A stretch of DNA of 64,000 bases from Salinibacterium sp. NG253 (GTDB lineage Bacteria; Actinomycetota; Actinomycetes; Actinomycetales; Microbacteriaceae): positions 992,378-1,056,377 of the forward strand of contig NZ_JADYWF010000001.1 of assembly GCF_015864945.1 (NCBI RefSeq). The letters run 5' to 3'. A program made the translations under genes and the position numbers. This document shows positions 1 through 64,000 of this stretch, in pieces. Every line of letters begins with the position of its first letter. Position 1 is the first letter of the stretch. Below the pieces are notes generated by a model. That model was not told the DNA's origin, made no database searches, and was given only the letters and a program-made list of their open reading frames with translations.

Positions 1-86
1 CGGTCCTGGGGCTTGGAATGCGAGCGCTCGCCGCTAGCAACGGTGCTTTTGCGCCGTGTTTCGACGAAAACATGTGGTTTCGTAGT

Positions 87-108
87 CGTACCCCGTTCGC
101 GGGGTGCG
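87..108. terminator. 9-bp hairpin with TTCG tetraloop
   Basis: Arms 87-95 and 100-108 pair over nine positions with one G-T pair, closed by TTCG on the plus strand. The GC-rich stem and stable loop fit a transcription terminator or stable RNA hairpin. No clear T-tract follows on either strand, so the direction is undecided. Confidence 0.4.
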
Positions 109-300
109 GAATTCGTCGAAAACTGTAGATTAGGGCTACTTTTTCACCTGAATTCACGAATTGTCCCCCGAGAGTCCCCCTAAAAACCGACTTTGTTAGT
201 TGTTTGCATGATGCAGAATATTAACTGCTAGGTGGATCTCCATAGGAGTTACACCGCCAAAGGTTGGCCGACTAGGGTAAGCGGGCCAATTCTTTGGGGG

Positions 301-337
301 CGGATCAGGACGATATTCGGGTTATCGTCCTGATCCG
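301..337. repeat. 14-bp perfect inverted repeat
   Basis: Arms 301-314 and 324-337 are perfectly complementary over 14 bp with a 9-nt loop. A second perfect hairpin follows 9 bp later at 347-388. Neither has a T-tract, so they may be terminators, RNA processing elements or part of a small RNA. Confidence 0.6.
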
Positions 338-346
338 GGTTCTAGC

Positions 347-388
347 GAAGGACCGGAGAAGTGCTTCTTATAGCCACTCCGGTCCTTC
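347..388. repeat. 12-bp perfect inverted repeat
   Basis: Arms 347-358 and 377-388 pair perfectly over 12 bp around an 18-nt loop. It sits in tandem with the hairpin at 301-337. Confidence 0.6.
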
Positions 389-600
389 CGCCTTTAACCC
401 GCCTGCGGGCTGCGCTCGGCGTGTGGCCCGTCCGTGCAGGTTCAGCCAACGTTCGCCTGCCGGGTCGAACAGCGACTCACTCCAGCACCCTTCAGAGCGC
501 ACCGCGAACCCGCCAGCGGGGCTCTAGCGCCTCAGGCGCCCTTGGGCGCACCCAAGCAACGCGCAACGTCTGCGACGCCTGTAGGGCGCAAGCAGAGCGG

Positions 601-1650
601 TTAAACGCTGACGCTGTCGACGCGAGGAATCTCGAGCCAGATGTCGACGACATCCTCTTCGAGAGAGTCTTGGCCGAGAGCGCTGGATTCGCCATCGCCG
701 GCGCTGTGTAGCCCGACGACCGTGATCGCGACATCCGACCCTTCAGGAACAGTGCGAGCAATCACTTTGTCGGCGCTGGTTGATTGGATCGCCTGCGCGA
801 GACGGTTGAGCACCCGATCGAGATCTTCGTCAGAGAGGTCGTCAATTCCCCCCTCGTCAAGAAGAGTGACAGTCGCACCGCGACGGCGAGCGATCATGAC
901 CTGATCGCGCACGGCATCGTTGAGAAGCTTGCGCCCGCGAATCTCGTCGCGGATAGCTCCTTCAAGGTTCAAGCACTCGCGGCGTTCGGCATCCGATAAA
1001 TCACCGTCGGTCTCTTGGATGCGTTCGAGCATCTCAAGCGCCATCATTCCCGTCTGCTCAAGCCGGAACTGTCGCTCATGAACGTGAGCATCCTGCGCGG
1101 CTTGCCAATCGGTTGCTTCCTGCTCAGCAAGCACAAACCGCTGAGCATCCTTGGATGCCTTTGCCAGCCCGCTCGAGAGAACGTGAGAGACGGCCACCCA
1201 TGATGCACTTCCGACGATGCCCAAACTAAAGAGGCCTGCTGGTCCTACGGGACCGAGGCTGAAGGTATGCGCGACAAGGAATCCGATACCCAACCAGGCG
1301 AAGGTGTGGCGCCCACGGGTCGAGGTAATGGTGAGCAGAGTTCCGCTGGCGGCCACGTACCACGTTGCATAGCCCGTGCCGCCCTCACGCGTGAAGTCGA
1401 GCTCATTTGCGACGAGCAGTGAGATCGCAACGACCGTGGCGAAGTTGAAGGTCGCCATCCAGATCGGCATTCGCACGGGGCCCCACGGCACCAGGCTGAC
1501 AACCGTTGCGATGCCGTAAAGAACCATCGCAACATAGATCGGACCGGGTCGGTCAGGGATATCAATCGTGTAGTTCGCCAAGACGATGTGGTACGCCGAG
1601 AAGAGCGCAGCCATGCCGACGATTAGGTAACGAGGAACTCCGATATTCAC
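601..1650 (-). CDS. membrane protein resembling a degenerate histidine kinase
   Basis: 349-residue protein. The first ~160 residues form several membrane segments. A helical cytoplasmic part follows from about residue 175, with a charged region (residues 190-250) where a kinase would carry its dimerisation helices. The C-terminus (VLNRLAQAIQ, then ITVVGL and DIWLEIP) has the spacing of a HATPase fold, but I see no phosphoacceptor His motif and no N, G1 or G2 box. It is the last gene of a three-gene unit and overlaps the preceding kinase gene by 4 nt, so the products are probably made together. I infer a non-catalytic partner or sensory subunit of that kinase. The exact function is unknown. 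Confidence 0.75.
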   Translation of the reverse strand: MNIGVPRYLIVGMAALFSAYHIVLANYTIDIPDRPGPIYVAMVLYGIATVVSLVPWGPVRMPIWMATFNFATVVAISLLVANELDFTREGGTGYATWYVAASGTLLTITSTRGRHTFAWLGIGFLVAHTFSLGPVGPAGLFSLGIVGSASWVAVSHVLSSGLAKASKDAQRFVLAEQEATDWQAAQDAHVHERQFRLEQTGMMALEMLERIQETDGDLSDAERRECLNLEGAIRDEIRGRKLLNDAVRDQVMIARRRGATVTLLDEGGIDDLSDEDLDRVLNRLAQAIQSTSADKVIARTVPEGSDVAITVVGLHSAGDGESSALGQDSLEEDVVDIWLEIPRVDSVSV

Positions 1651-2936
1651 AGATCATCCCCCTCGGCGTCGTTCCTGATAGTGCGCACACTTTCAGTGTT
1701 TATCTCGTCGCTGCGATTGCCGTGCGGCCACTGGATACAGATTTGAGTTCCCGCACCAGGCACTGAGGCGATTGCGGTTCGACCGCCAGCGTTGGCGACT
1801 CGCTCCACAATCGACACTCGCACGCCCAAGCGTTCTTGCGGCACGGAGTCCAAATCGAATCCCGCTCCGGTATCGGTGACAAGAATTTCGATGCCGTTGC
1901 CTTCGAGACCGCGAACCTCGACGCTGCGTTGAGTATCTGAAGCACCCGCGTGCTGAATGCTGTTCATCATCGCCTGCACGGCAGCGGAGTGCACCGCTTC
2001 TGCCGCGACCACAGGAAGCGAGCGTGCTCCGACGCTGCGCACAGCACACGTGAAGTTCGACGCGAGCAACTCTGCAGAAGTAATAACCCGCTGTGCAAGA
2101 TCGGTGGCTTGCACAGTAGAGATGTCGTCAGGCGACGTTGCGGCCGCTTCCCGCAAGTGGCCTATAGCGTTGCCCGCCATGACCGCGGCCAGCCTTTCGG
2201 CTTCTGGCGTGTAGGCGCGAGCGGCGGAAATCAGGGTTGTGAGCACGCTGTCGTGCACGATCGAGTCAACCTGCACGCGTTCGACTTCAGTCGCGTGTTG
2301 GCGAACCGCGTTTCCGTACCGGAGCAGCGCGGTTGCTTGAGCACTGTCAACGTTGGATGCTGCCTGCCGAAGCATCGTGACGATGATCATGATCGCACTG
2401 CCGAGAATGAGGGCATAGAACGTTTCGAGTACAGCAAGCTGCCACGGGGCACCGCCGCCCACCGGGAGGATGCGCACGATGAGGTACACCAGCGGCGCAG
2501 CAAAAAGGTAGATGGTTGCGAGCACCCTGTTGAACGCAATCGCGGCCATCGCTGTCGCTACCGTGATGAGGTAGTTCAGCCAGTGAATTCCACTAAAAAC
2601 TTCGACGCCAGGGATGACCGTGAACGGCCAACTCAGCAGCGCAAGAAAGTAAACAACCGCGAAGGTGCCGTGCATGAATCGCACGGCTTTGTTGGCAAAC
2701 GAGGCAACGACAACCACGATGAGCATTCCGAACAACGCCGGAACAAAGATCATCAACCACCACGGCTGCGCTTCGCCCGCTTGGCCCAAGAGCCACGGGA
2801 GCGTTTGGGCGCCAAAGACCAGACCGATGACCGCTACGGAGCGCGAAATAACCCGCTCAACCTGTTTGCGGCTGATCGGGTTTCGCGGCTGCTTTACCGT
2901 CGGCGCCGGTCGCGCCACAGCCAGGCTAGTGGCCAT
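1647..2936 (-). CDS. sensor histidine kinase (HisKA_3/HATPase type)
   Basis: 429 residues from the ATG at 2936, which overlaps the end of the response regulator gene by 11 nt. An upstream in-frame start would lie deeper in that gene and is less likely. Residues ~30-190 contain about six membrane segments. His228 in the VHDSV motif is the likely phosphoacceptor. The ATPase part carries an N box (NSIQHAG), a G1 box (DTGAGF) and a glycine-rich end (GVRVSIVERV, then PGAGT). Kinases of this NarL/DegS-like class phosphorylate LuxR-type regulators, and one is encoded immediately upstream. The signal sensed cannot be read from the sequence. Confidence 0.88.
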   Translation of the reverse strand: MATSLAVARPAPTVKQPRNPISRKQVERVISRSVAVIGLVFGAQTLPWLLGQAGEAQPWWLMIFVPALFGMLIVVVVASFANKAVRFMHGTFAVVYFLALLSWPFTVIPGVEVFSGIHWLNYLITVATAMAAIAFNRVLATIYLFAAPLVYLIVRILPVGGGAPWQLAVLETFYALILGSAIMIIVTMLRQAASNVDSAQATALLRYGNAVRQHATEVERVQVDSIVHDSVLTTLISAARAYTPEAERLAAVMAGNAIGHLREAAATSPDDISTVQATDLAQRVITSAELLASNFTCAVRSVGARSLPVVAAEAVHSAAVQAMMNSIQHAGASDTQRSVEVRGLEGNGIEILVTDTGAGFDLDSVPQERLGVRVSIVERVANAGGRTAIASVPGAGTQICIQWPHGNRSDEINTESVRTIRNDAEGDDL

Positions 2937-3636
2937 CGCCGCCTTCAGAGTCGAGTCCGGGCAGGATGCCGTCTTCGACTGCGCGGCGCAAGAGGTCGAC
3001 CTTGGTGGGCGCTGGGCGTCCGACCTCGACATACTTCACACGAATACGGTCAAGGTATTCGCGGGCGGTTGAGTAGCCGATTCCCAGCTGCTGGGCGGCA
3101 AGCTTGAGTGGGAGACCCGAAGCGTAGAGGTGCAAGATTTCACGTTCACGGCGACCAAGCTGTGCCTTGGAGAAGTCACGGTCGGCGTCGATAGCGGTGG
3201 CCCACTCAAGGTTGTTGAGCACCTCGCCGCGGGCGACGGTAGCCGCTGCTGCGAGCACGGTCTTGGTGGCTGACGATTTAGGGATCACTCCGGCAGCTCC
3301 GGCGGCAAGTGCCTCTCGCACGCTGGCGACGCGGTCAGCGATGCTGTGCACCAGCACAGCAGAGCCGGTAGCCTGAACGTTTTTGACGTTGTCGGTGACG
3401 GTCGAGCCATCACCGAGCGACAGGTCGAGCACAACGACATCAACTTCACGGCCGTTGAGGCCCTCTACAAGTTCTTTCACGGTTGCTGCGGCGAGAACGA
3501 AGTCGTATCCCTCATCAATAAAGGCAGCCTTGAGTCCCAATCGGACTGATTCGTGGTCATCGACAACAGCGACGGTGATTTTGCGCTGGGCACTCTCACT
3601 GGGCGTTTCTGTCCCGGATGGTTCTGTCTGGGCCAT
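2926..3636 (-). CDS. LuxR/NarL-family response regulator
   Basis: 236 residues. The start at 3636 is chosen because AGGAGG lies 6 nt upstream; an in-frame start 54 nt further up lacks such a site. The receiver domain (about residues 20-135) has the acidic pair in VVDDHES and the phosphorylatable Asp in VVVLDLSLG. A LuxR-type helix-turn-helix follows (GRREREILHLYASGLPLK onward). It is the first gene of the three-gene signalling unit and overlaps the kinase gene. Targets are unknown. GAGAGTCCCCC motifs occur near 170 and 13829, but nothing ties them to this protein. Confidence 0.9.
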   Translation of the reverse strand: MAQTEPSGTETPSESAQRKITVAVVDDHESVRLGLKAAFIDEGYDFVLAAATVKELVEGLNGREVDVVVLDLSLGDGSTVTDNVKNVQATGSAVLVHSIADRVASVREALAAGAAGVIPKSSATKTVLAAAATVARGEVLNNLEWATAIDADRDFSKAQLGRREREILHLYASGLPLKLAAQQLGIGYSTAREYLDRIRVKYVEVGRPAPTKVDLLRRAVEDGILPGLDSEGGDGH

Positions 3637-3717
3637 GTGGCGTCCTCCTGAGTTTCTGTCCCCCATAGTAGTGCGAGAGAGCGCGAACATGCGGCTTTGT
3701 CACCCCAACACACTGAG

Positions 3718-4950
3718 CTATTTACGTGTGAACGTTCCCACAGCCTCGACATGGTGAGTGTGCGGGAAGAGATCGAATGCTCGAACTCCTGAGAGCTCGT
3801 AGCCGCGCTCGGAGAAGAAGGCAACATCCCGCGCAAAAGCAACGGGGTCGCACGCCACATAAACGATCTGCGCGGGGCGCGCCTTGGCAACGAGGTCGAC
3901 AACTTCCCGGCCCGCGCCAGAACGAGGCGGGTCAAGAATGATCGTTGAACGCTCTAGACGGTCACGCTCAACAGCAGTTGCTTCCTTCAGGTGCTGGCGC
4001 AGCCAACGGTCAACGCGGCCTGTTTCGGCATGAGCGCCCAACCATTCCGAGAGGTTATTGGCGGCGTGGTCGGTGGCCGACGACTCCGCTTCCACCGTGG
4101 TGATCTTGGTTGCTGGACCAAACTTGTCCCCCACTGCCGCTGCGAAGAGTCCCACTCCTCCATACAAATCGAGGTTGGATGCCGCGGGGTCAAACAGTGC
4201 GGGATCAATAGCGTCTTGCACGGCAGACGTCAGCATCGCGGCGGCGCCGTGGTGCACTTGCCAGAACCCGGAATCGAGCAACGTGAATTCGCGCTCCCCT
4301 ACCGTCTCGGTAATGACCTGCGGCTTCTGCTTGCCCATAATCAGGCGAACGCCGCCCGAGCTGGGGTTCAGGATGTCCACGCGCTCGAACCCATCGAAGT
4401 TCTCGCCGAGCGGTGCTCCGGCAGAGAGTTCGGGGGTTGCCAAAGGAAGATCGGCGACAGAAATCACACGGTGGGAACGAGCCGCAAACGGACCGATATT
4501 GCCGTGTTCGTCGACGTGCAGGCTGACGCGGGTGCGCCATCCGAGTCCCTTGCGTTCATCGTCACCCGGCACTGCTTCGACGAGAGGAGCGAGCGAGACT
4601 TTTGCCATGCGCTCGAGCGATTCGTTGAGAATCTGTGCCTTGAGCACACGCTGATGACCGAGCTCGATGTGGCCAAACTCGGCGCCACCGGCGCGATTGT
4701 CGGGGTCGCGGTCAACACTCGCGGCTGACCACACATGCTCTTGGCGGTGCTCACTCGGCGTGATGACCTTCACCGTTTCGGCGCGCCAGAACGACTTCTT
4801 GTTGTCGTCTGTGATGCGCGCTTGCACGCGTTCACCCGGGATCGCGTCGGAGACGAAAACGACACGACCATCGTGCCGCGCCACACTGACACCCCCGTGC
4901 GCAATGTTGGTAACGTCTACTTCGATCATTCGGCCAAGCAATTCACCCAT
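3718..4950 (-). CDS. TRAM-domain class I RNA (uracil-C5)-methyltransferase, TrmA/RlmD-like
   Basis: 410 residues. An N-terminal TRAM domain (about 1-60, RNA binding) is followed by a SAM-dependent methyltransferase domain with motif LDLYGGVGLFAAAVGD. The DPPRSGAG motif and the catalytic cysteine in VYVACDP (Cys367) are present, then the C-terminal HTHHVE signature. Members methylate C5 of uridine in rRNA or tRNA. The cysteines that bind a 4Fe-4S cluster in RlmD are absent: the matching region around residue 88 reads RAGGAEFGHIE. It is therefore a cluster-free member. The RNA substrate cannot be assigned from sequence. It is divergent from maf with only 21 bp between starts. Confidence 0.88.
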   Translation of the reverse strand: MGELLGRMIEVDVTNIAHGGVSVARHDGRVVFVSDAIPGERVQARITDDNKKSFWRAETVKVITPSEHRQEHVWSAASVDRDPDNRAGGAEFGHIELGHQRVLKAQILNESLERMAKVSLAPLVEAVPGDDERKGLGWRTRVSLHVDEHGNIGPFAARSHRVISVADLPLATPELSAGAPLGENFDGFERVDILNPSSGGVRLIMGKQKPQVITETVGEREFTLLDSGFWQVHHGAAAMLTSAVQDAIDPALFDPAASNLDLYGGVGLFAAAVGDKFGPATKITTVEAESSATDHAANNLSEWLGAHAETGRVDRWLRQHLKEATAVERDRLERSTIILDPPRSGAGREVVDLVAKARPAQIVYVACDPVAFARDVAFFSERGYELSGVRAFDLFPHTHHVEAVGTFTRK

Positions 4951-4971
4951 CCCTTGAGCATAGGAGCCTTT

Positions 4972-5616
4972 GTGCGCCTTTATCTTGCTTCGACCTCTCC
5001 CGCGCGTCTGGCCACGCTGCGCGCGGCTGGTGTCGACCCCGTACTTTTGGCCTCTGGCGTTGACGAAGACGCGGTGGCTGCCGCCGCTCCTGGTCCCCTT
5101 GACGGCCCCGCGCTTGTTGAGTTGTTGGCGCGTGCCAAGGCTGAAGCCGTTGTTGGCGCCCTCGTGAACGGTGCCCCCATCGACGGCTTCATTCTCGGCG
5201 GTGATTCCGCGTTCGAATTGGATGGCGAATTATTCGGAAAGCCGCACGAACCCGAGATTGCGCGGCAGCGCTGGCTCGCACAGCGGGGTCGCACCGGAGT
5301 GTTGCACTCCGGCCACTGGCTCATTGACCACCGCGGCGGCGAGGTGCAAGGAGCCACCGGTGCCGTCTCGAGCGCCAGCGTGAGTTTCGCCTCCAACATC
5401 ACTGATTCTGAAATCGATGCGTATGTCGCCACGGGCGAGCCGTTGAAAGTCGCGGGCTCGTTCACGATTGACAGTCTCGGCGCGGCCTTTATCGAGAGCA
5501 TCGAAGGCGATCCGCACGCCGTCGTGGGGCTTTCGGTGTCGTTGGTGCGTCAACTCATGCGGGAATTCGACGCCGAGTGGACTGAGCTCTGGAACATCGA
5601 TCGGCCGTCCCTGTAG
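4972..5616 (+). CDS. maf: Maf-family nucleotide pyrophosphatase
   Basis: 214 residues. It begins at a GTG 5 nt after AGGAG; a TTG 18 nt upstream is in frame but would consume that ribosome site. The N-terminal LASTSPAR motif and the internal GGDSAFELDGELFGKP and SFTIDSLGA motifs are typical of Maf proteins, which hydrolyse non-canonical or modified nucleoside triphosphates to monophosphates and pyrophosphate. In actinobacteria maf commonly sits directly before the biotin carboxylase gene, as here. Longer open sequence upstream on this strand belongs to the divergent methyltransferase region and is not coding. Confidence 0.9.
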   Translation: MRLYLASTSPARLATLRAAGVDPVLLASGVDEDAVAAAAPGPLDGPALVELLARAKAEAVVGALVNGAPIDGFILGGDSAFELDGELFGKPHEPEIARQRWLAQRGRTGVLHSGHWLIDHRGGEVQGATGAVSSASVSFASNITDSEIDAYVATGEPLKVAGSFTIDSLGAAFIESIEGDPHAVVGLSVSLVRQLMREFDAEWTELWNIDRPSL

Positions 5617-5694
5617 GCATTCACAGTGCTTGCCCTCTTTTTTTGTGCGCTTCCGCCCAAGGCTTCGGCCGACATCCCCATAAGCTAGGTCACT

Positions 5695-7449
5695 ATGGCT
5701 CGTATTACGAAGGTACTCATCGCCAACCGCGGAGAGATCGCCGTTCGCGTTATCCGCGCGGCTAAAGACAGTGGCATCGGTTCTGTGGCGGTCTACGCCG
5801 ACCAAGATAGGGATGCCCGGCACGTGAAGCTCGCGGACGAGGCTTATGCCCTCGACGGCTCGACGAGTGCTGAAACGTACCTCGTTATCGACAAGATCCT
5901 GTCGATCGCGCGCCGCTCTGGCGCTGACGCCATTCACCCTGGTTATGGTTTTTTGGCCGAGAACGCCGAGTTTGCTCGCGCTGTCATCGACGCTGGCATC
6001 ATCTGGATTGGCCCGTCTCCTGAAGCAATCGAGAAACTGGGCGACAAGGTTTCGGCCCGCCACATCGCGGAAAAGGTGGGAGCCCCTCTCGCTCCCGGCA
6101 CGCTCAACCCGGTTTCGGGCGCGGCAGAAGTTCTTGACTTCGTTGATCTTCACGGTCTTCCCGTTGCTATCAAGGCAGCATTCGGCGGTGGCGGCCGTGG
6201 CCTCAAGGTTGCACGCACTCGCGAAGAAATCCCCGAGTTGTTCGATTCCGCCACTCGTGAGGCTGTTGCCGCGTTCGGTCGCGGCGAATGCTTCGTGGAG
6301 AAGTACCTCGACCAGCCCCGTCACGTTGAAACTCAGTGTCTTGCGGATGCTCACGGCAACGTCGTCGTGATCTCCACCCGCGACTGCTCCCTGCAGCGTC
6401 GCCACCAGAAGCTTGTGGAAGAAGCCCCGGCCCCGTTCCTCACCGACGAGCAGAACAAAGAACTCTACGAGTCATCCAAAGCGATCCTGCGCGAGGTCGG
6501 CTACCTCGGTGCCGGAACCTGTGAATTCTTGGTCGCCAAGGACGGCACAATCTCGTTCCTCGAAGTAAACACTCGTCTCCAGGTCGAACACCCCGTCTCC
6601 GAAGAAGTCACCGGCATCGACCTCGTACGGGAGCAGTTCCGCATCGCCGAGGGCGGCGTGCTTGACTACGACGACCCCATCCCGCGCGGTCACTCCTTCG
6701 AGTTCCGCATCAACGGTGAGGATGCCGGACTCAACTTCATGCCCTCTCCCGGCCCCGTGCACGTTCTGCGCGTTCCCGGCGGCCCCGGCATCCGTGTTGA
6801 TAGTGGTGTCACGACGGGCGACGAGATCAGCGGCGCCTTTGACTCGCTGCTCGCCAAGCTCATTGTTACCGGTTCCAGCCGGGAGGATGCCCTTGAGCGT
6901 TCACGCCGCGCGCTCGACGAATTCGAGGTTGCTGGTCTTCCCACCGTTCTTCCGTTCCACCGCAAGATCGTTCGCGATCCTGCCTTCACGAGCGAACCGT
7001 TCAGCATTTACACACGCTGGATCGAAACCGACTTCGACAACGACATTGAGCCGTGGACCGGATCACTCGCTGACGAGACGCCCGTCGTAGCCCGCCACAA
7101 CGTGGTCGTTGAGGTCAACGGCAAGCGCGTCGAGGTGAATCTGCCCTCGAAACTCGTCCCGAGCACCTCGACCGGCGCAACCCTCTCGGCCGCTCCGAAG
7201 CGTCGGGCAGCATCCAGCGTCAACACCATCACCGGCGACTCGGTGAAGGCACCGATGCAGGCGACGATCGTGAAGGTCGCGGTTGCCGAGGGCGACAAGG
7301 TCGTCAAGGGCGACCTCATCCTTGTGCTTGAAGCCATGAAGATGGAGCAGCCGCTCGTTGCTCACAAAGACGGCGTTATCGCAACGATGAACGCTACCGT
7401 CGGCCTCACGGTGTCATCGGGTCATTTGCTCCTGAACATCGCAGACTAG
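5695..7449 (+). CDS. accA3: acetyl/propionyl-CoA carboxylase alpha subunit (biotin carboxylase + BCCP)
   Basis: 584 residues, the usual size for actinobacterial alpha subunits of acyl-CoA carboxylase. Residues 1-115 form the N-terminal domain ([20 protein letters not shown]). The ATP-grasp domain follows, with the glycine-rich loop [12 protein letters not shown] and the [14 protein letters not shown] signature. The C-terminal biotinyl domain carries EAMKMEQP, whose Lys is biotinylated. It carboxylates biotin with bicarbonate and ATP; a separate beta subunit, not in this window, transfers CO2 to acetyl- or propionyl-CoA. An intrinsic terminator follows at 7475. Confidence 0.95.
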
Positions 7450-7474
7450 GCCCGGCTGACCCCACAACGTAAAG

Positions 7475-7516
7475 AAGGCCGCACCGCCCGTCATGACGAC
7501 AGGCTGTGCGGCCTTT
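7475..7516 (+). terminator. intrinsic terminator after accA3
   Basis: Arms 7475-7484 and 7506-7515 pair perfectly over 10 bp (AAGGCCGCAC) and are followed by a short T run. The site lies between accA3 and the opposite-strand tRNA gene and could work in both directions. Confidence 0.8.
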
Positions 7517-7521
7517 ACAGT

Positions 7522-7597
7522 TGGTGGACCCTAGGAGATTTGAACTCCTGACCTCCTCGATGCGAACGAGGCGCGCTACCAACTGCGCCAAGGGCCC
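7522..7597 (-). tRNA. tRNA-Ala (anticodon CGC)
   Basis: Full cloverleaf: 7-bp acceptor stem (GGGCCCT with AGGGTCC), D stem GCGC/GCGC, anticodon stem CCTCG/CGAGG with loop TTCGCAT (anticodon CGC, reading GCG), T arm AGGAG-TTCAAAT-CTCCT, and encoded CCA at 7522-7524. Confidence 0.95.
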
Positions 7598-7674
7598 GTA
7601 CTGCAAACCCAACGATATCACTCAGGAAACATCATGCGGCACCTGACTTCACGCGCCGCGGCACGCCGCAAGGA

Positions 7675-8529
7675 TTACGGCATCAGTCCAAGCTTGCGCG
7701 CGGTCGAGACTGCCGTAAAACGTGACGACGCATCGAGCTTCTTCATGGCGCTACCGAGGTATCCCTTAACCGTTTGTTCGGTGAGCGAGAGAAGAGCAGC
7801 CGTTCGAGCGTTGCTGTAGCCAAGCGCCACGCACGAAAGCACATCCGTCTCTCGAGGCGAAAGTTGCACCGTCGATCGGGCAAGTGCGTCGTCGCGACCG
7901 CCACACACCGCTTGCGAAAGTCCGCGCCCGATCTCGTGGAGCTTCTGCCTCACATCGCGGTCCGAGACCGTCGCCGCAAGCTGGCGCAGCTGCGCAAACT
8001 GCTCCCTCAGGTGCTCCTCCGCGACCGGAGACAATCCCCCACCCTGATTCGACCGCAATGCCACCATTCGACGGGTAACCTCATCCCGAATGGCGAGCTC
8101 GTTTCCGAGTGCGGTAGCGATCGCCACCGCCGGTCGAGCCGCAGCCGTATCTGGCTCGACGAGAGAGTGTGATCCGGCATAAATCAACCCGCGCAGTGTT
8201 CCTCCGGCAATGATCGGAATCGCCAAAAGCGAGACAACTCCTTCGCCCAACACAGCGCCGTCATAGTCGTGAGTAATGTCAGCCGAATGCTCGTAATCAC
8301 GCGTAAACCGCGGGCTGCGTTGCGCCATAGCCAACCCACCAAGCCCACGCTCTCGCCGCACCTTGAGCCCATCGAGGTTGCCAGTGCGAGCACCGCTGAA
8401 GGCACTGACGGTGAGCTCTATGCCCGAGGTGAGACCGCCAAACGACAGGCTGAAGCCAGTGCTCGCGGCGATCTCGCGAGTGGCCTGCTGGATCAATTCG
8501 AAGTCACTTGGTTCAGACATCTGCGTCAT
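7675..8529 (-). CDS. GAF domain-LuxR transcriptional regulator
   Basis: 284 residues. A GAF-like sensory domain (about residues 8-160) is followed by a helical linker and a C-terminal LuxR helix-turn-helix (LSPRETDVLSCVALGYSNARTA onward). There is no receiver domain, so it probably binds a small ligand directly. It is divergent from prpE with about 120 bp between starts, which makes it the likely regulator of the prpE-DUF485-actP operon; that is inference from position. A second in-frame ATG three codons in (8520) is an alternative start. Confidence 0.85.
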   Translation of the reverse strand: MTQMSEPSDFELIQQATREIAASTGFSLSFGGLTSGIELTVSAFSGARTGNLDGLKVRRERGLGGLAMAQRSPRFTRDYEHSADITHDYDGAVLGEGVVSLLAIPIIAGGTLRGLIYAGSHSLVEPDTAAARPAVAIATALGNELAIRDEVTRRMVALRSNQGGGLSPVAEEHLREQFAQLRQLAATVSDRDVRQKLHEIGRGLSQAVCGGRDDALARSTVQLSPRETDVLSCVALGYSNARTAALLSLTEQTVKGYLGSAMKKLDASSRFTAVSTARKLGLMP

Positions 8530-8648
8530 TGCGGATTCCCAACTTTCGGGGGTATTACGTTCGGTACGCCCCTCCGTAATCTGAGGCTAGCACGGGATTC
8601 TTCAGCCCCCACTGAGAATCCACATCAAGCATTTCAAAGGAGAAATTG

Positions 8649-10655
8649 ATGTCAGATGCCCCTTCGCTAGAGCGAGTCTCTGCTCAGAACACGGCCGCAC
8701 GCGTGCGCCAGCAGAGCGGTTCTTTCGCCGAAATTCAGGACCAGGCCACCCACGATCCCCACGGTTTCTGGCTTGAGCAAGCAGCGCGCGTTGACTGGAT
8801 CACCCCACCGACGCTGTCCTCCCCCTCGCCGGCCCACGAGCCCGGAACAGCGCAAGGGTGCTGGTTCGCCGACGGAACGCTCAACATGAGTGCCAACGCC
8901 CTCGACCGGCACGTCGCCGCCGGCCGAGGAAACAACCCCGCCCTCATCACTGACTCCGCGATGACGGGTGAGCAGAAAACTCTCACCTATGCCGAGCTCC
9001 TCGAACGCGTTCGCAAATTCGCCGGCGCACTTCACGAACTCGGCGTCGGTGTTGGCGATCGCGTCTTGATCTACCTCCCGATGATTTCCGAGGCCGTAGT
9101 GGCGATGCTCGCGTGTGCCCGCATCGGCGCCATCCACTCCGTCGTCTTCGGAGGTTTCGCCGCCAACGAACTGGCCGTACGAATCAACGACGCCACGCCA
9201 TCCGTGATCGTAACGGCGACCGGTGGCCTCGAGCCGTCACGCCAAGTGGAATACCTGCCGATCGTGCATCAGGCCATTGCCTTGAGCACGGGGAGCGTGC
9301 GCTACGTCGTCGTCAAAGACCGTCCGCAGGTTAATGGCGATATCGCCGAGTACGCCACCGGCGCCACGAGCGGTGGCTCGCTAGATGTCGCTTGGCTCGA
9401 TTGGGATGACCTCGAAGCGGCCGCGCTCCCTGCCGACGCTGTGGAGATGCACGCCCACGACCCGCTCTACATTCTTTATACCTCGGGCACCACCGGCAGC
9501 CCCAAGGGTGTCGTGCGGGACACCGGCGGTTACGCCGTCGCTCTGCAGTGGGCTATGACTCATATCTACGGCGTGGGAAACGACAGCACGATCTTCACGG
9601 CGTCGGATGTCGGCTGGGTCGTCGGCCATTCCTTCATCGTCTATGGTCCGCTGCTGGCTGGCGCGGCCACCGTGCTGTACGAAGGAAAACCCATTGGCAC
9701 CCCCGACGCCGGAACGTTCTGGCGCATCATCCAGGACTACGCGGTTGATGTGCTCTACACGGCACCGACGGCGCTGCGCGCGATCCGCCGCGAAGACCCC
9801 GCGCTCGACGAGCTGGGCAAATACGACACGTCCAGCCTGCAAGCGGTGTATTTGGCGGGCGAGCGTCTCGATACCGAGACCTGGCACTGGGCCAATGACG
9901 GCATCCGCGTTCCCATCATTGACCACTGGTGGCAGACCGAGACTGGGTGGCCAATCTGCGCCAATCCGCGCGGTGTGCAGCAACTGCCCTCCAAGGCCGG
10001 CTCAACGGGCGTGCCGATGCCAGGCTTCCTCCCCCGCATCCTCGATGCCAATGGCAACGATGTGACGAAGCCGGGCACCGAGGGAAACATCGCCATCCAG
10101 TTGCCGCTCCCTCCCGGCGCCCTCATCGGACTCTGGGGAAGCCCGGAACGGTTCGCTAGTTCCTACCTCGAAGAGTTTCCCGGCTACTACGCCACCGGTG
10201 ACGCCGGCTACTTCGATGACGAGGGCTACCTCTTCGTCATGGGCCGCACCGATGACGTCATCAACGTGGCCGGGCACCGCCTCTCGACAGGGTCGCTCGA
10301 AGAAGTAATTTCTCAGCATCCGGATGTGGCCGAATGCGCTGTTCTCGGGCTGCACGATGAGCTCAAAGGCCAGCGCGCTGCAGGGTTCATCACGATGAAG
10401 CACGGCCGCAATCGCCTTGAGCATGATCTCGCCATCGAACTTGTGGCGCTCGTGCGCGAGGTGATCGGCCCGGTCGCTGCCTTCCGGGACGTGATGGTGG
10501 TCGAGCGGCTGCCCAAGACACGGTCGGGCAAGATTCTTCGTAAAACCATTCGCCAGATCTTCGACGGCGAAGACGTGCGCATCCCTCCCACGATCGAAGA
10601 CGTCACGGTGCTCGATGCGCTCTACACCGCTGCCGGACGCACTCGCTCGCAGTAG
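8649..10655 (+). CDS. prpE: propionyl-CoA synthetase (acyl-CoA synthetase, AMP-forming)
   Basis: 668 residues, starting at the ATG 6 nt after AAGGAG. It shows the AMP-forming motifs YTSGTTGSPKG (P-loop), the DHWWQTETGWP core, YATGDAGYFDDEGY, the hinge GRTDDVINVAGHR and the C-terminal catalytic Lys in SGKILRK, which is the usual regulatory acetylation site. The segments ELAVRINDA, GLEPSRQVEY and TAPTALRAIRREDP match propionyl-CoA synthetases better than acetyl-CoA synthetases. It activates propionate, and probably acetate, with ATP and CoA. The two downstream genes encode a carboxylate importer, so uptake and activation appear coupled. Confidence 0.88.
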   Translation: MSDAPSLERVSAQNTAARVRQQSGSFAEIQDQATHDPHGFWLEQAARVDWITPPTLSSPSPAHEPGTAQGCWFADGTLNMSANALDRHVAAGRGNNPALITDSAMTGEQKTLTYAELLERVRKFAGALHELGVGVGDRVLIYLPMISEAVVAMLACARIGAIHSVVFGGFAANELAVRINDATPSVIVTATGGLEPSRQVEYLPIVHQAIALSTGSVRYVVVKDRPQVNGDIAEYATGATSGGSLDVAWLDWDDLEAAALPADAVEMHAHDPLYILYTSGTTGSPKGVVRDTGGYAVALQWAMTHIYGVGNDSTIFTASDVGWVVGHSFIVYGPLLAGAATVLYEGKPIGTPDAGTFWRIIQDYAVDVLYTAPTALRAIRREDPALDELGKYDTSSLQAVYLAGERLDTETWHWANDGIRVPIIDHWWQTETGWPICANPRGVQQLPSKAGSTGVPMPGFLPRILDANGNDVTKPGTEGNIAIQLPLPPGALIGLWGSPERFASSYLEEFPGYYATGDAGYFDDEGYLFVMGRTDDVINVAGHRLSTGSLEEVISQHPDVAECAVLGLHDELKGQRAAGFITMKHGRNRLEHDLAIELVALVREVIGPVAAFRDVMVVERLPKTRSGKILRKTIRQIFDGEDVRIPPTIEDVTVLDALYTAAGRTRSQ

Positions 10656-10719
10656 TTCCCGCTTCACGATTCCCCACCATCCGTTCCCCTCTCAATTGTT
10701 TGTGGCAAGGAGGCCCCAA

Positions 10720-11112
10720 ATGTCTGATGAAAGTTCCCCCACTAAAAATGCGATGTCCCCGCCCGGCGACCCCACCGATGTGCCGAGTGTGCGCGCCGGG
10801 CTCATTTATCAAGATGAAGAGAAGGAGCCGGCATTTATCGAACTCAAACGGCGACACCGCTCGTTTGTGTTTCCCCTCACGGTGTTCTTCTTGGTCTGGT
10901 ATTTCGCCTACGTGATTTTGGCGGCCTACGCCCATGACTTCATGGCGACGCCCGTCTTCGGCGTCATCAATGTCGGACTGTTGTTGGGCTTTGGCCAGTT
11001 CATCAGCACGTTCGTGATCACCATGATGTACGTGTCATTCGCTAACCGGCGGCTAGATCCGCTCGCCGCCCAAATCAGAGCAGATCTCGCCGCAAAGGAG
11101 TCAGCACTATGA
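10720..11112 (+). CDS. DUF485 small membrane protein
   Basis: 130 residues from the ATG 7 nt after AAGGAGG. The soluble N-terminus (about 50 residues) is followed by two membrane segments (VFPLTVFFLVWYFAYVILAA and VINVGLLLGFGQFISTFVIT). DUF485 proteins (YjcH in E. coli) are encoded next to ActP-type acetate symporters and probably assist them. The gene overlaps actP by 4 nt (ATGA), so the two are translationally coupled. Confidence 0.9.
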   Translation: MSDESSPTKNAMSPPGDPTDVPSVRAGLIYQDEEKEPAFIELKRRHRSFVFPLTVFFLVWYFAYVILAAYAHDFMATPVFGVINVGLLLGFGQFISTFVITMMYVSFANRRLDPLAAQIRADLAAKESAL

Positions 11113-12743
11113 TCGCCACAACCCTGGCCATGGCCGCCGCTGCGGCGGTTGATGCTGAGTCTCAAAGCAATCCGATTCTGAATATCTCGATCTTCATCGG
11201 CTTTGTCGGAATCACCCTGTTTATCGTGATTCGCGCCAGTCGAAACAATGCGACGGCGGCAGACTACTACGCGGGCGGGCGATCATTCACCGGTCCACAA
11301 AATGGGTTCGCGATCACGGGAGACTACCTCTCAGCAGCGTCCTTCCTCGGCATCGTTGGCGCGATTGCTATCAACGGTTATGACGGATTCTTGTACTCCA
11401 TCGGCTTCTTGGTGGCTTGGCTGGTTGCCTTGCTGTTGGTGGCAGAGCTCATGCGCAACACCGGCAAATTCACGATGGCGGATGTTCTTTCCTTCCGTCT
11501 GAAGCAGCGTCCGGTGAGAATGGCAGCCGCACTAACCACGCTCGCGGTGTGCTTCTTCTATCTACTGGCACAAATGGCCGGAGCGGGTGGCCTCGTCTCG
11601 CTGCTCCTCGGCATCGACGACAAAGTTGGTCAATCAATCGTCGTCGCCATCGTGGGTGGCCTCATGATCTTGTACGTGCTGATCGGCGGCATGAAGGGCA
11701 CCACGTGGGTGCAGATCGTGAAAGCGTTCCTCCTCGTGGGTGCCGCAATCGCGATGGCCATCTGGGTGCTTGTCATCAATGGCTTCGACCTGTCGCGCGT
11801 GCTGCAGAGCGCAGTCGACAACTCCGTGGCTACGCCCGCTGACGCTATTTTGGCGCCGGGGCTCAAGTACGGCGCGAATCCGCTCGACTTCATCTCGCTG
11901 TCGCTCGCCCTCGTGCTGGGCACGGCAGGCCTGCCTCACGTGCTCATGCGCTTCTACACGGTGCCAACCGCCAAAGAGGCACGGCGCTCAGTCGTGTGGG
12001 CGATTTGGCTCATCGGCGGCTTCTACATCCTCACCCTCGTGTTGGGTTACGGTGCAGCAGCCTTGGTAGGTTCTGCAACGATCCTGGATGCTCCCGGCGG
12101 AGTGAACTCCGCAGCTCCGCTACTCGCGCTCGAACTCGGCGGGCCATTGCTGCTGGGGTTTGTCTCCGCGATCGCGTTCGCTACGATCCTTGCGGTCGTG
12201 GCAGGGCTCACGATCACGGCAGCGGCATCCTTCGCTCACGACATCTACTCCAACGTGATCAAGAAGGGCAAGGGAGACCCGGATGCCGAGGTCAAGATCG
12301 CGCGTCGCACTGTCGTCGTGATCGGTGTTCTCGCCGTCGCGGGAGGTATTGGTGTTCAAGGTCAGAACATCGCCTTCCTCGTGGCGCTCGCCTTCGCGGT
12401 TGCCGCGAGCGCGAACCTTCCGACGATCCTGTACTCCCTGTACTGGAAGCGGTTCAATACGCGCGGTGCCGTCTGGAGCATGGTTGGCGGCCTGTCAGCA
12501 GCAGTTCTGCTGATCGTGTTCTCTCCCGTCATGAGCGGAACCCCCACGTCGATGCTGGGTGAAGGCGTGAACTTCGCGATCTTCCCCCTGCAGAATCCGG
12601 GCATCGTTTCAATCCCGCTCGGGTTCGTTCTCGGCTGGTTGGGAACCGTGACGTCGTCTCGCACAGAAGACCCGGCGCTTGCTGCCGAGATGGATGTGCG
12701 TTCGCTCAGTGGCCACGGCGCTGAAGCGGCGACAACTCACTAG
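11109..12743 (+). CDS. actP: sodium:monocarboxylate (acetate) symporter, ActP family
   Basis: 544 residues with about 13 membrane segments, a sodium:solute symporter of the ActP branch. Family features include the YYAGGRSFTGPQNGFAITGDYLSAASFLG segment near residues 50-80, spanning TM2. It should import acetate, propionate or related acids with Na+. It overlaps the DUF485 gene and follows prpE, so imported acid is activated by the enzyme from the same transcript. A strong hairpin ends the operon. Confidence 0.92.
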   Translation: MIATTLAMAAAAAVDAESQSNPILNISIFIGFVGITLFIVIRASRNNATAADYYAGGRSFTGPQNGFAITGDYLSAASFLGIVGAIAINGYDGFLYSIGFLVAWLVALLLVAELMRNTGKFTMADVLSFRLKQRPVRMAAALTTLAVCFFYLLAQMAGAGGLVSLLLGIDDKVGQSIVVAIVGGLMILYVLIGGMKGTTWVQIVKAFLLVGAAIAMAIWVLVINGFDLSRVLQSAVDNSVATPADAILAPGLKYGANPLDFISLSLALVLGTAGLPHVLMRFYTVPTAKEARRSVVWAIWLIGGFYILTLVLGYGAAALVGSATILDAPGGVNSAAPLLALELGGPLLLGFVSAIAFATILAVVAGLTITAAASFAHDIYSNVIKKGKGDPDAEVKIARRTVVVIGVLAVAGGIGVQGQNIAFLVALAFAVAASANLPTILYSLYWKRFNTRGAVWSMVGGLSAAVLLIVFSPVMSGTPTSMLGEGVNFAIFPLQNPGIVSIPLGFVLGWLGTVTSSRTEDPALAAEMDVRSLSGHGAEAATTH

Positions 12744-12751
12744 AACGAGGA

Positions 12752-12792
12752 TGGGGCGTGCAGTGCGAAGATTCTTCGCACTGCACGTCCCA
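12752..12792. terminator. bidirectional terminator hairpin
   Basis: Arms 12752-12770 and 12774-12792 pair over about 19 bp with one or two G-T pairs and a tiny loop, between the convergent actP and glpR genes. There is no T-run, but stem strength and position indicate termination for both operons. Confidence 0.75.
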
Positions 12793-12822
12793 TTGTTCTG
12801 CCCGGTAGTGGGGCAGCAAGTG

Positions 12823-13761
12823 TTAGCTAGCGCGACGACGAGCAAGCGCGGCGTCGAGGTCGAGCGAGTTGCCCGATTCTTCGACGATCCCCATGCCGGC
12901 AAACCTGCTGGGGGCGGATGCCGCGGCCGGAGCTTCGGCAGGCGCAGTCGCTGCACGCTGAGCATCCCGCGCAAGTTCCGCTTCGCGAGTAGCTGACGCC
13001 ATCGCGGCGGTGTTTGCGCGCAGGGCCTGTTCGGCGGATTCCGCCGCAGCCCGCAGCTCGCTGTCAATCTGCCCAGCGTGGCGGGCTGCCGCGACAGCGG
13101 CTTCTGGCGCGTTGCTGCGGGTGAGGTACATGGGCTTCGGCACGGGAACGGGAGTCCAGCTGACCTTCGACGTGACGTCTTCGATGGGGGCTTCCGATGA
13201 GAGCACAACCCGGCGACGAGGTGCAGCAGTGCGAGCCCGCGGGGCGCTGCTATCGCGTCGACTGCGTGAACGTTCTGCTAGCCGCGACAGCATGGCACTC
13301 GCGCTCATGCCGGCCATGGTGGCGGCAGCGAGAACGAGCCACGTGCCGGAGATGATGGCGGCTCCGGCCGTAAAGATCATGACGACCTGCACGGCAATTA
13401 CCGCAATGCTGGCCAGGAGCACGGCTGCGGTGAAGGCGCGCGTGCGACGCAAGCGTCGGGCGGAGAGCGCGAGCGCTTCTTCGCGTGTGGGTGGGGTGAC
13501 GGCGCGACCGACGGCGACCGGCCCTTGGTTCACACTTGCCTTGGCCAGTTCTGCCGCGTGCCGCGCAACAGCTTCGGCGCGCACCTCGTCAGGAATCTCT
13601 GAGGTCTGCGCCAAAACGCGGATCGTCTGCTGAAGTCGAACGGCGTTTCGTTCGGTAGCCAAGTACTCGCGATTCTTGAACCAGTTCGGAACCAGGTACA
13701 CGAGCCACAGCGCCGCGGCGAGCGCGATCATGACGCCGCCGCCGATGCTGGTGAGTTCCAT
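12823..13761 (-). CDS. glpR: GlpR/SepX-type actinobacterial membrane protein (cell division-associated)
   Basis: 312 residues. An N-terminal membrane segment (IGGGVMIALAAALWLVYLVPNW) is followed by a cytoplasmic stretch, two more segments (about residues 107-155) and a long Ala/Arg-rich cytoplasmic tail. The N-terminal sequence and the rimJ-galU context match Rv0996 of Mycobacterium, called GlpR in Corynebacterium and SepX in Streptomyces, where it is tied to FtsZ-dependent division. In those genera a MoeA-like gene, glp, usually lies between galU and rimJ; here it is missing. A TAGCGT box 6 nt before the ATG suggests a leaderless mRNA. Confidence 0.75.
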   Translation of the reverse strand: MELTSIGGGVMIALAAALWLVYLVPNWFKNREYLATERNAVRLQQTIRVLAQTSEIPDEVRAEAVARHAAELAKASVNQGPVAVGRAVTPPTREEALALSARRLRRTRAFTAAVLLASIAVIAVQVVMIFTAGAAIISGTWLVLAAATMAGMSASAMLSRLAERSRSRRDSSAPRARTAAPRRRVVLSSEAPIEDVTSKVSWTPVPVPKPMYLTRSNAPEAAVAAARHAGQIDSELRAAAESAEQALRANTAAMASATREAELARDAQRAATAPAEAPAAASAPSRFAGMGIVEESGNSLDLDAALARRRAS

Positions 13762-13767
13762 GGGTAT

Positions 13768-13773
13768 ACGCTA
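13768..13773 (-). promoter_or_regulatory. -10 box for leaderless glpR mRNA
   Basis: On the minus strand TAGCGT ends 6 nt before the glpR ATG, which puts the transcription start at or within a base or two of the start codon. Confidence 0.5.
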
Positions 13774-13932
13774 CGAGCATCCGTGCATGACAGGCTGTCG
13801 GCACGCGGTAGTGACGTGACAAGTTGCTGAGAGTCCCCCGGCAACAACGCCAAGATATGCGCCACCACACGCGTGACCACACGATCGCTGGCAGCGTGTT
13901 CGGCACCGGCTCAGTGCTTCACAACCGTCGGC

Positions 13933-14592
13933 TCAGCGCTGCGGAAGGCTCAGAGGGTGCGCGGCCCGCACACGGTCGTCAGCCGGAATGTGAGCATCCT
14001 GCTCGGGAGCGTTACCTGATTTCCAGCGCCGTAAGACACCCTGAGGGATCTCTTCCACTGTGAGAGCAAAACAGAAGTGGTCGCGCCAGTCACCATCGAT
14101 GTGGATGAAGCGGCGGCGAAGTTGTTCGTAGCGGAACCCCAGCTTCTCGACCACGCGAAGGCTCGGCTCGTTCTCGGGTCGAATGCAGATCTCCATTCGG
14201 TGGAGACCAAGTTGAAAGAAGCAGTAGTCGGTGGCGAGCGCGACCGCGGTTGGTGTGAGCCCTTTGCCCGCGAATCGCTCAGACACCCAATAGCCGAGGG
14301 ATGCCGAGGCGAGCGACCCATAGGTAATGGACGACACGTTCAACTGACCCGCAACTTCACCCTCGTACTCGATCACGAACGGCAAGCCGGTGCCTACGCG
14401 AGACTGCTGCAGCAGACCCCGGATGCTCGACTTCACGTCGAACGATGACGGACCAACCGGGCTGGTGGCTTCCCACTTGCGAAGCCACCCCCGGTTGTCA
14501 CGGAGTTCTTTTTCTAACGCACGAGCGTCTCGCACCCGAATGGGCCGAATACTGATGTTTCCGTCGCCAAGCGTCGGAATGCCAAACGCCAT
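13933..14592 (-). CDS. rimJ: RimJ/RimL-type GNAT acetyltransferase
   Basis: 219 residues. The GNAT fold is recognisable from ISIRPIRVRDARAL at the N-terminus, the acetyl-CoA region GYWVSERFAGKGLTPTAVALA and the C-terminal RPENEPSLRVVEKLGFRYE. Relatives acetylate N-termini of ribosomal proteins or other amino groups; the substrate here is not known. The gene follows galU with a 3-nt gap and should share its transcript. The last ~40 residues are polar and extend past the usual fold. Confidence 0.88.
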   Translation of the reverse strand: MAFGIPTLGDGNISIRPIRVRDARALEKELRDNRGWLRKWEATSPVGPSSFDVKSSIRGLLQQSRVGTGLPFVIEYEGEVAGQLNVSSITYGSLASASLGYWVSERFAGKGLTPTAVALATDYCFFQLGLHRMEICIRPENEPSLRVVEKLGFRYEQLRRRFIHIDGDWRDHFCFALTVEEIPQGVLRRWKSGNAPEQDAHIPADDRVRAAHPLSLPQR

Positions 14593-14595
14593 CCG

Positions 14596-15486
14596 CTAGT
14601 CCAGTGTTGAGCTGAACTGCTTAAGCCACGGGCGCAGTTCAGGGCCCAGGTCGTCGCGCTCAACAGCAAGCTGCACGATGGCCTTGATGTAGTCGAGACG
14701 GTCACCGGTGTCGTAACGGCGACCGCGGAATACGACGCCATAAACGCCGCCAGCGATATCGTTCTCTGCCATCTCCTGCAGGGCATCCGTCAACTGGATT
14801 TCGCCACCCTTGCCGGGATCGGTGCGCTCGAGAACCTCGAAGATTTCTGGCCTCAAGACGTAGCGACCGATGATGGCGAGGTTGGAGAGCGCGGTGCCCT
14901 GAGCCGGCTTCTCGACAAGGCCCGTGATGTGCACAACATCGGGATCGTCGGTGGGTTCTACCGTCGCGATGCCATACATGTGGCTCTGGGCCGGGTCGAC
15001 CTCCATGAGGGCGATGATGGTGGCGTTGCGACCCTCTTGCTCTTCAAGCATGCGGGAGAGCAGAACGTCGCGATCATCGATGAGGTCGTCACCGAGCAGT
15101 ACGGCGAACGGTTCATGACCCACGTGCATTTTGGCGCGGAGAACAGCGTGACCGAGACCGCGCGGGTCACCTTGACGCACGTAGTGCATGTCAGCGAGGT
15201 CGTTAGAGAACTCAACTTTCGAAAGACGGTCGGTATCGCCCTTTTGCTCAAGAGTGGCCTCGAGCTCGGTCATTCGATCGAAATGGTTTTCGAGGGCGTT
15301 TTTGTTACGCCCGGTGATCATCAACACATCGGTGAGGCCAGCGGCAACCGCCTCCTCTACGACATATTGGATAGCCGGTTTATCTACAACCGGCAACATC
15401 TCCTTCGGCATAGCTTTCGTTGCCGGGAGAAATCGTGTGCCCAGACCTGCAGCAGGAATAACCGCTTTAGTAATCTTCGTAGCCAT
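14596..15486 (-). CDS. galU: UTP-glucose-1-phosphate uridylyltransferase
   Basis: 296 residues from the ATG at 15486; an upstream in-frame extension would run into the divergent promoter region. The nucleotide-binding signature AAGLGTRFLPATKAMPKEMLPV starts near residue 10, followed by DKPAIQYVVEEA, GDDLID and VEKP motifs. It makes UDP-glucose for cell-wall glycans, glycolipids and trehalose. It is divergent from the 5-FTHF cyclo-ligase gene across a 39-bp gap that must hold both promoters. Confidence 0.95.
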   Translation of the reverse strand: MATKITKAVIPAAGLGTRFLPATKAMPKEMLPVVDKPAIQYVVEEAVAAGLTDVLMITGRNKNALENHFDRMTELEATLEQKGDTDRLSKVEFSNDLADMHYVRQGDPRGLGHAVLRAKMHVGHEPFAVLLGDDLIDDRDVLLSRMLEEQEGRNATIIALMEVDPAQSHMYGIATVEPTDDPDVVHITGLVEKPAQGTALSNLAIIGRYVLRPEIFEVLERTDPGKGGEIQLTDALQEMAENDIAGGVYGVVFRGRRYDTGDRLDYIKAIVQLAVERDDLGPELRPWLKQFSSTLD

Positions 15487-15512
15487 AGGTACAGCGTAGT
15501 CGGCCAGTCTCG

Positions 15513-15518
15513 TAGAAT
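15513..15518 (+). promoter_or_regulatory. -10 box (TAGAAT) for leaderless mRNA
   Basis: TAGAAT lies exactly 7 nt before the ATG of the 5-FTHF cyclo-ligase gene, and no Shine-Dalgarno sequence is present. Both features fit leaderless transcription. Confidence 0.6.
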
Positions 15519-15525
15519 GCTTAGT

Positions 15526-16116
15526 ATGACCGACGACGTCAGTCACGATAAACGTGCACTCCGGGCCGAATTACGCGAACGCCGACGCATCTGCACCGCC
15601 AAAGAGCGGGAAGAATTTAACACTGGTGTAACAGAGCACCTCATCGAGCTCACTCAGAGACTCGGATCTACCTCGATCGCCGCCTACCTTTCCACCACCG
15701 ATGAACCCGAAACCCGCGGATTTTTGCACTGGGCCTGCGAACACGACATCACCGTGCTGCTTCCCATCTCGCGCGCCGATGGCCTCCTCGACTGGGCCCC
15801 CTACGACGGCGAAGATGAAGACCAGGACCTCATCGGGATGCCAGCGCCTACGAGCGACGTGCTCGGCCCGATCGCCATCAACGACGTCGACCTCATCATT
15901 GTGCCTGCGGCATCCGTGGATCGTTCCGGCATGCGCATGGGCTGGGGTCGCGGCTATTTCGACAAGACCCTCGGCTCCATGGAGACCAAGCCACCCGTCT
16001 ACGCGGTGATCTTCGACAACGAATATGTGGATGAAGTACCCACAGAAATTCATGACCAACCAGTAAACGGCATAGTTACCCCCACGGGAATTGTGACCAT
16101 CACCGAGCACAACTAA
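15526..16116 (+). CDS. 5-formyltetrahydrofolate cyclo-ligase
   Basis: 196 residues. Family marks are the basic N-terminus (KRALRAELRERRR), the substrate/ATP region and the C-terminal GMRMGWGRGYFDKTL motif. It converts 5-formyl-THF to 5,10-methenyl-THF with ATP, returning folate to the one-carbon pool. The start at 15526 is favoured over an ATG 9 nt upstream because TAGAAT lies 7 nt before it. The gene heads a run with fmdB and mscL and is divergent from galU, the same order seen in Mycobacterium. Confidence 0.92.
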   Translation: MTDDVSHDKRALRAELRERRRICTAKEREEFNTGVTEHLIELTQRLGSTSIAAYLSTTDEPETRGFLHWACEHDITVLLPISRADGLLDWAPYDGEDEDQDLIGMPAPTSDVLGPIAINDVDLIIVPAASVDRSGMRMGWGRGYFDKTLGSMETKPPVYAVIFDNEYVDEVPTEIHDQPVNGIVTPTGIVTITEHN

Positions 16117-16123
16117 GGATCTC

Positions 16124-16462
16124 GTGCCTACCTACTCCTACCGCTGTACCGAATGTGACAACGCGTTCGATATCCAGCAATCGTTCACCGATGACTCGCT
16201 CACGGTGTGCCCCGCCTGCCAAGGCAAACTTCGCAAGATCTTCTCCGCCGTCGGAGTCACGTTCAACGGCTCTGGTTTCTACCGCAACGACTCACGCTCG
16301 ACCACGAGTTCGACTGACTCCAGCTCGAGCTCGAGCTCGTCAAATACTTCGAATTCGTCGTCTGACTCAAAGAAATCTGACTCCGCGAAGTCGGATTCGA
16401 AGCCGTCGACAAGCGCCTCATCTCCGCCAGCCTCTTCACCATCGGCCACAAAAGCGTCATAG
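16124..16462 (+). CDS. FmdB-family zinc ribbon protein with Ser-rich tail
   Basis: 112 residues. The N-terminal 45 residues form an FmdB zinc ribbon: PTYSYRCTECD with the CxxC pair, and VCPACQGKLRKIF with the second pair. The remaining ~60 residues are almost all Ser, Lys, Asp, Thr and Ala and are probably disordered. The gene begins with GTG 7 nt after the cyclo-ligase stop. FmdB proteins are called regulatory, but their role in actinobacteria is not established. Gene order with mscL is conserved in the phylum. Confidence 0.85.
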   Translation: MPTYSYRCTECDNAFDIQQSFTDDSLTVCPACQGKLRKIFSAVGVTFNGSGFYRNDSRSTTSSTDSSSSSSSSNTSNSSSDSKKSDSAKSDSKPSTSASSPPASSPSATKAS

Positions 16463-16492
16463 TTATTACTTCCCCCACACAGAGGAGTAATC

Positions 16493-16894
16493 ATGTTAAG
16501 CGGATTCAAAGAATTCATTTTGCGTGGCAACGTCATCGACTTGGCCGTTGCAGTCGTCATTGGCGCTGCATTCACGGCAGTCGTCAACACGATTGTTGAA
16601 GCGGTATTCAACCCGCTCATCGGTGCCTTGTTTAATGCAGAGTCGCTGGCGACAGCACTCCCGGTCGAAATTGGCACCAGCGGGGCAGTGATCTACTTCG
16701 GCGCGGTCATCGCGGCGATCATCCAGTTCGTGCTCGTCGCAGCCGTCGTGTACTTCGCCATCGTTGCCCCGATGAACTATGCCAACAAGCTTGCCGCTGC
16801 ACGCAAGCCGGCCGTCGTGGAGCCTGAAGCTGGCCCCACCGAGGCAGAACTGCTTCTGCAGATTCGCGACCTGCTCGCCAAGCAGAGCAGCTAG
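16493..16894 (+). CDS. mscL: large-conductance mechanosensitive channel
   Basis: 133 residues, the normal length for MscL. The N-terminal amphipathic helix (LSGFKEFILRGNVIDLAVAVVIGAAFTAVV) runs into TM1 and is followed by a periplasmic loop, TM2 (GAVIAAIIQFVLVAAVVYFAIV) and a C-terminal bundle helix (EAELLLQIRDLLAK). The homopentamer opens under membrane tension and releases solutes on hypo-osmotic shock. GAGGAG lies upstream of the ATG. A heptamer tandem repeat follows the stop codon. Confidence 0.95.
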   Translation: MLSGFKEFILRGNVIDLAVAVVIGAAFTAVVNTIVEAVFNPLIGALFNAESLATALPVEIGTSGAVIYFGAVIAAIIQFVLVAAVVYFAIVAPMNYANKLAAARKPAVVEPEAGPTEAELLLQIRDLLAKQSS

Positions 16895-16902
16895 CGCTCC
16901 GC

Positions 16903-16941
16903 AGCTCACAGCTCACAGCTCACAGCTCACAGCTCACAGCT
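16903..16941. repeat. AGCTCAC heptamer tandem repeat
   Basis: Five exact copies of the 7-bp unit AGCTCAC and a partial sixth start 9 nt after the mscL stop; a separated copy lies at 16951-16957. Seven is not a multiple of three and the array is non-coding, so it probably arose by replication slippage. Copy number should vary between strains. Confidence 0.95.
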
Positions 16942-16983
16942 ACCCTCGGTAGCTCACGAACTATCGGCGAGCGGCCAAGGCAC

Positions 16984-17232
16984 TTACCCCCAATGCGGAG
17001 GTTTGTCGCCCTTGAGCCGCTCGTCGTTTTCGTTAACCTGATGCCGTTCCGGTTCAGCAGGCGGATGCGGATCTGACCCCGCCGGCGCAGCCGTCGTCAC
17101 GCGGCGACGCTTCGCAGGTTTCATGCTCGGCTCACCTGCCCGCTCTGCTTCCGCCGCACTGCACAGCTCGCCCTCGGACGCTCCATTGCTCGCCGGTGCG
17201 TCCGACGGCTCGGGGTGGATGCCGTCTGCCAT
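16984..17232 (-). CDS. small hypothetical protein coupled to the helicase-like gene
   Basis: 82 residues, rich in Pro, Glu, Ala and Lys, with no membrane segment and no fold I recognise. Its ATG overlaps the last base of the upstream TAA (TAATG), so it is probably translated by re-initiation after the 1265-residue protein. The basic centre (MKPAKRRRV) could contact nucleic acid, but this is speculation. The precise start overlap and codon usage support a real gene. Confidence 0.6.
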   Translation of the reverse strand: MADGIHPEPSDAPASNGASEGELCSAAEAERAGEPSMKPAKRRRVTTAAPAGSDPHPPAEPERHQVNENDERLKGDKPPHWG

Positions 17233-20200
17233 TACTGCTGCGGACGGGTGGCGGGGATGATCGTGATGGGCTCGGTCGTGGGAGCAGGCTCTGCTCCGAG
17301 CATCCGGGCGACCTTGTCGGCAACCTGATCGGGGTCACTGAAGAGTTCAAAAGCGTGCACCCGCAGGTAGTGCCAGCCGAGGCGACGCAGCAGTTCGGGG
17401 CGCAAACGCAGCGACTCGCGCAGGCTTGATTCGTGAACCATAGCGTCGGTCTCGATGGTGCCACAGCGACCACCGCGCGATGCAACGAGGCCAAGCTTGC
17501 CGCGGTGCCCGAGCGAGACGCGCAGTCCGCGAGCTTCGAGGCGGCGAGCGAGGTCAACGAGCATGGGATCGCTGTCGTCGGGCACAGGAACTTCAGCAAA
17601 GCGGGCATCCACTTCGTCGAGCACTTCAGCCAGGGCAACAGCGCCGTGCTTCATGCGCCCGTCGTCGAGGTCTTCTGAGCGGAACGATGTGACGATTTCG
17701 AGCGAACGACGTGCTCGCGTCATCGCGACAGCAAGCAGGCGCTCTCCCCCGGGCTCACCCAGTGATCCGAAATCGGAGAGCACGCGACCGTGCGGCGTGC
17801 GGCCGTATCCGATGGAGAAAATAACGCGGTCGCGGCTTTGGGCCACAGCCTGATCAATCGTGGTGACCGTAAACGGTTCGGCACGATCGCCGATGATGAC
17901 ATCGAGTAGTTCCGGACGACGACGGCTGACGGCATCCAGCACCGCCTGCATGACGCGAACGGAATGCACGGGGCTTGCCGTGATAACCATGAGCGACTCT
18001 TGCGGACGCTTGGTGGCGTGGTCGAGCACGAGTTCGACAACGCGAGAGACTTCGGCGTCGGGGCTTTCGACAGCACCAGAGTCAGGGTCGGGCATTCCGA
18101 TTCCGTCAGCGACGTAACTGACAGCGAGGCTGCCGTGACCGAGGAAACTTCCCGCCCAGGGCAGCGACTCAATCTGACCGTCGTAGAAACGACGATTAAC
18201 GAGCTCGGCAAGCTCTTCACCACCGGGGCGGTAGCTGCGCGTGAGCGTGAGAGTCGGCAGCAAGCCGCTGAGCTTCGCAAAAGCGGAGTCGTCAACGAGT
18301 GCTTCGCGCGTGTCATCGTCAACGAGTGGGGCAGCATCGCCGGTCACATCGCGCACTGCCGTTTCGAACGGTGTCGGCGACTGGATAACAGGGTCGCCAA
18401 TAACGACGACTTGCTTCGAGCGGCGGATTGCTCCCGCCGCTTCGGCCACCGTGACAGCACCGGCGTCAACCAGCACGACGGTGTCGAACGGCATGGTGTC
18501 GACAACAGAGTCGATTTCGTAGGGAGAGGCAAGCCAGACGGGCGCGATCGTTCGCGACAAGTGCGGTGCCGAGGTCTGCACGTCGAACGACGTGAGCCGC
18601 TCTTTGGCGAGGGCACGCTTGAGCGCACTCGCCTCGTCTGGCCAGTCGACGAGACCGATTTTCCAGTTTTCAGCGATCTGCCACGAGAGCTGCTTGGCAT
18701 TGGCGGATGCGTGCGCTTCATCGACGAGGCGGAAGTCTGCCTCGAGCCGGTCGACAACGCTCGTGTTGGCGTTGAGCAGCGCACGGTCGACTTCGAGCAT
18801 GGAATCGAGGGCCGACTTCCACCACGACAGCTCGAGTTCTGCCGCCACTTGATCTTCGGGAACATGACGCTGAGCCAAGTCTTCGATCAGCGGGTTCAAC
18901 TTCAGGTCGCGCAAGCTGCCCATGAGGGCGGTGCGTTCCTGCAGGTTGTTGAGCACATCAGATTCAGCCGCGAGCGACTCAACCTTCTCAATCAAGAACG
19001 GGATCGGAAGGCTCGAGAGGTTCATGTGCGAGTCAGCGATGCCGAGCGGGATGTCGAGAGCAGCGAGATCATCTGAGACCTGTTGGTATGACCGCTGCAC
19101 TTCACCAATACCCACGGGAACGGCAGGACTCGCACCTTCGGCCACGAAACGGTGCCACAGCACCCGCTGCTTTTGGATGCGCTTGAGGGCACCATGCATG
19201 TCGGTTACGCGTACACCGGGGCGCACGTATTCGAGCGCAAGCTTCTTGAGACGGCGGCGGTTCGTGCTCGTCATATCGGGGAAATCGCGACGCGGCGCAG
19301 TAGCGGCAATCAACTCGGTAATCGCACGGTCGAACACGGTCGGCACGAAACGGTCGAGCGTTTCGCGAAGATCAACGAGCAGGCGCAAGTAGACGCCGAG
19401 CTCATCGATGCTCTGGAACGGACGCATGCGCGTGTTCGAAACAAGACGGTTGGCAACATCCAGCAGCGACGACAACTGCTCGTTCGCCCGCTGAGCGATG
19501 CCGTGAGCCTTGAGAGCTTCCGCACCATTGGCGAACTGAGCGCCATACCAGGGCGAATCTCCGGGGCCATATTTGAACTCGCCGAGCTTGGCGGCCGCGA
19601 TGATCACGCCGGTGGCAGCACTGCGATCCTTGGCAAGCTTTTCCACTGCTTCGCGCGACAAGCGTGCGGTCGTGGATGGCGGTGTCGGCAGCAGCGCCAA
19701 ACGGCTGAGTTCCGAAACGCAATCGAGCACCGAAACACCGAGCACACCGTCGGACACCGACATTGACTCGCGGTAGTCGAGCATGATCTTGCGCAAACGC
19801 AGAAGGGCGTCATCCACGTCTTCGATCTGCGGACGGCTGGCCTTCTCACTGCGAGAAATAGAGCGGATGATGTCACGGCGAAGCGTGCGAGGCGCAACGG
19901 CGAGGCCCGGAAGGCCGATGTCGGAGAAGCGATCAGCAATCGACTGCAAGGACGCGCGACGCGGGCTCACGACGAGAACTCGCTTGTTCTGAGCAACAAG
20001 GGCACCCACGGCGTTCACGATGGTTTGCGTGCCACCGGTGCCGGGCAGAGTGCGAACCACAAGAGAGTTGCCTGCCTCGATTTGGGCAATCACATTCTCT
20101 TGTTCGGCATCCGCATCAAGCAGGAGATTGTCGGTCTGCGGCGAGCGCTCATCCGCGGAGAGTGCGGGAACGGGCGCGTAGCCTTCCTTGATCGTCCAGG

Positions 20201-21029
20201 CGGCAGCAGTGTTGCCGGCAAGCGCATCGAGGATGGGGTGTTTGAGGTCAGCGGCGTCGTCGGCCAGACCGTGGGCGACATCTGCGAAGGACGACACCAC
20301 GAGACGCGGGCTCACCGAGAAGTTATCGAGGTGCGAGGTCAAACCGCGCAACCGGTCAATGACCGGGTTCGGCTTGAAGGTGCCATCGGCATCCGCGAGT
20401 GCGACAAACGACTCAGCATCGAGGCGCAAGTGGAATTGCTCGTCAAGAGCACGCGCAAGCGCAGGGTTCAAGAAGGCGCTGCCCCGAAGCTTGAGCTCGA
20501 AGTCGCGGCCGTGACGGCGAATCGCGAGCGGACGCAGCAAGACGGGACCGCAGAATTCGACATCATCGTGGGTCCAGCGAGCAATTCCGATTCCCAGATG
20601 CACCGAGTCAATGCCGCGGGCGGTCGCAAGCTCAAGACCCTTGGCAGCAACAGCGCCGGCAGCCGTTTTGGCCGAGCGCAGGGCGACATCATCGCGAATG
20701 AGGCTCGACAGCAGAGTGCGCTTGCCCGTGATGAACTGGGCAAGACCACCGGGATGCGTCGTTGAAAGATCGACTCGTGTGCGAGGCGAATCAACGAAAT
20801 GGATGAGCGGCGAACGCCCACCCAGTTCTGACAATTGCGAACGCCACAGCGTCCACGTGGGCTCTGCAACGTTTCCGGCCATAATGTTCGGCTCACCAAA
20901 ACTCAGCGTGTGAGGCGCTGTTACTTGAACGTGGGCGTGAGCGTGCTCGTTTTCGCCGTCGTCAACGTCATGGTCGCCCGAATCGGGGTCGACCGTGAAA
21001 TCATCGGAAACTCTATCTGCACGCCACAC
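17232..21029 (-). CDS. large SF1 helicase-like protein with degenerate ATPase motifs
   Basis: 1265 residues in the architecture of DUF4011-type SF1 helicases with a C-terminal restriction endonuclease-like domain. The Walker A position (residues 329-336) reads PGTGGTQT, with Gly333 where the invariant Lys should be. The motif II region reads VLVDAGAV (852-859), lacking the DE pair. Later motifs look better preserved: TRSYRPGGEEL near 925, a motif V-like IDQAVAQSRDRVIFS and motif VI AMTRARRS near 1085. The C-terminal nuclease-like part keeps ETDA but has Leu where the first catalytic Asp is expected. I infer a pseudo-enzyme with a structural or DNA-binding role. The GTG start gives a 49-residue acidic leader; an ATG at 20882 is the alternative. 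Confidence 0.75.
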   Translation of the reverse strand: MWRADRVSDDFTVDPDSGDHDVDDGENEHAHAHVQVTAPHTLSFGEPNIMAGNVAEPTWTLWRSQLSELGGRSPLIHFVDSPRTRVDLSTTHPGGLAQFITGKRTLLSSLIRDDVALRSAKTAAGAVAAKGLELATARGIDSVHLGIGIARWTHDDVEFCGPVLLRPLAIRRHGRDFELKLRGSAFLNPALARALDEQFHLRLDAESFVALADADGTFKPNPVIDRLRGLTSHLDNFSVSPRLVVSSFADVAHGLADDAADLKHPILDALAGNTAAAWTIKEGYAPVPALSADERSPQTDNLLLDADAEQENVIAQIEAGNSLVVRTLPGTGGTQTIVNAVGALVAQNKRVLVVSPRRASLQSIADRFSDIGLPGLAVAPRTLRRDIIRSISRSEKASRPQIEDVDDALLRLRKIMLDYRESMSVSDGVLGVSVLDCVSELSRLALLPTPPSTTARLSREAVEKLAKDRSAATGVIIAAAKLGEFKYGPGDSPWYGAQFANGAEALKAHGIAQRANEQLSSLLDVANRLVSNTRMRPFQSIDELGVYLRLLVDLRETLDRFVPTVFDRAITELIAATAPRRDFPDMTSTNRRRLKKLALEYVRPGVRVTDMHGALKRIQKQRVLWHRFVAEGASPAVPVGIGEVQRSYQQVSDDLAALDIPLGIADSHMNLSSLPIPFLIEKVESLAAESDVLNNLQERTALMGSLRDLKLNPLIEDLAQRHVPEDQVAAELELSWWKSALDSMLEVDRALLNANTSVVDRLEADFRLVDEAHASANAKQLSWQIAENWKIGLVDWPDEASALKRALAKERLTSFDVQTSAPHLSRTIAPVWLASPYEIDSVVDTMPFDTVVLVDAGAVTVAEAAGAIRRSKQVVVIGDPVIQSPTPFETAVRDVTGDAAPLVDDDTREALVDDSAFAKLSGLLPTLTLTRSYRPGGEELAELVNRRFYDGQIESLPWAGSFLGHGSLAVSYVADGIGMPDPDSGAVESPDAEVSRVVELVLDHATKRPQESLMVITASPVHSVRVMQAVLDAVSRRRPELLDVIIGDRAEPFTVTTIDQAVAQSRDRVIFSIGYGRTPHGRVLSDFGSLGEPGGERLLAVAMTRARRSLEIVTSFRSEDLDDGRMKHGAVALAEVLDEVDARFAEVPVPDDSDPMLVDLARRLEARGLRVSLGHRGKLGLVASRGGRCGTIETDAMVHESSLRESLRLRPELLRRLGWHYLRVHAFELFSDPDQVADKVARMLGAEPAPTTEPITIIPATRPQQ

Positions 21030-21131
21030 ACCGCCACCTTAAGCGAGTTACCTCCAGAAAGCGTGCAACAACCACGAGTTTCGCCAGACTCACCCGGTAG
21101 CCCCACCCCCAGTTCTCGCGACAAACCGCCC

Positions 21132-21137
21132 TAGAAT
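21132..21137 (+). promoter_or_regulatory. -10 box (TAGAAT) for leaderless mRNA
   Basis: TAGAAT lies 7 nt before the ATG at 21145, matching the spacing at 15513 and 44294. No ribosome binding site precedes the ATG. Confidence 0.6.
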
Positions 21138-21144
21138 ACGGTGC

Positions 21145-22443
21145 ATGGTGCCTCATGCCCTACCCCTTCTTGTCGCGACAGACACCGCCGAACTCGTGCG
21201 CGGCACCACGATCGCTGTCGCCACTGTCGTCGTGCTCGTGGTGGCGATCGGAGTCGTGGCGTTTGTCGTCTTGTTTCGTCGCGGAGGCGACCGCGGCATC
21301 CGCGGAACGTCGTCTCAGACGGCACTGGAGTCGCGCGCTGCCGGCCTCTTAGTTGCCCTCGACGATCGCGTACGAGAAGCAGATCTTGAACTAGGTTTTG
21401 CGGTGGCCCAGTTTGGTGCCGCAGCCGCCCGTGATTTCGGGAGTGCTCTTGCTGAAGCGCGCGGCCAGCTCACGGATGCCTTTCGGCTCGGACAACAGCG
21501 TGACGACGTCTCGGCCACCGCCGATCACGCGCGCCGCCAACTCACCCTGCAGATGACAGCGCTCTGCGAAAAGGCGCTCGCCACTCTCGACCGCTTCGAT
21601 GCCGCCTTCACTGAGCGACGTCAGAGCGAGGTTGGAGCAGCGGAAACCGAACACCAACTACGCGATCGGCTCTCGGCCCTGCGCGTGCGTGCGCTAGCGA
21701 CGCGCGATGCAGTCGCCGAACGCGCACCCCACTATGTGGAATCCGCTTTGACCGCACCACGCCGCCAACTCGATGCGGCGCGCAGTGCCCTCGATGAGAG
21801 CGAGACAGCGCTGGATGCCGCAGCCCCCGGCATCAGCCCCACCGGAGTCAACGCGGTCACCGACACCCTCCACACCGCAGCCACTGCTCTCCATCGCGCC
21901 GATCGCGCCCTGTCGGCTGCCGACAGTGCCCTCGGCGAACTCGCCGAAGCCGACGCTGCGGTGTCTCGGATGCGCGCGGACAGCGCGAGTGACTTGCTCG
22001 AAGCGCGGGTGGCACGAGAAACGGCTCCCGATCCGGAGAGTGGAGCGCGGATTGTGACCGCTATCGCGGCCAACGAAAGAGCTCTTGATCAGACGACTCC
22101 GGCATCCGAAAGCCCGCATGATCCCTTTGAGCAACTCGCGCTGCTCAGTGATGCCGCAGCAGAACTGGATACAGCCCTAGCGACCGCGCGCAACCAACAA
22201 CAGCGGTTCGAACACGCACGTGCTGCCTACCAAGGGACCTTGGTAGCGGCACGGAGTCAGATCTCGGTCGTGCGGGAGCTTGTGGGGCGAAGCGGCGCAA
22301 GCGCACGGGCCCGCACCCGACTAGCGGAGGCGGAGCGCCAGCTAATGATCGCTGAAGCCGAGACAGATCCGGTAGAAGCATTGGATGCCATCCGCCGGTC
22401 AGTTACTCATGCTCGAGATGCTGACGCTCTCGCCCGCTACTAG
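21145..22443 (+). CDS. membrane-anchored coiled-coil protein
   Basis: 432 residues. One N-terminal membrane segment (about residues 20-44, TTIAVATVVVLVVAIGVVAFVVLF) is followed by ~385 residues of Ala/Arg/Glu-rich helix with many heptad-like stretches and no Cys-rich or catalytic motif. The helical region resembles the part that follows the TPM domain in larger actinobacterial proteins, but no TPM domain is present here. It should be a cytoplasmic rod anchored at the membrane. The function is unknown. It is divergent from the helicase-like gene across about 115 bp. Confidence 0.75.
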   Translation: MVPHALPLLVATDTAELVRGTTIAVATVVVLVVAIGVVAFVVLFRRGGDRGIRGTSSQTALESRAAGLLVALDDRVREADLELGFAVAQFGAAAARDFGSALAEARGQLTDAFRLGQQRDDVSATADHARRQLTLQMTALCEKALATLDRFDAAFTERRQSEVGAAETEHQLRDRLSALRVRALATRDAVAERAPHYVESALTAPRRQLDAARSALDESETALDAAAPGISPTGVNAVTDTLHTAATALHRADRALSAADSALGELAEADAAVSRMRADSASDLLEARVARETAPDPESGARIVTAIAANERALDQTTPASESPHDPFEQLALLSDAAAELDTALATARNQQQRFEHARAAYQGTLVAARSQISVVRELVGRSGASARARTRLAEAERQLMIAEAETDPVEALDAIRRSVTHARDADALARY

Positions 22444-22447
22444 TCGA

Positions 22448-22479
22448 AGAATTCGAACGACCGCGCGCCGTCGAATTCT
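22448..22479. terminator. hairpin between convergent genes
   Basis: Arms 22448-22456 and 22471-22479 (AGAATTCGA and its complement) pair over 9 bp, between the convergent coiled-coil and HesB-like genes. Confidence 0.55.
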
Positions 22480-22505
22480 GGTCTAGCTATCGAACGTGCG
22501 CGTGA

Positions 22506-22787
22506 TTACGCGTTGTCGAGAATGGCGAAGTTCACTGCGCCATTTTCGCCGACTTCGGCGTGAAGCGTCTTGTCATTCAACGCGACCGAGGCGTTCTCTT
22601 CAAGAAAAACGCGGGCGCCGTCGGCTTCAACGACAGAGTCGCCAGCCTCAGGAGCCGCAACGACGGCGACGGTGAGGTTAGGAGCACCAGGTTCCCCGTT
22701 GATGCGGAGGCCCGAGGCTTCCGTGTTGGGGTCCTGCTCGACGATCGTCTTGACGACCGTGGTGGCTGTTTCGGTGAGGGTGAGCAT
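22506..22787 (-). CDS. HesB/IscA-like protein lacking all cysteines
   Basis: 93 residues with the general sequence pattern of A-type Fe-S carriers (LTLTETATTVVKTIV at the start, GLRING, VFLEENASVALNDKTL). A-type carriers need three conserved cysteines to hold the cluster; this protein has no cysteine at all. It therefore cannot act as a conventional Fe-S carrier. Cys-less relatives are common in actinobacteria but have no assigned function as far as I know. The ATG is preceded by AAGGA at good spacing. No isc or suf genes are nearby. Confidence 0.8.
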   Translation of the reverse strand: MLTLTETATTVVKTIVEQDPNTEASGLRINGEPGAPNLTVAVVAAPEAGDSVVEADGARVFLEENASVALNDKTLHAEVGENGAVNFAILDNA

Positions 22788-23030
22788 ATGTTCGTCCTTC
22801 CAGGTTCAGCGAGATGAAACCCCCACGCTTCCTTAGTGGGCGCGCGTCAGCAAGCCTGAGGCCCGATTGTGAGGCAACTCTCATTGTCAGTGGAGCGCAC
22901 GGTCAGGTCAGAGCCTTTTCCGTGCACGCCCTCAGCCTCACAACCGGTAGAATTGACAGCGGAGTGCCGGGAAGTCTGGTCGGCGAATGTGTCGGCGACC
23001 CCGCTGACGAACCTCAACGTCTGGAATTTT

Positions 23031-24296
23031 GTGACCACATCCGTGAAGAAACTGAGCCCCCGCAAGCGAGTACGCCGGTGGGTCACTATGGAAACCACCA
23101 GCGGAATCCTGCTGATGGTTGCCGCTGCGATCGCGCTCATCTGGGCGAACTCGCCGTGGCGTGAAGGCTACGCAGCCCTTGCCGAGACCACGGTCGGCCC
23201 CGAGTCGCTGCACCTCAACCTCACCCTCGCCACCTGGGCTGCTGACGGCCTGCTCGCGATCTTCTTCTTCGTGGTGGGCGTCGAGCTTAAGCAAGAGCTT
23301 GTAGCTGGCAGCCTGCGCAAACCTCGCGAAGCCGCTGTTCCGGTCTTCGCTGCGATCGGCGGGATGCTCTTTCCCGCTCTTCTCTTCACGCTGATCATCC
23401 TTGTCTCGGGTGACTCCACCGCACTCGGCGGCTGGGCAATCCCCACCGCCACCGACATCGCGTTCGCTCTCGCCGTGCTCGCCATCTTCGGCCGCGGCCT
23501 CCCGCGAGCGCTACGCACCTTCCTGCTCACGATGGCTGTCGTGGATGATCTGCTCGCGATCATCATCATTGCCCTCTTCTACACCGAAAGCATCGACCTC
23601 CTCTCGCTGCTGTTCTCACTCATCGCGATTGTGCTCTTTGCTGTTGTCGTTCGCTCGCGCAAACCTCGCTGGTGGCTGCTGCTCCCCTTGGCGCTTGTGG
23701 CGTGGGCGTTCATGCACGACTCCGGAGTTCACGCGACTATCGCCGGTGTTGTTCTCGGCTTCACCGTTCCCGCCAAGCTCGTGCACGGCGAGAAAGACAC
23801 CCGAACGCACGCGTTCGACGATGCGGTGCGCCCCACCTCATCCGGCATCGCGTTGCCGATCTTCGCCTTCTTTGCCGCTGGAGTCTCCCTCGGTGGAGAT
23901 GGCGAAAGCGCCAGCGAGGTGATTGTGCAGCCCGTTGTTGCTGCCATCATCGTGGGACTGGTGGTCGGAAAGATTATTGGTGTGCTCGGTACCACCGCTC
24001 TCATCACCAAGGTGACAAAGTTCCGTCTCGCCGACTCGATCGGGTTGCGAGACCTCTTGCCCATCGGATTCCTCACGGGAATCGGCTTCACAGTCTCTCT
24101 GCTCATCGCAGAGCTCTCGTTCCCCGACAGCGAGCACACCACCGGGGCAAAGCTTGCGATCCTTATCGGAACAGGCCTGGCCGCGATCTTCGCCGCGATC
24201 AGCCTCCGCTGGGACTCCCGTCTCGCCCGCAGACGCGACATGAACGACGACGGCATTCCCGACCGCAACAAGGCTCTCATCGAAGACGAAGACTAA
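23031..24296 (+). CDS. nhaA: Na+/H+ antiporter NhaA
   Basis: About 421 residues. TM segments and signatures fit NhaA: ETTSGILLMVAAAIALIWANS in TM1, FFFVVGVELKQEL, the ion-binding pair in AVVDDLLAI (adjacent aspartates), and LPIGFLTGIGFTVSLLIAELSF near the end. It exchanges Na+ for H+ and supports pH and salt homeostasis. The start is uncertain: GTG at 23031 is used here; GTG at 22989 is also in frame. A TAGAAT box at 22948-22953 would give a leader of about 70 nt. Confidence 0.9.
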   Translation: MTTSVKKLSPRKRVRRWVTMETTSGILLMVAAAIALIWANSPWREGYAALAETTVGPESLHLNLTLATWAADGLLAIFFFVVGVELKQELVAGSLRKPREAAVPVFAAIGGMLFPALLFTLIILVSGDSTALGGWAIPTATDIAFALAVLAIFGRGLPRALRTFLLTMAVVDDLLAIIIIALFYTESIDLLSLLFSLIAIVLFAVVVRSRKPRWWLLLPLALVAWAFMHDSGVHATIAGVVLGFTVPAKLVHGEKDTRTHAFDDAVRPTSSGIALPIFAFFAAGVSLGGDGESASEVIVQPVVAAIIVGLVVGKIIGVLGTTALITKVTKFRLADSIGLRDLLPIGFLTGIGFTVSLLIAELSFPDSEHTTGAKLAILIGTGLAAIFAAISLRWDSRLARRRDMNDDGIPDRNKALIEDED

Positions 24297-24332
24297 GCAG
24301 CGCGCCTCACGCACGCTGTCGAAAGGATCACC

Positions 24333-24974
24333 GTGTCCGACCCATTGAGCACCCACACCGACTACGGCCAGCTGCCGCTCAATGATTCGGATGTGCTCGC
24401 CGATCCCATAGAACAATTCCGGCTCTGGCTAGCAAACGCCAGCGACGCGAACGTCTACGAGCCCAACGCCATGGTGTTATCGACCGTGGATGCCGACGGC
24501 TCCCCCAGTAGCCGCACCGTGCTGCTGCGCGCCATCGACGACACGGGATTCGAGTTCTTTACGAACTACAGCTCCATCAAGGGCCGCGCACTGCTCGCGA
24601 ACCCGGCAGCAGCGCTCGTTTTCCCCTGGTATTCGATCCACCGGCAAGTGCTCGTGCAAGGAACAGCTCGCCCCATCGCCACAGCCCTTTCAGACGCCTA
24701 CTTCGCCACGCGACCGCGAGGCAGCCAGATCGCGGCGCACGCCAGCGAACAATCGCAACCCATCGCATCCCGTGCACTGCTCGAAGAACGTGTGATCGAA
24801 CTTGAAGCCGAGTTCGAGGGCCGCGATGTGCCCCGCCCGGATGACTGGGGCGGTTTCATGGTGCACGCCACCACAATCGAGTTCTGGCAGGGCCGCAGCT
24901 CCCGCCTTCACGACCGCGTGCGCTTCACGCGCGCCGCCTCTGGCGACTGGGAGCGGATGCGGTTGCAGCCCTAA
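24333..24974 (+). CDS. pdxH: pyridoxamine 5'-phosphate oxidase
   Basis: 213 residues, the family length, starting at GTG 5 nt after AAAGGAT. Motifs include EPNAMVLSTVDADGSPSSRTVLLRA, FFTNYSSIKGRAL and the C-terminal IEFWQGRSSRLHDRVRF and W(E)RMRLQP, which bind FMN and substrate. It oxidises pyridoxine or pyridoxamine phosphate to pyridoxal 5'-phosphate, the cofactor of aminotransferases such as SerC and the DapC-like enzyme in this window. It probably follows nhaA on the same transcript and ends at the hairpin at 25030. Confidence 0.93.
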   Translation: MSDPLSTHTDYGQLPLNDSDVLADPIEQFRLWLANASDANVYEPNAMVLSTVDADGSPSSRTVLLRAIDDTGFEFFTNYSSIKGRALLANPAAALVFPWYSIHRQVLVQGTARPIATALSDAYFATRPRGSQIAAHASEQSQPIASRALLEERVIELEAEFEGRDVPRPDDWGGFMVHATTIEFWQGRSSRLHDRVRFTRAASGDWERMRLQP

Positions 24975-25029
24975 CCTGCCTCGACGACGCGCACGCCTAC
25001 CTACGTGTACGCGCGCGCACACGACAAAA

Positions 25030-25070
25030 CCCCGCTTCCCCTGGCATAAACCAGAGGGCGCGGGGATTGT
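25030..25070 (+). terminator. terminator after pdxH
   Basis: Outer arms 25030-25034 and 25061-25065 and inner arms 25038-25044 and 25051-25058 form an interrupted GC-rich stem, followed by a T-rich stretch on the plus strand. Confidence 0.65.
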
Positions 25071-25087
25071 TTGTTAACACCAAAAGA

Positions 25088-25117
25088 GGGACACAGTTGC
25101 GATAACAACTGTGCCCC
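25088..25117 (-). terminator. terminator after amt
   Basis: Arms 25088-25099 and 25106-25117 pair over 11 of 12 positions with a 6-nt loop. On the minus strand the stem is followed by TCTTTT, a standard intrinsic terminator just past the amt stop codon. Confidence 0.85.
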
Positions 25118-25134
25118 TCCCGAGGTTGTGGGCT

Positions 25135-26352
25135 CTACTTAGCCGATACAGTTTCCTGCGTCGACAATGCATAACCCGACTCGCCGTGGACGGCGAGGTC
25201 GATACCAGCAATTTCTTCTTCCGAAGTAACGCGGAATCCGATGGTCTTCTGAATCGCGGTTCCGATCAACCAGGACATTACGAAGGAGAAGATTGCTACG
25301 GCGAGCACGCTGATCGTCTGAACGGCGAGCTGTCCTGCATCTCCACCAGTGAAGAGTCCGGTGTCGGTGGCGAAGAAGCCAAGGTAGATGGTTCCGATGA
25401 TGCCGGCGACGAGGTGGAGTCCCACTACGTCGAGCGAGTCATCGAAGCCGAGGTTGTACTTGAGCTCAATTGCGAGAGCACAGACGGCACCGGCGACAAC
25501 ACCGAGAACCAAAGCCCAACCGGGCGTCAGGTTTGCACAAGCGGGGGTGATGGCAACGAGACCAGCAACAACACCGGAAACGGCGCCGACTGCGGTGGCC
25601 TTACCCGTACGGAGCTTCTCAACAACGATCCAACCGAGGATTGCTGCGGCAGGAGCGGCGAGCGTGTTGAACACGATCAGGCCGGCCTCGTCGGGGTCGC
25701 TAGACGCACCAGCGTTGAATCCGAACCAACCGAACCAGAGCAGTGCTGCACCGATAAGGACGAGAGGAACGTTGTGAGGCTGTGTGATGTTCTTGTTGAA
25801 GCCAACACGCTTGCCGAGTACCAGGGCGAGTCCGAGAGCGGCTGCACCAGCGTTGATGTGAACCGCGGTACCACCGGCGTAGTCGATAACGGCAGGAAGG
25901 CCACCGAGGCTATCTCCGAGGTTCTGGATCCAGCCACCGCCCCATACCCACGCAGCGACGGGGAAGTAAACGAGCGTTGCCCACACACCGGTGTAGATCA
26001 TCCAGGGTCCGAAGCGAGCACGGTCTGCGATGGCACCGGAGATAAGTGCGGTGGTGATGATGGCGAAGGTTCCACCGAATGCAACAACGAGGAGGTCAGA
26101 GCCGGCGACGCCTTCTTGACCGAAGTTGCTGAACGGGTTACCAGCGAACGACCAGATCGAACCATCGATCGAGCTCATGTTTGCGCCGATGAGGATCCAG
26201 AGAACGGCAACAAGGCCGAGCGATCCGAAGCTCATCATCATCATGCTGACTACTGACTTCTCTTTTACGAGTCCACCGTAAAAGAATGCCAAACCGGGGG
26301 TCATGAGCAGCACTAATGCAGTGCTAATGAGTACCCATACGACTGTATCCAT
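25135..26352 (-). CDS. amt: ammonium transporter
   Basis: 405 residues with about 11 membrane segments. The start at 26352 follows AGAGG; a 31-residue upstream extension lacks a signal. Family motifs include the pore histidines in GGTAVHINAG and VVGLHLVAG and the segment WFGWFGFNAGASS. It conducts ammonium under nitrogen limitation. In many actinobacteria amt is followed by glnB/glnK and glnD; here a terminator follows directly, so the PII genes, if present, are elsewhere. A GlnR-box-like site lies 137 bp upstream. Confidence 0.93.
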   Translation of the reverse strand: MDTVVWVLISTALVLLMTPGLAFFYGGLVKEKSVVSMMMMSFGSLGLVAVLWILIGANMSSIDGSIWSFAGNPFSNFGQEGVAGSDLLVVAFGGTFAIITTALISGAIADRARFGPWMIYTGVWATLVYFPVAAWVWGGGWIQNLGDSLGGLPAVIDYAGGTAVHINAGAAALGLALVLGKRVGFNKNITQPHNVPLVLIGAALLWFGWFGFNAGASSDPDEAGLIVFNTLAAPAAAILGWIVVEKLRTGKATAVGAVSGVVAGLVAITPACANLTPGWALVLGVVAGAVCALAIELKYNLGFDDSLDVVGLHLVAGIIGTIYLGFFATDTGLFTGGDAGQLAVQTISVLAVAIFSFVMSWLIGTAIQKTIGFRVTSEEEIAGIDLAVHGESGYALSTQETVSAK

Positions 26353-26488
26353 CTCAACCTCTTTCGCTTTGTGCGCCCTGTGCACACGGATGCTTTTGCG
26401 GATTGTCAGTGAGTGTCGGGTTATTCCACTCCCACTGACCCGCACGACAAAGCATCCCGTCTCAGCGTTTCGTAAGACCCTCAGTTAT

Positions 26489-26504
26489 GTTTCGTAGACG
26501 TTAA
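26489..26504 (-). promoter_or_regulatory. possible GlnR box upstream of amt
   Basis: On the minus strand TTAAC-N6-GAAAC resembles one half-unit (gTnAC-N6-GaAAC) of the actinobacterial GlnR site. A second, reversed pair (GAAAC-N6-GTAAC) lies at 26520-26535. Position upstream of amt fits nitrogen control. The match is short, so this is tentative. Confidence 0.35.
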
Positions 26505-26576
26505 ACGTCATCGCTGGGTGTTACGGAAAGGTTTCAAGAAGCCAAAGGTATTCGGTGAATCGGGTCTCAGATATGG

Positions 26577-27473
26577 CTAGGGCGTCGGAATCCCCCCATT
26601 GGCGTTGAGCGTTTCGCCGATGACGTAGCTCGATTCAGCCGATGCCAAGAACACGTACGCCGGCGCCATTTCAGCGGGCTGGCCGACTCGCCCCAGAGGG
26701 GTATCGTGCCCGAAGCTGGCGATCTTCTCTTGAGGCTGGCCATCTGACACTTGCAAAGGCGTCCACACCGGCCCTGGGGCAACCGCATTGACTCGAATAC
26801 CGCGCTCAGCCAGCTGAGCCGCTGTCGCCTTCGTAAATGAATTGATCGCCGCCTTCGTCGAGGCGTAGTCGACGAGCACCGGCGACGGCTTGTAGGCCTG
26901 AACGGAAGTGGTGTTGATAATGGTGGAGCCGGCCGGCAAGTGTTCGAGTGCGGCCTTAGTGATCCAGAACATTGCATAGACATTCGTCTTGAACGTCTGA
27001 TCGAATGCCTCGTCGGTGAGATCTTCCAGCTTGGTGCAAAAGACCTGCTTCCCCGCGTTGTTCACGAGAGTATCGAGACCGCCCAGTTTTTCAGCGGCAT
27101 CGGCGACGAGAGTGCGGCAGGCTTCCGCGTTCGAAATGTCGCCAGGGAAGAGGTGTGCTTGCTGCCCGGCATCCCGAATGAGCGCTGCAATGCGCTCGGC
27201 ATCGCTCTGTTCGCTCGGGAGATAGGAGAGGGCAACATCGGCGCCTTCTCGCGCGAACGCAATTGCGACAGCGCCCCCAATTCCCGAGTCGGCACCCGTG
27301 ATGAGTGCGCGGCGGCCCGAGAGACGGCCGCTGCCGCGATAACTGTCTTCGCCAAGATCAGCGAGCGGCTTCAGCTCTGAGTCAAGACCGGGTTCCGGCT
27401 GATGCTGCTTCGGCGGCGAAACCTTCTCGAAGCGAGTGGTGGGATCAACGAAGGTGTACTGGTCGTGTGCCAT
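26577..27473 (-). CDS. short-chain dehydrogenase/reductase (general stress type)
   Basis: 298 residues. It carries the NAD(P)-binding motif TGADSGIG near residue 60, NNAG, and the catalytic Ser and YASTK motif. The long N-terminal extension (about 50 residues, DPTTRFEKVSPPKQHQPEPGLDSELKP) is typical of the YhdF/YhxC/GSP39 group of SDRs linked to general stress in Bacillus. The substrate is unknown. The ATG is preceded by AAAAGGGAGA. It is a single gene divergent from a small membrane protein gene. Confidence 0.88.
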   Translation of the reverse strand: MAHDQYTFVDPTTRFEKVSPPKQHQPEPGLDSELKPLADLGEDSYRGSGRLSGRRALITGADSGIGGAVAIAFAREGADVALSYLPSEQSDAERIAALIRDAGQQAHLFPGDISNAEACRTLVADAAEKLGGLDTLVNNAGKQVFCTKLEDLTDEAFDQTFKTNVYAMFWITKAALEHLPAGSTIINTTSVQAYKPSPVLVDYASTKAAINSFTKATAAQLAERGIRVNAVAPGPVWTPLQVSDGQPQEKIASFGHDTPLGRVGQPAEMAPAYVFLASAESSYVIGETLNANGGIPTP

Positions 27474-27596
27474 GGTCTCCCTTTTCTCAATAGTGAATAG
27501 CGCGGTGGCGCCTCGTCAACTTTAGAAAAGAAAATCTCAGCATCCCTCAGATCCCATGGAACCATGACGCTTTTCCCAGCGAGCACAGAGAGAACG

Positions 27597-27602
27597 TAGA
27601 GT
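27597..27602 (+). promoter_or_regulatory. -10 box (TAGAGT) for leaderless mRNA
   Basis: TAGAGT ends 6 nt before the ATG at 27609, and no ribosome binding site is visible. Confidence 0.45.
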
Positions 27603-27608
27603 TGGCGG

Positions 27609-27905
27609 ATGCACGACTCCGCGCCAGCAGACATGCCAGACAACGCCACTCCCCCAGCCAAGCCCTCCCTCGTGAAGGCACGCATCCGCCAACTCACCAC
27701 TCCGTGGTGGCGGTTGGTATGGCTCATCGGCGGGCTCATCTGGGCCGTGGTGTTTAACGTCATCTACGTGAACACCGGCGGAGATCAAGAATGGTGGGGC
27801 GTCGCATCCGTGGTGCCGATTGCCCTGCTGCTCGTCGACGTGCTGCGCATCGAACGACTCGAGCGTGCTGCTGAGCAGAAACGCCAAGCCGCGCTTAAGA
27901 AGTAG
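27609..27905 (+). CDS. small two-TM membrane protein
   Basis: 98 residues. A polar N-terminus of about 30 residues is followed by two membrane segments (WRLVWLIGGLIWAVVFNVIYV and WWGVASVVPIALLLVDVL) and a charged tail (RIERLERAAEQKRQAALKK). I do not recognise a family. It may form a unit with the ABC exporter genes 85 nt downstream, but the gap allows a separate promoter. Confidence 0.7.
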   Translation: MHDSAPADMPDNATPPAKPSLVKARIRQLTTPWWRLVWLIGGLIWAVVFNVIYVNTGGDQEWWGVASVVPIALLLVDVLRIERLERAAEQKRQAALKK

Positions 27906-27990
27906 ACAACAGAAGATACTTCTCTCGCCGTAGGCCAGTGACTCCCCTCGGCTGACTCGCTCAGCGCTGAAGTCAGCGAGACTAGGGCGT

Positions 27991-28689
27991 ATGACTACCC
28001 CTATCATCCGAGTCAAGGATGTCCACAAGTCCTACGGCAAAGGCCCCAATCGCTTTGACGCGCTCAAAGGTGTCACCTTCGACATCAACGAAGGTGAGAG
28101 CGTCGCGATCATCGGCAAGAGTGGATCGGGAAAGTCGACCCTCATGCACGTGCTCGCGCTCCTCGATGCCCCGACCTCCGGAACGGTTGAGCTCGAAGGG
28201 ATCGACACCAGCACGTTGAAGGGCAAAAAGCTCAATCGTGCGCGCAACAAGACGTTCGGGTTTGTGTTCCAACAGTTCTTTCTCACTGCCAACATCTCCG
28301 TTCTGGAGAACGTTATGCTCCCGATGAAGATTGCCGGGGTGCGCCGCAGCGAGCGGAAGGCACGCGCGCACGCCGCTCTTGAGCAATTGGAAATGGATGA
28401 CAAAGCGTCGAACAAGGCCGTCAACCTGTCGGGCGGTCAGAAGCAGCGTTCGGTGATCGCCCGCGCGCTCGTCAACAACCCGCGCATCATTTTCGCGGAT
28501 GAACCCACCGGAAACTTGGACACCGCGACGGGAGGCAATGTCGAAGACATTCTCTTCGCACTCAACCGCGACAAGGGCATCACCCTGATTGTCGTCACCC
28601 ATGATGACGAGTTGGCTGCCCGCTGTGATCGCCGCATTTATATTCGCGACGGACTCCTCGTCAACGACACCACGGAGGTGGCCGCATGA
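27991..28689 (+). CDS. ABC exporter ATP-binding protein (MacB/LolD type)
   Basis: 232 residues. Complete ATPase motifs: Walker A GKSGSGKST near residue 43, Q-loop FVFQQFF, signature LSGGQKQR, Walker B IIFADEPTGNLD and the switch His in VVTHDD. This class pairs with FtsX-like permeases that work by mechanotransmission rather than classical transport, exporting lipoproteins, peptides or drugs. The permease gene overlaps by 4 nt. The substrate is unknown. Confidence 0.93.
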   Translation: MTTPIIRVKDVHKSYGKGPNRFDALKGVTFDINEGESVAIIGKSGSGKSTLMHVLALLDAPTSGTVELEGIDTSTLKGKKLNRARNKTFGFVFQQFFLTANISVLENVMLPMKIAGVRRSERKARAHAALEQLEMDDKASNKAVNLSGGQKQRSVIARALVNNPRIIFADEPTGNLDTATGGNVEDILFALNRDKGITLIVVTHDDELAARCDRRIYIRDGLLVNDTTEVAA

Positions 28690-29993
28690 ACGTTCTCGAC
28701 CTGATCGGCACCGCCGCATCCAATACCTTCCGCTCAAAGACTCGCACCGTTCTGACGATCCTCGCGATCTTCGTGGGTGCTTTCACTCTCACGATCACCA
28801 ACGGGCTCGGCACGGGCATCAACCGCTACATCGATGACACGGTGACCGCGATCGGCGCAGAAGACGTGATGACCGTGTCAGTAAGCCAAGACGCCAACGC
28901 CGGCTTCGCCGACAGCTCTGGGCCCGCCGAATACGACCCCGATGCGATTGCCAGCGACGGCTTTAACCGTCCTGGCTCCACCGTGGTGGCGCTCACCCCC
29001 GACGATCTAGAGGCGCTCGCTAGCATTGACGGCGTCCTCGATGTTGAGGCAACCAAGTCGATTTCTCCTGACTGGATCCAGGCGGGCGACGGCCCCCAAT
29101 ACCTGACCTCCGTGGGCGGACTCGTTGATGGCCAGACCGTGCAGCTCGCTGCTGGTGCGGCCCCGTCTGCCGATTCGGATGCCTTCGAACTGAACGTGCC
29201 CATCTCTTATGTGGAGTCGCTCGGCTTCGCTGACGCTGATGCCGCTGTGGGCCAGACCCTCACGATCGCAATTACGGATGCGGAGCGCACTCAGCACCTC
29301 GTCGACGCCACCATCGTGGGCGTAGCCGAAGAGAGCATCGCCGCCACTGGTGCCGGTGGACTGGTCGTGAACGATGCGCTGACCGACGAGCTCTACACAA
29401 CGCAGAACATCGGGATCTCGCTCGACGAGCAGGAGCGCTACGCCCAGGCGAGCATCCGCTTCGATGCTGCCGCGACGGATGCCGATGTCACGGCTCTCAA
29501 GGAACGCCTCACCGATGCCGGTTACACGGGCACCACCGTGGCCGATCAGCTCGGAACGTTCAAGACCATCATCGACGCCATCGTTCTTGTGCTGAACGCC
29601 TTCGCCATCATCGCCCTACTGGCAGCAAGCTTCGGCATCGTGAATACCCTCTTCATGTCGGTGCAGGAACGCACCCGCGAAATCGGTCTCATGAAAGCCA
29701 TGGGAATGGGCGGCGGCAAGATCTTCGGGCTCTTCAGCCTCGAAGCAGTCATCATCGGCTTCCTCGGGAGCGCGATCGGTGTCGGCATCGGGATGCTCGT
29801 CGGAACAGGCATCAGTTCGGTGCTCGCTGGGGCACTCCTCGCTGACCTCCCGGGGCTCACACTGATTGCCTTCGACCCGCTCTCGGTCACCGTCATCATC
29901 TTGGTCGTCATGGCGATCGCGTTCCTCGCGGGCACCCTGCCCGCCGCCCGTGCTGCTAAGGCCGACCCGGTGGAGTCGCTGCGGTACGAGTAG
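28686..29993 (+). CDS. MacB/FtsX-type ABC permease
   Basis: 435 residues. One N-terminal membrane segment (VLTILAIFVGAFTLTITNGLG) is followed by a large extracytoplasmic domain (about residues 45-290) and three C-terminal membrane segments with the FtsX signature around MSVQERTREIGLMKAMG. This is the MacB_PCD plus FtsX architecture. The four-base ATGA overlap with the ATPase gene indicates a two-component ABC complex. A 14-bp hairpin follows the stop. Confidence 0.92.
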   Translation: MNVLDLIGTAASNTFRSKTRTVLTILAIFVGAFTLTITNGLGTGINRYIDDTVTAIGAEDVMTVSVSQDANAGFADSSGPAEYDPDAIASDGFNRPGSTVVALTPDDLEALASIDGVLDVEATKSISPDWIQAGDGPQYLTSVGGLVDGQTVQLAAGAAPSADSDAFELNVPISYVESLGFADADAAVGQTLTIAITDAERTQHLVDATIVGVAEESIAATGAGGLVVNDALTDELYTTQNIGISLDEQERYAQASIRFDAAATDADVTALKERLTDAGYTGTTVADQLGTFKTIIDAIVLVLNAFAIIALLAASFGIVNTLFMSVQERTREIGLMKAMGMGGGKIFGLFSLEAVIIGFLGSAIGVGIGMLVGTGISSVLAGALLADLPGLTLIAFDPLSVTVIILVVMAIAFLAGTLPAARAAKADPVESLRYE

Positions 29994-30010
29994 GACTAAG
30001 AATGCTTCAG

Positions 30011-30049
30011 GCGTAGCGAGAGAAAACAGCATCCGTTCTCTCGCTACGC
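30011..30049. terminator. 14-bp perfect bidirectional terminator hairpin
   Basis: Arms 30011-30024 and 30036-30049 are perfectly complementary over 14 bp, between the convergent ABC permease and P-type ATPase genes. Confidence 0.8.
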
Positions 30050-30062
30050 GTCTGTGTTGAGC

Positions 30063-32720
30063 TCACAACCTCGAACGCCGCACCAGCGTTCGGCGCACAA
30101 GCTTTTCGACCTCGATGACAATCAGCACGGTCGACGCGGCGGCTGCGCACCCCAGCCATTCCCCGGGCGTGAGGGGAACGAGTTGCAACACACTGGCGCT
30201 GACCGGCCACGTCATCACAAGCCACTGCAACCCAAGCGAGCCGACGGCGGTCGCAACAAGGAACGGGTTGCTGAACGGACTAATGGTGAAGAGCGAACGT
30301 CGCTCGGTACGCGCACTACCTGCTTGGAAGAAGCTCATCAGCACAAAGACCGTCATCGTGATCGTGCGCACGCGATCCAGTTCATAGCCTGCGGCGAGCG
30401 CCAGTTGGAACGTGATGATCAGCACGGTCGCCATCCAGGTCGACGACATCACGGTGCGCATCCACAACTCACGCGACAGGATCCCCTCGCGCGCTGCCCG
30501 CGGCCTCCGCCGAAGCTCGTCCCCCTCGGCGGGTTCAAACGCGAGCGCAACATCTTGCAGACCGCTCGTGACAACGTTGATCCACAGCACCTGCACCGGG
30601 ATAAGCAGCAGTGGCTGATCGAAAAAGAAGCTGATAGCAACTGCCAGCATGATTCCGAAGCCAGTCGACAACAGAAAGAACGTTGATTTGCGGATGGCCG
30701 AGAACACGATGCGGCCCTGCCGAACCGCCTCGACAACGGTGGCAAAACGATCATCAGTGAGCACGACATCCGCAGCTTCTCGCGCAACGTCAGTGCCCGC
30801 CTTGCCCATCGCAACACCGATAGCGGCCGCTTTCAGCGCGGGGGCGTCGTTCACGCCGTCCCCCGTTACTGCAACCGTTTCCCCAATCGCTTGCAACGCC
30901 TGAACAACGCGAAGCTTGTCTGACGGTGAAACACGCGCGATAACGCCAGCGTGAGCCACCCGGTCAGCTAGCGCAGCATCATCTAAGTCGTCGAGTTGAG
31001 CCCCCGTGATTACATCGTCACAGTCGGCGATTCCGAGTCGTCGTGCGATCGTAGTAGCCGTCAACGGGTGGTCACCCGTCACCATGATGACTCGGATCCC
31101 CGCCCCGACACAGAGGGCTATCGACTCGAGGGCCTCCGCTCGCGGAGGGTCGGTGAGAGCAACAAGACCGAGCAGTTGCAGCTTGCTGGGGTGCGGAAGT
31201 TCCGGACCCGTGAGCTCGTTGTGCTCCACACTTCGACAGGCGATTGCCAACACGCGGTAACCATCGCTAGCCAGGTCAGCCTGGGCGTCGTACACCCGCT
31301 GGCGTGCGGTCGCATCGAGGGAGCCTCCCCCGGCCTCCTCGCTACACATCGAGAGCACGAGCTCTGGCGCGCCCTTGACGTAAAGCATGAGTGCCGCATC
31401 CGTCTCCCGCTGGTCGTGACGGCGCAGCGACTGTGAATAACGGTTCTGTGGTTCGTACGGCAGCCGTGCCACCTGATCGGGCTCGTCATCGTCACTCGTA
31501 ACGCCAAGCGAGCGAGCGAGCGCCGCAAGCGCAACATCGACGGCATCACCGATGAAACCGCCTTCGTCGTCATCGCGAGAGTGTGCCTCGTTCACGAGGG
31601 CACCCGCCATGATGAGGTCGTGCAGCACCCCACTCGGCTCGTAACGCATGCCCTCAACCTCAATGACGCCGCGGTCTGGCACCCACACCCGCTCGACGGC
31701 GAGGCGGTTTTGCGTGAGCGTGCCCGTCTTGTCACTCGCAATCACCGTCGTCGAGCCGAGTGTTTCGGCGGCCGGCAGCGTGCGCACGATCGCGCCCTGG
31801 GTTGCCATCCGGCGCACTCCGAGTGCCAGCGCGACCGTCATCACGACGGGCAAGGCTTCAGGGATGGTTGCTACCGCCATGGCGATCGCCGACAGCAAGA
31901 CTGATTCGAGTTCTTCGCCGAGCAGCAGACCAGTGGCGATCACCGCCACGGCAACAACTGCAACGAAAACTCCAATGCGGCGTTCGAGACTGTTGATGCT
32001 CCGCTGGAGTGGCGTCTTCTCCGGGCGAGTTTGGATCAGTTCGTTTATCCGCCCCAGCTCCGTGTCTCGTCCCGTCGCGACGACCACACCACGAGCACGG
32101 CCAGACGTGACGAACGTACCGCTGTAGAGCATCCCGCGGCGGTCAGCCGTCGCCGCATGCGCGGGAACCGCGTCAGGAGTTTTGTGAACCTGCTCCGACT
32201 CGCCCGTGAGCATCGATTCATCAACCTGAAGCGCGTGAGCATCAACAATTCTGACGTCGGCGGTTACCTGCTCACCGCTCTCCAGCGTGACAACATCACC
32301 CGGAACGAGCTCCACCGCTCGAAGACGGATGACGTGGCCGTCCCGCAGAGCGCGTGCCCGGGGAACAGCAAGCGAGGCGAGGGCTCGCATTTCTCGCTCG
32401 GCCCGGGTCTCTTCCCAGAAACCAATCGAGGCATTCAGCACGAGCACAATGAGAATGGCGGTCGAGTCGACCCAATCTTGCTGCAGCAGCGTAATCGTCG
32501 CGGCCACCAACAGGATCGCGATCAGCGGCGAACGAAACTGTCGCAATGCCACCACTATGGCGGGCGTTGGCTTGCGCACTTCCAACCGATTCGGCCCATA
32601 CTCGGCTTGCCGTTCGGTGGCCTCGGCGGCGCTCAGTCCCTGCGCGCTCGTCTTCAGACGAACAAACGCCTCAGCAGAATCGAGCGCGTGCCACGGTTCC
32701 TCCGACACGCCTGTTGTCAT
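30063..32720 (-). CDS. P-type cation-translocating ATPase (P2-type, calcium-like)
   Basis: 885 residues. It contains the N-terminal cation ATPase domain, the actuator TGES loop (SMLTGESEQV), the phosphorylation site DKTGTLT, the nucleotide-binding domain with the KGAPE motif, the hinge TGDGVNDAPALK and six C-terminal membrane segments. The PEALPVVMTVALALGVRRMA segment in TM4 matches P2-type pumps for Ca2+ or related cations. No heavy-metal-binding CxxC domain is present, which argues against a copper or zinc pump. The gene stands alone. The exact ion cannot be fixed from sequence. Confidence 0.92.
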   Translation of the reverse strand: MTTGVSEEPWHALDSAEAFVRLKTSAQGLSAAEATERQAEYGPNRLEVRKPTPAIVVALRQFRSPLIAILLVAATITLLQQDWVDSTAILIVLVLNASIGFWEETRAEREMRALASLAVPRARALRDGHVIRLRAVELVPGDVVTLESGEQVTADVRIVDAHALQVDESMLTGESEQVHKTPDAVPAHAATADRRGMLYSGTFVTSGRARGVVVATGRDTELGRINELIQTRPEKTPLQRSINSLERRIGVFVAVVAVAVIATGLLLGEELESVLLSAIAMAVATIPEALPVVMTVALALGVRRMATQGAIVRTLPAAETLGSTTVIASDKTGTLTQNRLAVERVWVPDRGVIEVEGMRYEPSGVLHDLIMAGALVNEAHSRDDDEGGFIGDAVDVALAALARSLGVTSDDDEPDQVARLPYEPQNRYSQSLRRHDQRETDAALMLYVKGAPELVLSMCSEEAGGGSLDATARQRVYDAQADLASDGYRVLAIACRSVEHNELTGPELPHPSKLQLLGLVALTDPPRAEALESIALCVGAGIRVIMVTGDHPLTATTIARRLGIADCDDVITGAQLDDLDDAALADRVAHAGVIARVSPSDKLRVVQALQAIGETVAVTGDGVNDAPALKAAAIGVAMGKAGTDVAREAADVVLTDDRFATVVEAVRQGRIVFSAIRKSTFFLLSTGFGIMLAVAISFFFDQPLLLIPVQVLWINVVTSGLQDVALAFEPAEGDELRRRPRAAREGILSRELWMRTVMSSTWMATVLIITFQLALAAGYELDRVRTITMTVFVLMSFFQAGSARTERRSLFTISPFSNPFLVATAVGSLGLQWLVMTWPVSASVLQLVPLTPGEWLGCAAAASTVLIVIEVEKLVRRTLVRRSRL

Positions 32721-32849
32721 AGCCCCACGCTACAACGGTGGCGTTGGTACGACTAGAGGTGTGCGTGCGAACGTGACACTGCGCTGATGGGCACCGCCCC
32801 AAAGACCCTTCCATCCGCGACGTGCTGTTCGCGTGTGCTCCTCACGGCA

Positions 32850-32887
32850 CAACGGCCGCGAGCGGGTTTCCCCGTTCACGGCCGTTG
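32850..32887. terminator. hairpin at the end of the ugp operon
   Basis: Arms 32850-32858 and 32879-32887 pair over 9 bp, and inner arms add more GC pairs. It lies just past the ugpB stop. No T-run follows on the minus strand. Confidence 0.65.
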
Positions 32888-32908
32888 CTGTCGTGCGTGT
32901 AGAGAACG

Positions 32909-34234
32909 CTAGCGGTTCAGCACTTCGTTGACTTCTTCAGCGAGCGCCGGCATCGCTTCTGACGCGTCGAGGTCGTCGAAGTAGATGGCGTGGATGCGCT
33001 CGGTCATGAGGTCTTCGAGTTCGCTGTAGGCCTTTGTGGCCGGACGAGGCTTGCCGTAGGTGATCTGCTCAGCAGCAACGGCGTAGCCCGGAGTGGTTTC
33101 CATAAGGTCTTGGATCACGTCGGTCTCAAGCGCGGAGAGACGAACCGGAAGGTAACCGGTGCGCGACGAGGAGTAGGCAGCCCGCTCGGTGTCGCTCGTC
33201 CACTTCATGAACTCGAATGCTGCGGCCTTCTCTTGGTCCGTACCGGTGTTGGCGAGGTAGATGTTCGATCCACCGACCGAAACACCACGCTGACCGTTCT
33301 CGCCGGCGGGAATCAGCGAGACACCAACATCCACTCCGTTGCCAGCAGCGAGGCCGAGGATCGACTGGATGCCGCCCGAGCTCAAAAACGTGAAGGCAGT
33401 GTCGGCACTGCCGGCCGCAGCGAAGAATGCACTCACGTCTGCAGCTCCGGTGACCTTGATGAGGTCGCGGTCTTCGAGGTCGGCGATCCACTCGATCGTC
33501 TTGATAGCACCCTCGGTGTCATACATCGACGCGGTCTCGTCATCGTTGAGCACAGCGGTTCCGCCGTACGAGTAGAAGAGTGCTTCCATAACCCAGAAGT
33601 CGTAGTCGCAGAAGATCATCGCGGGGCCGCCGACGTAGTCGTGAGCAGCCTCGAGGTACTCCTCGAACTCGTCGAAGGTCTCGGGGCCGGTCTCTTTGAG
33701 GCCGAGTTCACGCATCATGTCTTGGTTCACGTACATGACAGGAACACTGCGCATGTGCGGGAAGGCATACATGTCGCCGTCAACGTAGAGGTTGTCGGTT
33801 TCGCCCATCTGGAAGTCCGCGTCGTCCATTTCGACAGCAGCCATGTACGGCTCGAGGTTGAGCGTGGTGGTGGCGCGAGCGAAACGGTCAGTCATGCCGA
33901 CCTCATCCACAAACATGTTGGGAAGAGTGTCAGCGAGCGCTGCGGCGTTGACCTTCTGCTCGGTCTCAACGTAGTCGCCCTGGTAGTTGGCGGTGACGTG
34001 GATGTTGAGTTCTTCACCGCGGGTCTCGTTGAACATGTCAACGAGTTCCTGGTTCACATCTTCAACAGCGGCGGTCCAGAACTCAAGCTCGACGGTCTCC
34101 TCACCGGGCTCGTAGGTGTAGCTAGCGGCATCCGCATTGGCTGCGGTGCAGCCAGAGAGCAGAACCGAGCCGAGAGCAATCGAAGCGAGCACGCCGGCGC
34201 GTGCCCGACCTCGCGAAGAACGGGTGGAGGACAT
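32909..34234 (-). CDS. ugpB: extracellular solute-binding lipoprotein, UgpB-like
   Basis: 441 residues. The start at 34234 follows AAAGAAAGG and gives a proper lipoprotein signal: basic N-terminus, hydrophobic core, and lipobox LSGC with Cys29. The mature part is a family 1 solute-binding protein (VELEFWTAAVEDVNQELVDMF at the start). Its place at the end of an operon with GDPD genes and UgpA/E/C-like subunits makes glycerophosphodiesters or sn-glycerol-3-phosphate the likely ligands. The binding protein alone would not distinguish these from other polyols or sugars. Confidence 0.85.
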   Translation of the reverse strand: MSSTRSSRGRARAGVLASIALGSVLLSGCTAANADAASYTYEPGEETVELEFWTAAVEDVNQELVDMFNETRGEELNIHVTANYQGDYVETEQKVNAAALADTLPNMFVDEVGMTDRFARATTTLNLEPYMAAVEMDDADFQMGETDNLYVDGDMYAFPHMRSVPVMYVNQDMMRELGLKETGPETFDEFEEYLEAAHDYVGGPAMIFCDYDFWVMEALFYSYGGTAVLNDDETASMYDTEGAIKTIEWIADLEDRDLIKVTGAADVSAFFAAAGSADTAFTFLSSGGIQSILGLAAGNGVDVGVSLIPAGENGQRGVSVGGSNIYLANTGTDQEKAAAFEFMKWTSDTERAAYSSSRTGYLPVRLSALETDVIQDLMETTPGYAVAAEQITYGKPRPATKAYSELEDLMTERIHAIYFDDLDASEAMPALAEEVNEVLNR

Positions 34235-34320
34235 GGTGGTGCCTTTCTTTGATGTGGTTGAGATGGTGCGTGTTGAGGTGGTGCGTTGTGAGTTAGTGCG
34301 GACAGGGAAACTGAGGGGCA

Positions 34321-35265
34321 TCACTTGACGCCGGTATAGGTGAACGCCGAGATGATGTGGCGGCGCGCAAGGAGGAAGACGATAAGGATCGGCACGACGA
34401 GGAGCATGTTTCCCGCCATCACGATGGTCGGTGCGATCTCATCGAGGGCTTCGAGTCGCGGTATGGCCACGGGAAGCGTGCGAACGGCATCCGTTGTGGT
34501 CCATACCAGCGGGAAGAAGTAGTTATTCCAGGTGCCAATGAACGTGATCAGCCCGATGGTCACGATCGTCGGTTTGGCCAGCGGCAGCATGATGCGACGG
34601 ATGATCGTGAACTCACTCGCATGATCGAGTCGCGCCGCTTCGATCAAGCTGTCGGGCACTCGCATGAAAGTTTGGCGCAACAAGAAGATGCCAAACCCGC
34701 TCGCGATGAACGGCAAGATGAGCGAGAGGTGCGTATTGAGCAGCCCCATCTTGGCGTACATCGCAAACACCGGGAGAAAGATGAGCTGCCCGGGAATCAT
34801 CATGGTGGCCAGCACCACGCCGAAGAGAACGTCGCGACCCTTGAACTGGAAACGCGCGAACGCATAGGCGGCGGGCACGATGATCAGGAACTGCCCGAGC
34901 AGGGTCCCACCCGTCACGATCGCCGAGTTCAGTGCAAAGTGGCCGAAGTTCACCCGGTCGAAGGCGGCGACGAAGTTGTCCCAGCGGAGGGAATCGACCC
35001 AGAACTGAGGGGGGATCGACAGCGCTTCGGATGCCGTCTGAAAGGCGGTGAGCACCATCCAGTAAAACGGCCCGGCGAACACCAGCACGAGGGCTAGCGA
35101 GATCACGATACGGGCGATGACCCGCACGACCTTCCAGAGGGTAGCGCCTACGCGCGGCGTGACCCCGCGCAGTGTCGGCGGCGATGGCGGCGAGTTTCCG
35201 TCACCGCTCTGACGAGAGTTCTTTGCGGATGCGGGCGGCGCGGGAGGCGCGATTGTGGTTGTCAT
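34321..35265 (-). CDS. ugpE: ABC permease, UgpE-like
   Basis: 314 residues. A Pro/Ser-rich N-terminus (about 45 residues) precedes six membrane segments of the carbohydrate-type MalG/UgpE permease class. The EAA loop (EAARLDHASEFTIIRRIMLPLAKP) contacts the ATPase. It overlaps the upstream permease gene by 4 nt. With UgpA it forms the membrane channel of the importer. Confidence 0.9.
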   Translation of the reverse strand: MTTTIAPPAPPASAKNSRQSGDGNSPPSPPTLRGVTPRVGATLWKVVRVIARIVISLALVLVFAGPFYWMVLTAFQTASEALSIPPQFWVDSLRWDNFVAAFDRVNFGHFALNSAIVTGGTLLGQFLIIVPAAYAFARFQFKGRDVLFGVVLATMMIPGQLIFLPVFAMYAKMGLLNTHLSLILPFIASGFGIFLLRQTFMRVPDSLIEAARLDHASEFTIIRRIMLPLAKPTIVTIGLITFIGTWNNYFFPLVWTTTDAVRTLPVAIPRLEALDEIAPTIVMAGNMLLVVPILIVFLLARRHIISAFTYTGVK

Positions 35266-36143
35266 CGGTAGTGCACTCTTTTCTGGAACGCGCGGAAGTA
35301 GAGAACGGTGATGAGCCCCACGAGCACCATCAGCACCACGGCAATAGCGGCGGCATAACCGACGCGGTAGTACTCGAAGCCTTCGCGGTACACACTGAAG
35401 ATGAGCGTGTTAGTTGAGCTCTGCGGCCCGCCCTGCGTCATCACGTTGATCGTGTCGAAGGCCTGAAACGACCCAATGACATTCACCAGCACAAGGAAGA
35501 ACAGCGTCGGCGAGATCATCGGAATCGTAATCTTGCGAAAGCGCGTCCACGCCGAAGCGTTGTCGAGGTCAGCAGCCTCGAACAAATAGCCAGGGATGGA
35601 CTGCAGCGCCGAAAGAATGATGAGCGCGTTCAGCCCCACCGACTTCCACACCGACACGAGAACGAGCGAGAAGAGGGCGACGTCGGTATCGGAAAGCCAG
35701 CCAACAGGCTCGACGCCGATTGCGCCGAGCATCTGATTGAACAGCCCGATGTCGTCATCCATCAACCACACAAAGATGAGCGAGACGGAGACGAGCGCGA
35801 TCACGTTGGGCGCAAAACTCACCCCTTGCAAGAACTCGCTGAGCCACCCTTGGCGATTCAAGAACAGCGCCAAGATCAGCCCGAAGATCATCACGAGCGA
35901 GACTTCCATGCCCATGTAGACGAGCGTGTTCTGAACGACCTTGCCAAAGTCGGGGTCGGTGAAGAGCTCGGCGAAGTTTCCGAATCCGACAAACGTCATC
36001 GGGCCGCGGAGATCCCACGAGAACACGCTGAGCACCGCGTTGTAGCCGATCGGATACAGGTAGAAGACCGCGAGAATGACGAGCGCCGGCGCGATCAGGA
36101 CATACGGCAGCAGGCGGCGATCCCTCAGTAGCGAGGTTTTCAT
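35262..36143 (-). CDS. ugpA: ABC permease, UgpA-like
   Basis: 293 residues with six membrane segments (first: YVLIAPALVILAVFYLYPIGYNAVL) and the EAA motif EAADLDNASAWTRFRKITIPMISP. It belongs to the MalF/UgpA class of carbohydrate-type importers. It overlaps both the ATPase gene upstream and ugpE downstream by 4 nt, so the subunits are made in a fixed ratio. Confidence 0.9.
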   Translation of the reverse strand: MKTSLLRDRRLLPYVLIAPALVILAVFYLYPIGYNAVLSVFSWDLRGPMTFVGFGNFAELFTDPDFGKVVQNTLVYMGMEVSLVMIFGLILALFLNRQGWLSEFLQGVSFAPNVIALVSVSLIFVWLMDDDIGLFNQMLGAIGVEPVGWLSDTDVALFSLVLVSVWKSVGLNALIILSALQSIPGYLFEAADLDNASAWTRFRKITIPMISPTLFFLVLVNVIGSFQAFDTINVMTQGGPQSSTNTLIFSVYREGFEYYRVGYAAAIAVVLMVLVGLITVLYFRAFQKRVHYR

Positions 36144-37222
36144 GCGGTGACAACCTCGCGAACCTGACCGGAGATAGCGGGTTCGGCGATGCGCTCTTCG
36201 TTGGCATCAAACCAGTGGATGTCGTTAGTCTCGACCCGCACGAGAGTGTCGCCGAGGGGGCGCGCAATTTCGTCGAAGCGTTTGATCGCAATTCGGGAGC
36301 CGTCGGGCATCGCGGCGCGGTACACGAGTTCCGCTCCGAGGTTTTCAAGGGCGATGATGGTGACCGTGAGCTCGGTTTCGCCGGGCACCGCGGGGCGGCT
36401 GGCGTCGGCAAAAGTGAGTCGCTCAGGGCGCACCCCGAGCCACTCAGCGCCGGCGGGGGCATCGGCCGCGACATCCGCCCCGAATGCATCGATGGGCACA
36501 ACGTTCATGGGCGGTGTTCCGATGAAGCGACTGGTGAAGACGTTCTGCGGTTTCGCGTACAGCTCGGTCGGTGCCGATTGCTGTTGAATGCGGCCCGAGT
36601 CCATGAGCACGATCGAGGTGCCCATGCTCATCGCTTCGACCTGGTCGTGAGTGACGTAAACGAAGGTTGCTCCTAGGCGTTCGTGGAGCTCGATGAGTTC
36701 GATGCGCATGTGCTGGCGCAGCTTCGCATCGAGGTTCGAGAGCGGTTCATCCATGAGAAAGACGGCAGGCTTTTTGACCATGGCGCGCGCCAACGCAACC
36801 CGCTGGCGTTCACCGCCCGAGAGCGCGTCCGGATTCTTGCGCAAGTGCGGGGTGAGGCCAACGGTCTCCGCAATCTCGTGCACGAGTTCGCGGCGCTCCA
36901 GTTTAGGAACCTTGTTGTTGCGCAGCCCGAATTCGATGTTCTCTTCCACCGTCATCGTCGGGTAGATCGCGTAGTTCTGAAAAACCATCGCGACGCCACG
37001 ACGGCCCGGCGCGACGTCATCCACTGTCTGACCGCCAATGGAGATCGTGCCCGTAGTTGGCTTCTCGAGACCGGCGATCATGCGCAGCGTTGTTGACTTG
37101 CCGCAGCCAGACGGCCCGACCAGCACTGAGAAGCTGCCCGCCTCAATAGTGAGGTCGAGACTCGGGATGATTTCTTTATCGCCGTAGGACTTACCGACGT
37201 TACGAAGTTCGATCTGGCTCAT
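36140..37222 (-). CDS. ugpC: ABC importer ATPase, UgpC/MalK-like
   Basis: 360 residues, the MalK-type length. Walker A GPSGCGKST, Q-loop VFQNYAIYP, signature LSGGERQR, Walker B VFLMDEPLSNLD, and the switch His in YVTHDQVEA are all present. The C-terminal third (from about 235) is the regulatory TOBE domain. It powers the UgpA/E channel. It is the first transporter gene after the three GDPD genes and overlaps the third by 4 nt. Confidence 0.93.
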   Translation of the reverse strand: MSQIELRNVGKSYGDKEIIPSLDLTIEAGSFSVLVGPSGCGKSTTLRMIAGLEKPTTGTISIGGQTVDDVAPGRRGVAMVFQNYAIYPTMTVEENIEFGLRNNKVPKLERRELVHEIAETVGLTPHLRKNPDALSGGERQRVALARAMVKKPAVFLMDEPLSNLDAKLRQHMRIELIELHERLGATFVYVTHDQVEAMSMGTSIVLMDSGRIQQQSAPTELYAKPQNVFTSRFIGTPPMNVVPIDAFGADVAADAPAGAEWLGVRPERLTFADASRPAVPGETELTVTIIALENLGAELVYRAAMPDGSRIAIKRFDEIARPLGDTLVRVETNDIHWFDANEERIAEPAISGQVREVVTA

Positions 37223-37998
37223 GCGTGTGCCTCCGTGGCGTGGACTGCGAGATGGTTGCGTGCACCGACATCGGGTCGGTTGGTCATGATGGCGTCGACA
37301 TCAAACTCGAGAATGCGATCAGCGGTGGCGTCATCATCGACGGTCCAGGCGTTGATACCGAGACCGTGCTCGCGCGCTTCCGCCACAAATCGCTCGTTGA
37401 TGAGCGAGAAATGTGGATGCAGCACGCTCGCGCCACAGCGTCGGGCGTAGCCGGGCAGGTCGGCGAAGGTTTCGACGAACGCGATCGCCGTCGTGAACTC
37501 TGGGTAGGAGCGAGCGAAACCAGCGATAGCGCGATGGTTGATCGACGAGATCAGGGTCGAGTCAACCCCATCATGCGCGCGAACTTCCGCGGCAACGAGA
37601 TCGTTGACAGCACCCCACGAGTTGGTGAAATCTTTCGTCTCGATGTTGACCCAAATGCCTCGCTCGGCCGCGAACGACAACACTTCGCTGAGCGTCGGGA
37701 TGCGAGTAACCGCGCGAGCGAACTGGCCCTCAAAGCCGCGATCGAAGTTGAGCACGCGCAACTCGGCGAGAGTGAAATCCCGCGCCCAGCCCATGCCGTC
37801 TGACGTGCGATCGACACGGGGGTCGTGCAAGACGACCAGGTGTCCGTCGCTTGTAACGTCAACATCCAATTCGATCTTGGTCGCTCCCATTTCGGCGGCA
37901 AGCTCGAACGCCGCAAGTGTGTTCTCGGGCGCGTAGCTGCTGGCTCCGCGGTGGGCGATGATGCGGCTGTCCCAAACGGGCGGACGTGCGGGGCTCAT
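37219..37998 (-). CDS. glycerophosphodiester phosphodiesterase (third in array)
   Basis: 259 residues, cytoplasmic (no signal peptide). The catalytic signature is intact: AHRGASSYAPENTLAAFE near the N-terminus, KIELDVDVTSDGHLVVLHDPRVDRT with the metal ligands and second His. Such enzymes cut glycerophosphodiesters (for example glycerophosphocholine) into sn-glycerol-3-phosphate and an alcohol. It overlaps the upstream GDPD-like gene and the downstream ugpC by 4 nt each, so hydrolysis and import are translated together. Confidence 0.92.
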   Translation of the reverse strand: MSPARPPVWDSRIIAHRGASSYAPENTLAAFELAAEMGATKIELDVDVTSDGHLVVLHDPRVDRTSDGMGWARDFTLAELRVLNFDRGFEGQFARAVTRIPTLSEVLSFAAERGIWVNIETKDFTNSWGAVNDLVAAEVRAHDGVDSTLISSINHRAIAGFARSYPEFTTAIAFVETFADLPGYARRCGASVLHPHFSLINERFVAEAREHGLGINAWTVDDDATADRILEFDVDAIMTNRPDVGARNHLAVHATEAHA

Positions 37999-38750
37999 GC
38001 GGATTCTCCTCGACGGTTGAGAGCAGATTGGTACGAATCGGTGACCACAGCGTCAACCCCGAGAGCAAAGAGTTGATCGAGCTGCTCTTCTTCGGTGACG
38101 GGCCAGAACTCGGCAACCAGGGTGGAGGCGCACACCATCACGCCAAGAGCTCGCGCACCATGCACGTCGCCCGTGGCGGCGCCGACAGCGATCGGGTGAA
38201 GGGCGATCGCGCCGATCGCAGCGGCATACGATGCGGCCTCTTCCATCACGACAAGGTGGCGAAGTCCAATCTTGAGAGACGGATGCGCGACAGCAAGCGC
38301 CGCCATCGACACATGATTAGTGGAGGTGATTGTCACGCGCTCGTGCATACGACGCTTGTGTACGAGCTCTGCGACCGCAACAGCGGCGGGGCTGGCTCCC
38401 TCGCTGTGCTGCGGGTCTTCCTTCACATCAAGGATGAGATGGGCATCGGAACCGGCCAGCAACTCGACCACTTCAGCAACCGTCGGAATTCGGGTGCCAG
38501 CGAATCCCTCGCGCCCAACGCCAATGTCGACCGTCTTCAGCTCAGCCAAGGTGAGCTCTTCGACAAGCGCGTTTGGCTGACCATCGTAGAGAACGCTTGC
38601 GCCGCGAAGCGCGACAAGTTCAGCATCCCGCGAGAGTCGAACGTCGATTTCGACCCCGTCAGCCCCACGGCGAAGCGACTGCTCAATCGCGGCGAGAGAA
38701 TTCTCCGGTGCGACGTCGGCGGCACCTCGACGCGCAAAAACGAGAGTCAT
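37995..38750 (-). CDS. GDPD-fold protein lacking catalytic histidines (middle of array)
   Basis: 251 residues with the GDPD fold: FARRGAADVAPENSLAAIE at the start, GVEIDVRLSRDAELVAL next. In active enzymes the first motif is HRG and the second includes HD; here they read RRG and LRGASVLYD, so both catalytic histidines are gone. The metal-binding E-x-D is kept. The protein is full length and its frame is intact with 4-nt overlaps on both sides, so it is not a decaying pseudogene. I infer a non-catalytic role, such as sensing or forming a complex with its active neighbours. Confidence 0.85.
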   Translation of the reverse strand: MTLVFARRGAADVAPENSLAAIEQSLRRGADGVEIDVRLSRDAELVALRGASVLYDGQPNALVEELTLAELKTVDIGVGREGFAGTRIPTVAEVVELLAGSDAHLILDVKEDPQHSEGASPAAVAVAELVHKRRMHERVTITSTNHVSMAALAVAHPSLKIGLRHLVVMEEAASYAAAIGAIALHPIAVGAATGDVHGARALGVMVCASTLVAEFWPVTEEEQLDQLFALGVDAVVTDSYQSALNRRGESA

Positions 38751-39532
38751 ACGAGCGCCTCTGCTTTCACGAGCGCTGCTCGCCGCGCGACAGCGATATC
38801 CGGGGTATTCGTGATGATCGAATCAACACCGGCGGCGATGAGGTCGTCGATCTGTTCCGCCTCACTCCGGCTGGAGAATGGCGCTGGGAGAGTCCAAGCA
38901 TTCACGGCAAGGTTCGCCGCGCGCGCCTGCCGCATGGTCTCGGGCGTGACGGCCAGATGAGCGGGATGGATGGCATCCGCTCCGGTCGTGGCAGCGTAGT
39001 TGCCGATCTCGTGCAGCGACATCATGTGAAGCAGCCCGGTGCGCACCTCAGGGTGGCTGTTTTTGAGGTCGGCCATTGAGGTGTGGTTGAACGAAGAGAA
39101 GAACACGTGGTCGACGAGGCTGCGGCGCAGAACTTCGTCGGCGGCACGTCGGGCTAATTCGCCATAGGAGTCATCGTGACGGTAGATGTCTTTGACTTCG
39201 ATGTTGAGCACGAGGTCGCGGCGCTCAACAAGGTCGAAGATCTCATCCAAGCTCGGGATGCGCGCCCCAGCGAAGTCTCCCGGCAGTCCCGTGCCGAAGT
39301 CGAGTCGGCGCAGCTCATCGAACAGGTGCTCCGACACACGGCCTGTGCCGTTGGAGGTGCGATCGATAGTGTCGTCGTGGATGGCCACGATCATGCCGTC
39401 GCGGGTGGCGTGAATGTCGATCTCCATGCCGTCGGCTCCCTGATCAGCACCGAGTTCATAGGCTTCGAGCGTGTTTTCGGGGGCGTAGGCCATGGCACCT
39501 CGGTGGCCGAGGATGAGTGGTGTGGCGGTCAT
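38747..39532 (-). CDS. glycerophosphodiester phosphodiesterase (first in array)
   Basis: 261 residues from the ATG at 39532, preceded by GAAAGAAG; an ATG 24 nt upstream abuts the terminator T-run and lacks a ribosome site. The signature is intact: LGHRGAMAYAPENTLEAYE, then GMEIDIHATRDGMIVAIHDDTIDRT. No signal peptide is seen, so it acts in the cytoplasm on imported substrates. It is the first gene behind the leader terminator at 39562-39640 and so the first to feel GlpP control if antitermination occurs. Confidence 0.93.
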   Translation of the reverse strand: MTATPLILGHRGAMAYAPENTLEAYELGADQGADGMEIDIHATRDGMIVAIHDDTIDRTSNGTGRVSEHLFDELRRLDFGTGLPGDFAGARIPSLDEIFDLVERRDLVLNIEVKDIYRHDDSYGELARRAADEVLRRSLVDHVFFSSFNHTSMADLKNSHPEVRTGLLHMMSLHEIGNYAATTGADAIHPAHLAVTPETMRQARAANLAVNAWTLPAPFSSRSEAEQIDDLIAAGVDSIITNTPDIAVARRAALVKAEALV

Positions 39533-39561
39533 GTGTGCTTCTTTCGATGAGTTCATGGCAT

Positions 39562-39640
39562 AAAAAAACCCGGGGAGTCAGCACGCTCAACGCTCGACAC
39601 CGCTGTTGCGGTGCGCGCTAAACGTGCTGACCCTCCGGGT
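39562..39640 (-). promoter_or_regulatory. leader terminator between glpP and the GDPD-ugp genes (candidate GlpP target)
   Basis: On the minus strand arms 39623-39640 and 39568-39585 pair at 17 of 18 positions, with a smaller hairpin (39598-39613) inside the loop, and the stem runs straight into seven T residues. This is a textbook intrinsic terminator placed about 30 nt before the first GDPD start. Directly upstream lies a GlpP-family gene; in Bacillus subtilis GlpP with glycerol-3-phosphate prevents termination in the glpD leader. I infer the same type of control here. Confidence 0.75.
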
Positions 39641-39702
39641 GCTCTCTAGTGACTCTGCCCTGGGGTTGTTATTCGATTGTGGGTGCTGCTGGTTGTTCTC
39701 GT

Positions 39703-39720
39703 GAGGCGGTTACCCGTCTC
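39703..39720 (-). promoter_or_regulatory. small hairpin in the GDPD leader
   Basis: GAGACGG-GTAA-CCGCCTC forms a 7-position stem with one mismatch, just after the glpP stop and 60 nt before the terminator. It may be a GlpP-binding element or simply the end of the glpP message. Confidence 0.35.
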
Positions 39721-39734
39721 GGCACGCATCGGGT

Positions 39735-40337
39735 TTAGGCGACGCGGGTGTGAATTCTTGACCGTCGACGCCGCCACAGTGCGGGGTTTCCGGTGGAAAC
39801 ATAGTCGGCGCCGCATTCGAGAACGGCGTCAATTTCTTCAGGATGACGGATGAGCCCGCCCACGATGAGGGGCTGCTGGATGCTGGCACGCAGATCGCGA
39901 ATGATTCGTGGCATGAGCCCTGGCATCACTTCCACCTCGGTGGGCCGGCTGGCATGCACTTGGCGCATGGCGTTCTCGACGGCGTGAGTATCGACAGCAA
40001 AAAATCGTTGTACCGATGCGATGCCGAGTTTTCGGGCGGCGGCGACAGCAGCGCTCTTGGTGGTGATAATTCCGTCGACGCCCACGTGTTCGACAAGGAA
40101 CTGCACCGCAGCACCGTCGCGGCTGATTCCGCCCACAAGTTCGAGATGAACATGTGCGGTTTTTCCGGCGTCATGGATGCGTGAAACCATGCCCGCGAGA
40201 CAGTTGATGTCTCCCACCAACAGGTTTATCCGCGCCACATCGCTCTCAAGTGCGTCGTCGAGCATGCCGTGTTCTTGCACCGAAGCGATGAGAGGGAACT
40301 CCCCCGCCGCTGTGCCACGCCATCTCAACTCGCTCAT
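39735..40337 (-). CDS. glpP: glycerol-3-phosphate-responsive antiterminator, GlpP family
   Basis: About 200 residues, normal GlpP length. It has the TIM-barrel-like pattern of the family: FPLIASVQ at the start, INLLVGDINCLAGMV, GKTAHVHLELVGGISRDG, DGIITTKSAAVAAARKLG, VEVMPGLMPRII and PLIVGGLIRHPEEI. In Bacillus GlpP binds G3P and an mRNA leader to stop premature termination. Here the gene is followed by a strong terminator and then GDPD and ugp genes, not glpD or glpF. An in-frame GTG 21 nt upstream (40358) is an alternative start. G3P made by the GDPDs would be its ligand. Confidence 0.88.
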   Translation of the reverse strand: MSELRWRGTAAGEFPLIASVQEHGMLDDALESDVARINLLVGDINCLAGMVSRIHDAGKTAHVHLELVGGISRDGAAVQFLVEHVGVDGIITTKSAAVAAARKLGIASVQRFFAVDTHAVENAMRQVHASRPTEVEVMPGLMPRIIRDLRASIQQPLIVGGLIRHPEEIDAVLECGADYVSTGNPALWRRRRSRIHTRVA

Positions 40338-40410
40338 GTTGGTGCCCACGCTAAACACCGCGGTTAGCCCAGCGGTAACGCTCAGGTGAACGGCAAACGC
40401 TGAGTCCTGG

Positions 40411-40917
40411 TCACAGTTCTACGTCGGCGAGCGCGGAACCGTCGCCATACTTATCGACAGAGATCACGCTGAGCTTTCCATTGGTCTCGAGAACTACGCA
40501 TTTGGTATCCGAGACTCCCCCCGACCCGCTCCCACGAATTGCCTGACGCACCTCAGACTCAGTAAGACGGCTGCGTTTCAGGGCATCGTGCCGCATCTCA
40601 CCGTCGCTCAGGAGCAGGATTGGACTGGAAGTTACTACCTTTCGAGCGGCCGGCCAACGAGCCGTTACCGCCGCGACAACAAATTGCAGCGCCGCGATGA
40701 CGGCGAACGCTGCAAGCCCCTCGGACCACGAAACATCGGTGTTGAGCAAAAGAGTCGCGAAGATCGAACCGAGCGCAACGGTCACGACGAAGTCAAAGAC
40801 ATTCAATTGCGACAGCGTGCGCTTGCCAGAGATTCGCAACACGATTAGGAGCGTTGCGTAACCGGCTGTGCCGACCACAGCAATGCGGACCAGGTCAGGC
40901 CACGAATCGAACCACAT
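40411..40917 (-). CDS. DUF421/YetF-family membrane protein
   Basis: 168 residues. Three N-terminal membrane segments (about residues 8-85) precede a small cytoplasmic domain with SGKRTLSQLNVFDFVVTVALGS and the SRLTESEVRQAIRGSG segment typical of YetF/DUF421 proteins. The function of the family is not settled. It is transcribed toward glpP but separated by about 75 bp, so co-transcription is possible but not shown. Confidence 0.88.
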   Translation of the reverse strand: MWFDSWPDLVRIAVVGTAGYATLLIVLRISGKRTLSQLNVFDFVVTVALGSIFATLLLNTDVSWSEGLAAFAVIAALQFVVAAVTARWPAARKVVTSSPILLLSDGEMRHDALKRSRLTESEVRQAIRGSGSGGVSDTKCVVLETNGKLSVISVDKYGDGSALADVEL

Positions 40918-41035
40918 ATAACTCGCCCTCTCTATCTAAGAACGGCGAAACGCTGCACTACGTATCACCAGAGTCTTCCATGGTGATGGTCGTTCGTGAG
41001 CATGACCTGAACGCGAAGGAACGCAACGGTAAGTG

Positions 41036-41107
41036 TGCCCCTGGAGGGATTCGAACCCCCAACCTGCTCCTTAGGACGGAGTTGCTCTTCCGTTGAGCTA
41101 CAGAGGC
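41036..41107 (-). tRNA. tRNA-Arg (anticodon CCT)
   Basis: Cloverleaf with acceptor stem GCCTCTG/CAGGGGC (one G-T pair), D arm GCTC/GAGC, anticodon loop GTCCTAA giving CCT (reads AGG) and T arm GGGGG-TTCGAAT-CCCTC. The base of the anticodon stem has one A-C mismatch. CCA is not encoded. AGG is rare in this window, as expected for a minor isoacceptor. Confidence 0.93.
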
Positions 41108-41164
41108 TGGCGTTTCGAGTGTAGCGGAGAGCAGCACGAAGAGCCCTCAGCCAGAGGGCCAGCG

Positions 41165-41563
41165 TTACCAGGTCGGCGCTGCCGCACCATCGATCGCGGC
41201 GGGCAGCGGATACTGCAGCGGCTGCAGGTCTGGCTCTAACCACTGCGTGCGACCCTCGGTGATGCGCTCGGGAGAGTAGAAGCGTTTGATGATGGACTTG
41301 TCGAGCAAATCTGGTGCGTCATCCACGTCATCTACCAGCGCAATGAGGTCGAACCAGGCGCGAGTGAGCGTGACATGAAAAGCATCCGGCTTGCCCGCCC
41401 GCCCGGCCATGCTCGTGATGCCGACCACGAGACGTTCGAAGCCGTCGACAGCGCCATACGTACGCGCCAGCAACCACGCCACGCGAACGTGACGTTCGTG
41501 CGAAAACGCAGCAGGCGCGATCGTGTTGTTTTCGAACGTTGTCATGAGTTCGTCGTCAGTCAT
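41165..41563 (-). CDS. conserved hypothetical protein
   Basis: 132 residues, soluble. The N-terminal pattern (DELMTTFENNTIAPAAFSHERHVRVAWLLAR) and a central FHVTLTRAWFDLIA segment resemble a widespread uncharacterised bacterial family. His and Arg residues in SHERHVRVAW could be functional, but no enzyme class is recognisable. The ATG follows GGAG at 9 nt. Confidence 0.75.
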   Translation of the reverse strand: MTDDELMTTFENNTIAPAAFSHERHVRVAWLLARTYGAVDGFERLVVGITSMAGRAGKPDAFHVTLTRAWFDLIALVDDVDDAPDLLDKSIIKRFYSPERITEGRTQWLEPDLQPLQYPLPAAIDGAAAPTW

Positions 41564-41630
41564 GATCGATTACTCCACAGAGTCGTTCTCGCGGGCTTCA
41601 GGCTCACCAGCGCGCAGTCAAGCCAAACAG

Positions 41631-42638
41631 CTACTGGCCTGGCGGGTAAAGGAACGACTCGACCTCGCTGGCCGGGATCGTGCGCTGGCCATAAGAAAGG
41701 GCCACATAGTTGTATTCCTCAAGCAAAACTGAGCCATCGGCATTGACCTGCTTCACGTAGGCAACGTGGTTGTCCCAGCCGAACCACGCAACAGACCCGG
41801 CAACGGGAGTCGCACTCACGGTCCAACCGTGGGCCTGCCATGCAGACTGCCACTGGTAGGCATCGCCACCGTTTGGCGTGAGGTCAGCCCATGCCCAACG
41901 GAACGGTGCCGCAAATGATCCGACGTCGCGGTTCAATCGCCATGCCACAAAGTCAGTGCACTGGCGGTAGTAGTAGTTCAATGGCGAAAGACTTGTGCCT
42001 GCAGTCGGCCACGGGTAGTCATCGCCTAGTGCTTGAGCGCCCGATGCAGCGTAGAGCGCGTTTGCAGAGGCAATCGCGTCTTGCTGCTGAATGACTACTA
42101 GGTCTTCGGGCGATGTCGCTTCAAACTGATCGCGCGAGAGCTCCGGAAGTTCCAGCTCGGCGCTGACGGTAACTGACTGCACATTTGCTTGAGCAACATC
42201 TGCCACGACAGAGGCGGATGCAAGCGTGCCATCTTCTGAAATTAGACCGCCTTGGCCGTAGGCCGGCAACCCGGCGACAGCGAAAAGGCCACCAATGACA
42301 GCCATCGACGCTACTGCGCGAAGTGGGCTCTTGCGGACGCGCTTGGCCTTGACCTTGGCAACCTTCGCCGCACGAGGCGGTTCGGCATCCGTGGGAACAA
42401 CACGATTGATTGGCGCGGCCGAAGCAGCCGTGTAAAGAACCGGCGCTTCCTCGAGAGCCACGGCAGCCGGAGCCACCGGAATATGCGGCGTAACTGCAGC
42501 AACTACCGGCGTGCCTGCAAGGGCAGCGTCGCGTGCGGCACGCGCCTCACGACGCGAAAGAAAGACAGGGGCCTCGCTCGAGGGTTCCGCAGAGGGCACG
42601 CCGGAAACATCCGGGCCATCAGGTGAGATACGGGACAA
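41631..42638 (-). CDS. CHAP-domain cell-wall hydrolase, membrane anchored
   Basis: About 335 residues if started at TTG 42638, which has AAAGG 7 nt upstream; another TTG lies 57 nt further up. A long cytoplasmic Ala/Arg-rich part is followed by one membrane segment (AVASMAVIGGLFAVAGLPAYG, near 125). The extracytoplasmic C-terminal CHAP domain has catalytic Cys227 in QCTDFVAWRLN, His291 in DNHVAYVK and the acidic/Asn end EEYN. CHAP enzymes cut peptidoglycan peptide bridges, so this is a likely amidase/endopeptidase for wall remodelling. Confidence 0.85.
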   Translation of the reverse strand: MSRISPDGPDVSGVPSAEPSSEAPVFLSRREARAARDAALAGTPVVAAVTPHIPVAPAAVALEEAPVLYTAASAAPINRVVPTDAEPPRAAKVAKVKAKRVRKSPLRAVASMAVIGGLFAVAGLPAYGQGGLISEDGTLASASVVADVAQANVQSVTVSAELELPELSRDQFEATSPEDLVVIQQQDAIASANALYAASGAQALGDDYPWPTAGTSLSPLNYYYRQCTDFVAWRLNRDVGSFAAPFRWAWADLTPNGGDAYQWQSAWQAHGWTVSATPVAGSVAWFGWDNHVAYVKQVNADGSVLLEEYNYVALSYGQRTIPASEVESFLYPPGQ

Positions 42639-42718
42639 TCGGGAACCTTTAAGTGGAGCGCATTCAAGGAAAACTAGGGAAATCCTTGAACACAAGAATA
42701 ATCACAACAGCATAACAG

Positions 42719-43216
42719 TTATGCGGCCGGTGCCAAATATTCTTCCCAATCTGGGAGTGCCCTTTCAATCCCCCGCACAAGCCATGCGCTCGTGTGCGGC
42801 GGGCGTGGCTTGATGAGCAGTCGCCAATTCATCTCCGCGGGAGTGCGATCACTCTTCTTGTTGTTGCACCGCAAGCAGCACGCCACCAGGTTCTCCCACG
42901 AATCTTCACCACCGCGCGAGCGCGGCATGATGTGGTCGATAGTGTTTGCTGAAGCCCCGCAATAGCCACAACGGTGACCGTCACGTCGCAGCACTCCACG
43001 GCGAGAAACCGGCAACCTGCGCGTCGATGGAATACGCACATAATTTCGCAGGATGATGACCGACGGTCGCTCCCACGATTCACTCGCGCTCCACACCGGA
43101 TTATCCGGATCGGCAGCGACAACCGTCGCTTTCTGATTCATCACGAGCACGACGGCTCGTTTGAAGGACACGACCGCGAGCGGCTCATAGCCGGCGTTCA
43201 GTACCAAAGTGCGCAT
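42719..43216 (-). CDS. HNH endonuclease domain protein
   Basis: 165 residues. The start at 43216 follows GAGG at 6 nt. The N-terminus (RTLVLNAGYEPLAVVSFKRAVVLVM) is the conserved lead of the actinobacterial HNH family. The nuclease core has CGYCG, NTIDHIMPRSRGGEDSWENLVACCLRCNNKKSDRTP, containing the two CxxC zinc pairs, the catalytic His and the Asn. The family is near-universal in actinobacteria and not part of a restriction system here. Its cellular role is unclear. Confidence 0.9.
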   Translation of the reverse strand: MRTLVLNAGYEPLAVVSFKRAVVLVMNQKATVVAADPDNPVWSASESWERPSVIILRNYVRIPSTRRLPVSRRGVLRRDGHRCGYCGASANTIDHIMPRSRGGEDSWENLVACCLRCNNKKSDRTPAEMNWRLLIKPRPPHTSAWLVRGIERALPDWEEYLAPAA

Positions 43217-43295
43217 TGTCATCCTCTCGAAAGAGCCTGCACGGCTTGCAGGCAATCGACTTCCCTGAAATTCAGCGAAAAGGAGGCAGAAACAC

Positions 43296-43450
43296 AAAAA
43301 GGCACCGTCGAAAGACGATGCCTAGTGATTCAGCGCGCAAAAACTGCTGCGCACAGTACTGCTGTGTCGTATGCAAAAGTGGGCACGCGCATCCACGGTT
43401 TGGATGCTGCACCTACTCAACATGCGATTCTCCGGTTCATTCGTGAACTC
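43296..43450 (-). ncRNA. candidate terminated small RNA next to the iron regulator
   Basis: On the minus strand three possible stem-loops (arms 43101-43107 type spacing at 43389-43407; 43352-43366; 43335-43352) precede a clear intrinsic terminator, arms 43300-43309 and 43314-43323 with a GAAA/TTTC loop followed by TTTTT at 43296-43300. An iron-box-like palindrome overlapping a TATAGC box lies at the expected promoter end. A 7-codon reading frame (MNRRIAC) with TTGGAG upstream starts near 43436. It may be a small RNA, a leader, or only the 3' end of the dtxR message. Confidence 0.35.
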
Positions 43451-43453
43451 CAA

Positions 43454-43470
43454 GGGCTATAGGCTAACCC
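43454..43470 (-). promoter_or_regulatory. iron-box-like site (DtxR/IdeR type)
   Basis: On the minus strand GGGTTAGCCTATAGCCC matches the central ten bases GGTTAGCCTA of the DtxR/IdeR consensus exactly, and 11 of 19 positions overall. It overlaps a possible -10 box and lies beside the gene for a DtxR-family regulator. Confidence 0.45.
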
Positions 43471-43564
43471 AGTTTTTCGGGCTCCTTGCACGCGGGCGCG
43501 CCGAATTGAATGACGAGACGGTTACGCCTCGGTGAACGCCAGATTCGAAAAGTGAATCAGAACG

Positions 43565-44266
43565 CTACGCGCTCGGCTTCTCCACAAAGATATGCACGGC
43601 GACCTCGTTGGGCAGTTCGAGACCTTCGCCGAAACCCTCCACCGTGACCGCAACATACGAATCTGCAGCGGCGAACGTGGCTGTCTTGCCAGGCATAACG
43701 CCAGCGCCAAACAGCTGCTGCAACAGTTCAGGTTCGAATTGCACGGGTTCACCCAGTCGACGGATGAGCCCGGTCACGGGAGTCGTTGTTTCTGCGACGA
43801 GGTCAACAATGTTCACCATCCCGTCGCTGAAGGATGCCGCAGCAACTCCACCCAACTCTTCCAAGCCAGGAATCGGGTTGCCATAGGGCGACTCAGTGGG
43901 GTGATCAAGGATCTCGATGAGCTTGCGCTCAACTTGCTCGCTCATCACGTGCTCCCACCGGCATGCTTCGTCGTGAACGAGCGCCCAATCGAGACCAATG
44001 ACATCGGCGAGGAGTCGCTCAGCGAGGCGGTGCTTGCGCATCACATGCGTGGCGCGGCGCCGACCCTCCACAGTAAATTCGAGGTGGCGGTCGCCTTCGA
44101 CGACAACAAGGCCGTCACGTTCCATGCGGCCGATGGTTTGCGAAACGGTCGGGCCAGAGTGGCCGAGCCGCTCAGAGATGCGGGCCCGCAACGGGACAAT
44201 GTTCTCTTCTTCGAGATCAAGAATCGTGCGCAGGTACATCTCGGTGGTGTCAACGAGATCGGTCAT
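43565..44266 (-). CDS. dtxR: DtxR/IdeR-family metal-dependent repressor
   Basis: 233 residues: winged helix (1-70, with SGPTVSQTIGRMERDGL as recognition helix), dimerisation/metal domain (75-140) and a C-terminal SH3-like FeoA domain (150-225). Metal ligands are recognisable: Met10, the Cys-Glu-His set in DEACRWEHVMS, and His/Glu in THVMRKHRLAERLL. The Cys at the primary site points to an iron-type DtxR/IdeR, not a manganese-type MntR. It should repress iron-uptake genes when Fe2+ is plentiful; box-like sites occur in this window at 43454 and 57660. Confidence 0.9.
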   Translation of the reverse strand: MTDLVDTTEMYLRTILDLEEENIVPLRARISERLGHSGPTVSQTIGRMERDGLVVVEGDRHLEFTVEGRRRATHVMRKHRLAERLLADVIGLDWALVHDEACRWEHVMSEQVERKLIEILDHPTESPYGNPIPGLEELGGVAAASFSDGMVNIVDLVAETTTPVTGLIRRLGEPVQFEPELLQQLFGAGVMPGKTATFAAADSYVAVTVEGFGEGLELPNEVAVHIFVEKPSA

Positions 44267-44293
44267 GAAACCAGACTAGCCCGAACTGGCCAA

Positions 44294-44299
44294 TAGAAT
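44294..44299 (+). promoter_or_regulatory. -10 box (TAGAAT) for leaderless serC mRNA
   Basis: TAGAAT ends 7 nt before the serC ATG, and the gap to the divergent dtxR gene is only 40 bp. Confidence 0.6.
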
Positions 44300-44306
44300 T
44301 GGACGC

Positions 44307-45419
44307 ATGCCGAGCCTGACGATCCCCACTGACCTCCTTCCCTCCGACGGACGATTCGGAGCTGGCCCTTCCAAAGTGCGCACCGAACAGATCGAACATC
44401 TCGTTTCTGGCGCGCGAAACATTCTCGGCACTTCTCACCGCCAAGCGCCGGTTCGCGACCTCGTTGGCCGCGTACGTGCAGGCCTCGGAGAGCTTTTCCA
44501 GATTCCTGAGGGCTACGAAGTAGTACTCGGCAATGGAGGCTCCACCGCATTCTGGGATGCCGCAGCCTTCGCCCTCATCGAACGTCGAAGCGCTCACCTC
44601 TCCTTCGGAGAGTTCGGTTCCAAGTTCGCTAAAGCAGCCGCAGCACCTCATCTTGAATCGCCTCATGTCGTCACCGCCCCGGGCGGGTCGCTGGCTGAAC
44701 TCGACGATATCGATGGCGCTGACGTCTTCGCATACCCACAAAACGAAACCTCCACCGGTGTAATGGCGCCGGTGCGTCGCTTCGATGACGAAAACGTGCT
44801 CACCGTCGTGGATGCCACCAGCGCAGCAGGCGGCGTGCAGTTCGACACCAACCAGGCTGACGTCTACTACTTTGCACCGCAGAAGAACTTTGCATCCGAT
44901 GGCGGCCTGTGGATCGCTCTCTTCTCCCCCGCAGCGATCGAGCGTGTCGAGCACATCGCAGCATCGGGCCGCTACATCCCCGAGTTCTTGTCGCTCAAGA
45001 ACGCGATCGACAACTCGCGCCTCAACCAAACGCTCAACACTCCCGCACTCAGCACCCTGCTGCTGCTCGAGAACCAGATCGACTGGATCAATGGCAACGG
45101 TGGGCTTGCGTGGGCGGATGCTCGCACCCGCGAATCCTCGTCGGTGCTCTACGACTGGGCTGCCGCCAGCGATGTCGCTACCCCGTTCGTCACCAACCCG
45201 GAGCACCGCTCGCAAGTCATCGCCACCATCGACTTCGATGACGCGATTGATGCCGCCGCGATCTCGAAGACGCTCCGTGCCAACGGAATCGTCGACACCG
45301 ATCCGTACCGCAAACTGGGCCGCAACCAACTGCGCGTTGCTACCTTCGTTGCAATCGAGCCGGATGACATCCGCAAATTGGTGTCATCGATCGAGTACGT
45401 GATCGCCAACAGCCACTAA
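44307..45419 (+). CDS. serC: phosphoserine aminotransferase
   Basis: 370 residues, the actinobacterial SerC length. The N-terminus (DGRFGAGPSKVRTEQIEHL) and SHRQAPVRDLVGRVRAGL are typical. The PLP-binding Lys lies in YYFAPQKNFASDGG and the DATSAAGG segment binds the cofactor. It converts 3-phosphohydroxypyruvate and glutamate to phosphoserine, the second step of serine synthesis. It is divergent from dtxR. Confidence 0.95.
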   Translation: MPSLTIPTDLLPSDGRFGAGPSKVRTEQIEHLVSGARNILGTSHRQAPVRDLVGRVRAGLGELFQIPEGYEVVLGNGGSTAFWDAAAFALIERRSAHLSFGEFGSKFAKAAAAPHLESPHVVTAPGGSLAELDDIDGADVFAYPQNETSTGVMAPVRRFDDENVLTVVDATSAAGGVQFDTNQADVYYFAPQKNFASDGGLWIALFSPAAIERVEHIAASGRYIPEFLSLKNAIDNSRLNQTLNTPALSTLLLLENQIDWINGNGGLAWADARTRESSSVLYDWAAASDVATPFVTNPEHRSQVIATIDFDDAIDAAAISKTLRANGIVDTDPYRKLGRNQLRVATFVAIEPDDIRKLVSSIEYVIANSH

Positions 45420-45428
45420 TCTGAAACC

Positions 45429-45674
45429 GTGCGTATCTGGCTGAAAGACTCGGAACGCCGGCCCGATCCTGAGCCGGTGCAGACCGACGACCGCAAAGCC
45501 ATGCTCGTGGGCATGGTGTTGTGGATCATCGGTCTCGCACTGCTGCTGCTTTTTATTGAGCCGCTCAACGCATCCGGAAACCTGTGGTGGCTTTGGACGG
45601 CCGTTGCGGGGCTCGTGCTTGGCCTTATCGGCCTGATCTACACGCACGTACGGCGCGGAAAGCGCACTCGCTAG
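45429..45674 (+). CDS. DUF2530 membrane protein
   Basis: 81 residues with two membrane segments (AMLVGMVLWIIGLALLLLF and LWWLWTAVAGLVLGLIGLIY) and a basic tail. DUF2530 is an actinobacterial family of unknown function, often next to serC. The GTG start lies 9 nt after the serC stop, so the genes are probably co-transcribed. Its last 4 bases overlap the convergent DUF3027 gene. Confidence 0.88.
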   Translation: MRIWLKDSERRPDPEPVQTDDRKAMLVGMVLWIIGLALLLLFIEPLNASGNLWWLWTAVAGLVLGLIGLIYTHVRRGKRTR

Positions 45675-46333
45675 TCTTCTTCGTCCGAATCGTCGTCATC
45701 ATCGTCGTCTGAATCATCGTCGTCATCGTCGTCATCGAGTTCAGCGTCGTCTGAATCGTCGTCGTCTTCGTCGTCTTCGTCGTCGTCGTCGCCCGAGTCG
45801 TCGAGGTCATCAACGCTTACGCCCTCATGGTCGCCGCCACGAAACGCGCCAGTGTCGAAGTCATCATCCACGTCGTCGTCGTCATCCGATGCGTCGATGT
45901 CAACACCGTCGAGGTCTCCCCCGTGCAATACGGAGGAGCCGAATTCGTCGTCGCCCTCATCGTCATCGTCGTCGAGATCGTCGTCGTCGGAGGCTTCTTC
46001 TGCAGCGGCCTTTTCGGCATCCGCAGCTTCAGTTGCAGCCTGCGCGGCCTTGTACTCGGCGAGACGTTCCGACCACGGCACCCAGTCAGGCGAGAGCAGT
46101 GCGCCCTCGGCCGGCATAAGTTCTGCTTCGAGAACCGTGGGTTCTTCGCCTTCAACGTGTGCGACGCTGACGGTCCAATTCCAGCCCGGATAGCCCGGCA
46201 GAGCCGAAGAGAAGAGAACCGAAACGGTGCCCTCGCTTTCGATCTGCTCACCGACGAGCGCACCAATCGACGCATCAGTGGTGATCTCGAGGAGTGCCCC
46301 TCGAGCAAGCTTTTCGTACTGGCTATTAGGCAT
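45671..46333 (-). CDS. DUF3027 protein with long acidic tail
   Basis: 220 residues. The first ~100 residues match DUF3027 (SALPGYPGWNWTVSVAHVEGEEPTVLEAELMPAEGALLSPDWVPWSERL). From about residue 115 the protein is a run of Asp and Glu with a few Ser and Gly, probably disordered and strongly negative. The gene overlaps the upstream cold-shock gene by 8 nt, suggesting that both act together, perhaps on RNA or nucleoprotein. The family function is unknown. Confidence 0.85.
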   Translation of the reverse strand: MPNSQYEKLARGALLEITTDASIGALVGEQIESEGTVSVLFSSALPGYPGWNWTVSVAHVEGEEPTVLEAELMPAEGALLSPDWVPWSERLAEYKAAQAATEAADAEKAAAEEASDDDDLDDDDDEGDDEFGSSVLHGGDLDGVDIDASDDDDDVDDDFDTGAFRGGDHEGVSVDDLDDSGDDDDEDDEDDDDSDDAELDDDDDDDDSDDDDDDDSDEED

Positions 46334-46709
46334 CTAGTTCGTCCGCAACTTTACGTAGCATGGAGGCGATCTTGGCGCCGTGGGCTTTATCGGGGTAACG
46401 ACCGCGCTTAAGACCAGAACCAATGCCGTCCATGAGCTTGACGAGATCTTCAATGATCACGGCCATGTCATCGGCAGGCTTGCGGTTAATCTTGGCCATG
46501 CTTGCAGGAGCATCCATGACGCGCACGGAGAGTGCCTGAGCGCCCTTCTTGCCGTCAGCGATGCCGAACTCGAGGCGTGTACCCGCTTTGATCCCAGTCG
46601 TGCCCGCTGGCAGCGCTGAGGCGTGCAAGAAGACCTCTTGGCCTTCATCACTCATGATGAAGCCAAAACCCTTCTCGTCGTCGTAAAACTTAACCTTGCC
46701 GGTAGGCAT
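46326..46709 (-). CDS. cold-shock domain protein with C-terminal extension
   Basis: 127 residues. The start at 46709 lies 7 nt after AAGGAG; an ATG 6 nt upstream is too close. Residues 1-66 form a cold-shock domain with the RNA-binding motifs KGFGFI and VFLHASAL. An extra ~60 residues (KINRKPADDMAVIIEDLVKLMDGIGSG onward) form predicted helices not found in ordinary CspA. It is an RNA/ssDNA-binding protein. Such extended CSPs with DUF3027 neighbours are an actinobacterial arrangement. Confidence 0.9.
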   Translation of the reverse strand: MPTGKVKFYDDEKGFGFIMSDEGQEVFLHASALPAGTTGIKAGTRLEFGIADGKKGAQALSVRVMDAPASMAKINRKPADDMAVIIEDLVKLMDGIGSGLKRGRYPDKAHGAKIASMLRKVADELDA

Positions 46710-46760
46710 GGGCATGCTCCTTTGTATTCGTGACTCAAGCTTAGAACGTAAACGGGCGCG

Positions 46761-46766
46761 TATCCT
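46761..46766 (+). promoter_or_regulatory. -10 box (TATCCT) for leaderless mRNA
   Basis: TATCCT ends 7 nt before the GTG at 46774. Confidence 0.45.
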
Positions 46767-46773
46767 TGTCAAC

Positions 46774-47040
46774 GTGACAAATCACTTAACTGAACGTGAC
46801 CTTCGCATCGAGCGTGTGCTCGCCTACCTGGTCGCCATCTCGATCGCACTCGCTGTGCTTAGCTTTGTCGCCGTAGTCGTTGCTACCGCAGTGGGCCAAA
46901 CCGTATTCGATTACGGTGTGTGGCCCGTAGTGATCACTATGCCCTACTTTGCTTTGCCTTTGGGCGTCGTTTTCATCATCACCCTTGTCGTGTTGAATGG
47001 TCGCCGCCGCCAACGTGAATATAGGAATGGCCACAATTAG
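46774..47040 (+). CDS. small membrane protein
   Basis: 88 residues with two long membrane segments (VLAYLVAISIALAVLSFVAVVVATAVG and PVVITMPYFALPLGVVFIITLVVLN) and a basic tail. It starts at GTG, 7 nt after TATCCT. The family is unassigned; small membrane proteins often accompany the helicase-associated gene in Microbacteriaceae. It overlaps the next gene by 14 nt. Confidence 0.75.
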   Translation: MTNHLTERDLRIERVLAYLVAISIALAVLSFVAVVVATAVGQTVFDYGVWPVVITMPYFALPLGVVFIITLVVLNGRRRQREYRNGHN

Positions 47041-48883
47041 CGATGCGGCTCTTTTGCTCGCCGCTCAACTGCGGGCACTAGACGACGATCAACTTCTTGA
47101 GTTGTTGCGCTCACGCATTGTGCGCGGCAACTCCGTCAGCGACTTCTTTGACCTGGCGGATGCTCTGCAGCAGTCCACTTCTGTTGAACGCGTGTTGCGA
47201 GATCTCGACCGCCCCACGCTCGCCACTCTTGCTGTGGTCGCTGACACTGCTTCTCTCACCGCGCAGGAAGTCGCCTCTGCCGTCGGGCCCTTCGGTGACG
47301 ACGAGGTTGCCGTTCAGCGGCGGCTCGATCGACTCGTGAGCCTGGCGCTGCTCATCCACCGCGGCGGTCGCTACAGCGCCCCAGACGGTGTCACAGACCA
47401 GTTGGCCGGCTGGCCGTTCGATGGTTTGCCATCTACCGGCGAATTGCTCGACGCCCCAGCGCCATCCACTCTCACGTCGGTCGAACCCTCGGAACGCGAC
47501 AGCATCGATAGCATCGCCGCCGAGAACGCGTTCGCCACCACCAACGAGGTCACCGAACTCATCAACCAGCTGCGCTCCAGCCCCGTGCGCGATCTGGCTC
47601 GCGGTGGAGTCTCGCTCCCCGACTCAAAGCGGCTGGCGGCAGCCATGTCGGTGCCGCTCGACAAAATTGCCGGCCTCGTCGACATCGCCGAACGTGCCGG
47701 GCTCATTGCCACAACGAACGCCCAATGGATGCCAACCGCCGACGCCACCGAATGGATGTCGCGTGGTGCGGCCGAACGCTGGGTGCATCTGGCTGAGGCG
47801 TGGCATCAGGGAATTCCTGATGACATCCGCACCATCTTGGCCGACCGCACGCAGAGCTTTTGGGGCAACGGCGTCGAAGACTACATGCGCTGGTTGTACC
47901 CCGCGGGGATCGATTCGGTGCTCGAGAAGGTGCGCCGATATGCCCGGGATGCCAGCTTGCTTGGCGTCACCGCTAATCGTCTGCCGAGTAGCGCTGGCGT
48001 TGCACTGCTCACCCGCACCACGACGGAAGCAACAGCCGCCATGGCTGCGGTTTTTCCGAACGAAGTGCACCAGGTGTATGTGCAGCCCGACCTCAGCGTG
48101 ATTTCGCCAGGACCGTTGGCGCCGCAATTGGATGCCCGGTTGCGCGTGATCGCTGACGTGGAGACTCGCGCCCTGGCATCCACGTATCGGATCTCCCGAT
48201 CGAGCCTGCACCATGCCATGACGCTCGGCGAGACCCTCGACGGCATTCGCAGCTTCCTGACCGAGATCTCCTTGACGGGCGTGCCGCAACCGGTCGAATA
48301 CTTGTTGGCTGAGGCTGCAGCTCGTCATGGGCTTGTGCGAGTTGGCCAGGCTGGCGTGGCCGGTAGCTATGTGATTTCTCCCGACCCCGTTCTCTTGCAG
48401 TCGATCGCGGTTGACCCCAACTTTGGAGCATTCGGTTTACGCCTCGAAGGCGACCGTTTGGTCTCGCGTTTCGGTGTTGAGCAGCTCTTTTGGGCGCTCA
48501 GCGATGCCCGTTACCCGGTTGCCGCCGAGAACTCGGAGGGCACAATCTTGTCGCTGCGACGCGACCAAATCAGCGCTTCACACGTCGAAGAACCTCATGA
48601 CGATGGCCCCGAGAAACTGCTGGCGAAACTTCGCAGTGGTCAGGGCGGCGCTACCGGCGACGAAGATCAGGCATGGTTGTCGCGACAGATTGAGGTCGCG
48701 ATTCGCAACAAGCTGTTGCTCTTTGTCACGGTGAAAATGCCGGATGGTCATCTCGTGCAGTACACACTCGAACCTTCCAGCGTGGCCGCTGGGCGCATGC
48801 GCGGCCTCGACCGTGCGGCAGATATTGAGCGAACGTTGCCGCTGAAGAGCATCGTCGGGGTGGAAGCCACCAACGAACGCTAA
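47027..48883 (+). CDS. helicase-associated protein (XPB/Ssl2-like N-terminal domain)
   Basis: 618 residues from the ATG at 47027 with AGGA just upstream. It has no helicase motifs. The N-terminal two-thirds are winged-helix-like repeats (LAAQLRALDDDQLLELLRSR, VERVLRDLDRPTLATLAVVAD), and the middle (VHQVYVQPDLSVISPGPLAP) is the mark of the Helicase_C_3/XPB-Ssl2 N-like family. A WYL-like end (RNKLLLFVTVKMPDGHLVQYTLEPSSVA) may bind ligand or nucleic acid. It is always next to the XPB helicase gene in actinobacteria and probably acts with it in DNA repair. Confidence 0.85.
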   Translation: MATISDAALLLAAQLRALDDDQLLELLRSRIVRGNSVSDFFDLADALQQSTSVERVLRDLDRPTLATLAVVADTASLTAQEVASAVGPFGDDEVAVQRRLDRLVSLALLIHRGGRYSAPDGVTDQLAGWPFDGLPSTGELLDAPAPSTLTSVEPSERDSIDSIAAENAFATTNEVTELINQLRSSPVRDLARGGVSLPDSKRLAAAMSVPLDKIAGLVDIAERAGLIATTNAQWMPTADATEWMSRGAAERWVHLAEAWHQGIPDDIRTILADRTQSFWGNGVEDYMRWLYPAGIDSVLEKVRRYARDASLLGVTANRLPSSAGVALLTRTTTEATAAMAAVFPNEVHQVYVQPDLSVISPGPLAPQLDARLRVIADVETRALASTYRISRSSLHHAMTLGETLDGIRSFLTEISLTGVPQPVEYLLAEAAARHGLVRVGQAGVAGSYVISPDPVLLQSIAVDPNFGAFGLRLEGDRLVSRFGVEQLFWALSDARYPVAAENSEGTILSLRRDQISASHVEEPHDDGPEKLLAKLRSGQGGATGDEDQAWLSRQIEVAIRNKLLLFVTVKMPDGHLVQYTLEPSSVAAGRMRGLDRAADIERTLPLKSIVGVEATNER

Positions 48884-48894
48884 GCATCCGGGCG

Positions 48895-48900
48895 TAGTCT
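48895..48900 (+). promoter_or_regulatory. -10 box (TAGTCT) for leaderless helicase mRNA
   Basis: TAGTCT ends 7 nt before the ATG at 48908. Confidence 0.45.
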
Positions 48901-48907
48901 AGGTCGG

Positions 48908-50557
48908 ATGAACACAGCACCCGACGGACCTCTGATCGTGCAGTCTGACCGCACGGTTCTGCTTGAGGTCGCACACCCTTTGGCCGAAGACGCGCGCCAT
49001 GATTTGGCCGTGTTTGCGGAGCTGGAGCGGGCTCCTGAGCACATTCACACCTACCGCATCACGCGCTTGGGGCTGTGGAATGCGCGCGCCGCTGGCCATG
49101 ATGCTGCAGCGATGCTGGAGACACTGGAAAAGTATTCGAAGTTTCCCATCCCTCAAAGCGTCAGCGTCGATATCGCGGAGACAGTTGGCCGCTACGGCCG
49201 TCTTGTTATTGACCGCGACGACGACGGCGCCCTCACTCTCACCGCCACCGATCCCGCGGTGTTGCGCGAAATCACACGTGCCAAGAAGGTCGCGAGTCTG
49301 CTGTTCGAGCGTCGCGGCGACCACACTTTTGTGGTTCAGCCGTGGGCCAGAGGGCAACTCAAGCAAGAGCTGTTAAAGCTCGGTTGGCCGGCTGAAGACA
49401 ACGCCGGCTACACGCCAGGCACACCTCACGAGATTGCTCTGGATGCCTCGGGCTGGGGTTTGCGCGAGTACCAGCAGCACGCCATCGACAACTTCTTCGA
49501 CCACGGTTCAGGCGTCGTCGTGCTGCCCTGTGGCGCTGGCAAGACCCTCGTGGGTCTCGGCGCGATGGCGCAAAGCAAGACCACAACCCTCATTTTGGTC
49601 ACCAACACGGTTTCTGCCCGTCAGTGGCGAGCCGAAATCTTGAAACGAACCACCCTCACGGAAGAAGAAGTGGGTGAGTATTCGGGCCAGGTGAAAGAGA
49701 TTTTGCCTGTCACGATCGCGACCTACCAAATCCTGACGGCGAAGCGTAAGGGCGAGTATGCCCATCTTGCATTGCTGGATGCTCTCGACTGGGGCCTTGT
49801 CATTTATGACGAAGTGCACTTGTTGCCTGCGCCCGTGTTCAAGCTCACCGCTGATCTGCAAGCGCGCCGTCGCCTCGGCCTCACCGCGACGCTTGTTCGC
49901 GAAGATGGGCGCGAGGGTGACGTGTTCTCCCTCATCGGCCCCAAACGTTTCGATGCCCCGTGGAAAGAGATTGAGGCGCAGGGCTTCATCTCCCCCGCCA
50001 GTTGCTTCGAAGTGCGCGTTGACCTCCCCGAGAGCGAGCGGCTTGAGTATGCGGCATCCGCTGATGACGAACGTTACAGACTGGCCGCAACAGCACCCGC
50101 TAAAACTGAAGTGGTGCGCGCGCTCGTGAAAAAGCACGCCGGCGAGCGCATTCTCGTTATCGGGCAATACCTCGACCAGATCGATGATTTGTCTGAGCAG
50201 CTGAATGCTCCCAAGCTGACGGGTGCCACCTCTGTTCCGGAACGTGAGCGTCTGTATCAAGAGTTCCGCGACGGCGTCACGAAAGTGCTCATCGTGTCGA
50301 AGGTTGCCAACTTCTCAGTCGACCTGCCCGAGGCAACCGTCGCTGTGCAAGTCAGTGGCTCGTTCGGCTCACGCCAAGAGGAAGCTCAGCGTCTTGGCCG
50401 CCTGCTTCGCCCCAAGGAGAGCGGGCTGCCCGCTAACTTCTACACGCTCGTGGCACGCGACACCGTCGACCAAGACTTCGCACAAAACCGCCAACGGTTC
50501 TTGGCCGAACAGGGCTACAGCTACACGATTTTGGATGCCGCAGACCTGACCGCTTAG
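48908..50557 (+). CDS. XPB-type DEAD/DEAH helicase
   Basis: 549 residues. The N-terminal part (LIVQSDRTVLLEV) is the bacterial XPB damage-recognition-like domain. Helicase motifs: Q-motif LREYQQHAI, Walker A LPCGAGKTL, DEVH (YDEVHLLP), motif III GLTATLVREDG, then RecA2 with VSKVANFSVDLPEA and motif VI QRLGRLLRPK. The RED-like and 3'-5' SF2 layout matches the XPB family known as a 3'-5' DNA helicase in mycobacteria. It likely works in nucleotide excision repair with the preceding protein. Confidence 0.93.
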   Translation: MNTAPDGPLIVQSDRTVLLEVAHPLAEDARHDLAVFAELERAPEHIHTYRITRLGLWNARAAGHDAAAMLETLEKYSKFPIPQSVSVDIAETVGRYGRLVIDRDDDGALTLTATDPAVLREITRAKKVASLLFERRGDHTFVVQPWARGQLKQELLKLGWPAEDNAGYTPGTPHEIALDASGWGLREYQQHAIDNFFDHGSGVVVLPCGAGKTLVGLGAMAQSKTTTLILVTNTVSARQWRAEILKRTTLTEEEVGEYSGQVKEILPVTIATYQILTAKRKGEYAHLALLDALDWGLVIYDEVHLLPAPVFKLTADLQARRRLGLTATLVREDGREGDVFSLIGPKRFDAPWKEIEAQGFISPASCFEVRVDLPESERLEYAASADDERYRLAATAPAKTEVVRALVKKHAGERILVIGQYLDQIDDLSEQLNAPKLTGATSVPERERLYQEFRDGVTKVLIVSKVANFSVDLPEATVAVQVSGSFGSRQEEAQRLGRLLRPKESGLPANFYTLVARDTVDQDFAQNRQRFLAEQGYSYTILDAADLTA

Positions 50558-50781
50558 GGCAGCTCTGGTTGCTCGCCGCCCACCATTACGCCGCAGCGCC
50601 AGCACGGCGCCGGGAGCTCACCCTCAACGAGAGCACCGCATTGCTCGCAGACGCGCGGCAGCCAGCACGCGGCATCCCCCGCGACGGTGTCAGCTGAGTC
50701 ATCCATCTCTTCAGTCTGCTCCCGGTTAACCCTGAAGTCGAGATGAACGGATGCGGCACCGCGCTCACCGCCGAGAGCCAC
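50554..50781 (-). CDS. small zinc-ribbon protein
   Basis: About 75 residues from a GTG at 50781; an ATG at 50706 (50 residues) is the alternative and neither has a strong ribosome site. The end carries two CxxC pairs (VCEQCGALVEGELPAPCWRCGVM), a zinc ribbon. Codon usage is good through the whole frame. Its stop overlaps the convergent helicase stop by 4 nt. The function is unknown. Confidence 0.6.
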   Translation of the reverse strand: MALGGERGAASVHLDFRVNREQTEEMDDSADTVAGDAACWLPRVCEQCGALVEGELPAPCWRCGVMVGGEQPELP

Positions 50782-50843
50782 AACAGCGTCAACCGCACCG
50801 GCTACGGTGGAACCCCGCCACGGAACCCTAGGGAGTCCTTTCG

Positions 50844-51491
50844 ATGCCACAGTCGCCATCGTCCACGTCATCGCAGTCGAGCCCATCGTGGCTGAGCTAC
50901 CGGGAGTCGATCGGCGACCGGTCAGGCCTGTACCGTGCGCTGCTCGAGCACTGGACACCGACATCCGCCCTCAACGTGGGCAGCTATCTCGATCTCTCCC
51001 CGTCGACGAGCATTCCCGCCGTCACCTATGTCGACACCGATCGCCGGGCCGCCGCGTTCTTCGCCGACGCCGAGCGGGTCCGGAGCGAGTTGGAAGGCGC
51101 CACGTTACCGGGAGCCGCAGCTGAGATCATTTTCCTCAAGGCCGATTTTCTGAAGCAGCTTGCGCTGCCCGACGCATCCTTCGACCTGATCATCGCCCTG
51201 TTCACCGGCCCCGCGTGGGATTCCTGCGCTCGGTATCTAGCGCCGCGCGGACTCTTCCTTGCCAACAGCAGCCACGGGGATGCGAGCCTTGCTGCGCTCG
51301 ATCCACGGCTGACTCTGGTGGGCGCGGTCCACCACCGCGACGGGCGCTACAGAATCGACAGTAGCGATCTCGATCGCTATCTGATTCCCAAGAAACCAGA
51401 GCAAGCCGACGCCGAGCTCATTCGTGCCAGCGGCCGAGGCATCGCGTACACCAAGCCCGCGTTCGCGTACCTCTTTCAGCTCACGGGGTAG
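50844..51491 (+). CDS. SAM-dependent methyltransferase-like protein
   Basis: 215 residues. The order of elements fits a class I methyltransferase: SALNVGSYLDLSPS in place of motif I, VTYVDTDRRAAAFF as the acidic motif II, and ASFDLIIALFTGPAWDSCARYLAPRGLFLANSS as motif IV-V. Motif I lacks the usual GxGxG, so SAM binding is uncertain. I cannot name the substrate. It is divergent from the zinc-ribbon gene. Confidence 0.65.
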   Translation: MPQSPSSTSSQSSPSWLSYRESIGDRSGLYRALLEHWTPTSALNVGSYLDLSPSTSIPAVTYVDTDRRAAAFFADAERVRSELEGATLPGAAAEIIFLKADFLKQLALPDASFDLIIALFTGPAWDSCARYLAPRGLFLANSSHGDASLAALDPRLTLVGAVHHRDGRYRIDSSDLDRYLIPKKPEQADAELIRASGRGIAYTKPAFAYLFQLTG

Positions 51492-51501
51492 GCGCGTTAT
51501 C

Positions 51502-51774
51502 TCAGACCGGTTCGCCCTCGAGGCGAGCACGACGCTTGATCATGAAGTCTTTCACCAGGCCGACCATCGAAAGGAGAACGAGAAAGGCGAAGCTCAAGGC
51601 CATCAGCCAGAGAGCGCCGAATCCGACGCTCAGTGGCCACATTGGGGTGACCCCATTGACGCTCCACCACGCAATATCGTGCGACCGTGCGAGGCTCGAG
51701 AGAATTGTGATGGCGGCGAGCACGAGAGCTCCAACGCCAAACGCGATGAGTGTTCCTACGATCAATCTCTTCAT
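51502..51774 (-). CDS. small two-TM membrane protein
   Basis: 90 residues from the ATG preceded by GGGGA at 8 nt. It contains two membrane segments (IVGTLIAFGVGALVLAAITIL and LSVGFGALWLMALSFAFLVLLSMVG) and a basic tail. No family is recognised. Confidence 0.7.
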   Translation of the reverse strand: MKRLIVGTLIAFGVGALVLAAITILSSLARSHDIAWWSVNGVTPMWPLSVGFGALWLMALSFAFLVLLSMVGLVKDFMIKRRARLEGEPV

Positions 51775-51917
51775 CAGTTGATTCCCCTTCGCCTGATCCC
51801 GATACGGCCACCCTATGCTTAAAATTAACAAATACTCAATGAACCATTTGGTGAACAACTTGCCGACACGCCCTGACCTATCAGGTTACATTCAGGAAAC
51901 ACGCAGATACTGGGCAC

Positions 51918-52610
51918 ATGGCTGACGGACCGAAAATTCTCATTGTTGACGACGAACCGAACATTCGCGATCTGCTCACGACGAGCTTGCGCTTCGCGGG
52001 ATTTGCGGTGCGCGCGGTAGGAAGCGGCGCCCAGACCATCTCGGCTGTTCTTGAAGAAGAACCCGACCTGATCATCCTCGACGTGATGTTGCCCGACATG
52101 AACGGTTTCGGAGTCACCAAGCGCCTCCGCGCATCCGGCTACACCTCCCCCATCTTGTTCCTCACAGCAAAAGATGACACTGAGGACAAGATCACCGGCC
52201 TCACCGTCGGTGGTGACGACTACGTCACAAAGCCCTTTAGCCTCGACGAGATTGTGGCCCGCATCAAGGCGATTCTTCGCCGCACGATGCAGGATGACGA
52301 AGAGACGATCATCCGCGCCGGCGACCTCACGATGGACCAGGACACCCACGAGGTATCTATCGGCAGCGAGCAAATCGAGCTCAGCCCGACTGAGTTCAAG
52401 CTGCTGCGTTACCTCATGCTCAACCCCAACCGCGTGCTCTCGAAGGCTCAAATCCTCGATCACGTCTGGGAATACGACTTCAACGGCGACGCCGGCATCG
52501 TGGAGAGCTACATTTCCTACCTGCGCCGCAAGCTCGATCAGCACACCGAAGAGCCAATCATTCAGACCAAGCGTGGATTCGGCTACATGCTGAAGGCAGC
52601 AAAGCCGTAA
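51918..52610 (+). CDS. OmpR/PhoB-family response regulator
   Basis: 230 residues. Receiver domain (1-120) with the acidic pair in IVDDEPNIR, phosphorylated Asp in LIILDVMLPDMNG and Lys in VTKPFSLDE. The C-terminal winged helix (130-228) ends with SYISYLRRKLD and IQTKRGFGYMLK. It pairs with the kinase gene downstream. A hairpin and an independent promoter-like box separate the two genes, so regulator and kinase may be made at different levels. Confidence 0.93.
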   Translation: MADGPKILIVDDEPNIRDLLTTSLRFAGFAVRAVGSGAQTISAVLEEEPDLIILDVMLPDMNGFGVTKRLRASGYTSPILFLTAKDDTEDKITGLTVGGDDYVTKPFSLDEIVARIKAILRRTMQDDEETIIRAGDLTMDQDTHEVSIGSEQIELSPTEFKLLRYLMLNPNRVLSKAQILDHVWEYDFNGDAGIVESYISYLRRKLDQHTEEPIIQTKRGFGYMLKAAKP

Positions 52611-52619
52611 CCACCCGTG

Positions 52620-52661
52620 ATGGCCAGCCCGACATGTGATTTCCCATGTTTGGCTGGCCAT
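52620..52661 (+). terminator. hairpin between response regulator and kinase
   Basis: Arms 52620-52629 and 52652-52661 (ATGGCCAGCC and complement) pair perfectly over 10 bp, with a further inner stem, 10 nt after the regulator stop. It may end or attenuate transcription before the kinase gene. Confidence 0.55.
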
Positions 52662-52690
52662 ACTCGTTCCCGATTCCCAGCCACGCAAGG

Positions 52691-52696
52691 TACCGT
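52691..52696 (+). promoter_or_regulatory. -10 box (TACCGT) before the kinase gene
   Basis: TACCGT ends 8 nt before the ATG at 52705, compatible with a leaderless kinase mRNA of its own. Confidence 0.4.
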
Positions 52697-52704
52697 TCAC
52701 TATC

Positions 52705-54426
52705 ATGCAGGAGAACATCCCAGACGCTTGGAGCCGCATTTCTTTGCGCACCAAGGTCACCGGAGTCACGGTGCTCCTGCTCACCATGGGGCTCCTCGTT
52801 GCTGGTGTTGGCACCGCCGCGGTTTTGCGCGACTACTTGATCGAGCAAACTGATGACAAGATCACCGCGGCCGCTGACGGGCTCGATGGCCGCATCCAAT
52901 ACACCGGCACAACCAGCGACCCTCAGTGCAGTGTTTCTCGCCTGCCCAATGACCTCTATTTCGCGGTTCTCAATTACGACGGCAGCATGCGCTGCAATAG
53001 CCGAGAAGAAGATGCATCGCGGCCTGTTCTCGACGGCCTCACCATCGCCGTTGCCAACTCCCAGACGGAACCTTTCACCCTCCCGAGCACCGCTATCGGA
53101 GGGCAATGGCGGGTCATCTCCTACCCCGCGATCAGCACCATCGGCCCTGACTTCGTGACGATCGTTATCGCTCGCGACCTGAGCGATTCCAATGCCATCG
53201 TTGCTCGTTACGCCGCCATCTTCTTGTTCTTTGGTCTCACTGTCGTCATTGTCGGTGGAGCGCTCACCCGCCTTTTGGTCACCTCGACGTTTGCGCCGCT
53301 GCGCGAAGTAGAAGCCACTGCAGCCCGCTTTGCCGACGGAGACTTCGACCAGCGGCTGTCTGTTGCCACTCCCAATACGGAAGTGGGGCGCCTCAACCGT
53401 TCCCTCAACTCCATGCTTGGTCGAATTGACCGCGCCTTCGCTGACCGTGCGCGCACCATCGACCAGATGCGCCGCTTCGTCGGTGACGCCAGCCACGAAC
53501 TTCGCACCCCGCTTGTCACCGTGCGCGGTTATGCCGAGCTTTATCGCATGGGCGCCATCACCAAACCGGATGACGTTGCTCAAGCCATGGAGCGCATCGA
53601 AAAAGAAGCTATCCGCATGGGTGGTCTCGTTGAAGACCTACTCGAGCTGGCGCGCATCGATGGCAGCAAGCCGGTGCAGTTCACCGAAGTTAATCTCTTG
53701 CCGTTGGCCAATGATGCGGCGATGGATGCCCGTGCCTCTACCGGCCGCGTCGTCACCGTCATCAACACCAACCCCCGCATCGAATCCGACGCGGTCGTCA
53801 CGACAGAGTCCTCAGCGGATGACGACACAGACACCAAGGCGATCCCTCTTCCCGAGAGCTCCCACCCCGATCCGAGCACGCCCGCGCGCGGTGTTGCTGC
53901 GCTCGCCACCGGCCCCATTGCCGCTGCCGGTGCCCGGCTTTCACGACTAGCATCCCGCAAGAAGTCGGCCGCCGTTGCCAAAGCAACCGCTCGCCTTACT
54001 CAGGCCATTGCGCCCGTGCCGAAGGATCTCAACGCCGTCGTCATGGCCGAAGAGAACAAGATTCGCCAGGTGCTCACCAACCTCGTCACGAACGCGCTGC
54101 GCTTCACGACTGATACTCCGGTCGAGATTGGCGTTGGCGTCGACCATGAGCGTCAAATGGCTGTACTCTCGGTCATCGACCACGGCGAGGGCATCCCCGA
54201 ACAGATTCGCGCCAAGGTCTTCGAACGCTTCTGGCGTGCCGACAGCTCACGCAACCGCGACACCGGTGGCAGCGGTCTGGGGCTAGCAATCGTTGCGGCC
54301 ATCGTCGCAGCCCACCACGGCACCGTGCAGGCGCTTGAGACGCCCGGAGGTGGCGCAACCTTCCGCGTTGAGCTTCCTCTCCTCCCCAGCACTCCCAGCC
54401 CCTCAGAGGACACCGAAGAGGAATAG
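52705..54426 (+). CDS. sensor histidine kinase with an insert in its ATPase domain
   Basis: 573 residues. TM1 (about 20-41), extracytoplasmic sensor domain (42-165), TM2 (168-190), HAMP linker, HisKA with His264 in DASHELRTPL, and HATPase with N box (ENKIRQVLTNLVTNALRF), G1 (IDHGEGIP) and G2 (GGSGLGLAIV). Between the start of the HATPase region and the N box lies an ~85-residue Ser/Pro/Ala-rich insert (about 361-445) with an acidic stretch and a basic helix. It pairs with the OmpR-type regulator upstream. The signal is unknown. Confidence 0.9.
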   Translation: MQENIPDAWSRISLRTKVTGVTVLLLTMGLLVAGVGTAAVLRDYLIEQTDDKITAAADGLDGRIQYTGTTSDPQCSVSRLPNDLYFAVLNYDGSMRCNSREEDASRPVLDGLTIAVANSQTEPFTLPSTAIGGQWRVISYPAISTIGPDFVTIVIARDLSDSNAIVARYAAIFLFFGLTVVIVGGALTRLLVTSTFAPLREVEATAARFADGDFDQRLSVATPNTEVGRLNRSLNSMLGRIDRAFADRARTIDQMRRFVGDASHELRTPLVTVRGYAELYRMGAITKPDDVAQAMERIEKEAIRMGGLVEDLLELARIDGSKPVQFTEVNLLPLANDAAMDARASTGRVVTVINTNPRIESDAVVTTESSADDDTDTKAIPLPESSHPDPSTPARGVAALATGPIAAAGARLSRLASRKKSAAVAKATARLTQAIAPVPKDLNAVVMAEENKIRQVLTNLVTNALRFTTDTPVEIGVGVDHERQMAVLSVIDHGEGIPEQIRAKVFERFWRADSSRNRDTGGSGLGLAIVAAIVAAHHGTVQALETPGGGATFRVELPLLPSTPSPSEDTEEE

Positions 54427-54453
54427 TCGCCGCAGCGACCGGATGCCAGAATC

Positions 54454-54459
54454 TACCGT
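54454..54459 (+). promoter_or_regulatory. -10 box (TACCGT) for leaderless WXG100 mRNA
   Basis: TACCGT ends 6 nt before the ATG at 54466. Confidence 0.4.
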
Positions 54460-54465
54460 CGAGGT

Positions 54466-54756
54466 ATGACTCGATACCAAGTAGATAGCGAAGCCGTTCT
54501 CAGCGCCACCGGAGCGGTTCAGAATTCCATCAGCCGCATCCAAGCCGAAGTTGCTGGCCTCCACGGTCAGCTCACGAACCTGCAGGGCTCGTGGACAGGG
54601 CAGGCGGCGACAGCCTTCTCCGCGGTCGTCACCGACTGGAAGGCCACTCAGCAGCGAGTAGAAGAGAACCTCGCTGCCATCAACACCGCCCTCAGCCAGG
54701 CGGGGCAGCAGTATGCGGAGATCGAAGCAGCAAACGCTCGCCTCTTCTCCCGCTAG
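54466..54756 (+). CDS. WXG100-family protein (EsxA-like)
   Basis: 96 residues, all helical, with the central WTG (WXG) turn in NLQGSWTGQAATAFSAVVTDW. This is the size and layout of substrates of type VII (ESX) secretion, which form four-helix bundles. No ESX core gene (EccC, EccD, MycP) and no partner is present in the window. It lies just after the kinase gene. Orphan WXG100 proteins may use a secretion system encoded elsewhere. Confidence 0.88.
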   Translation: MTRYQVDSEAVLSATGAVQNSISRIQAEVAGLHGQLTNLQGSWTGQAATAFSAVVTDWKATQQRVEENLAAINTALSQAGQQYAEIEAANARLFSR

Positions 54757-54839
54757 CAGCACGCCTTCGCACGCTCCGGCACGCCTCAGCACACTGCGGG
54801 CGCTAGAGACTCTCACACCCGCAGAAACTCTCGTTAACG

Positions 54840-54877
54840 ACAGAATGGGCGCCTCCCGAAGGAGACGCCCATTCTGT
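54840..54877. terminator. strong bidirectional terminator hairpin
   Basis: Arms 54840-54856 and 54861-54877 pair over 17 positions with one mismatch around a TTCG/CGAA tetraloop. It lies between the WXG100 gene and the convergent groEL gene. Confidence 0.85.
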
Positions 54878-54910
54878 GTAGTGCAGTGAAGCGGTGTAGA
54901 GCGGTGGGAC

Positions 54911-56608
<1,698 letters not shown>

Positions 56609-56616
56609 GGTCAAAA

Positions 56617-56643
56617 TTAGCACTCGACAGGGGCGAGTGCAAG
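56617..56643 (-). promoter_or_regulatory. CIRCE element 2 (HrcA operator)
   Basis: TTAGCACTC-N9-GAGTGCAAG has a perfect left arm and two changes at the end of the right arm. The two elements are separated by 8 bp, allowing two HrcA dimers to bind. Confidence 0.85.
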
Positions 56644-56667
56644 ACGGCACTGCGTGCGGGCTTCCCT

Positions 56668-57264
56668 TTATTCTGTGGGCTCTTCTGTTGCTTCCACGGC
56701 GGGGGCGAGGTAGTCGGTTCCGATGACGACGGTGAGTTCTACGCCGGGGAAAATGTCGTCTTCCACTTGGCGGATTTCGCCGCGGCCGATGGCAGCGACG
56801 AGGCCCGAGGCTACGTCTTCGTCGTCGGGGTTGCTGTAGTACACGTAGGTGTCTTCGATGTCACGCGAGGAGGCGGGCGCCGCACTGCCGGTGGGCCAGC
56901 CTGCTGCAGTGAGTTCGTCGAAGACGGTGGTTTGGAGTCCGCTTTCGGGGGTGCCGTTGAGCACGTCGATGGTTAGTGCGCGTTCGGGGTCGATTGTGGC
57001 GGGGTCGGTGACGGGCGCGACGGTTTCCGCGGGTTCGGGGTTGACGGCGGGTTCTTCGGGGGCAGCGAAGAAGGGGATGCCGAGGTCGTCATCGAGGTAC
57101 TGGCTCAGGGCGAAGAGGCCGCCAAAGACGAGCACGCCGGTGGCGAGTAGCGCCCAGGCGAAGCCGATCCAGCCGCGGCCGCGTCGTTTGGGGCCGCGGT
57201 GGGCTCCAATGCGCTCTACGTCCTCGGGTAGTTCGTCGAATCGGTCTTTCGGGTAGCTCGCCAT
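56668..57264 (-). CDS. LytR C-terminal domain membrane protein
   Basis: 198 residues. A basic N-terminus, one membrane segment (about 34-54, [22 protein letters not shown]), an acidic Pro-rich linker and a LytR_C domain ([26 protein letters not shown], ending VVIGTDY) outside the membrane. The catalytic LCP domain of true LytR proteins is missing, so it probably binds cell-wall components. It follows the DUF3263 gene with a 3-nt gap, a conserved actinobacterial pair. Confidence 0.87.
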
Positions 57265-57267
57265 TGC

Positions 57268-57564
57268 TTAGTCTGTCAATTCTTCGTCGTGGTGGGGGCT
57301 GCGCACTGATCGGGTGCGCATCCGGTTGTCTCTGCTGCGGCGCAGTCGCGAGACCAACATGGGGTCATAGCGCACGGCTGCCGGTGAGTCGATTACCGCA
57401 TTGAGCATTTGATAATAGCGCGCACTTGAGACATGAAACTGGGAGCTGATGGCCTCTTCTTTGGCGCCGACGTGGCGGGTCCATTCGCGCTCGAAGTCGA
57501 GGATTTCGCTGTCACGTTCGGACAGGCCGGTAGCGGGGCACGACGCGGCTTCGTTTTCTGGCAC
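57268..57564 (-). CDS. DUF3263 protein
   Basis: 98 residues from the GTG that follows GGAGGG at 7 nt. The DUF3263 core is LSERDSEILDFEREWTRHVGAKEEAI with a helix-turn-helix-like stretch SSARYYQMLNAVIDSPAAVRYDPMLVSRLRRSRD, suggesting DNA binding. The family is nearly restricted to actinobacteria and precedes LytR_C genes. The function is unknown. Confidence 0.88.
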   Translation of the reverse strand: MPENEAASCPATGLSERDSEILDFEREWTRHVGAKEEAISSQFHVSSARYYQMLNAVIDSPAAVRYDPMLVSRLRRSRDNRMRTRSVRSPHHDEELTD

Positions 57565-57659
57565 GGCAATTCCCTCCACTGTGCTGGTAAGCCTAGGGTG
57601 TGCGGGCTGTGGCTCCCCCGAACGACTCGGCTTCGTGGACCAATTGAAGACAGTCGAGG

Positions 57660-57678
57660 TTAGGATTGCCTTAGTACC
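57660..57678 (+). promoter_or_regulatory. iron-box-like site before the hmuT-like gene
   Basis: TTAGGATTGCCTTAGTACC matches the DtxR/IdeR consensus at 12 of 19 positions; the left half (TTAGGnTnGCCT) is nearly perfect. It ends 21 bp before the start codon, in a promoter-like position. Confidence 0.45.
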
Positions 57679-57699
57679 CGATATTTCTGATTGGTTGTC

Positions 57700-58806
57700 A
57701 TGCGCACTCGACTGTTCGCTGCTGCGGCGGTGTTGTCTGGCGTTGTGCTTGCAGCGAGCGGATGTTCGGCCGCCACCATTGCCGAAACGCCGGCTGTGAC
57801 GGTTACAGCCGATTTGGCTTCTCCGCTGTCGGCGCTGACGGTGTTGGACGATGCGAAGGATTACAGCGGGCTGGTGCAGGCGGCTCTTCCGTCATCCGGA
57901 ATTCTGGCTCCTGCGGCGGCGCCAGTGCAGTCCTTGCCGGTGTCGGTCGTTTCGCACGATTTGGCCGGGGATGTGCCCGTCACAGTGTCATCGACGGACC
58001 GTGTGATTTCGATGGACATTTCGGGGTCGATCGCGGCGACGGTTGCTGGTCTGGGAATGCTCGATTCGCTGGTGGCGCGCGATATTTCGACGACGTTTGA
58101 TGAGGCATCTGATTTGCCGGTGATCACCTCTAACGCTCACACCGTCAACAGTGAGGCCATTTTGGCGTTGCGCCCTGATCTGGTGTTGACGGATGGCTCT
58201 ATTGGTCCGATCGATGTGGTGTTGCAGTTGCGCGATGCGGGCATTCCTGTGGTGTTTGTGGACACGGATCCTTCTATCGAGGGCATTGCCGAGTTGGCCC
58301 GTCAGACGGCGGCCGCGCTGGGTGTTGCCGCCGCCGGTGATGCCTTGGCTGCAGAGCTGAGCGCCACAATTGAGGCGAAGATCGCTGAGATCGCTGACAT
58401 CGTGCCCTCGGGTGACCGACTGCGCATGGTGTTTCTCTACCTGCGGGGCACCTCGGGTATCTATTATTTGTTCGGCCAAGAGTCGGGCTCTGATGTGCTG
58501 ATCGATGCTCTTGGTGGTGTGGATGTCGCAGCCGAGATCGGGCTCGAAGGCATGCGCCCGATGACCGATGAGGCCATGGTCGCGGCGAATCCTGATCTCA
58601 TCCTGGTGATGACTGGGGGTCTCGACAGTGTTGGCGGCGTGAGTGGATTGCTCGAAGCTCGCCCCGCGGTTGCCCTCACGGAGGCTGGTAAAAACCAGCG
58701 GTTTGTCGAGATGGATGACGGCGAGATTTTGAGTTTCGGCCCGCGCACGGTCACGGTGCTTGATGCCCTCGCTCGGGCAATTTACGCGCCTACGTCAGGT
58801 TCATAG
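57700..58806 (+). CDS. heme/siderophore-binding lipoprotein, HmuT-like
   Basis: 368 residues. The ATG at 57700 opens a lipoprotein signal peptide with the lipobox Ala-Ser-Gly-Cys (Cys22). The mature protein is a periplasmic-binding protein of the BtuF/HmuT class: DRVISMDISGSIAATVAGLG, LRPDLVLTD, VVFVDTDPSIEGI and a C-terminal FVEMDDGEILSFGPRT. A convergent HtaA gene supports heme as the ligand. The permease and ATPase genes (hmuUV) that should follow are absent. Confidence 0.83.
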   Translation: MRTRLFAAAAVLSGVVLAASGCSAATIAETPAVTVTADLASPLSALTVLDDAKDYSGLVQAALPSSGILAPAAAPVQSLPVSVVSHDLAGDVPVTVSSTDRVISMDISGSIAATVAGLGMLDSLVARDISTTFDEASDLPVITSNAHTVNSEAILALRPDLVLTDGSIGPIDVVLQLRDAGIPVVFVDTDPSIEGIAELARQTAAALGVAAAGDALAAELSATIEAKIAEIADIVPSGDRLRMVFLYLRGTSGIYYLFGQESGSDVLIDALGGVDVAAEIGLEGMRPMTDEAMVAANPDLILVMTGGLDSVGGVSGLLEARPAVALTEAGKNQRFVEMDDGEILSFGPRTVTVLDALARAIYAPTSGS

Positions 58807-58815
58807 AGCGGGCAG

Positions 58816-59625
58816 CTACATTGCTTCGGCGCGATTGCGCCGGCGGCGGCGTCCAAGAACCAGCACGATGGCAAGCGCCACGAGAATGGCGATGATGGCT
58901 CCGATGATGATCAGAGCGCTCAGAAGTGCCTGATTGACATCCTGCGGTTGCGGCATGCAGTCAGGGGTCGCGCTGAAGGTGACGGTGATGGGGTCGAACT
59001 CTTCGCCGGCGGGATAGGTGCCGAAGGCGTCGGAACCCGCTTCGGTGAGAACGACAGGCGCACTCTCGAGCAGCGCGGTGCCAGCGGCTACCGTGATGCC
59101 TGACACGTCGATCGTGGCGAACTCAACGTCGGTTTCGTCAACGGGAAGACCTTCTTGCGTCGTTCCGAAGACATCGAAGACGAGATTCGCTGTGGTGCTG
59201 CCGTCGAACACAATTTCTAGGCTGGTGAGGGTGGTGTCGAGGATGCCATCGTGGCCGGTAAGGCGCAGGCTTCCGTCAAATGCGAGAGTGCCACTGCCCG
59301 CGTCGAGCTGGCCGGAGCCTGCCGTCCAACCGAAGTCGGGCGTTTTGTAGGTGGCGCCGTCGCTCACCGTCCACTCGCCGTTGGCGATGGTGCCGCTGAT
59401 GTACGACCGCAGCGACTCTTTGAGGCCCCACGTGATGGCGGCATCCGTTACGTCACACACAGTGCCGTCGGCGGCGATTGTCGTCTCTGAAGTGTCGGTC
59501 GCGGCTGGCGAAGACAGCGTCTGCCCTGGCTCTGCGGCTCCGCTCGTCATCGGCGTCAGCGCAATAAGAACTGCCGTGACGATGAGCGCTGCGGGGCCGA
59601 GCACACAAACATTAAGACCGCGCAC
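58816..59625 (-). CDS. HtaA-domain heme-binding surface protein
   Basis: 269 residues: signal peptide (about 1-32), a single HtaA domain (DAAITWGLKESLRSYISGTIANGEW onward, to ~225), and a C-terminal membrane segment with a basic tail (ALLSALIIIGAIIAILVALAIVLVLGRRRRR). HtaA domains bind heme at the cell surface in Corynebacterium. The Tyr of RSYISG is the expected heme ligand. The GTG start overlaps the stop of the upstream GNAT gene, so it is translated from that transcript. It is convergent with the HmuT-like gene, only 9 bp apart. Confidence 0.88.
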   Translation of the reverse strand: MRGLNVCVLGPAALIVTAVLIALTPMTSGAAEPGQTLSSPAATDTSETTIAADGTVCDVTDAAITWGLKESLRSYISGTIANGEWTVSDGATYKTPDFGWTAGSGQLDAGSGTLAFDGSLRLTGHDGILDTTLTSLEIVFDGSTTANLVFDVFGTTQEGLPVDETDVEFATIDVSGITVAAGTALLESAPVVLTEAGSDAFGTYPAGEEFDPITVTFSATPDCMPQPQDVNQALLSALIIIGAIIAILVALAIVLVLGRRRRRNRAEAM

Positions 59626-60083
59626 TAGCGACCTGCGCGGTACATCGACTGGTGCATGATGGTCGCTTCGTCGTAGAGCTCGCCAAAGGCTTCGAAGCCG
59701 AATTTTGCGTACAGCGGCACGATGTATTCCTGCGCGTGCAGCAGCATCCCTTCGCCACCGAAGTCGGCGACGATGCGCTTCATGATTATTTGGGCGAGGC
59801 CTTCTCCGCGGTGGTCGTCGCGCACGACGACTCGGCCGATGACGCGGTGACCGTCGAGGTGTTCGGCGGTCTCGTTGAACAGAACGCGGATGTAGGCCAC
59901 AACCTCGGAGCCGTCGGCGATCCAGTAGTGCCGGGTGGCATCCTCTTGATCACGGTCATCAAGTTCGGTCTCGTCGACTTTTTGCTCAACAAAAAATACG
60001 TCAGTGCGCAGTTTCATGATCGAGTAGAGCTCGGATGTTGTTAATTCGCCCCAAGACTTGGCGATCACGGAATCAATAGGCAC
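59625..60083 (-). CDS. ElaA-family GNAT acetyltransferase
   Basis: 152 residues, beginning at GTG. ElaA marks: LRTDVFFVEQKVDETELDDRDQEDATRHYWI at the N-terminal half, then RVVVRDDHRGEGLAQIIM as the acetyl-CoA motif and FGFEAFGELYDEATIMHQSMYR at the end. Substrates of ElaA proteins are poorly known. Its coupling to an HtaA gene is unusual and may be accidental. Confidence 0.88.
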   Translation of the reverse strand: MPIDSVIAKSWGELTTSELYSIMKLRTDVFFVEQKVDETELDDRDQEDATRHYWIADGSEVVAYIRVLFNETAEHLDGHRVIGRVVVRDDHRGEGLAQIIMKRIVADFGGEGMLLHAQEYIVPLYAKFGFEAFGELYDEATIMHQSMYRAGR

Positions 60084-60136
60084 ATCCCCGAGTTTAATGT
60101 ACTGAGCAGAGAAAGCTCACGAATAGAGGAGACCAC

Positions 60137-60535
60137 ATGACGTACAAGGTGACTAAGACTGACGAGCAATGGCGCGACGAGCTCGGAATCAAGTACTCAG
60201 TACTGCGTGAAGCCGGCACCGACCGTCCGTGGTCTGGCGCCCTTCTCGATGAGAAGCGTGCGGGAACGTACCGTTGTGGCGCCTGCAGCGCCGAGCTGTT
60301 CAAGAGCGACACCAAGTTCGACTCCGGCTCGGGATGGCCGAGCTTCTACGAAGCAATCAACCCGGATGCCGTTGAGTTGCGCGAAGACCGCTCACTGGGA
60401 ATGGTGCGCACCGAGGTTGTCTGTGCAACCTGTGGCTCACACCTCGGGCATCTGTTCGATGATGCCCACCAGACTCCGACCGGTGACCGTTTCTGCTTGA
60501 ACTCGAGCTCTCTGGAGTTTGACGAGCAGGACTAG
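60137..60535 (+). CDS. msrB: peptide-methionine (R)-S-oxide reductase
   Basis: 132 residues. Two CxxC zinc pairs (YRCGACSAELF and VCATCGSHLGH), the SGSGWPSFYEAI segment and the catalytic Cys in RFCLNSSSLEF define MsrB. It reduces methionine-R-sulfoxide in proteins with thioredoxin, repairing oxidative damage. GAGGAG precedes the ATG. Its stop overlaps the convergent transporter stop by 4 nt. Confidence 0.95.
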   Translation: MTYKVTKTDEQWRDELGIKYSVLREAGTDRPWSGALLDEKRAGTYRCGACSAELFKSDTKFDSGSGWPSFYEAINPDAVELREDRSLGMVRTEVVCATCGSHLGHLFDDAHQTPTGDRFCLNSSSLEFDEQD

Positions 60536-61515
60536 TTCGACAGCAGCGTTTTAGGTGGTCGCTTGCCCGAGAGAGAGGCGATCACCACCGCGATGAGGGT
60601 GAGTGCCACACCGATTATGGTGGTTGGCGCCACCCCATCGTTGTCTGTGGGCAAAAGAAGCTCGAGGGCGAGCGCTCCGAGCAACTGCCCCGCGATCGAA
60701 CCGAGTGCGAAGAACAGCACTCCGGTGATGGGCACGAGCACAGCGGCAACGATGATGAAGATCACGCCGATCGCTCCCCCGAGGTACAGAGTCAGGTCGG
60801 TGGGGAACTCGTGCTGCCAGCCGCCGATGAAGCCAAACACGATTGCCGCGATGGCCAGCACCGAGGTGCCCGCAATGAAGTTGACGTAGGTCGCGGTGAG
60901 CGGCGAACGCGTCACATGCCGCACGTGACCGTTGATGGCTTGCTGCCATCCGATCCCGAAGCCTGCAATGAGCGGCAAGAAGACCAGCAGAAATGGGCCG
61001 TCGAGGCGCAGGTCTGACAACCCCGAGAAAATGACCGCGCCCACAGCGAGGGCGGATGCCGCCACCCGCAGCGGAGTAACCGGGCGCTTCTGCAGACTGC
61101 CGATTCCCACCCGGTCGATGACCGCGGAACTGATCGTTTGACTCGCCACCACGGCGACCGTGAACAGCGCTACGCCGAGGGCTGTTGCAGCGAGCCCCTG
61201 AGTGAGCACGAAAAATGCGCCAAAGGTTCCGCCGGTGAGATACCACCAGGGCAAGCGCTTGCTTCTGACTTCGGTGCCCAGAGTGCGGAATCCAGCGCGT
61301 GCGCTCGGCACAAAAGGAACGATCAGAGTAAGAATGACGAGCCCTGATCCGAACGAAATGAGCGCCGCGAGAGTCGAATCGTGAAGTTCAACGGCGAGCT
61401 CTCCATTGATGCGACTTTGGCCTGCAACAAGGGCTCCAGCGACGATTGCAGCAATGATTCCAGCGAGCGCGCGACGGCGACTGCGCGGGTTGGTTGGGAG
61501 CATAGGTGAAGTCAT
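60532..61515 (-). CDS. DMT-superfamily transporter with two YdcZ (DUF606) domains
   Basis: About 327 residues and 10 membrane segments, arranged as two tandem YdcZ-type halves (LAGIIAAIVAGALVAGQSRINGELA and LLVFLPLIAGFGIGWQQAINGHV each open a half). Single-domain YdcZ proteins work as pairs, so this is a natural fusion. The substrate is unknown. The ATG at 61515 is used; an ATG at 61503 is also possible. The gene starts 25 bp from the divergent tRNA-Thr. Confidence 0.85.
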   Translation of the reverse strand: MTSPMLPTNPRSRRRALAGIIAAIVAGALVAGQSRINGELAVELHDSTLAALISFGSGLVILTLIVPFVPSARAGFRTLGTEVRSKRLPWWYLTGGTFGAFFVLTQGLAATALGVALFTVAVVASQTISSAVIDRVGIGSLQKRPVTPLRVAASALAVGAVIFSGLSDLRLDGPFLLVFLPLIAGFGIGWQQAINGHVRHVTRSPLTATYVNFIAGTSVLAIAAIVFGFIGGWQHEFPTDLTLYLGGAIGVIFIIVAAVLVPITGVLFFALGSIAGQLLGALALELLLPTDNDGVAPTTIIGVALTLIAVVIASLSGKRPPKTLLSN

Positions 61516-61539
61516 GTCTAAAATAGGGCGTTGGCCCAA

Positions 61540-61613
61540 GCCTCCTTAGCTCAGCTGGCTAGAGCACCGCTCTTGTAAAGCGGGGGTCGTCGGTTCGAAT
61601 CCGACAGGAGGCC
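61540..61613 (+). tRNA. tRNA-Thr (anticodon TGT)
   Basis: Cloverleaf with acceptor GCCTCCT/AGGAGGC, D arm GCTC/GAGC, anticodon stem CCGCT/AGCGG with loop CTTGTAA (TGT, reads ACA), and T arm GTCGG-TTCGAAT-CCGAC. CCA is not encoded. Confidence 0.95.
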
Positions 61614-61620
61614 CAGCAAA

Positions 61621-61669
61621 GATGTCGAGGGCAGTCGGGGTTGTTTTAACCCTAGCTGTCCTCGACATC
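61621..61669. terminator. long hairpin after tRNA-Thr
   Basis: Arms 61621-61642 and 61648-61669 pair at 21 of 22 positions with a GTTTT loop. It begins 8 nt after the tRNA and probably ends its transcript, although no T-run follows. Confidence 0.7.
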
Positions 61670-61689
61670 GCTGTTTAACCAGCGACCGT

Positions 61690-61810
61690 CGGCGGGATGC
61701 CGCGCGTCGGCTACGTCGGATCGATCTTCCTCATGCTGAGGAAGACCCACACGGCTGATCGCTCCGCCGATACGAATAACGCCGATAGCGCGTCTACGCC
61801 TATGTGTTTC
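61690..61810 (-). pseudogene. remnant of a zinc-type alcohol dehydrogenase gene
   Basis: The minus-strand frame gives AIGVIRIGGAISRVGLPQHEE (61727-61789), which aligns with LGSVRVGGTISRVGVPQYSE in the intact dehydrogenase at 63089-64000. Beyond it the similarity drops; a shift of frame gives RGIPPTVAG, reminiscent of RNITLTGG in the intact gene. No full reading frame exists on either side. I infer a decayed copy or cut end of such a gene, brought in or left by a rearrangement next to the tRNA. Confidence 0.5.
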
Positions 61811-61926
61811 ATAGGAAGCTCTGGTTGGATAGGGGACATGGATGCCTTCTTCAGTTTCGCCGGAGCCCGCTCGCCCCTTTCCCGGGCAGTATCGACACTT
61901 TCGATTCGCCGCTCCGGAGTTGTCGC

Positions 61927-63042
61927 GTGACCGCCGCCGTGGGGTCTTCGGCTCCTGTGACTCCGTCACCGATGGAGGTATCGGCCGAGCTTCGCCGTCG
62001 CGCAGTCGCCCACCCGGGCGGGTTTGCCGACCTCGCGACCGCTTCCCCCGTCGACCCGACGCCGCAAGTCTTTGTCGATGCGCTGGCTTCAGCGGGCGGC
62101 GCACCTGGCTATCCCTTGACCATTGGGGTCGTCGAGTTGCGTGACGCGATGGTGAACTGGTTCGATCGCATCCGCGGTGTCACTCTCAATCGAGAGGGTG
62201 TGCTACCCACGATCGGTTCTAAAGAGCTGTTGGGTTTACTGCCATTCTTGCTCGGGCTCGGCGCGGACGACGTCGTGGTACGCCCGGCGCTTGCCTATCC
62301 CGCCTATGAAGCGGGGGCGCTCGCCGTCGGTGCCAGCGTCGTTGCTGAGGACGATCCGGCCAAGTGGCCTGAGGCGACCAAGCTCATTTGGCTGAACTCC
62401 CCTCGTAACCCCGACGGCCAGACCCTGACCGTTGAGGAGTTGCGTCGTGCTGTCGCCCGAGCTCGCGAGCTCGGTGCTGTGATCGTCGGGGACGAGTGCT
62501 ACGCCGTCCTGAACGAGCGCAACGGGGAGCGAATCCCTTCTATCCTCGACCCGAGAGTGATCGGCGACGACATGAGCCAGGTTCTCGCCTGCTACTCAGT
62601 CAGTAAGCAGTCGAACATGGCTGGATACCGCGGCGGCATGGTGGCCGGAGACGAACAGCTGATCGGCACAATTGCATCGAAGCGTCGCAGCCTGGGGCTC
62701 ATGGTTCCTGCGCCGGTGCAGCAGGTGCTCAGCGCAGTTCTCTCGGATGATGAGCACGTTGTCGAGCAGCGCGATCTCTACACCGCACGACTTGAACGTC
62801 TCCGCACTGCCGTCGAGGCAGCCGGGCTCGAGATTCACGGCTCGGAAAGCGGCCTGTACCTCTGGGCCACGCGGGGCGAAAGCGGAATTGATACCGCGAT
62901 GGCGCTCGCTGACATCGGCGTGCTTGTCTCGCCCGGAGAGTTCTACGGTCCGAGCGGCACGCAATTCGTGCGCTTTGCCGTGACGGTTCGAGATGAGTAC
63001 CTCGACCGGGCGATCATCGCCCTTCAGTCGTGGTCCCGCTAA
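61927..63042 (+). CDS. dapC: DapC-like succinyldiaminopimelate aminotransferase
   Basis: 371 residues. The GTG start follows CGGAG at 7 nt; an ATG at 61972 is the alternative. It is a class I/II aminotransferase: GYPLTIGVVELRDAMVNWF, VLPTIGSKELLGLLPFLLGL, the SPRNPDGQ motif, ECYAVL and the PLP-binding Lys in YSVSKQSNMAGYRGG. These segments match actinobacterial DapC, which makes succinyl-diaminopimelate for lysine and peptidoglycan. The usual N-terminal FPWD motif and the preceding ferredoxin gene are missing, so it may be a shortened or second copy. Confidence 0.8.
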   Translation: MTAAVGSSAPVTPSPMEVSAELRRRAVAHPGGFADLATASPVDPTPQVFVDALASAGGAPGYPLTIGVVELRDAMVNWFDRIRGVTLNREGVLPTIGSKELLGLLPFLLGLGADDVVVRPALAYPAYEAGALAVGASVVAEDDPAKWPEATKLIWLNSPRNPDGQTLTVEELRRAVARARELGAVIVGDECYAVLNERNGERIPSILDPRVIGDDMSQVLACYSVSKQSNMAGYRGGMVAGDEQLIGTIASKRRSLGLMVPAPVQQVLSAVLSDDEHVVEQRDLYTARLERLRTAVEAAGLEIHGSESGLYLWATRGESGIDTAMALADIGVLVSPGEFYGPSGTQFVRFAVTVRDEYLDRAIIALQSWSR

Positions 63043-63079
63043 CGGGACCACAATCCGTGGTCCCGCCAGCGGGAAACCA
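63031..63079. terminator. tandem hairpins at the end of dapC
   Basis: Hairpin one has arms 63031-63038 and 63043-63050, with the dapC stop codon in its loop. Hairpin two has arms 63058-63066 and 63069-63079 with a small bulge. The arms share the sequence TGGTCCCG, so the unit looks duplicated. They lie between two convergent genes. Confidence 0.7.
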
Positions 63080-63088
63080 GCTCGGGGC

Positions 63089-64000
63089 CTAGAAGGCGAC
63101 CATCACCTTGAGGCTTTCGCGGGAATCCATGGCGGCGTATCCCAGCGCAACCTCGTCGATGCCCACGACGCGGTCGAAGACGCGCCCCGGAGCGATCGAG
63201 CCGTCGAGCACATCCTGGAGCGCAGATTCGATGTAGGCGCGCACGGGGGCAGGTCCACCCGTGAGCGTGATGTTGCGACTGAAGAGCGAGCCCCAGCCGA
63301 TCGGAGCCTCGGAGTACTGGGGAACGCCTACCCGCGAAATGGTGCCGCCCACACGGACGGACCCCAAAGCTTGCTGGTACGCCGGGAAGTGGCCAACCGC
63401 CTCGATGACGACGTGACTACCCTCACCGCTGGTGAGTTCGCGCACCCGGGCGACTCCTTCTTCTCCGCGCTCGGCCACGATCTCGTCTGCCCCGAACTCG
63501 AGACCGAGGTCAGTGCGCGACTGATGCCGCCCCATGAGGATGACCCGCTCAGCACCAAGCTTCTTGGACGCCAGTACGGCCGACAGCCCGACCGCGCCGT
63601 CACCAATCACCGTCACCGTCTGTCCAGCGCCAACCCGCCCCATATGCGCGGCGTGGTAACCGGTGAGGTAGACATCGGACAGGGCGAGAAGCGATGGAAT
63701 CAGTTCACTTTTCTCGTCAACGCCCGGCACTGCCACCAGACTGCCGTCGGCCTGCGGCACTCGCGCATACTCCGCTTGGAAGCCGCCGACCTCGGGTTTG
63801 TTATAGAAGCCGCCGTGGCGGCAGGAGGTGTGGAAACCTTCTTGGCAAAAGACGCAGGTGTTGTCTTGGTACGTAAACGTGGCGACGACAAGGTCGCCAC
63901 GCTTCACCGAGGAGACCTCAGAGCCGATTTCCTCGACTACTCCGACCATTTCGTGGCCCATTGGAGCGCCAACCGGGCCCGGCTTACGCGTGTGATACGG
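63089..64000 (-). CDS. zinc-dependent alcohol dehydrogenase, cut by window edge
   Basis: 304 codons are visible; the frame stays open through 64000, so the N-terminus lies outside. Visible motifs are GHEMVGVVEEIGSEV (catalytic zinc region), the structural-zinc-like cysteines in NTCVFCQEGFHTSCRHGG, the NAD-binding VTVIGDGAVGLSAVLASKKLGA and the C-terminal substrate domain. It belongs to the medium-chain dehydrogenases. The substrate is not assignable. A decayed relative lies at 61690-61810 on the same strand. Confidence 0.88.
   Translation of the reverse strand, partial: PYHTRKPGPVGAPMGHEMVGVVEEIGSEVSSVKRGDLVVATFTYQDNTCVFCQEGFHTSCRHGGFYNKPEVGGFQAEYARVPQADGSLVAVPGVDEKSELIPSLLALSDVYLTGYHAAHMGRVGAGQTVTVIGDGAVGLSAVLASKKLGAERVILMGRHQSRTDLGLEFGADEIVAERGEEGVARVRELTSGEGSHVVIEAVGHFPAYQQALGSVRVGGTISRVGVPQYSEAPIGWGSLFSRNITLTGGPAPVRAYIESALQDVLDGSIAPGRVFDRVVGIDEVALGYAAMDSRESLKVMVAF

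Follow-up and report, generated by a model that had tools for sequence, protein, structure and literature searches.

Background

Antiterminators of the GlpP family have glycerol-3-phosphate (G3P) as their ligand and are controlled by this metabolite, whereas control in the BglG/LicT family is exerted by PTS phosphorylation. GlpQ is a GDPD. Antitermination by GlpP and the link between GlpP and glpQ are already known from Bacillus: a passage of PMC9604022 lists glpQ among the genes that GlpP activates in B. subtilis. According to a passage of the review PMC7430163 the antiterminator is bound by G3P-bound GlpP, and GlpP with G3P stabilises the glpD mRNA as well. The BglG/LicT systems with their RAT hairpins (for LicT also in a passage of PMC7430163) work in a similar way, with a hairpin held by the protein overlapping the terminator and excluding it, although the protein is unrelated to GlpP and the RNA motif is a different one.

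A literature search for GlpP together with ugp, ugpC or Actinobacteria yielded, as far as titles and the beginnings of abstracts tell, neither a GlpP-ugp switch nor an actinobacterial GlpP circuit, and a passage of a Streptomyces paper mentions GlpP for no organism but B. subtilis. Earlier publications on GlpP and the leader of glpD may already contain the loop motif or the hairpin described below.

Here we analyzed a glpP locus within a window of 64,000 nucleotides (the whole stretch of DNA under study) from Salinibacterium sp. NG253. As for glpD, glpFK and glpT/glpQ of B. subtilis in the passage of PMC9604022, a GlpP-family protein, a leader terminator and genes of G3P metabolism are found together. 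Unlike in B. subtilis, the presumed target here, an ABC operon of the GDPD-ugp type, lies directly 3' of glpP, and the strain's own glpD leaders are without the element. The initial annotation had regarded a link between GlpP and GDPD genes as undescribed. This was not borne out: the same passage of PMC9604022 already names glpQ as GlpP-activated, so that the novelty of the link is wrong for Bacillus, and glpP together with ugpCAEB was found in seven of 40 Bacilli loci (see below). What is apparently new is a GlpP circuit for one operon in an actinobacterium.

Structure of the glpP-GDPD-ugp locus

All genes of the locus lie on the minus strand in the order YetF-like gene (40411-40917, the 5' neighbour of glpP), glpP (39735..40337), leader, GDPD1 (38747..39532), GDPD2 (37995..38750), GDPD3 (37219..37998), ugpC-like ABC ATPase gene (36140..37222), ugpA-like permease gene (35262..36143), ugpE-like permease gene (34321..35265) and ugpB-like solute-binding lipoprotein gene (32909..34324). 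Judged by the ORF ends, the seven genes from GDPD1 to ugpB are joined by six successive overlaps of 4 nt. The layout initially annotated, with glpP followed by a terminator, three GDPD genes and ugpCAEB, was thereby confirmed.

The glpP product matched the family of glycerol-3-phosphate responsive antiterminators (PF04309, 183 bits, cut-off 27) and weakly PF00977; the domain scan gave no match to the BglG/LicT-family domains CAT and PRD. Its relatives with a solved structure are 3kts (E 8e-24) and 1vkf (E 1.5e-18). The protein shares about 99.5-100% identity with that of Salinibacterium sp. SWN248 (99.5% over 200 aa) and 95% with that of S. amurskyense.

All three GDPD proteins scored above the PF03009 cut-off of 23.6 (147, 84 and 167 bits for GDPD1, GDPD2 and GDPD3, respectively). 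In the alignment the catalytic histidine pair is present in GDPD1, which by eye carries no signal peptide, and in GDPD3, whereas both histidines are substituted in GDPD2 in a three-species alignment, and GDPD2 is probably not catalytic. The start of GDPD1 was corrected to the ATG at 39532, which has the SD-like GAAAGAAG 5' of it; the ATG of the longest ORF at 39556 is missing from S. amurskyense.

For the ABC genes the Ugp models of NCBIfam ranked top, as UgpC (374 bits, cut-off 432), UgpA (171 bits, cut-off 335), UgpE (107 bits, cut-off 297) and, as the sole match, UgpB (63 bits, cut-off 411), but none of the four products reached its cut-off. The genes are therefore termed ugp-like here. The ugpB-like product additionally matched PF13416 and has a lipobox by eye.

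Terminator and putative antiterminator in the leader

An intrinsic terminator (39562..39640, minus strand) is present in the leader of the G3P-related GDPD-ugp operon, ~95 nt from the glpP stop. It consists of a hairpin (39640-39568) with 32 pairs, interrupted by one mismatch and a bulge of 3 nt, and of seven T (39568-39562). The lowest 18 positions per arm form 17 pairs, as had been noted initially along with the seven T. Folding of the 178-nt leader gave a z of -6.56, with none of 200 shuffles equally stable. The terminator was missed by a simple consensus scan, presumably owing to the length and the interruptions of its stem.

The spacer between T-run and start codon (39533..39561, minus strand) measures 29 nt including the SD-like sequence and appears too short for a conventional promoter. 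Since promoter room seems to be lacking here, transcription of the operon should come from 5' of the terminator and pass it. A promoter scan of 32000-41500 found one promoter-like site, on the opposite strand, with 1.7 expected by chance. The hairpin might also be a mere end-of-gene terminator of glpP, with the GDPD-ugp operon using an own, GlpP-independent promoter. Its distance from the glpP stop would suit this explanation and such terminators are common, but the shortness of the spacer and an invariant 42-nt element 5' of the hairpin, which is common to other GlpP leaders, speak against it, and we consider it improbable.

The second hairpin predicted in the leader, the putative antiterminator (39630..39666, minus strand), has the arms 39666-39658 and 39639-39630 and carries GAGT (39655-39652) and GAGA (39646-39643) in its loop. 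In the RNA this GAGU-N5-GAGA motif sits at the 5' base of the terminator, within a block that is identical in S. amurskyense at 42/42 positions (39665-39624) and starts at the CCCC of the predicted antiterminator hairpin. Conservation is 46/69 in the leader upstream of the block and 27/40 in the upper hairpin; the terminator 3' arm and T-run are again identical (27/27), followed by 17/24. Between the two species 26 of the 32 terminator pairs are the same, three show one-sided and two two-sided changes, and one is broken. The leader of strain SWN248 is nearly the same as that of NG253 and added little information.

Without the terminator 3' arm the leader is predicted to fold into ACCCCAGGG...CCCGGAGGGU. 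As the antiterminator 3' arm falls in the terminator 5' arm, the two hairpins are predicted to be mutually exclusive. The antiterminator is far weaker than the terminator (-10.7 vs -58.6 kcal/mol), so that the help of a protein would have to be large or kinetic.

GlpP could instead act chiefly by stabilising the mRNA at the long hairpin. This would parallel the glpD mRNA, which a passage of PMC7430163 describes as stabilised by GlpP with G3P, and the hairpin with its 32 pairs is unusually long. However, the T-run and the conserved pairing element overlapping the terminator 5' arm fit antitermination, and we regard a mainly stabilising role as very improbable.

The motif at terminators of other glpP loci

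GlpP was found above the cut-off in 13 of 299 Microbacteriaceae genomes and in 140 of 200 Bacilli genomes. Seven of the Microbacteriaceae loci (L025-L031) possess a terminator whose 5' base carries AGAGAACAG. A FAD-oxidase-like and a SDR-like gene are present at all seven, and a FGGY-kinase-like gene was matched at four; these names were read off the sequences. The element was not found at four further Microbacteriaceae loci (L033-L036). In the Bacilli the GAGA element is likewise located at the terminator base: terminators before glpF-, glpD- and glpT-like genes, so named from reading and gene order without a Pfam scan, often show GGAGA-N3-GGAGA in the same place.

In one set of 149 terminators, 29 of the 30 that were labelled GlpP-linked (Microbacteriaceae and Bacilli) had GAGA at the base compared with 8 of 119 others, and the double motif was present in 24/30 compared with 0/119. 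The GlpP-linked labels were assigned by hand with the sequences already seen, and three overlapping duplicates were excluded. The only GlpP-linked terminator lacking GAGA (L094) precedes a transposase-like gene and probably does not represent a leader. Thus, the comparison of leaders in related genomes, which had been suggested initially, revealed a conserved RNA element common to GlpP-linked leaders, and operons adjoining glpP are preceded by it at other GlpP loci too.

In Coriobacteriia, 27 GlpP loci with flanks of mostly 1.5 kb gave three hits at two places, one of them plausible (L046), and a simpler AGAGA scan of the Coriobacteriia loci together with L068 and L069 gave nothing convincing. 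At the gathering threshold of Rfam the 64-kb window contained three tRNAs only, and no match was obtained for six further loci that contain GlpP or lie near it. The putative antiterminator RNA is apparently new: no family of Rfam 15 matched it, either in the window or in eight sequences scanned for it.

The terminator could be conditional but run by another factor (a protein, a small molecule or translation), with glpP as a coincidental neighbour; the leader adjoins glpP and is not part of it, which leaves room for such a factor. This explanation, which we judge to be about as improbable as an end-of-gene terminator, has to account for the recurrence of the motif at glpP-adjacent terminators with differing downstream genes. 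Against it stands also the co-occurrence of glpP and the operon within the genus, where 3 of 27 genomes have glpP and the same three have the ugpB orthologue (the latter at 95% identity or more).

Pairing of the motif flanks

The flanks of the motif pair while their letters differ (GUCGCU/AGCGAC, CCACU/AGUGG, CAGGC/GCCUG, UGGGU/ACCCA, GGUC/GACC and others). This was assessed by a register-free test, in which every 5' flank was paired both with its own 3' flank and with permuted 3' flanks and the duplex energies were compared. From 182 places with GAGA plus hairpin 77 passed the motif filter, 68 of them distinct; two spurious rows were removed before the final run, leaving 66 elements. Their own flanks had a mean of -5.29 and the permuted ones of -3.35 (sd 0.21), and none of 20,000 permutations equalled the own flanks. 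With 24 hand-picked elements, one per locus, the z was -6.5 (0/20,000). In controls with 5,000 permutations each, shifting the 5' flank by 11 or 22 nt resulted in z values of +0.8 and -1.6, respectively, and shifting the 3' flank by 11 nt in +0.4. A further control with the loop halves produced unusable energies. For the 5' flank of NG253 its own 3' flank was the best partner of 68 (-8.8 kcal/mol).

Of the 66 elements, 53 were also counted in a fixed register (MAFFT alignment A3); here 58.4% of the cells pair compared with 50.6% after shuffling, and one of 500 shuffles was as high. The covariation score of A3 was higher for a slide of +3 (0.273) than for the true register (0.230), in our reading because the leaders are out of register. 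Since the fixed-register count is equivocal, the argument rests on the register-free permutation test.

Putative targets in Salinibacterium

The 18-nt core GAGTCACTAGAGAGCACC occurred with up to three mismatches at nine places in three Salinibacterium genomes. Three of these are exact, one per genome and all 3' of glpP; the other six have three mismatches and are similar in number to the four places found with the reversed core. The NG253 genome contains two GlpD-type genes, and by eye the double motif is absent from the leaders of both. One of them stands, also by eye, with a glpK-like gene beside a gene similar to helix-turn-helix regulators.

Two RNA models, R1 (nine genomes) and R2 (three genomes), did not list the element of NG253 itself and are therefore too weak for genome scans, so that more divergent targets may exist. 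R2 listed 36 places, 30 of which were fetched; a single one (L192) had a hairpin with T-run nearby (-14.6 kcal/mol) and was taken as chance.

Comparison with Bacilli cassettes and origin

Among 40 further Bacilli loci of our own choice, the seven mentioned above (L170, L171, L174, L175, L182, L183 and L186) carry glpP 5' of ugpC-A-E-B-like genes, and six of these stretches also include a GDPD gene; at L185 ugp-like genes are present in another order. These cassettes, glpP-ugpCAEB(-GDPD), contain the same genes as that of Salinibacterium, with identities of 51-63% for UgpC, 47-49% for UgpA and 51-53% for UgpE where the NG253 protein was the best query. Three GDPD genes precede ugp in Salinibacterium, in contrast to the Bacilli cassettes.

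The position of the terminator differs as well. In Salinibacterium it is 3' of glpP, whereas five of the seven cassettes (L170, L171, L174, L175 and L186) and also L068 have element and terminator 5' of glpP, which would place glpP within the switched operon. At L076 (the same locus as L069) both are found 5' of a GDPD gene heading the cluster. The element was not found at the Bacilli ugp loci L182, L183 and L185.

In the GlpP tree, which has 70 rows, both rows from Salinibacterium cluster with six from Bacilli and with an Alicyclobacillaceae GlpP that adjoins ugp-like genes (support 85/78, not starred, on a long branch), apart from seven other Microbacteriaceae rows (L002-L008). A transfer of the cassette from Bacillota into Salinibacterium is likely. 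Genome G145 lacks the cassette and has the orthologues of a Ca-ATPase gene and the YetF gene ~1.8 kb apart; a different gene order ruled it out as a clean insertion site.

Proposed circuit and its implications

Genes, terminator, the conserved and pairing RNA element and its co-occurrence with glpP are results of the computation. From these we consider it very probable that GlpP forms an antitermination circuit serving glycerophosphodiester use, with the terminator at 39640-39562 before GDPD-ugp as its switch. The initial annotation had proposed one GlpP circuit; the motif, the pairing flanks, the other glpP loci and the missing room for a promoter support a GlpP-type leader that acts by antitermination, whereas the GDPD link as such is not new.

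Transcripts starting at a promoter 5' of the leader, perhaps that of glpP itself, would normally end at the terminator. GlpP, with glycerol-3-phosphate as expected for the family, would grip the purine loop GAGU-N5-GAGA, allowing the two antiterminator arms to pair. The 3' arm would thereby be taken from the terminator 5' arm, the terminator would be blocked and the polymerase could continue into GDPD1-2-3-ugpCAEB. In the cytoplasm GDPD1 and GDPD3 would cleave the imported glycerophosphodiesters, the substrate that we infer for the transporter, and the resulting G3P may keep read-through going. Such a feedback loop from import over cleavage and G3P to GlpP is plausible.

We lean slightly towards a wider view, in which the GlpP antiterminators of Bacilli and Actinobacteria represent one RNA family outside Rfam (loop GAG(A/U)...GAGA, a freely covarying stem and a 3' arm that is the terminator 5' arm), and in which a GlpP-ugp-GDPD cassette moved together with its switch into Salinibacterium as a private, one-operon sensor of glycerophosphodiester supply. 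The RNA element is worth defining as a family, and the comparison across phyla yields a loop motif and a covarying stem as a concrete target, open to testing and useful for finding GlpP regulons from sequence. Cassettes presumably serving to scavenge glycerophosphodiesters are headed by glpP in an actinobacterium as well as in Bacilli, and the role of GlpP would thus widen from glycerol use to the recycling of phospholipid headgroups.

GlpP loci in other Actinobacteria

Among the Microbacteriaceae, a GAGA terminator element of the same kind as in the window was found at all seven glpP loci L025-L031. Judged from the sequences, each of these carried a FAD-oxidase-like and an SDR-like gene, and an FGGY-kinase-like gene was additionally present in four of them. 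These loci would represent a second GlpP circuit, which has apparently not been described so far.

The GlpPs of the loci L033-L036 formed a second Microbacteriaceae group on a long branch of the GlpP tree. The adjoining FAD-oxidase-like gene was different from that of L025-L031, and no GAGA terminator element was detected at these four loci. Their GlpPs may have a different mode of action.

Outside the Microbacteriaceae, a plausible element was found in only one of 27 actinobacterial GlpP loci, L046 (Coriobacteriia). Here, a candidate element with a strong hairpin (-37 kcal/mol) at L046:1410 (minus strand) adjoins a GlpP gene and is possibly of the GlpP type.

GDPD2 and glycerol genes of Salinibacterium

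In the middle GDPD gene of the operon, GDPD2 (37995-38750), an alignment of three Salinibacterium genomes revealed substitutions at both catalytic histidine sites (HRG to RRG, HD to RG or RD). GDPD2 is therefore probably a non-catalytic member retained in the operon.

In the genome to which the window belongs, glpD-glpK-like genes were observed by eye (L147:1216-5756). Since they are divergent from a helix-turn-helix regulator-like gene, glycerol use seems to be controlled separately from the GlpP circuit.
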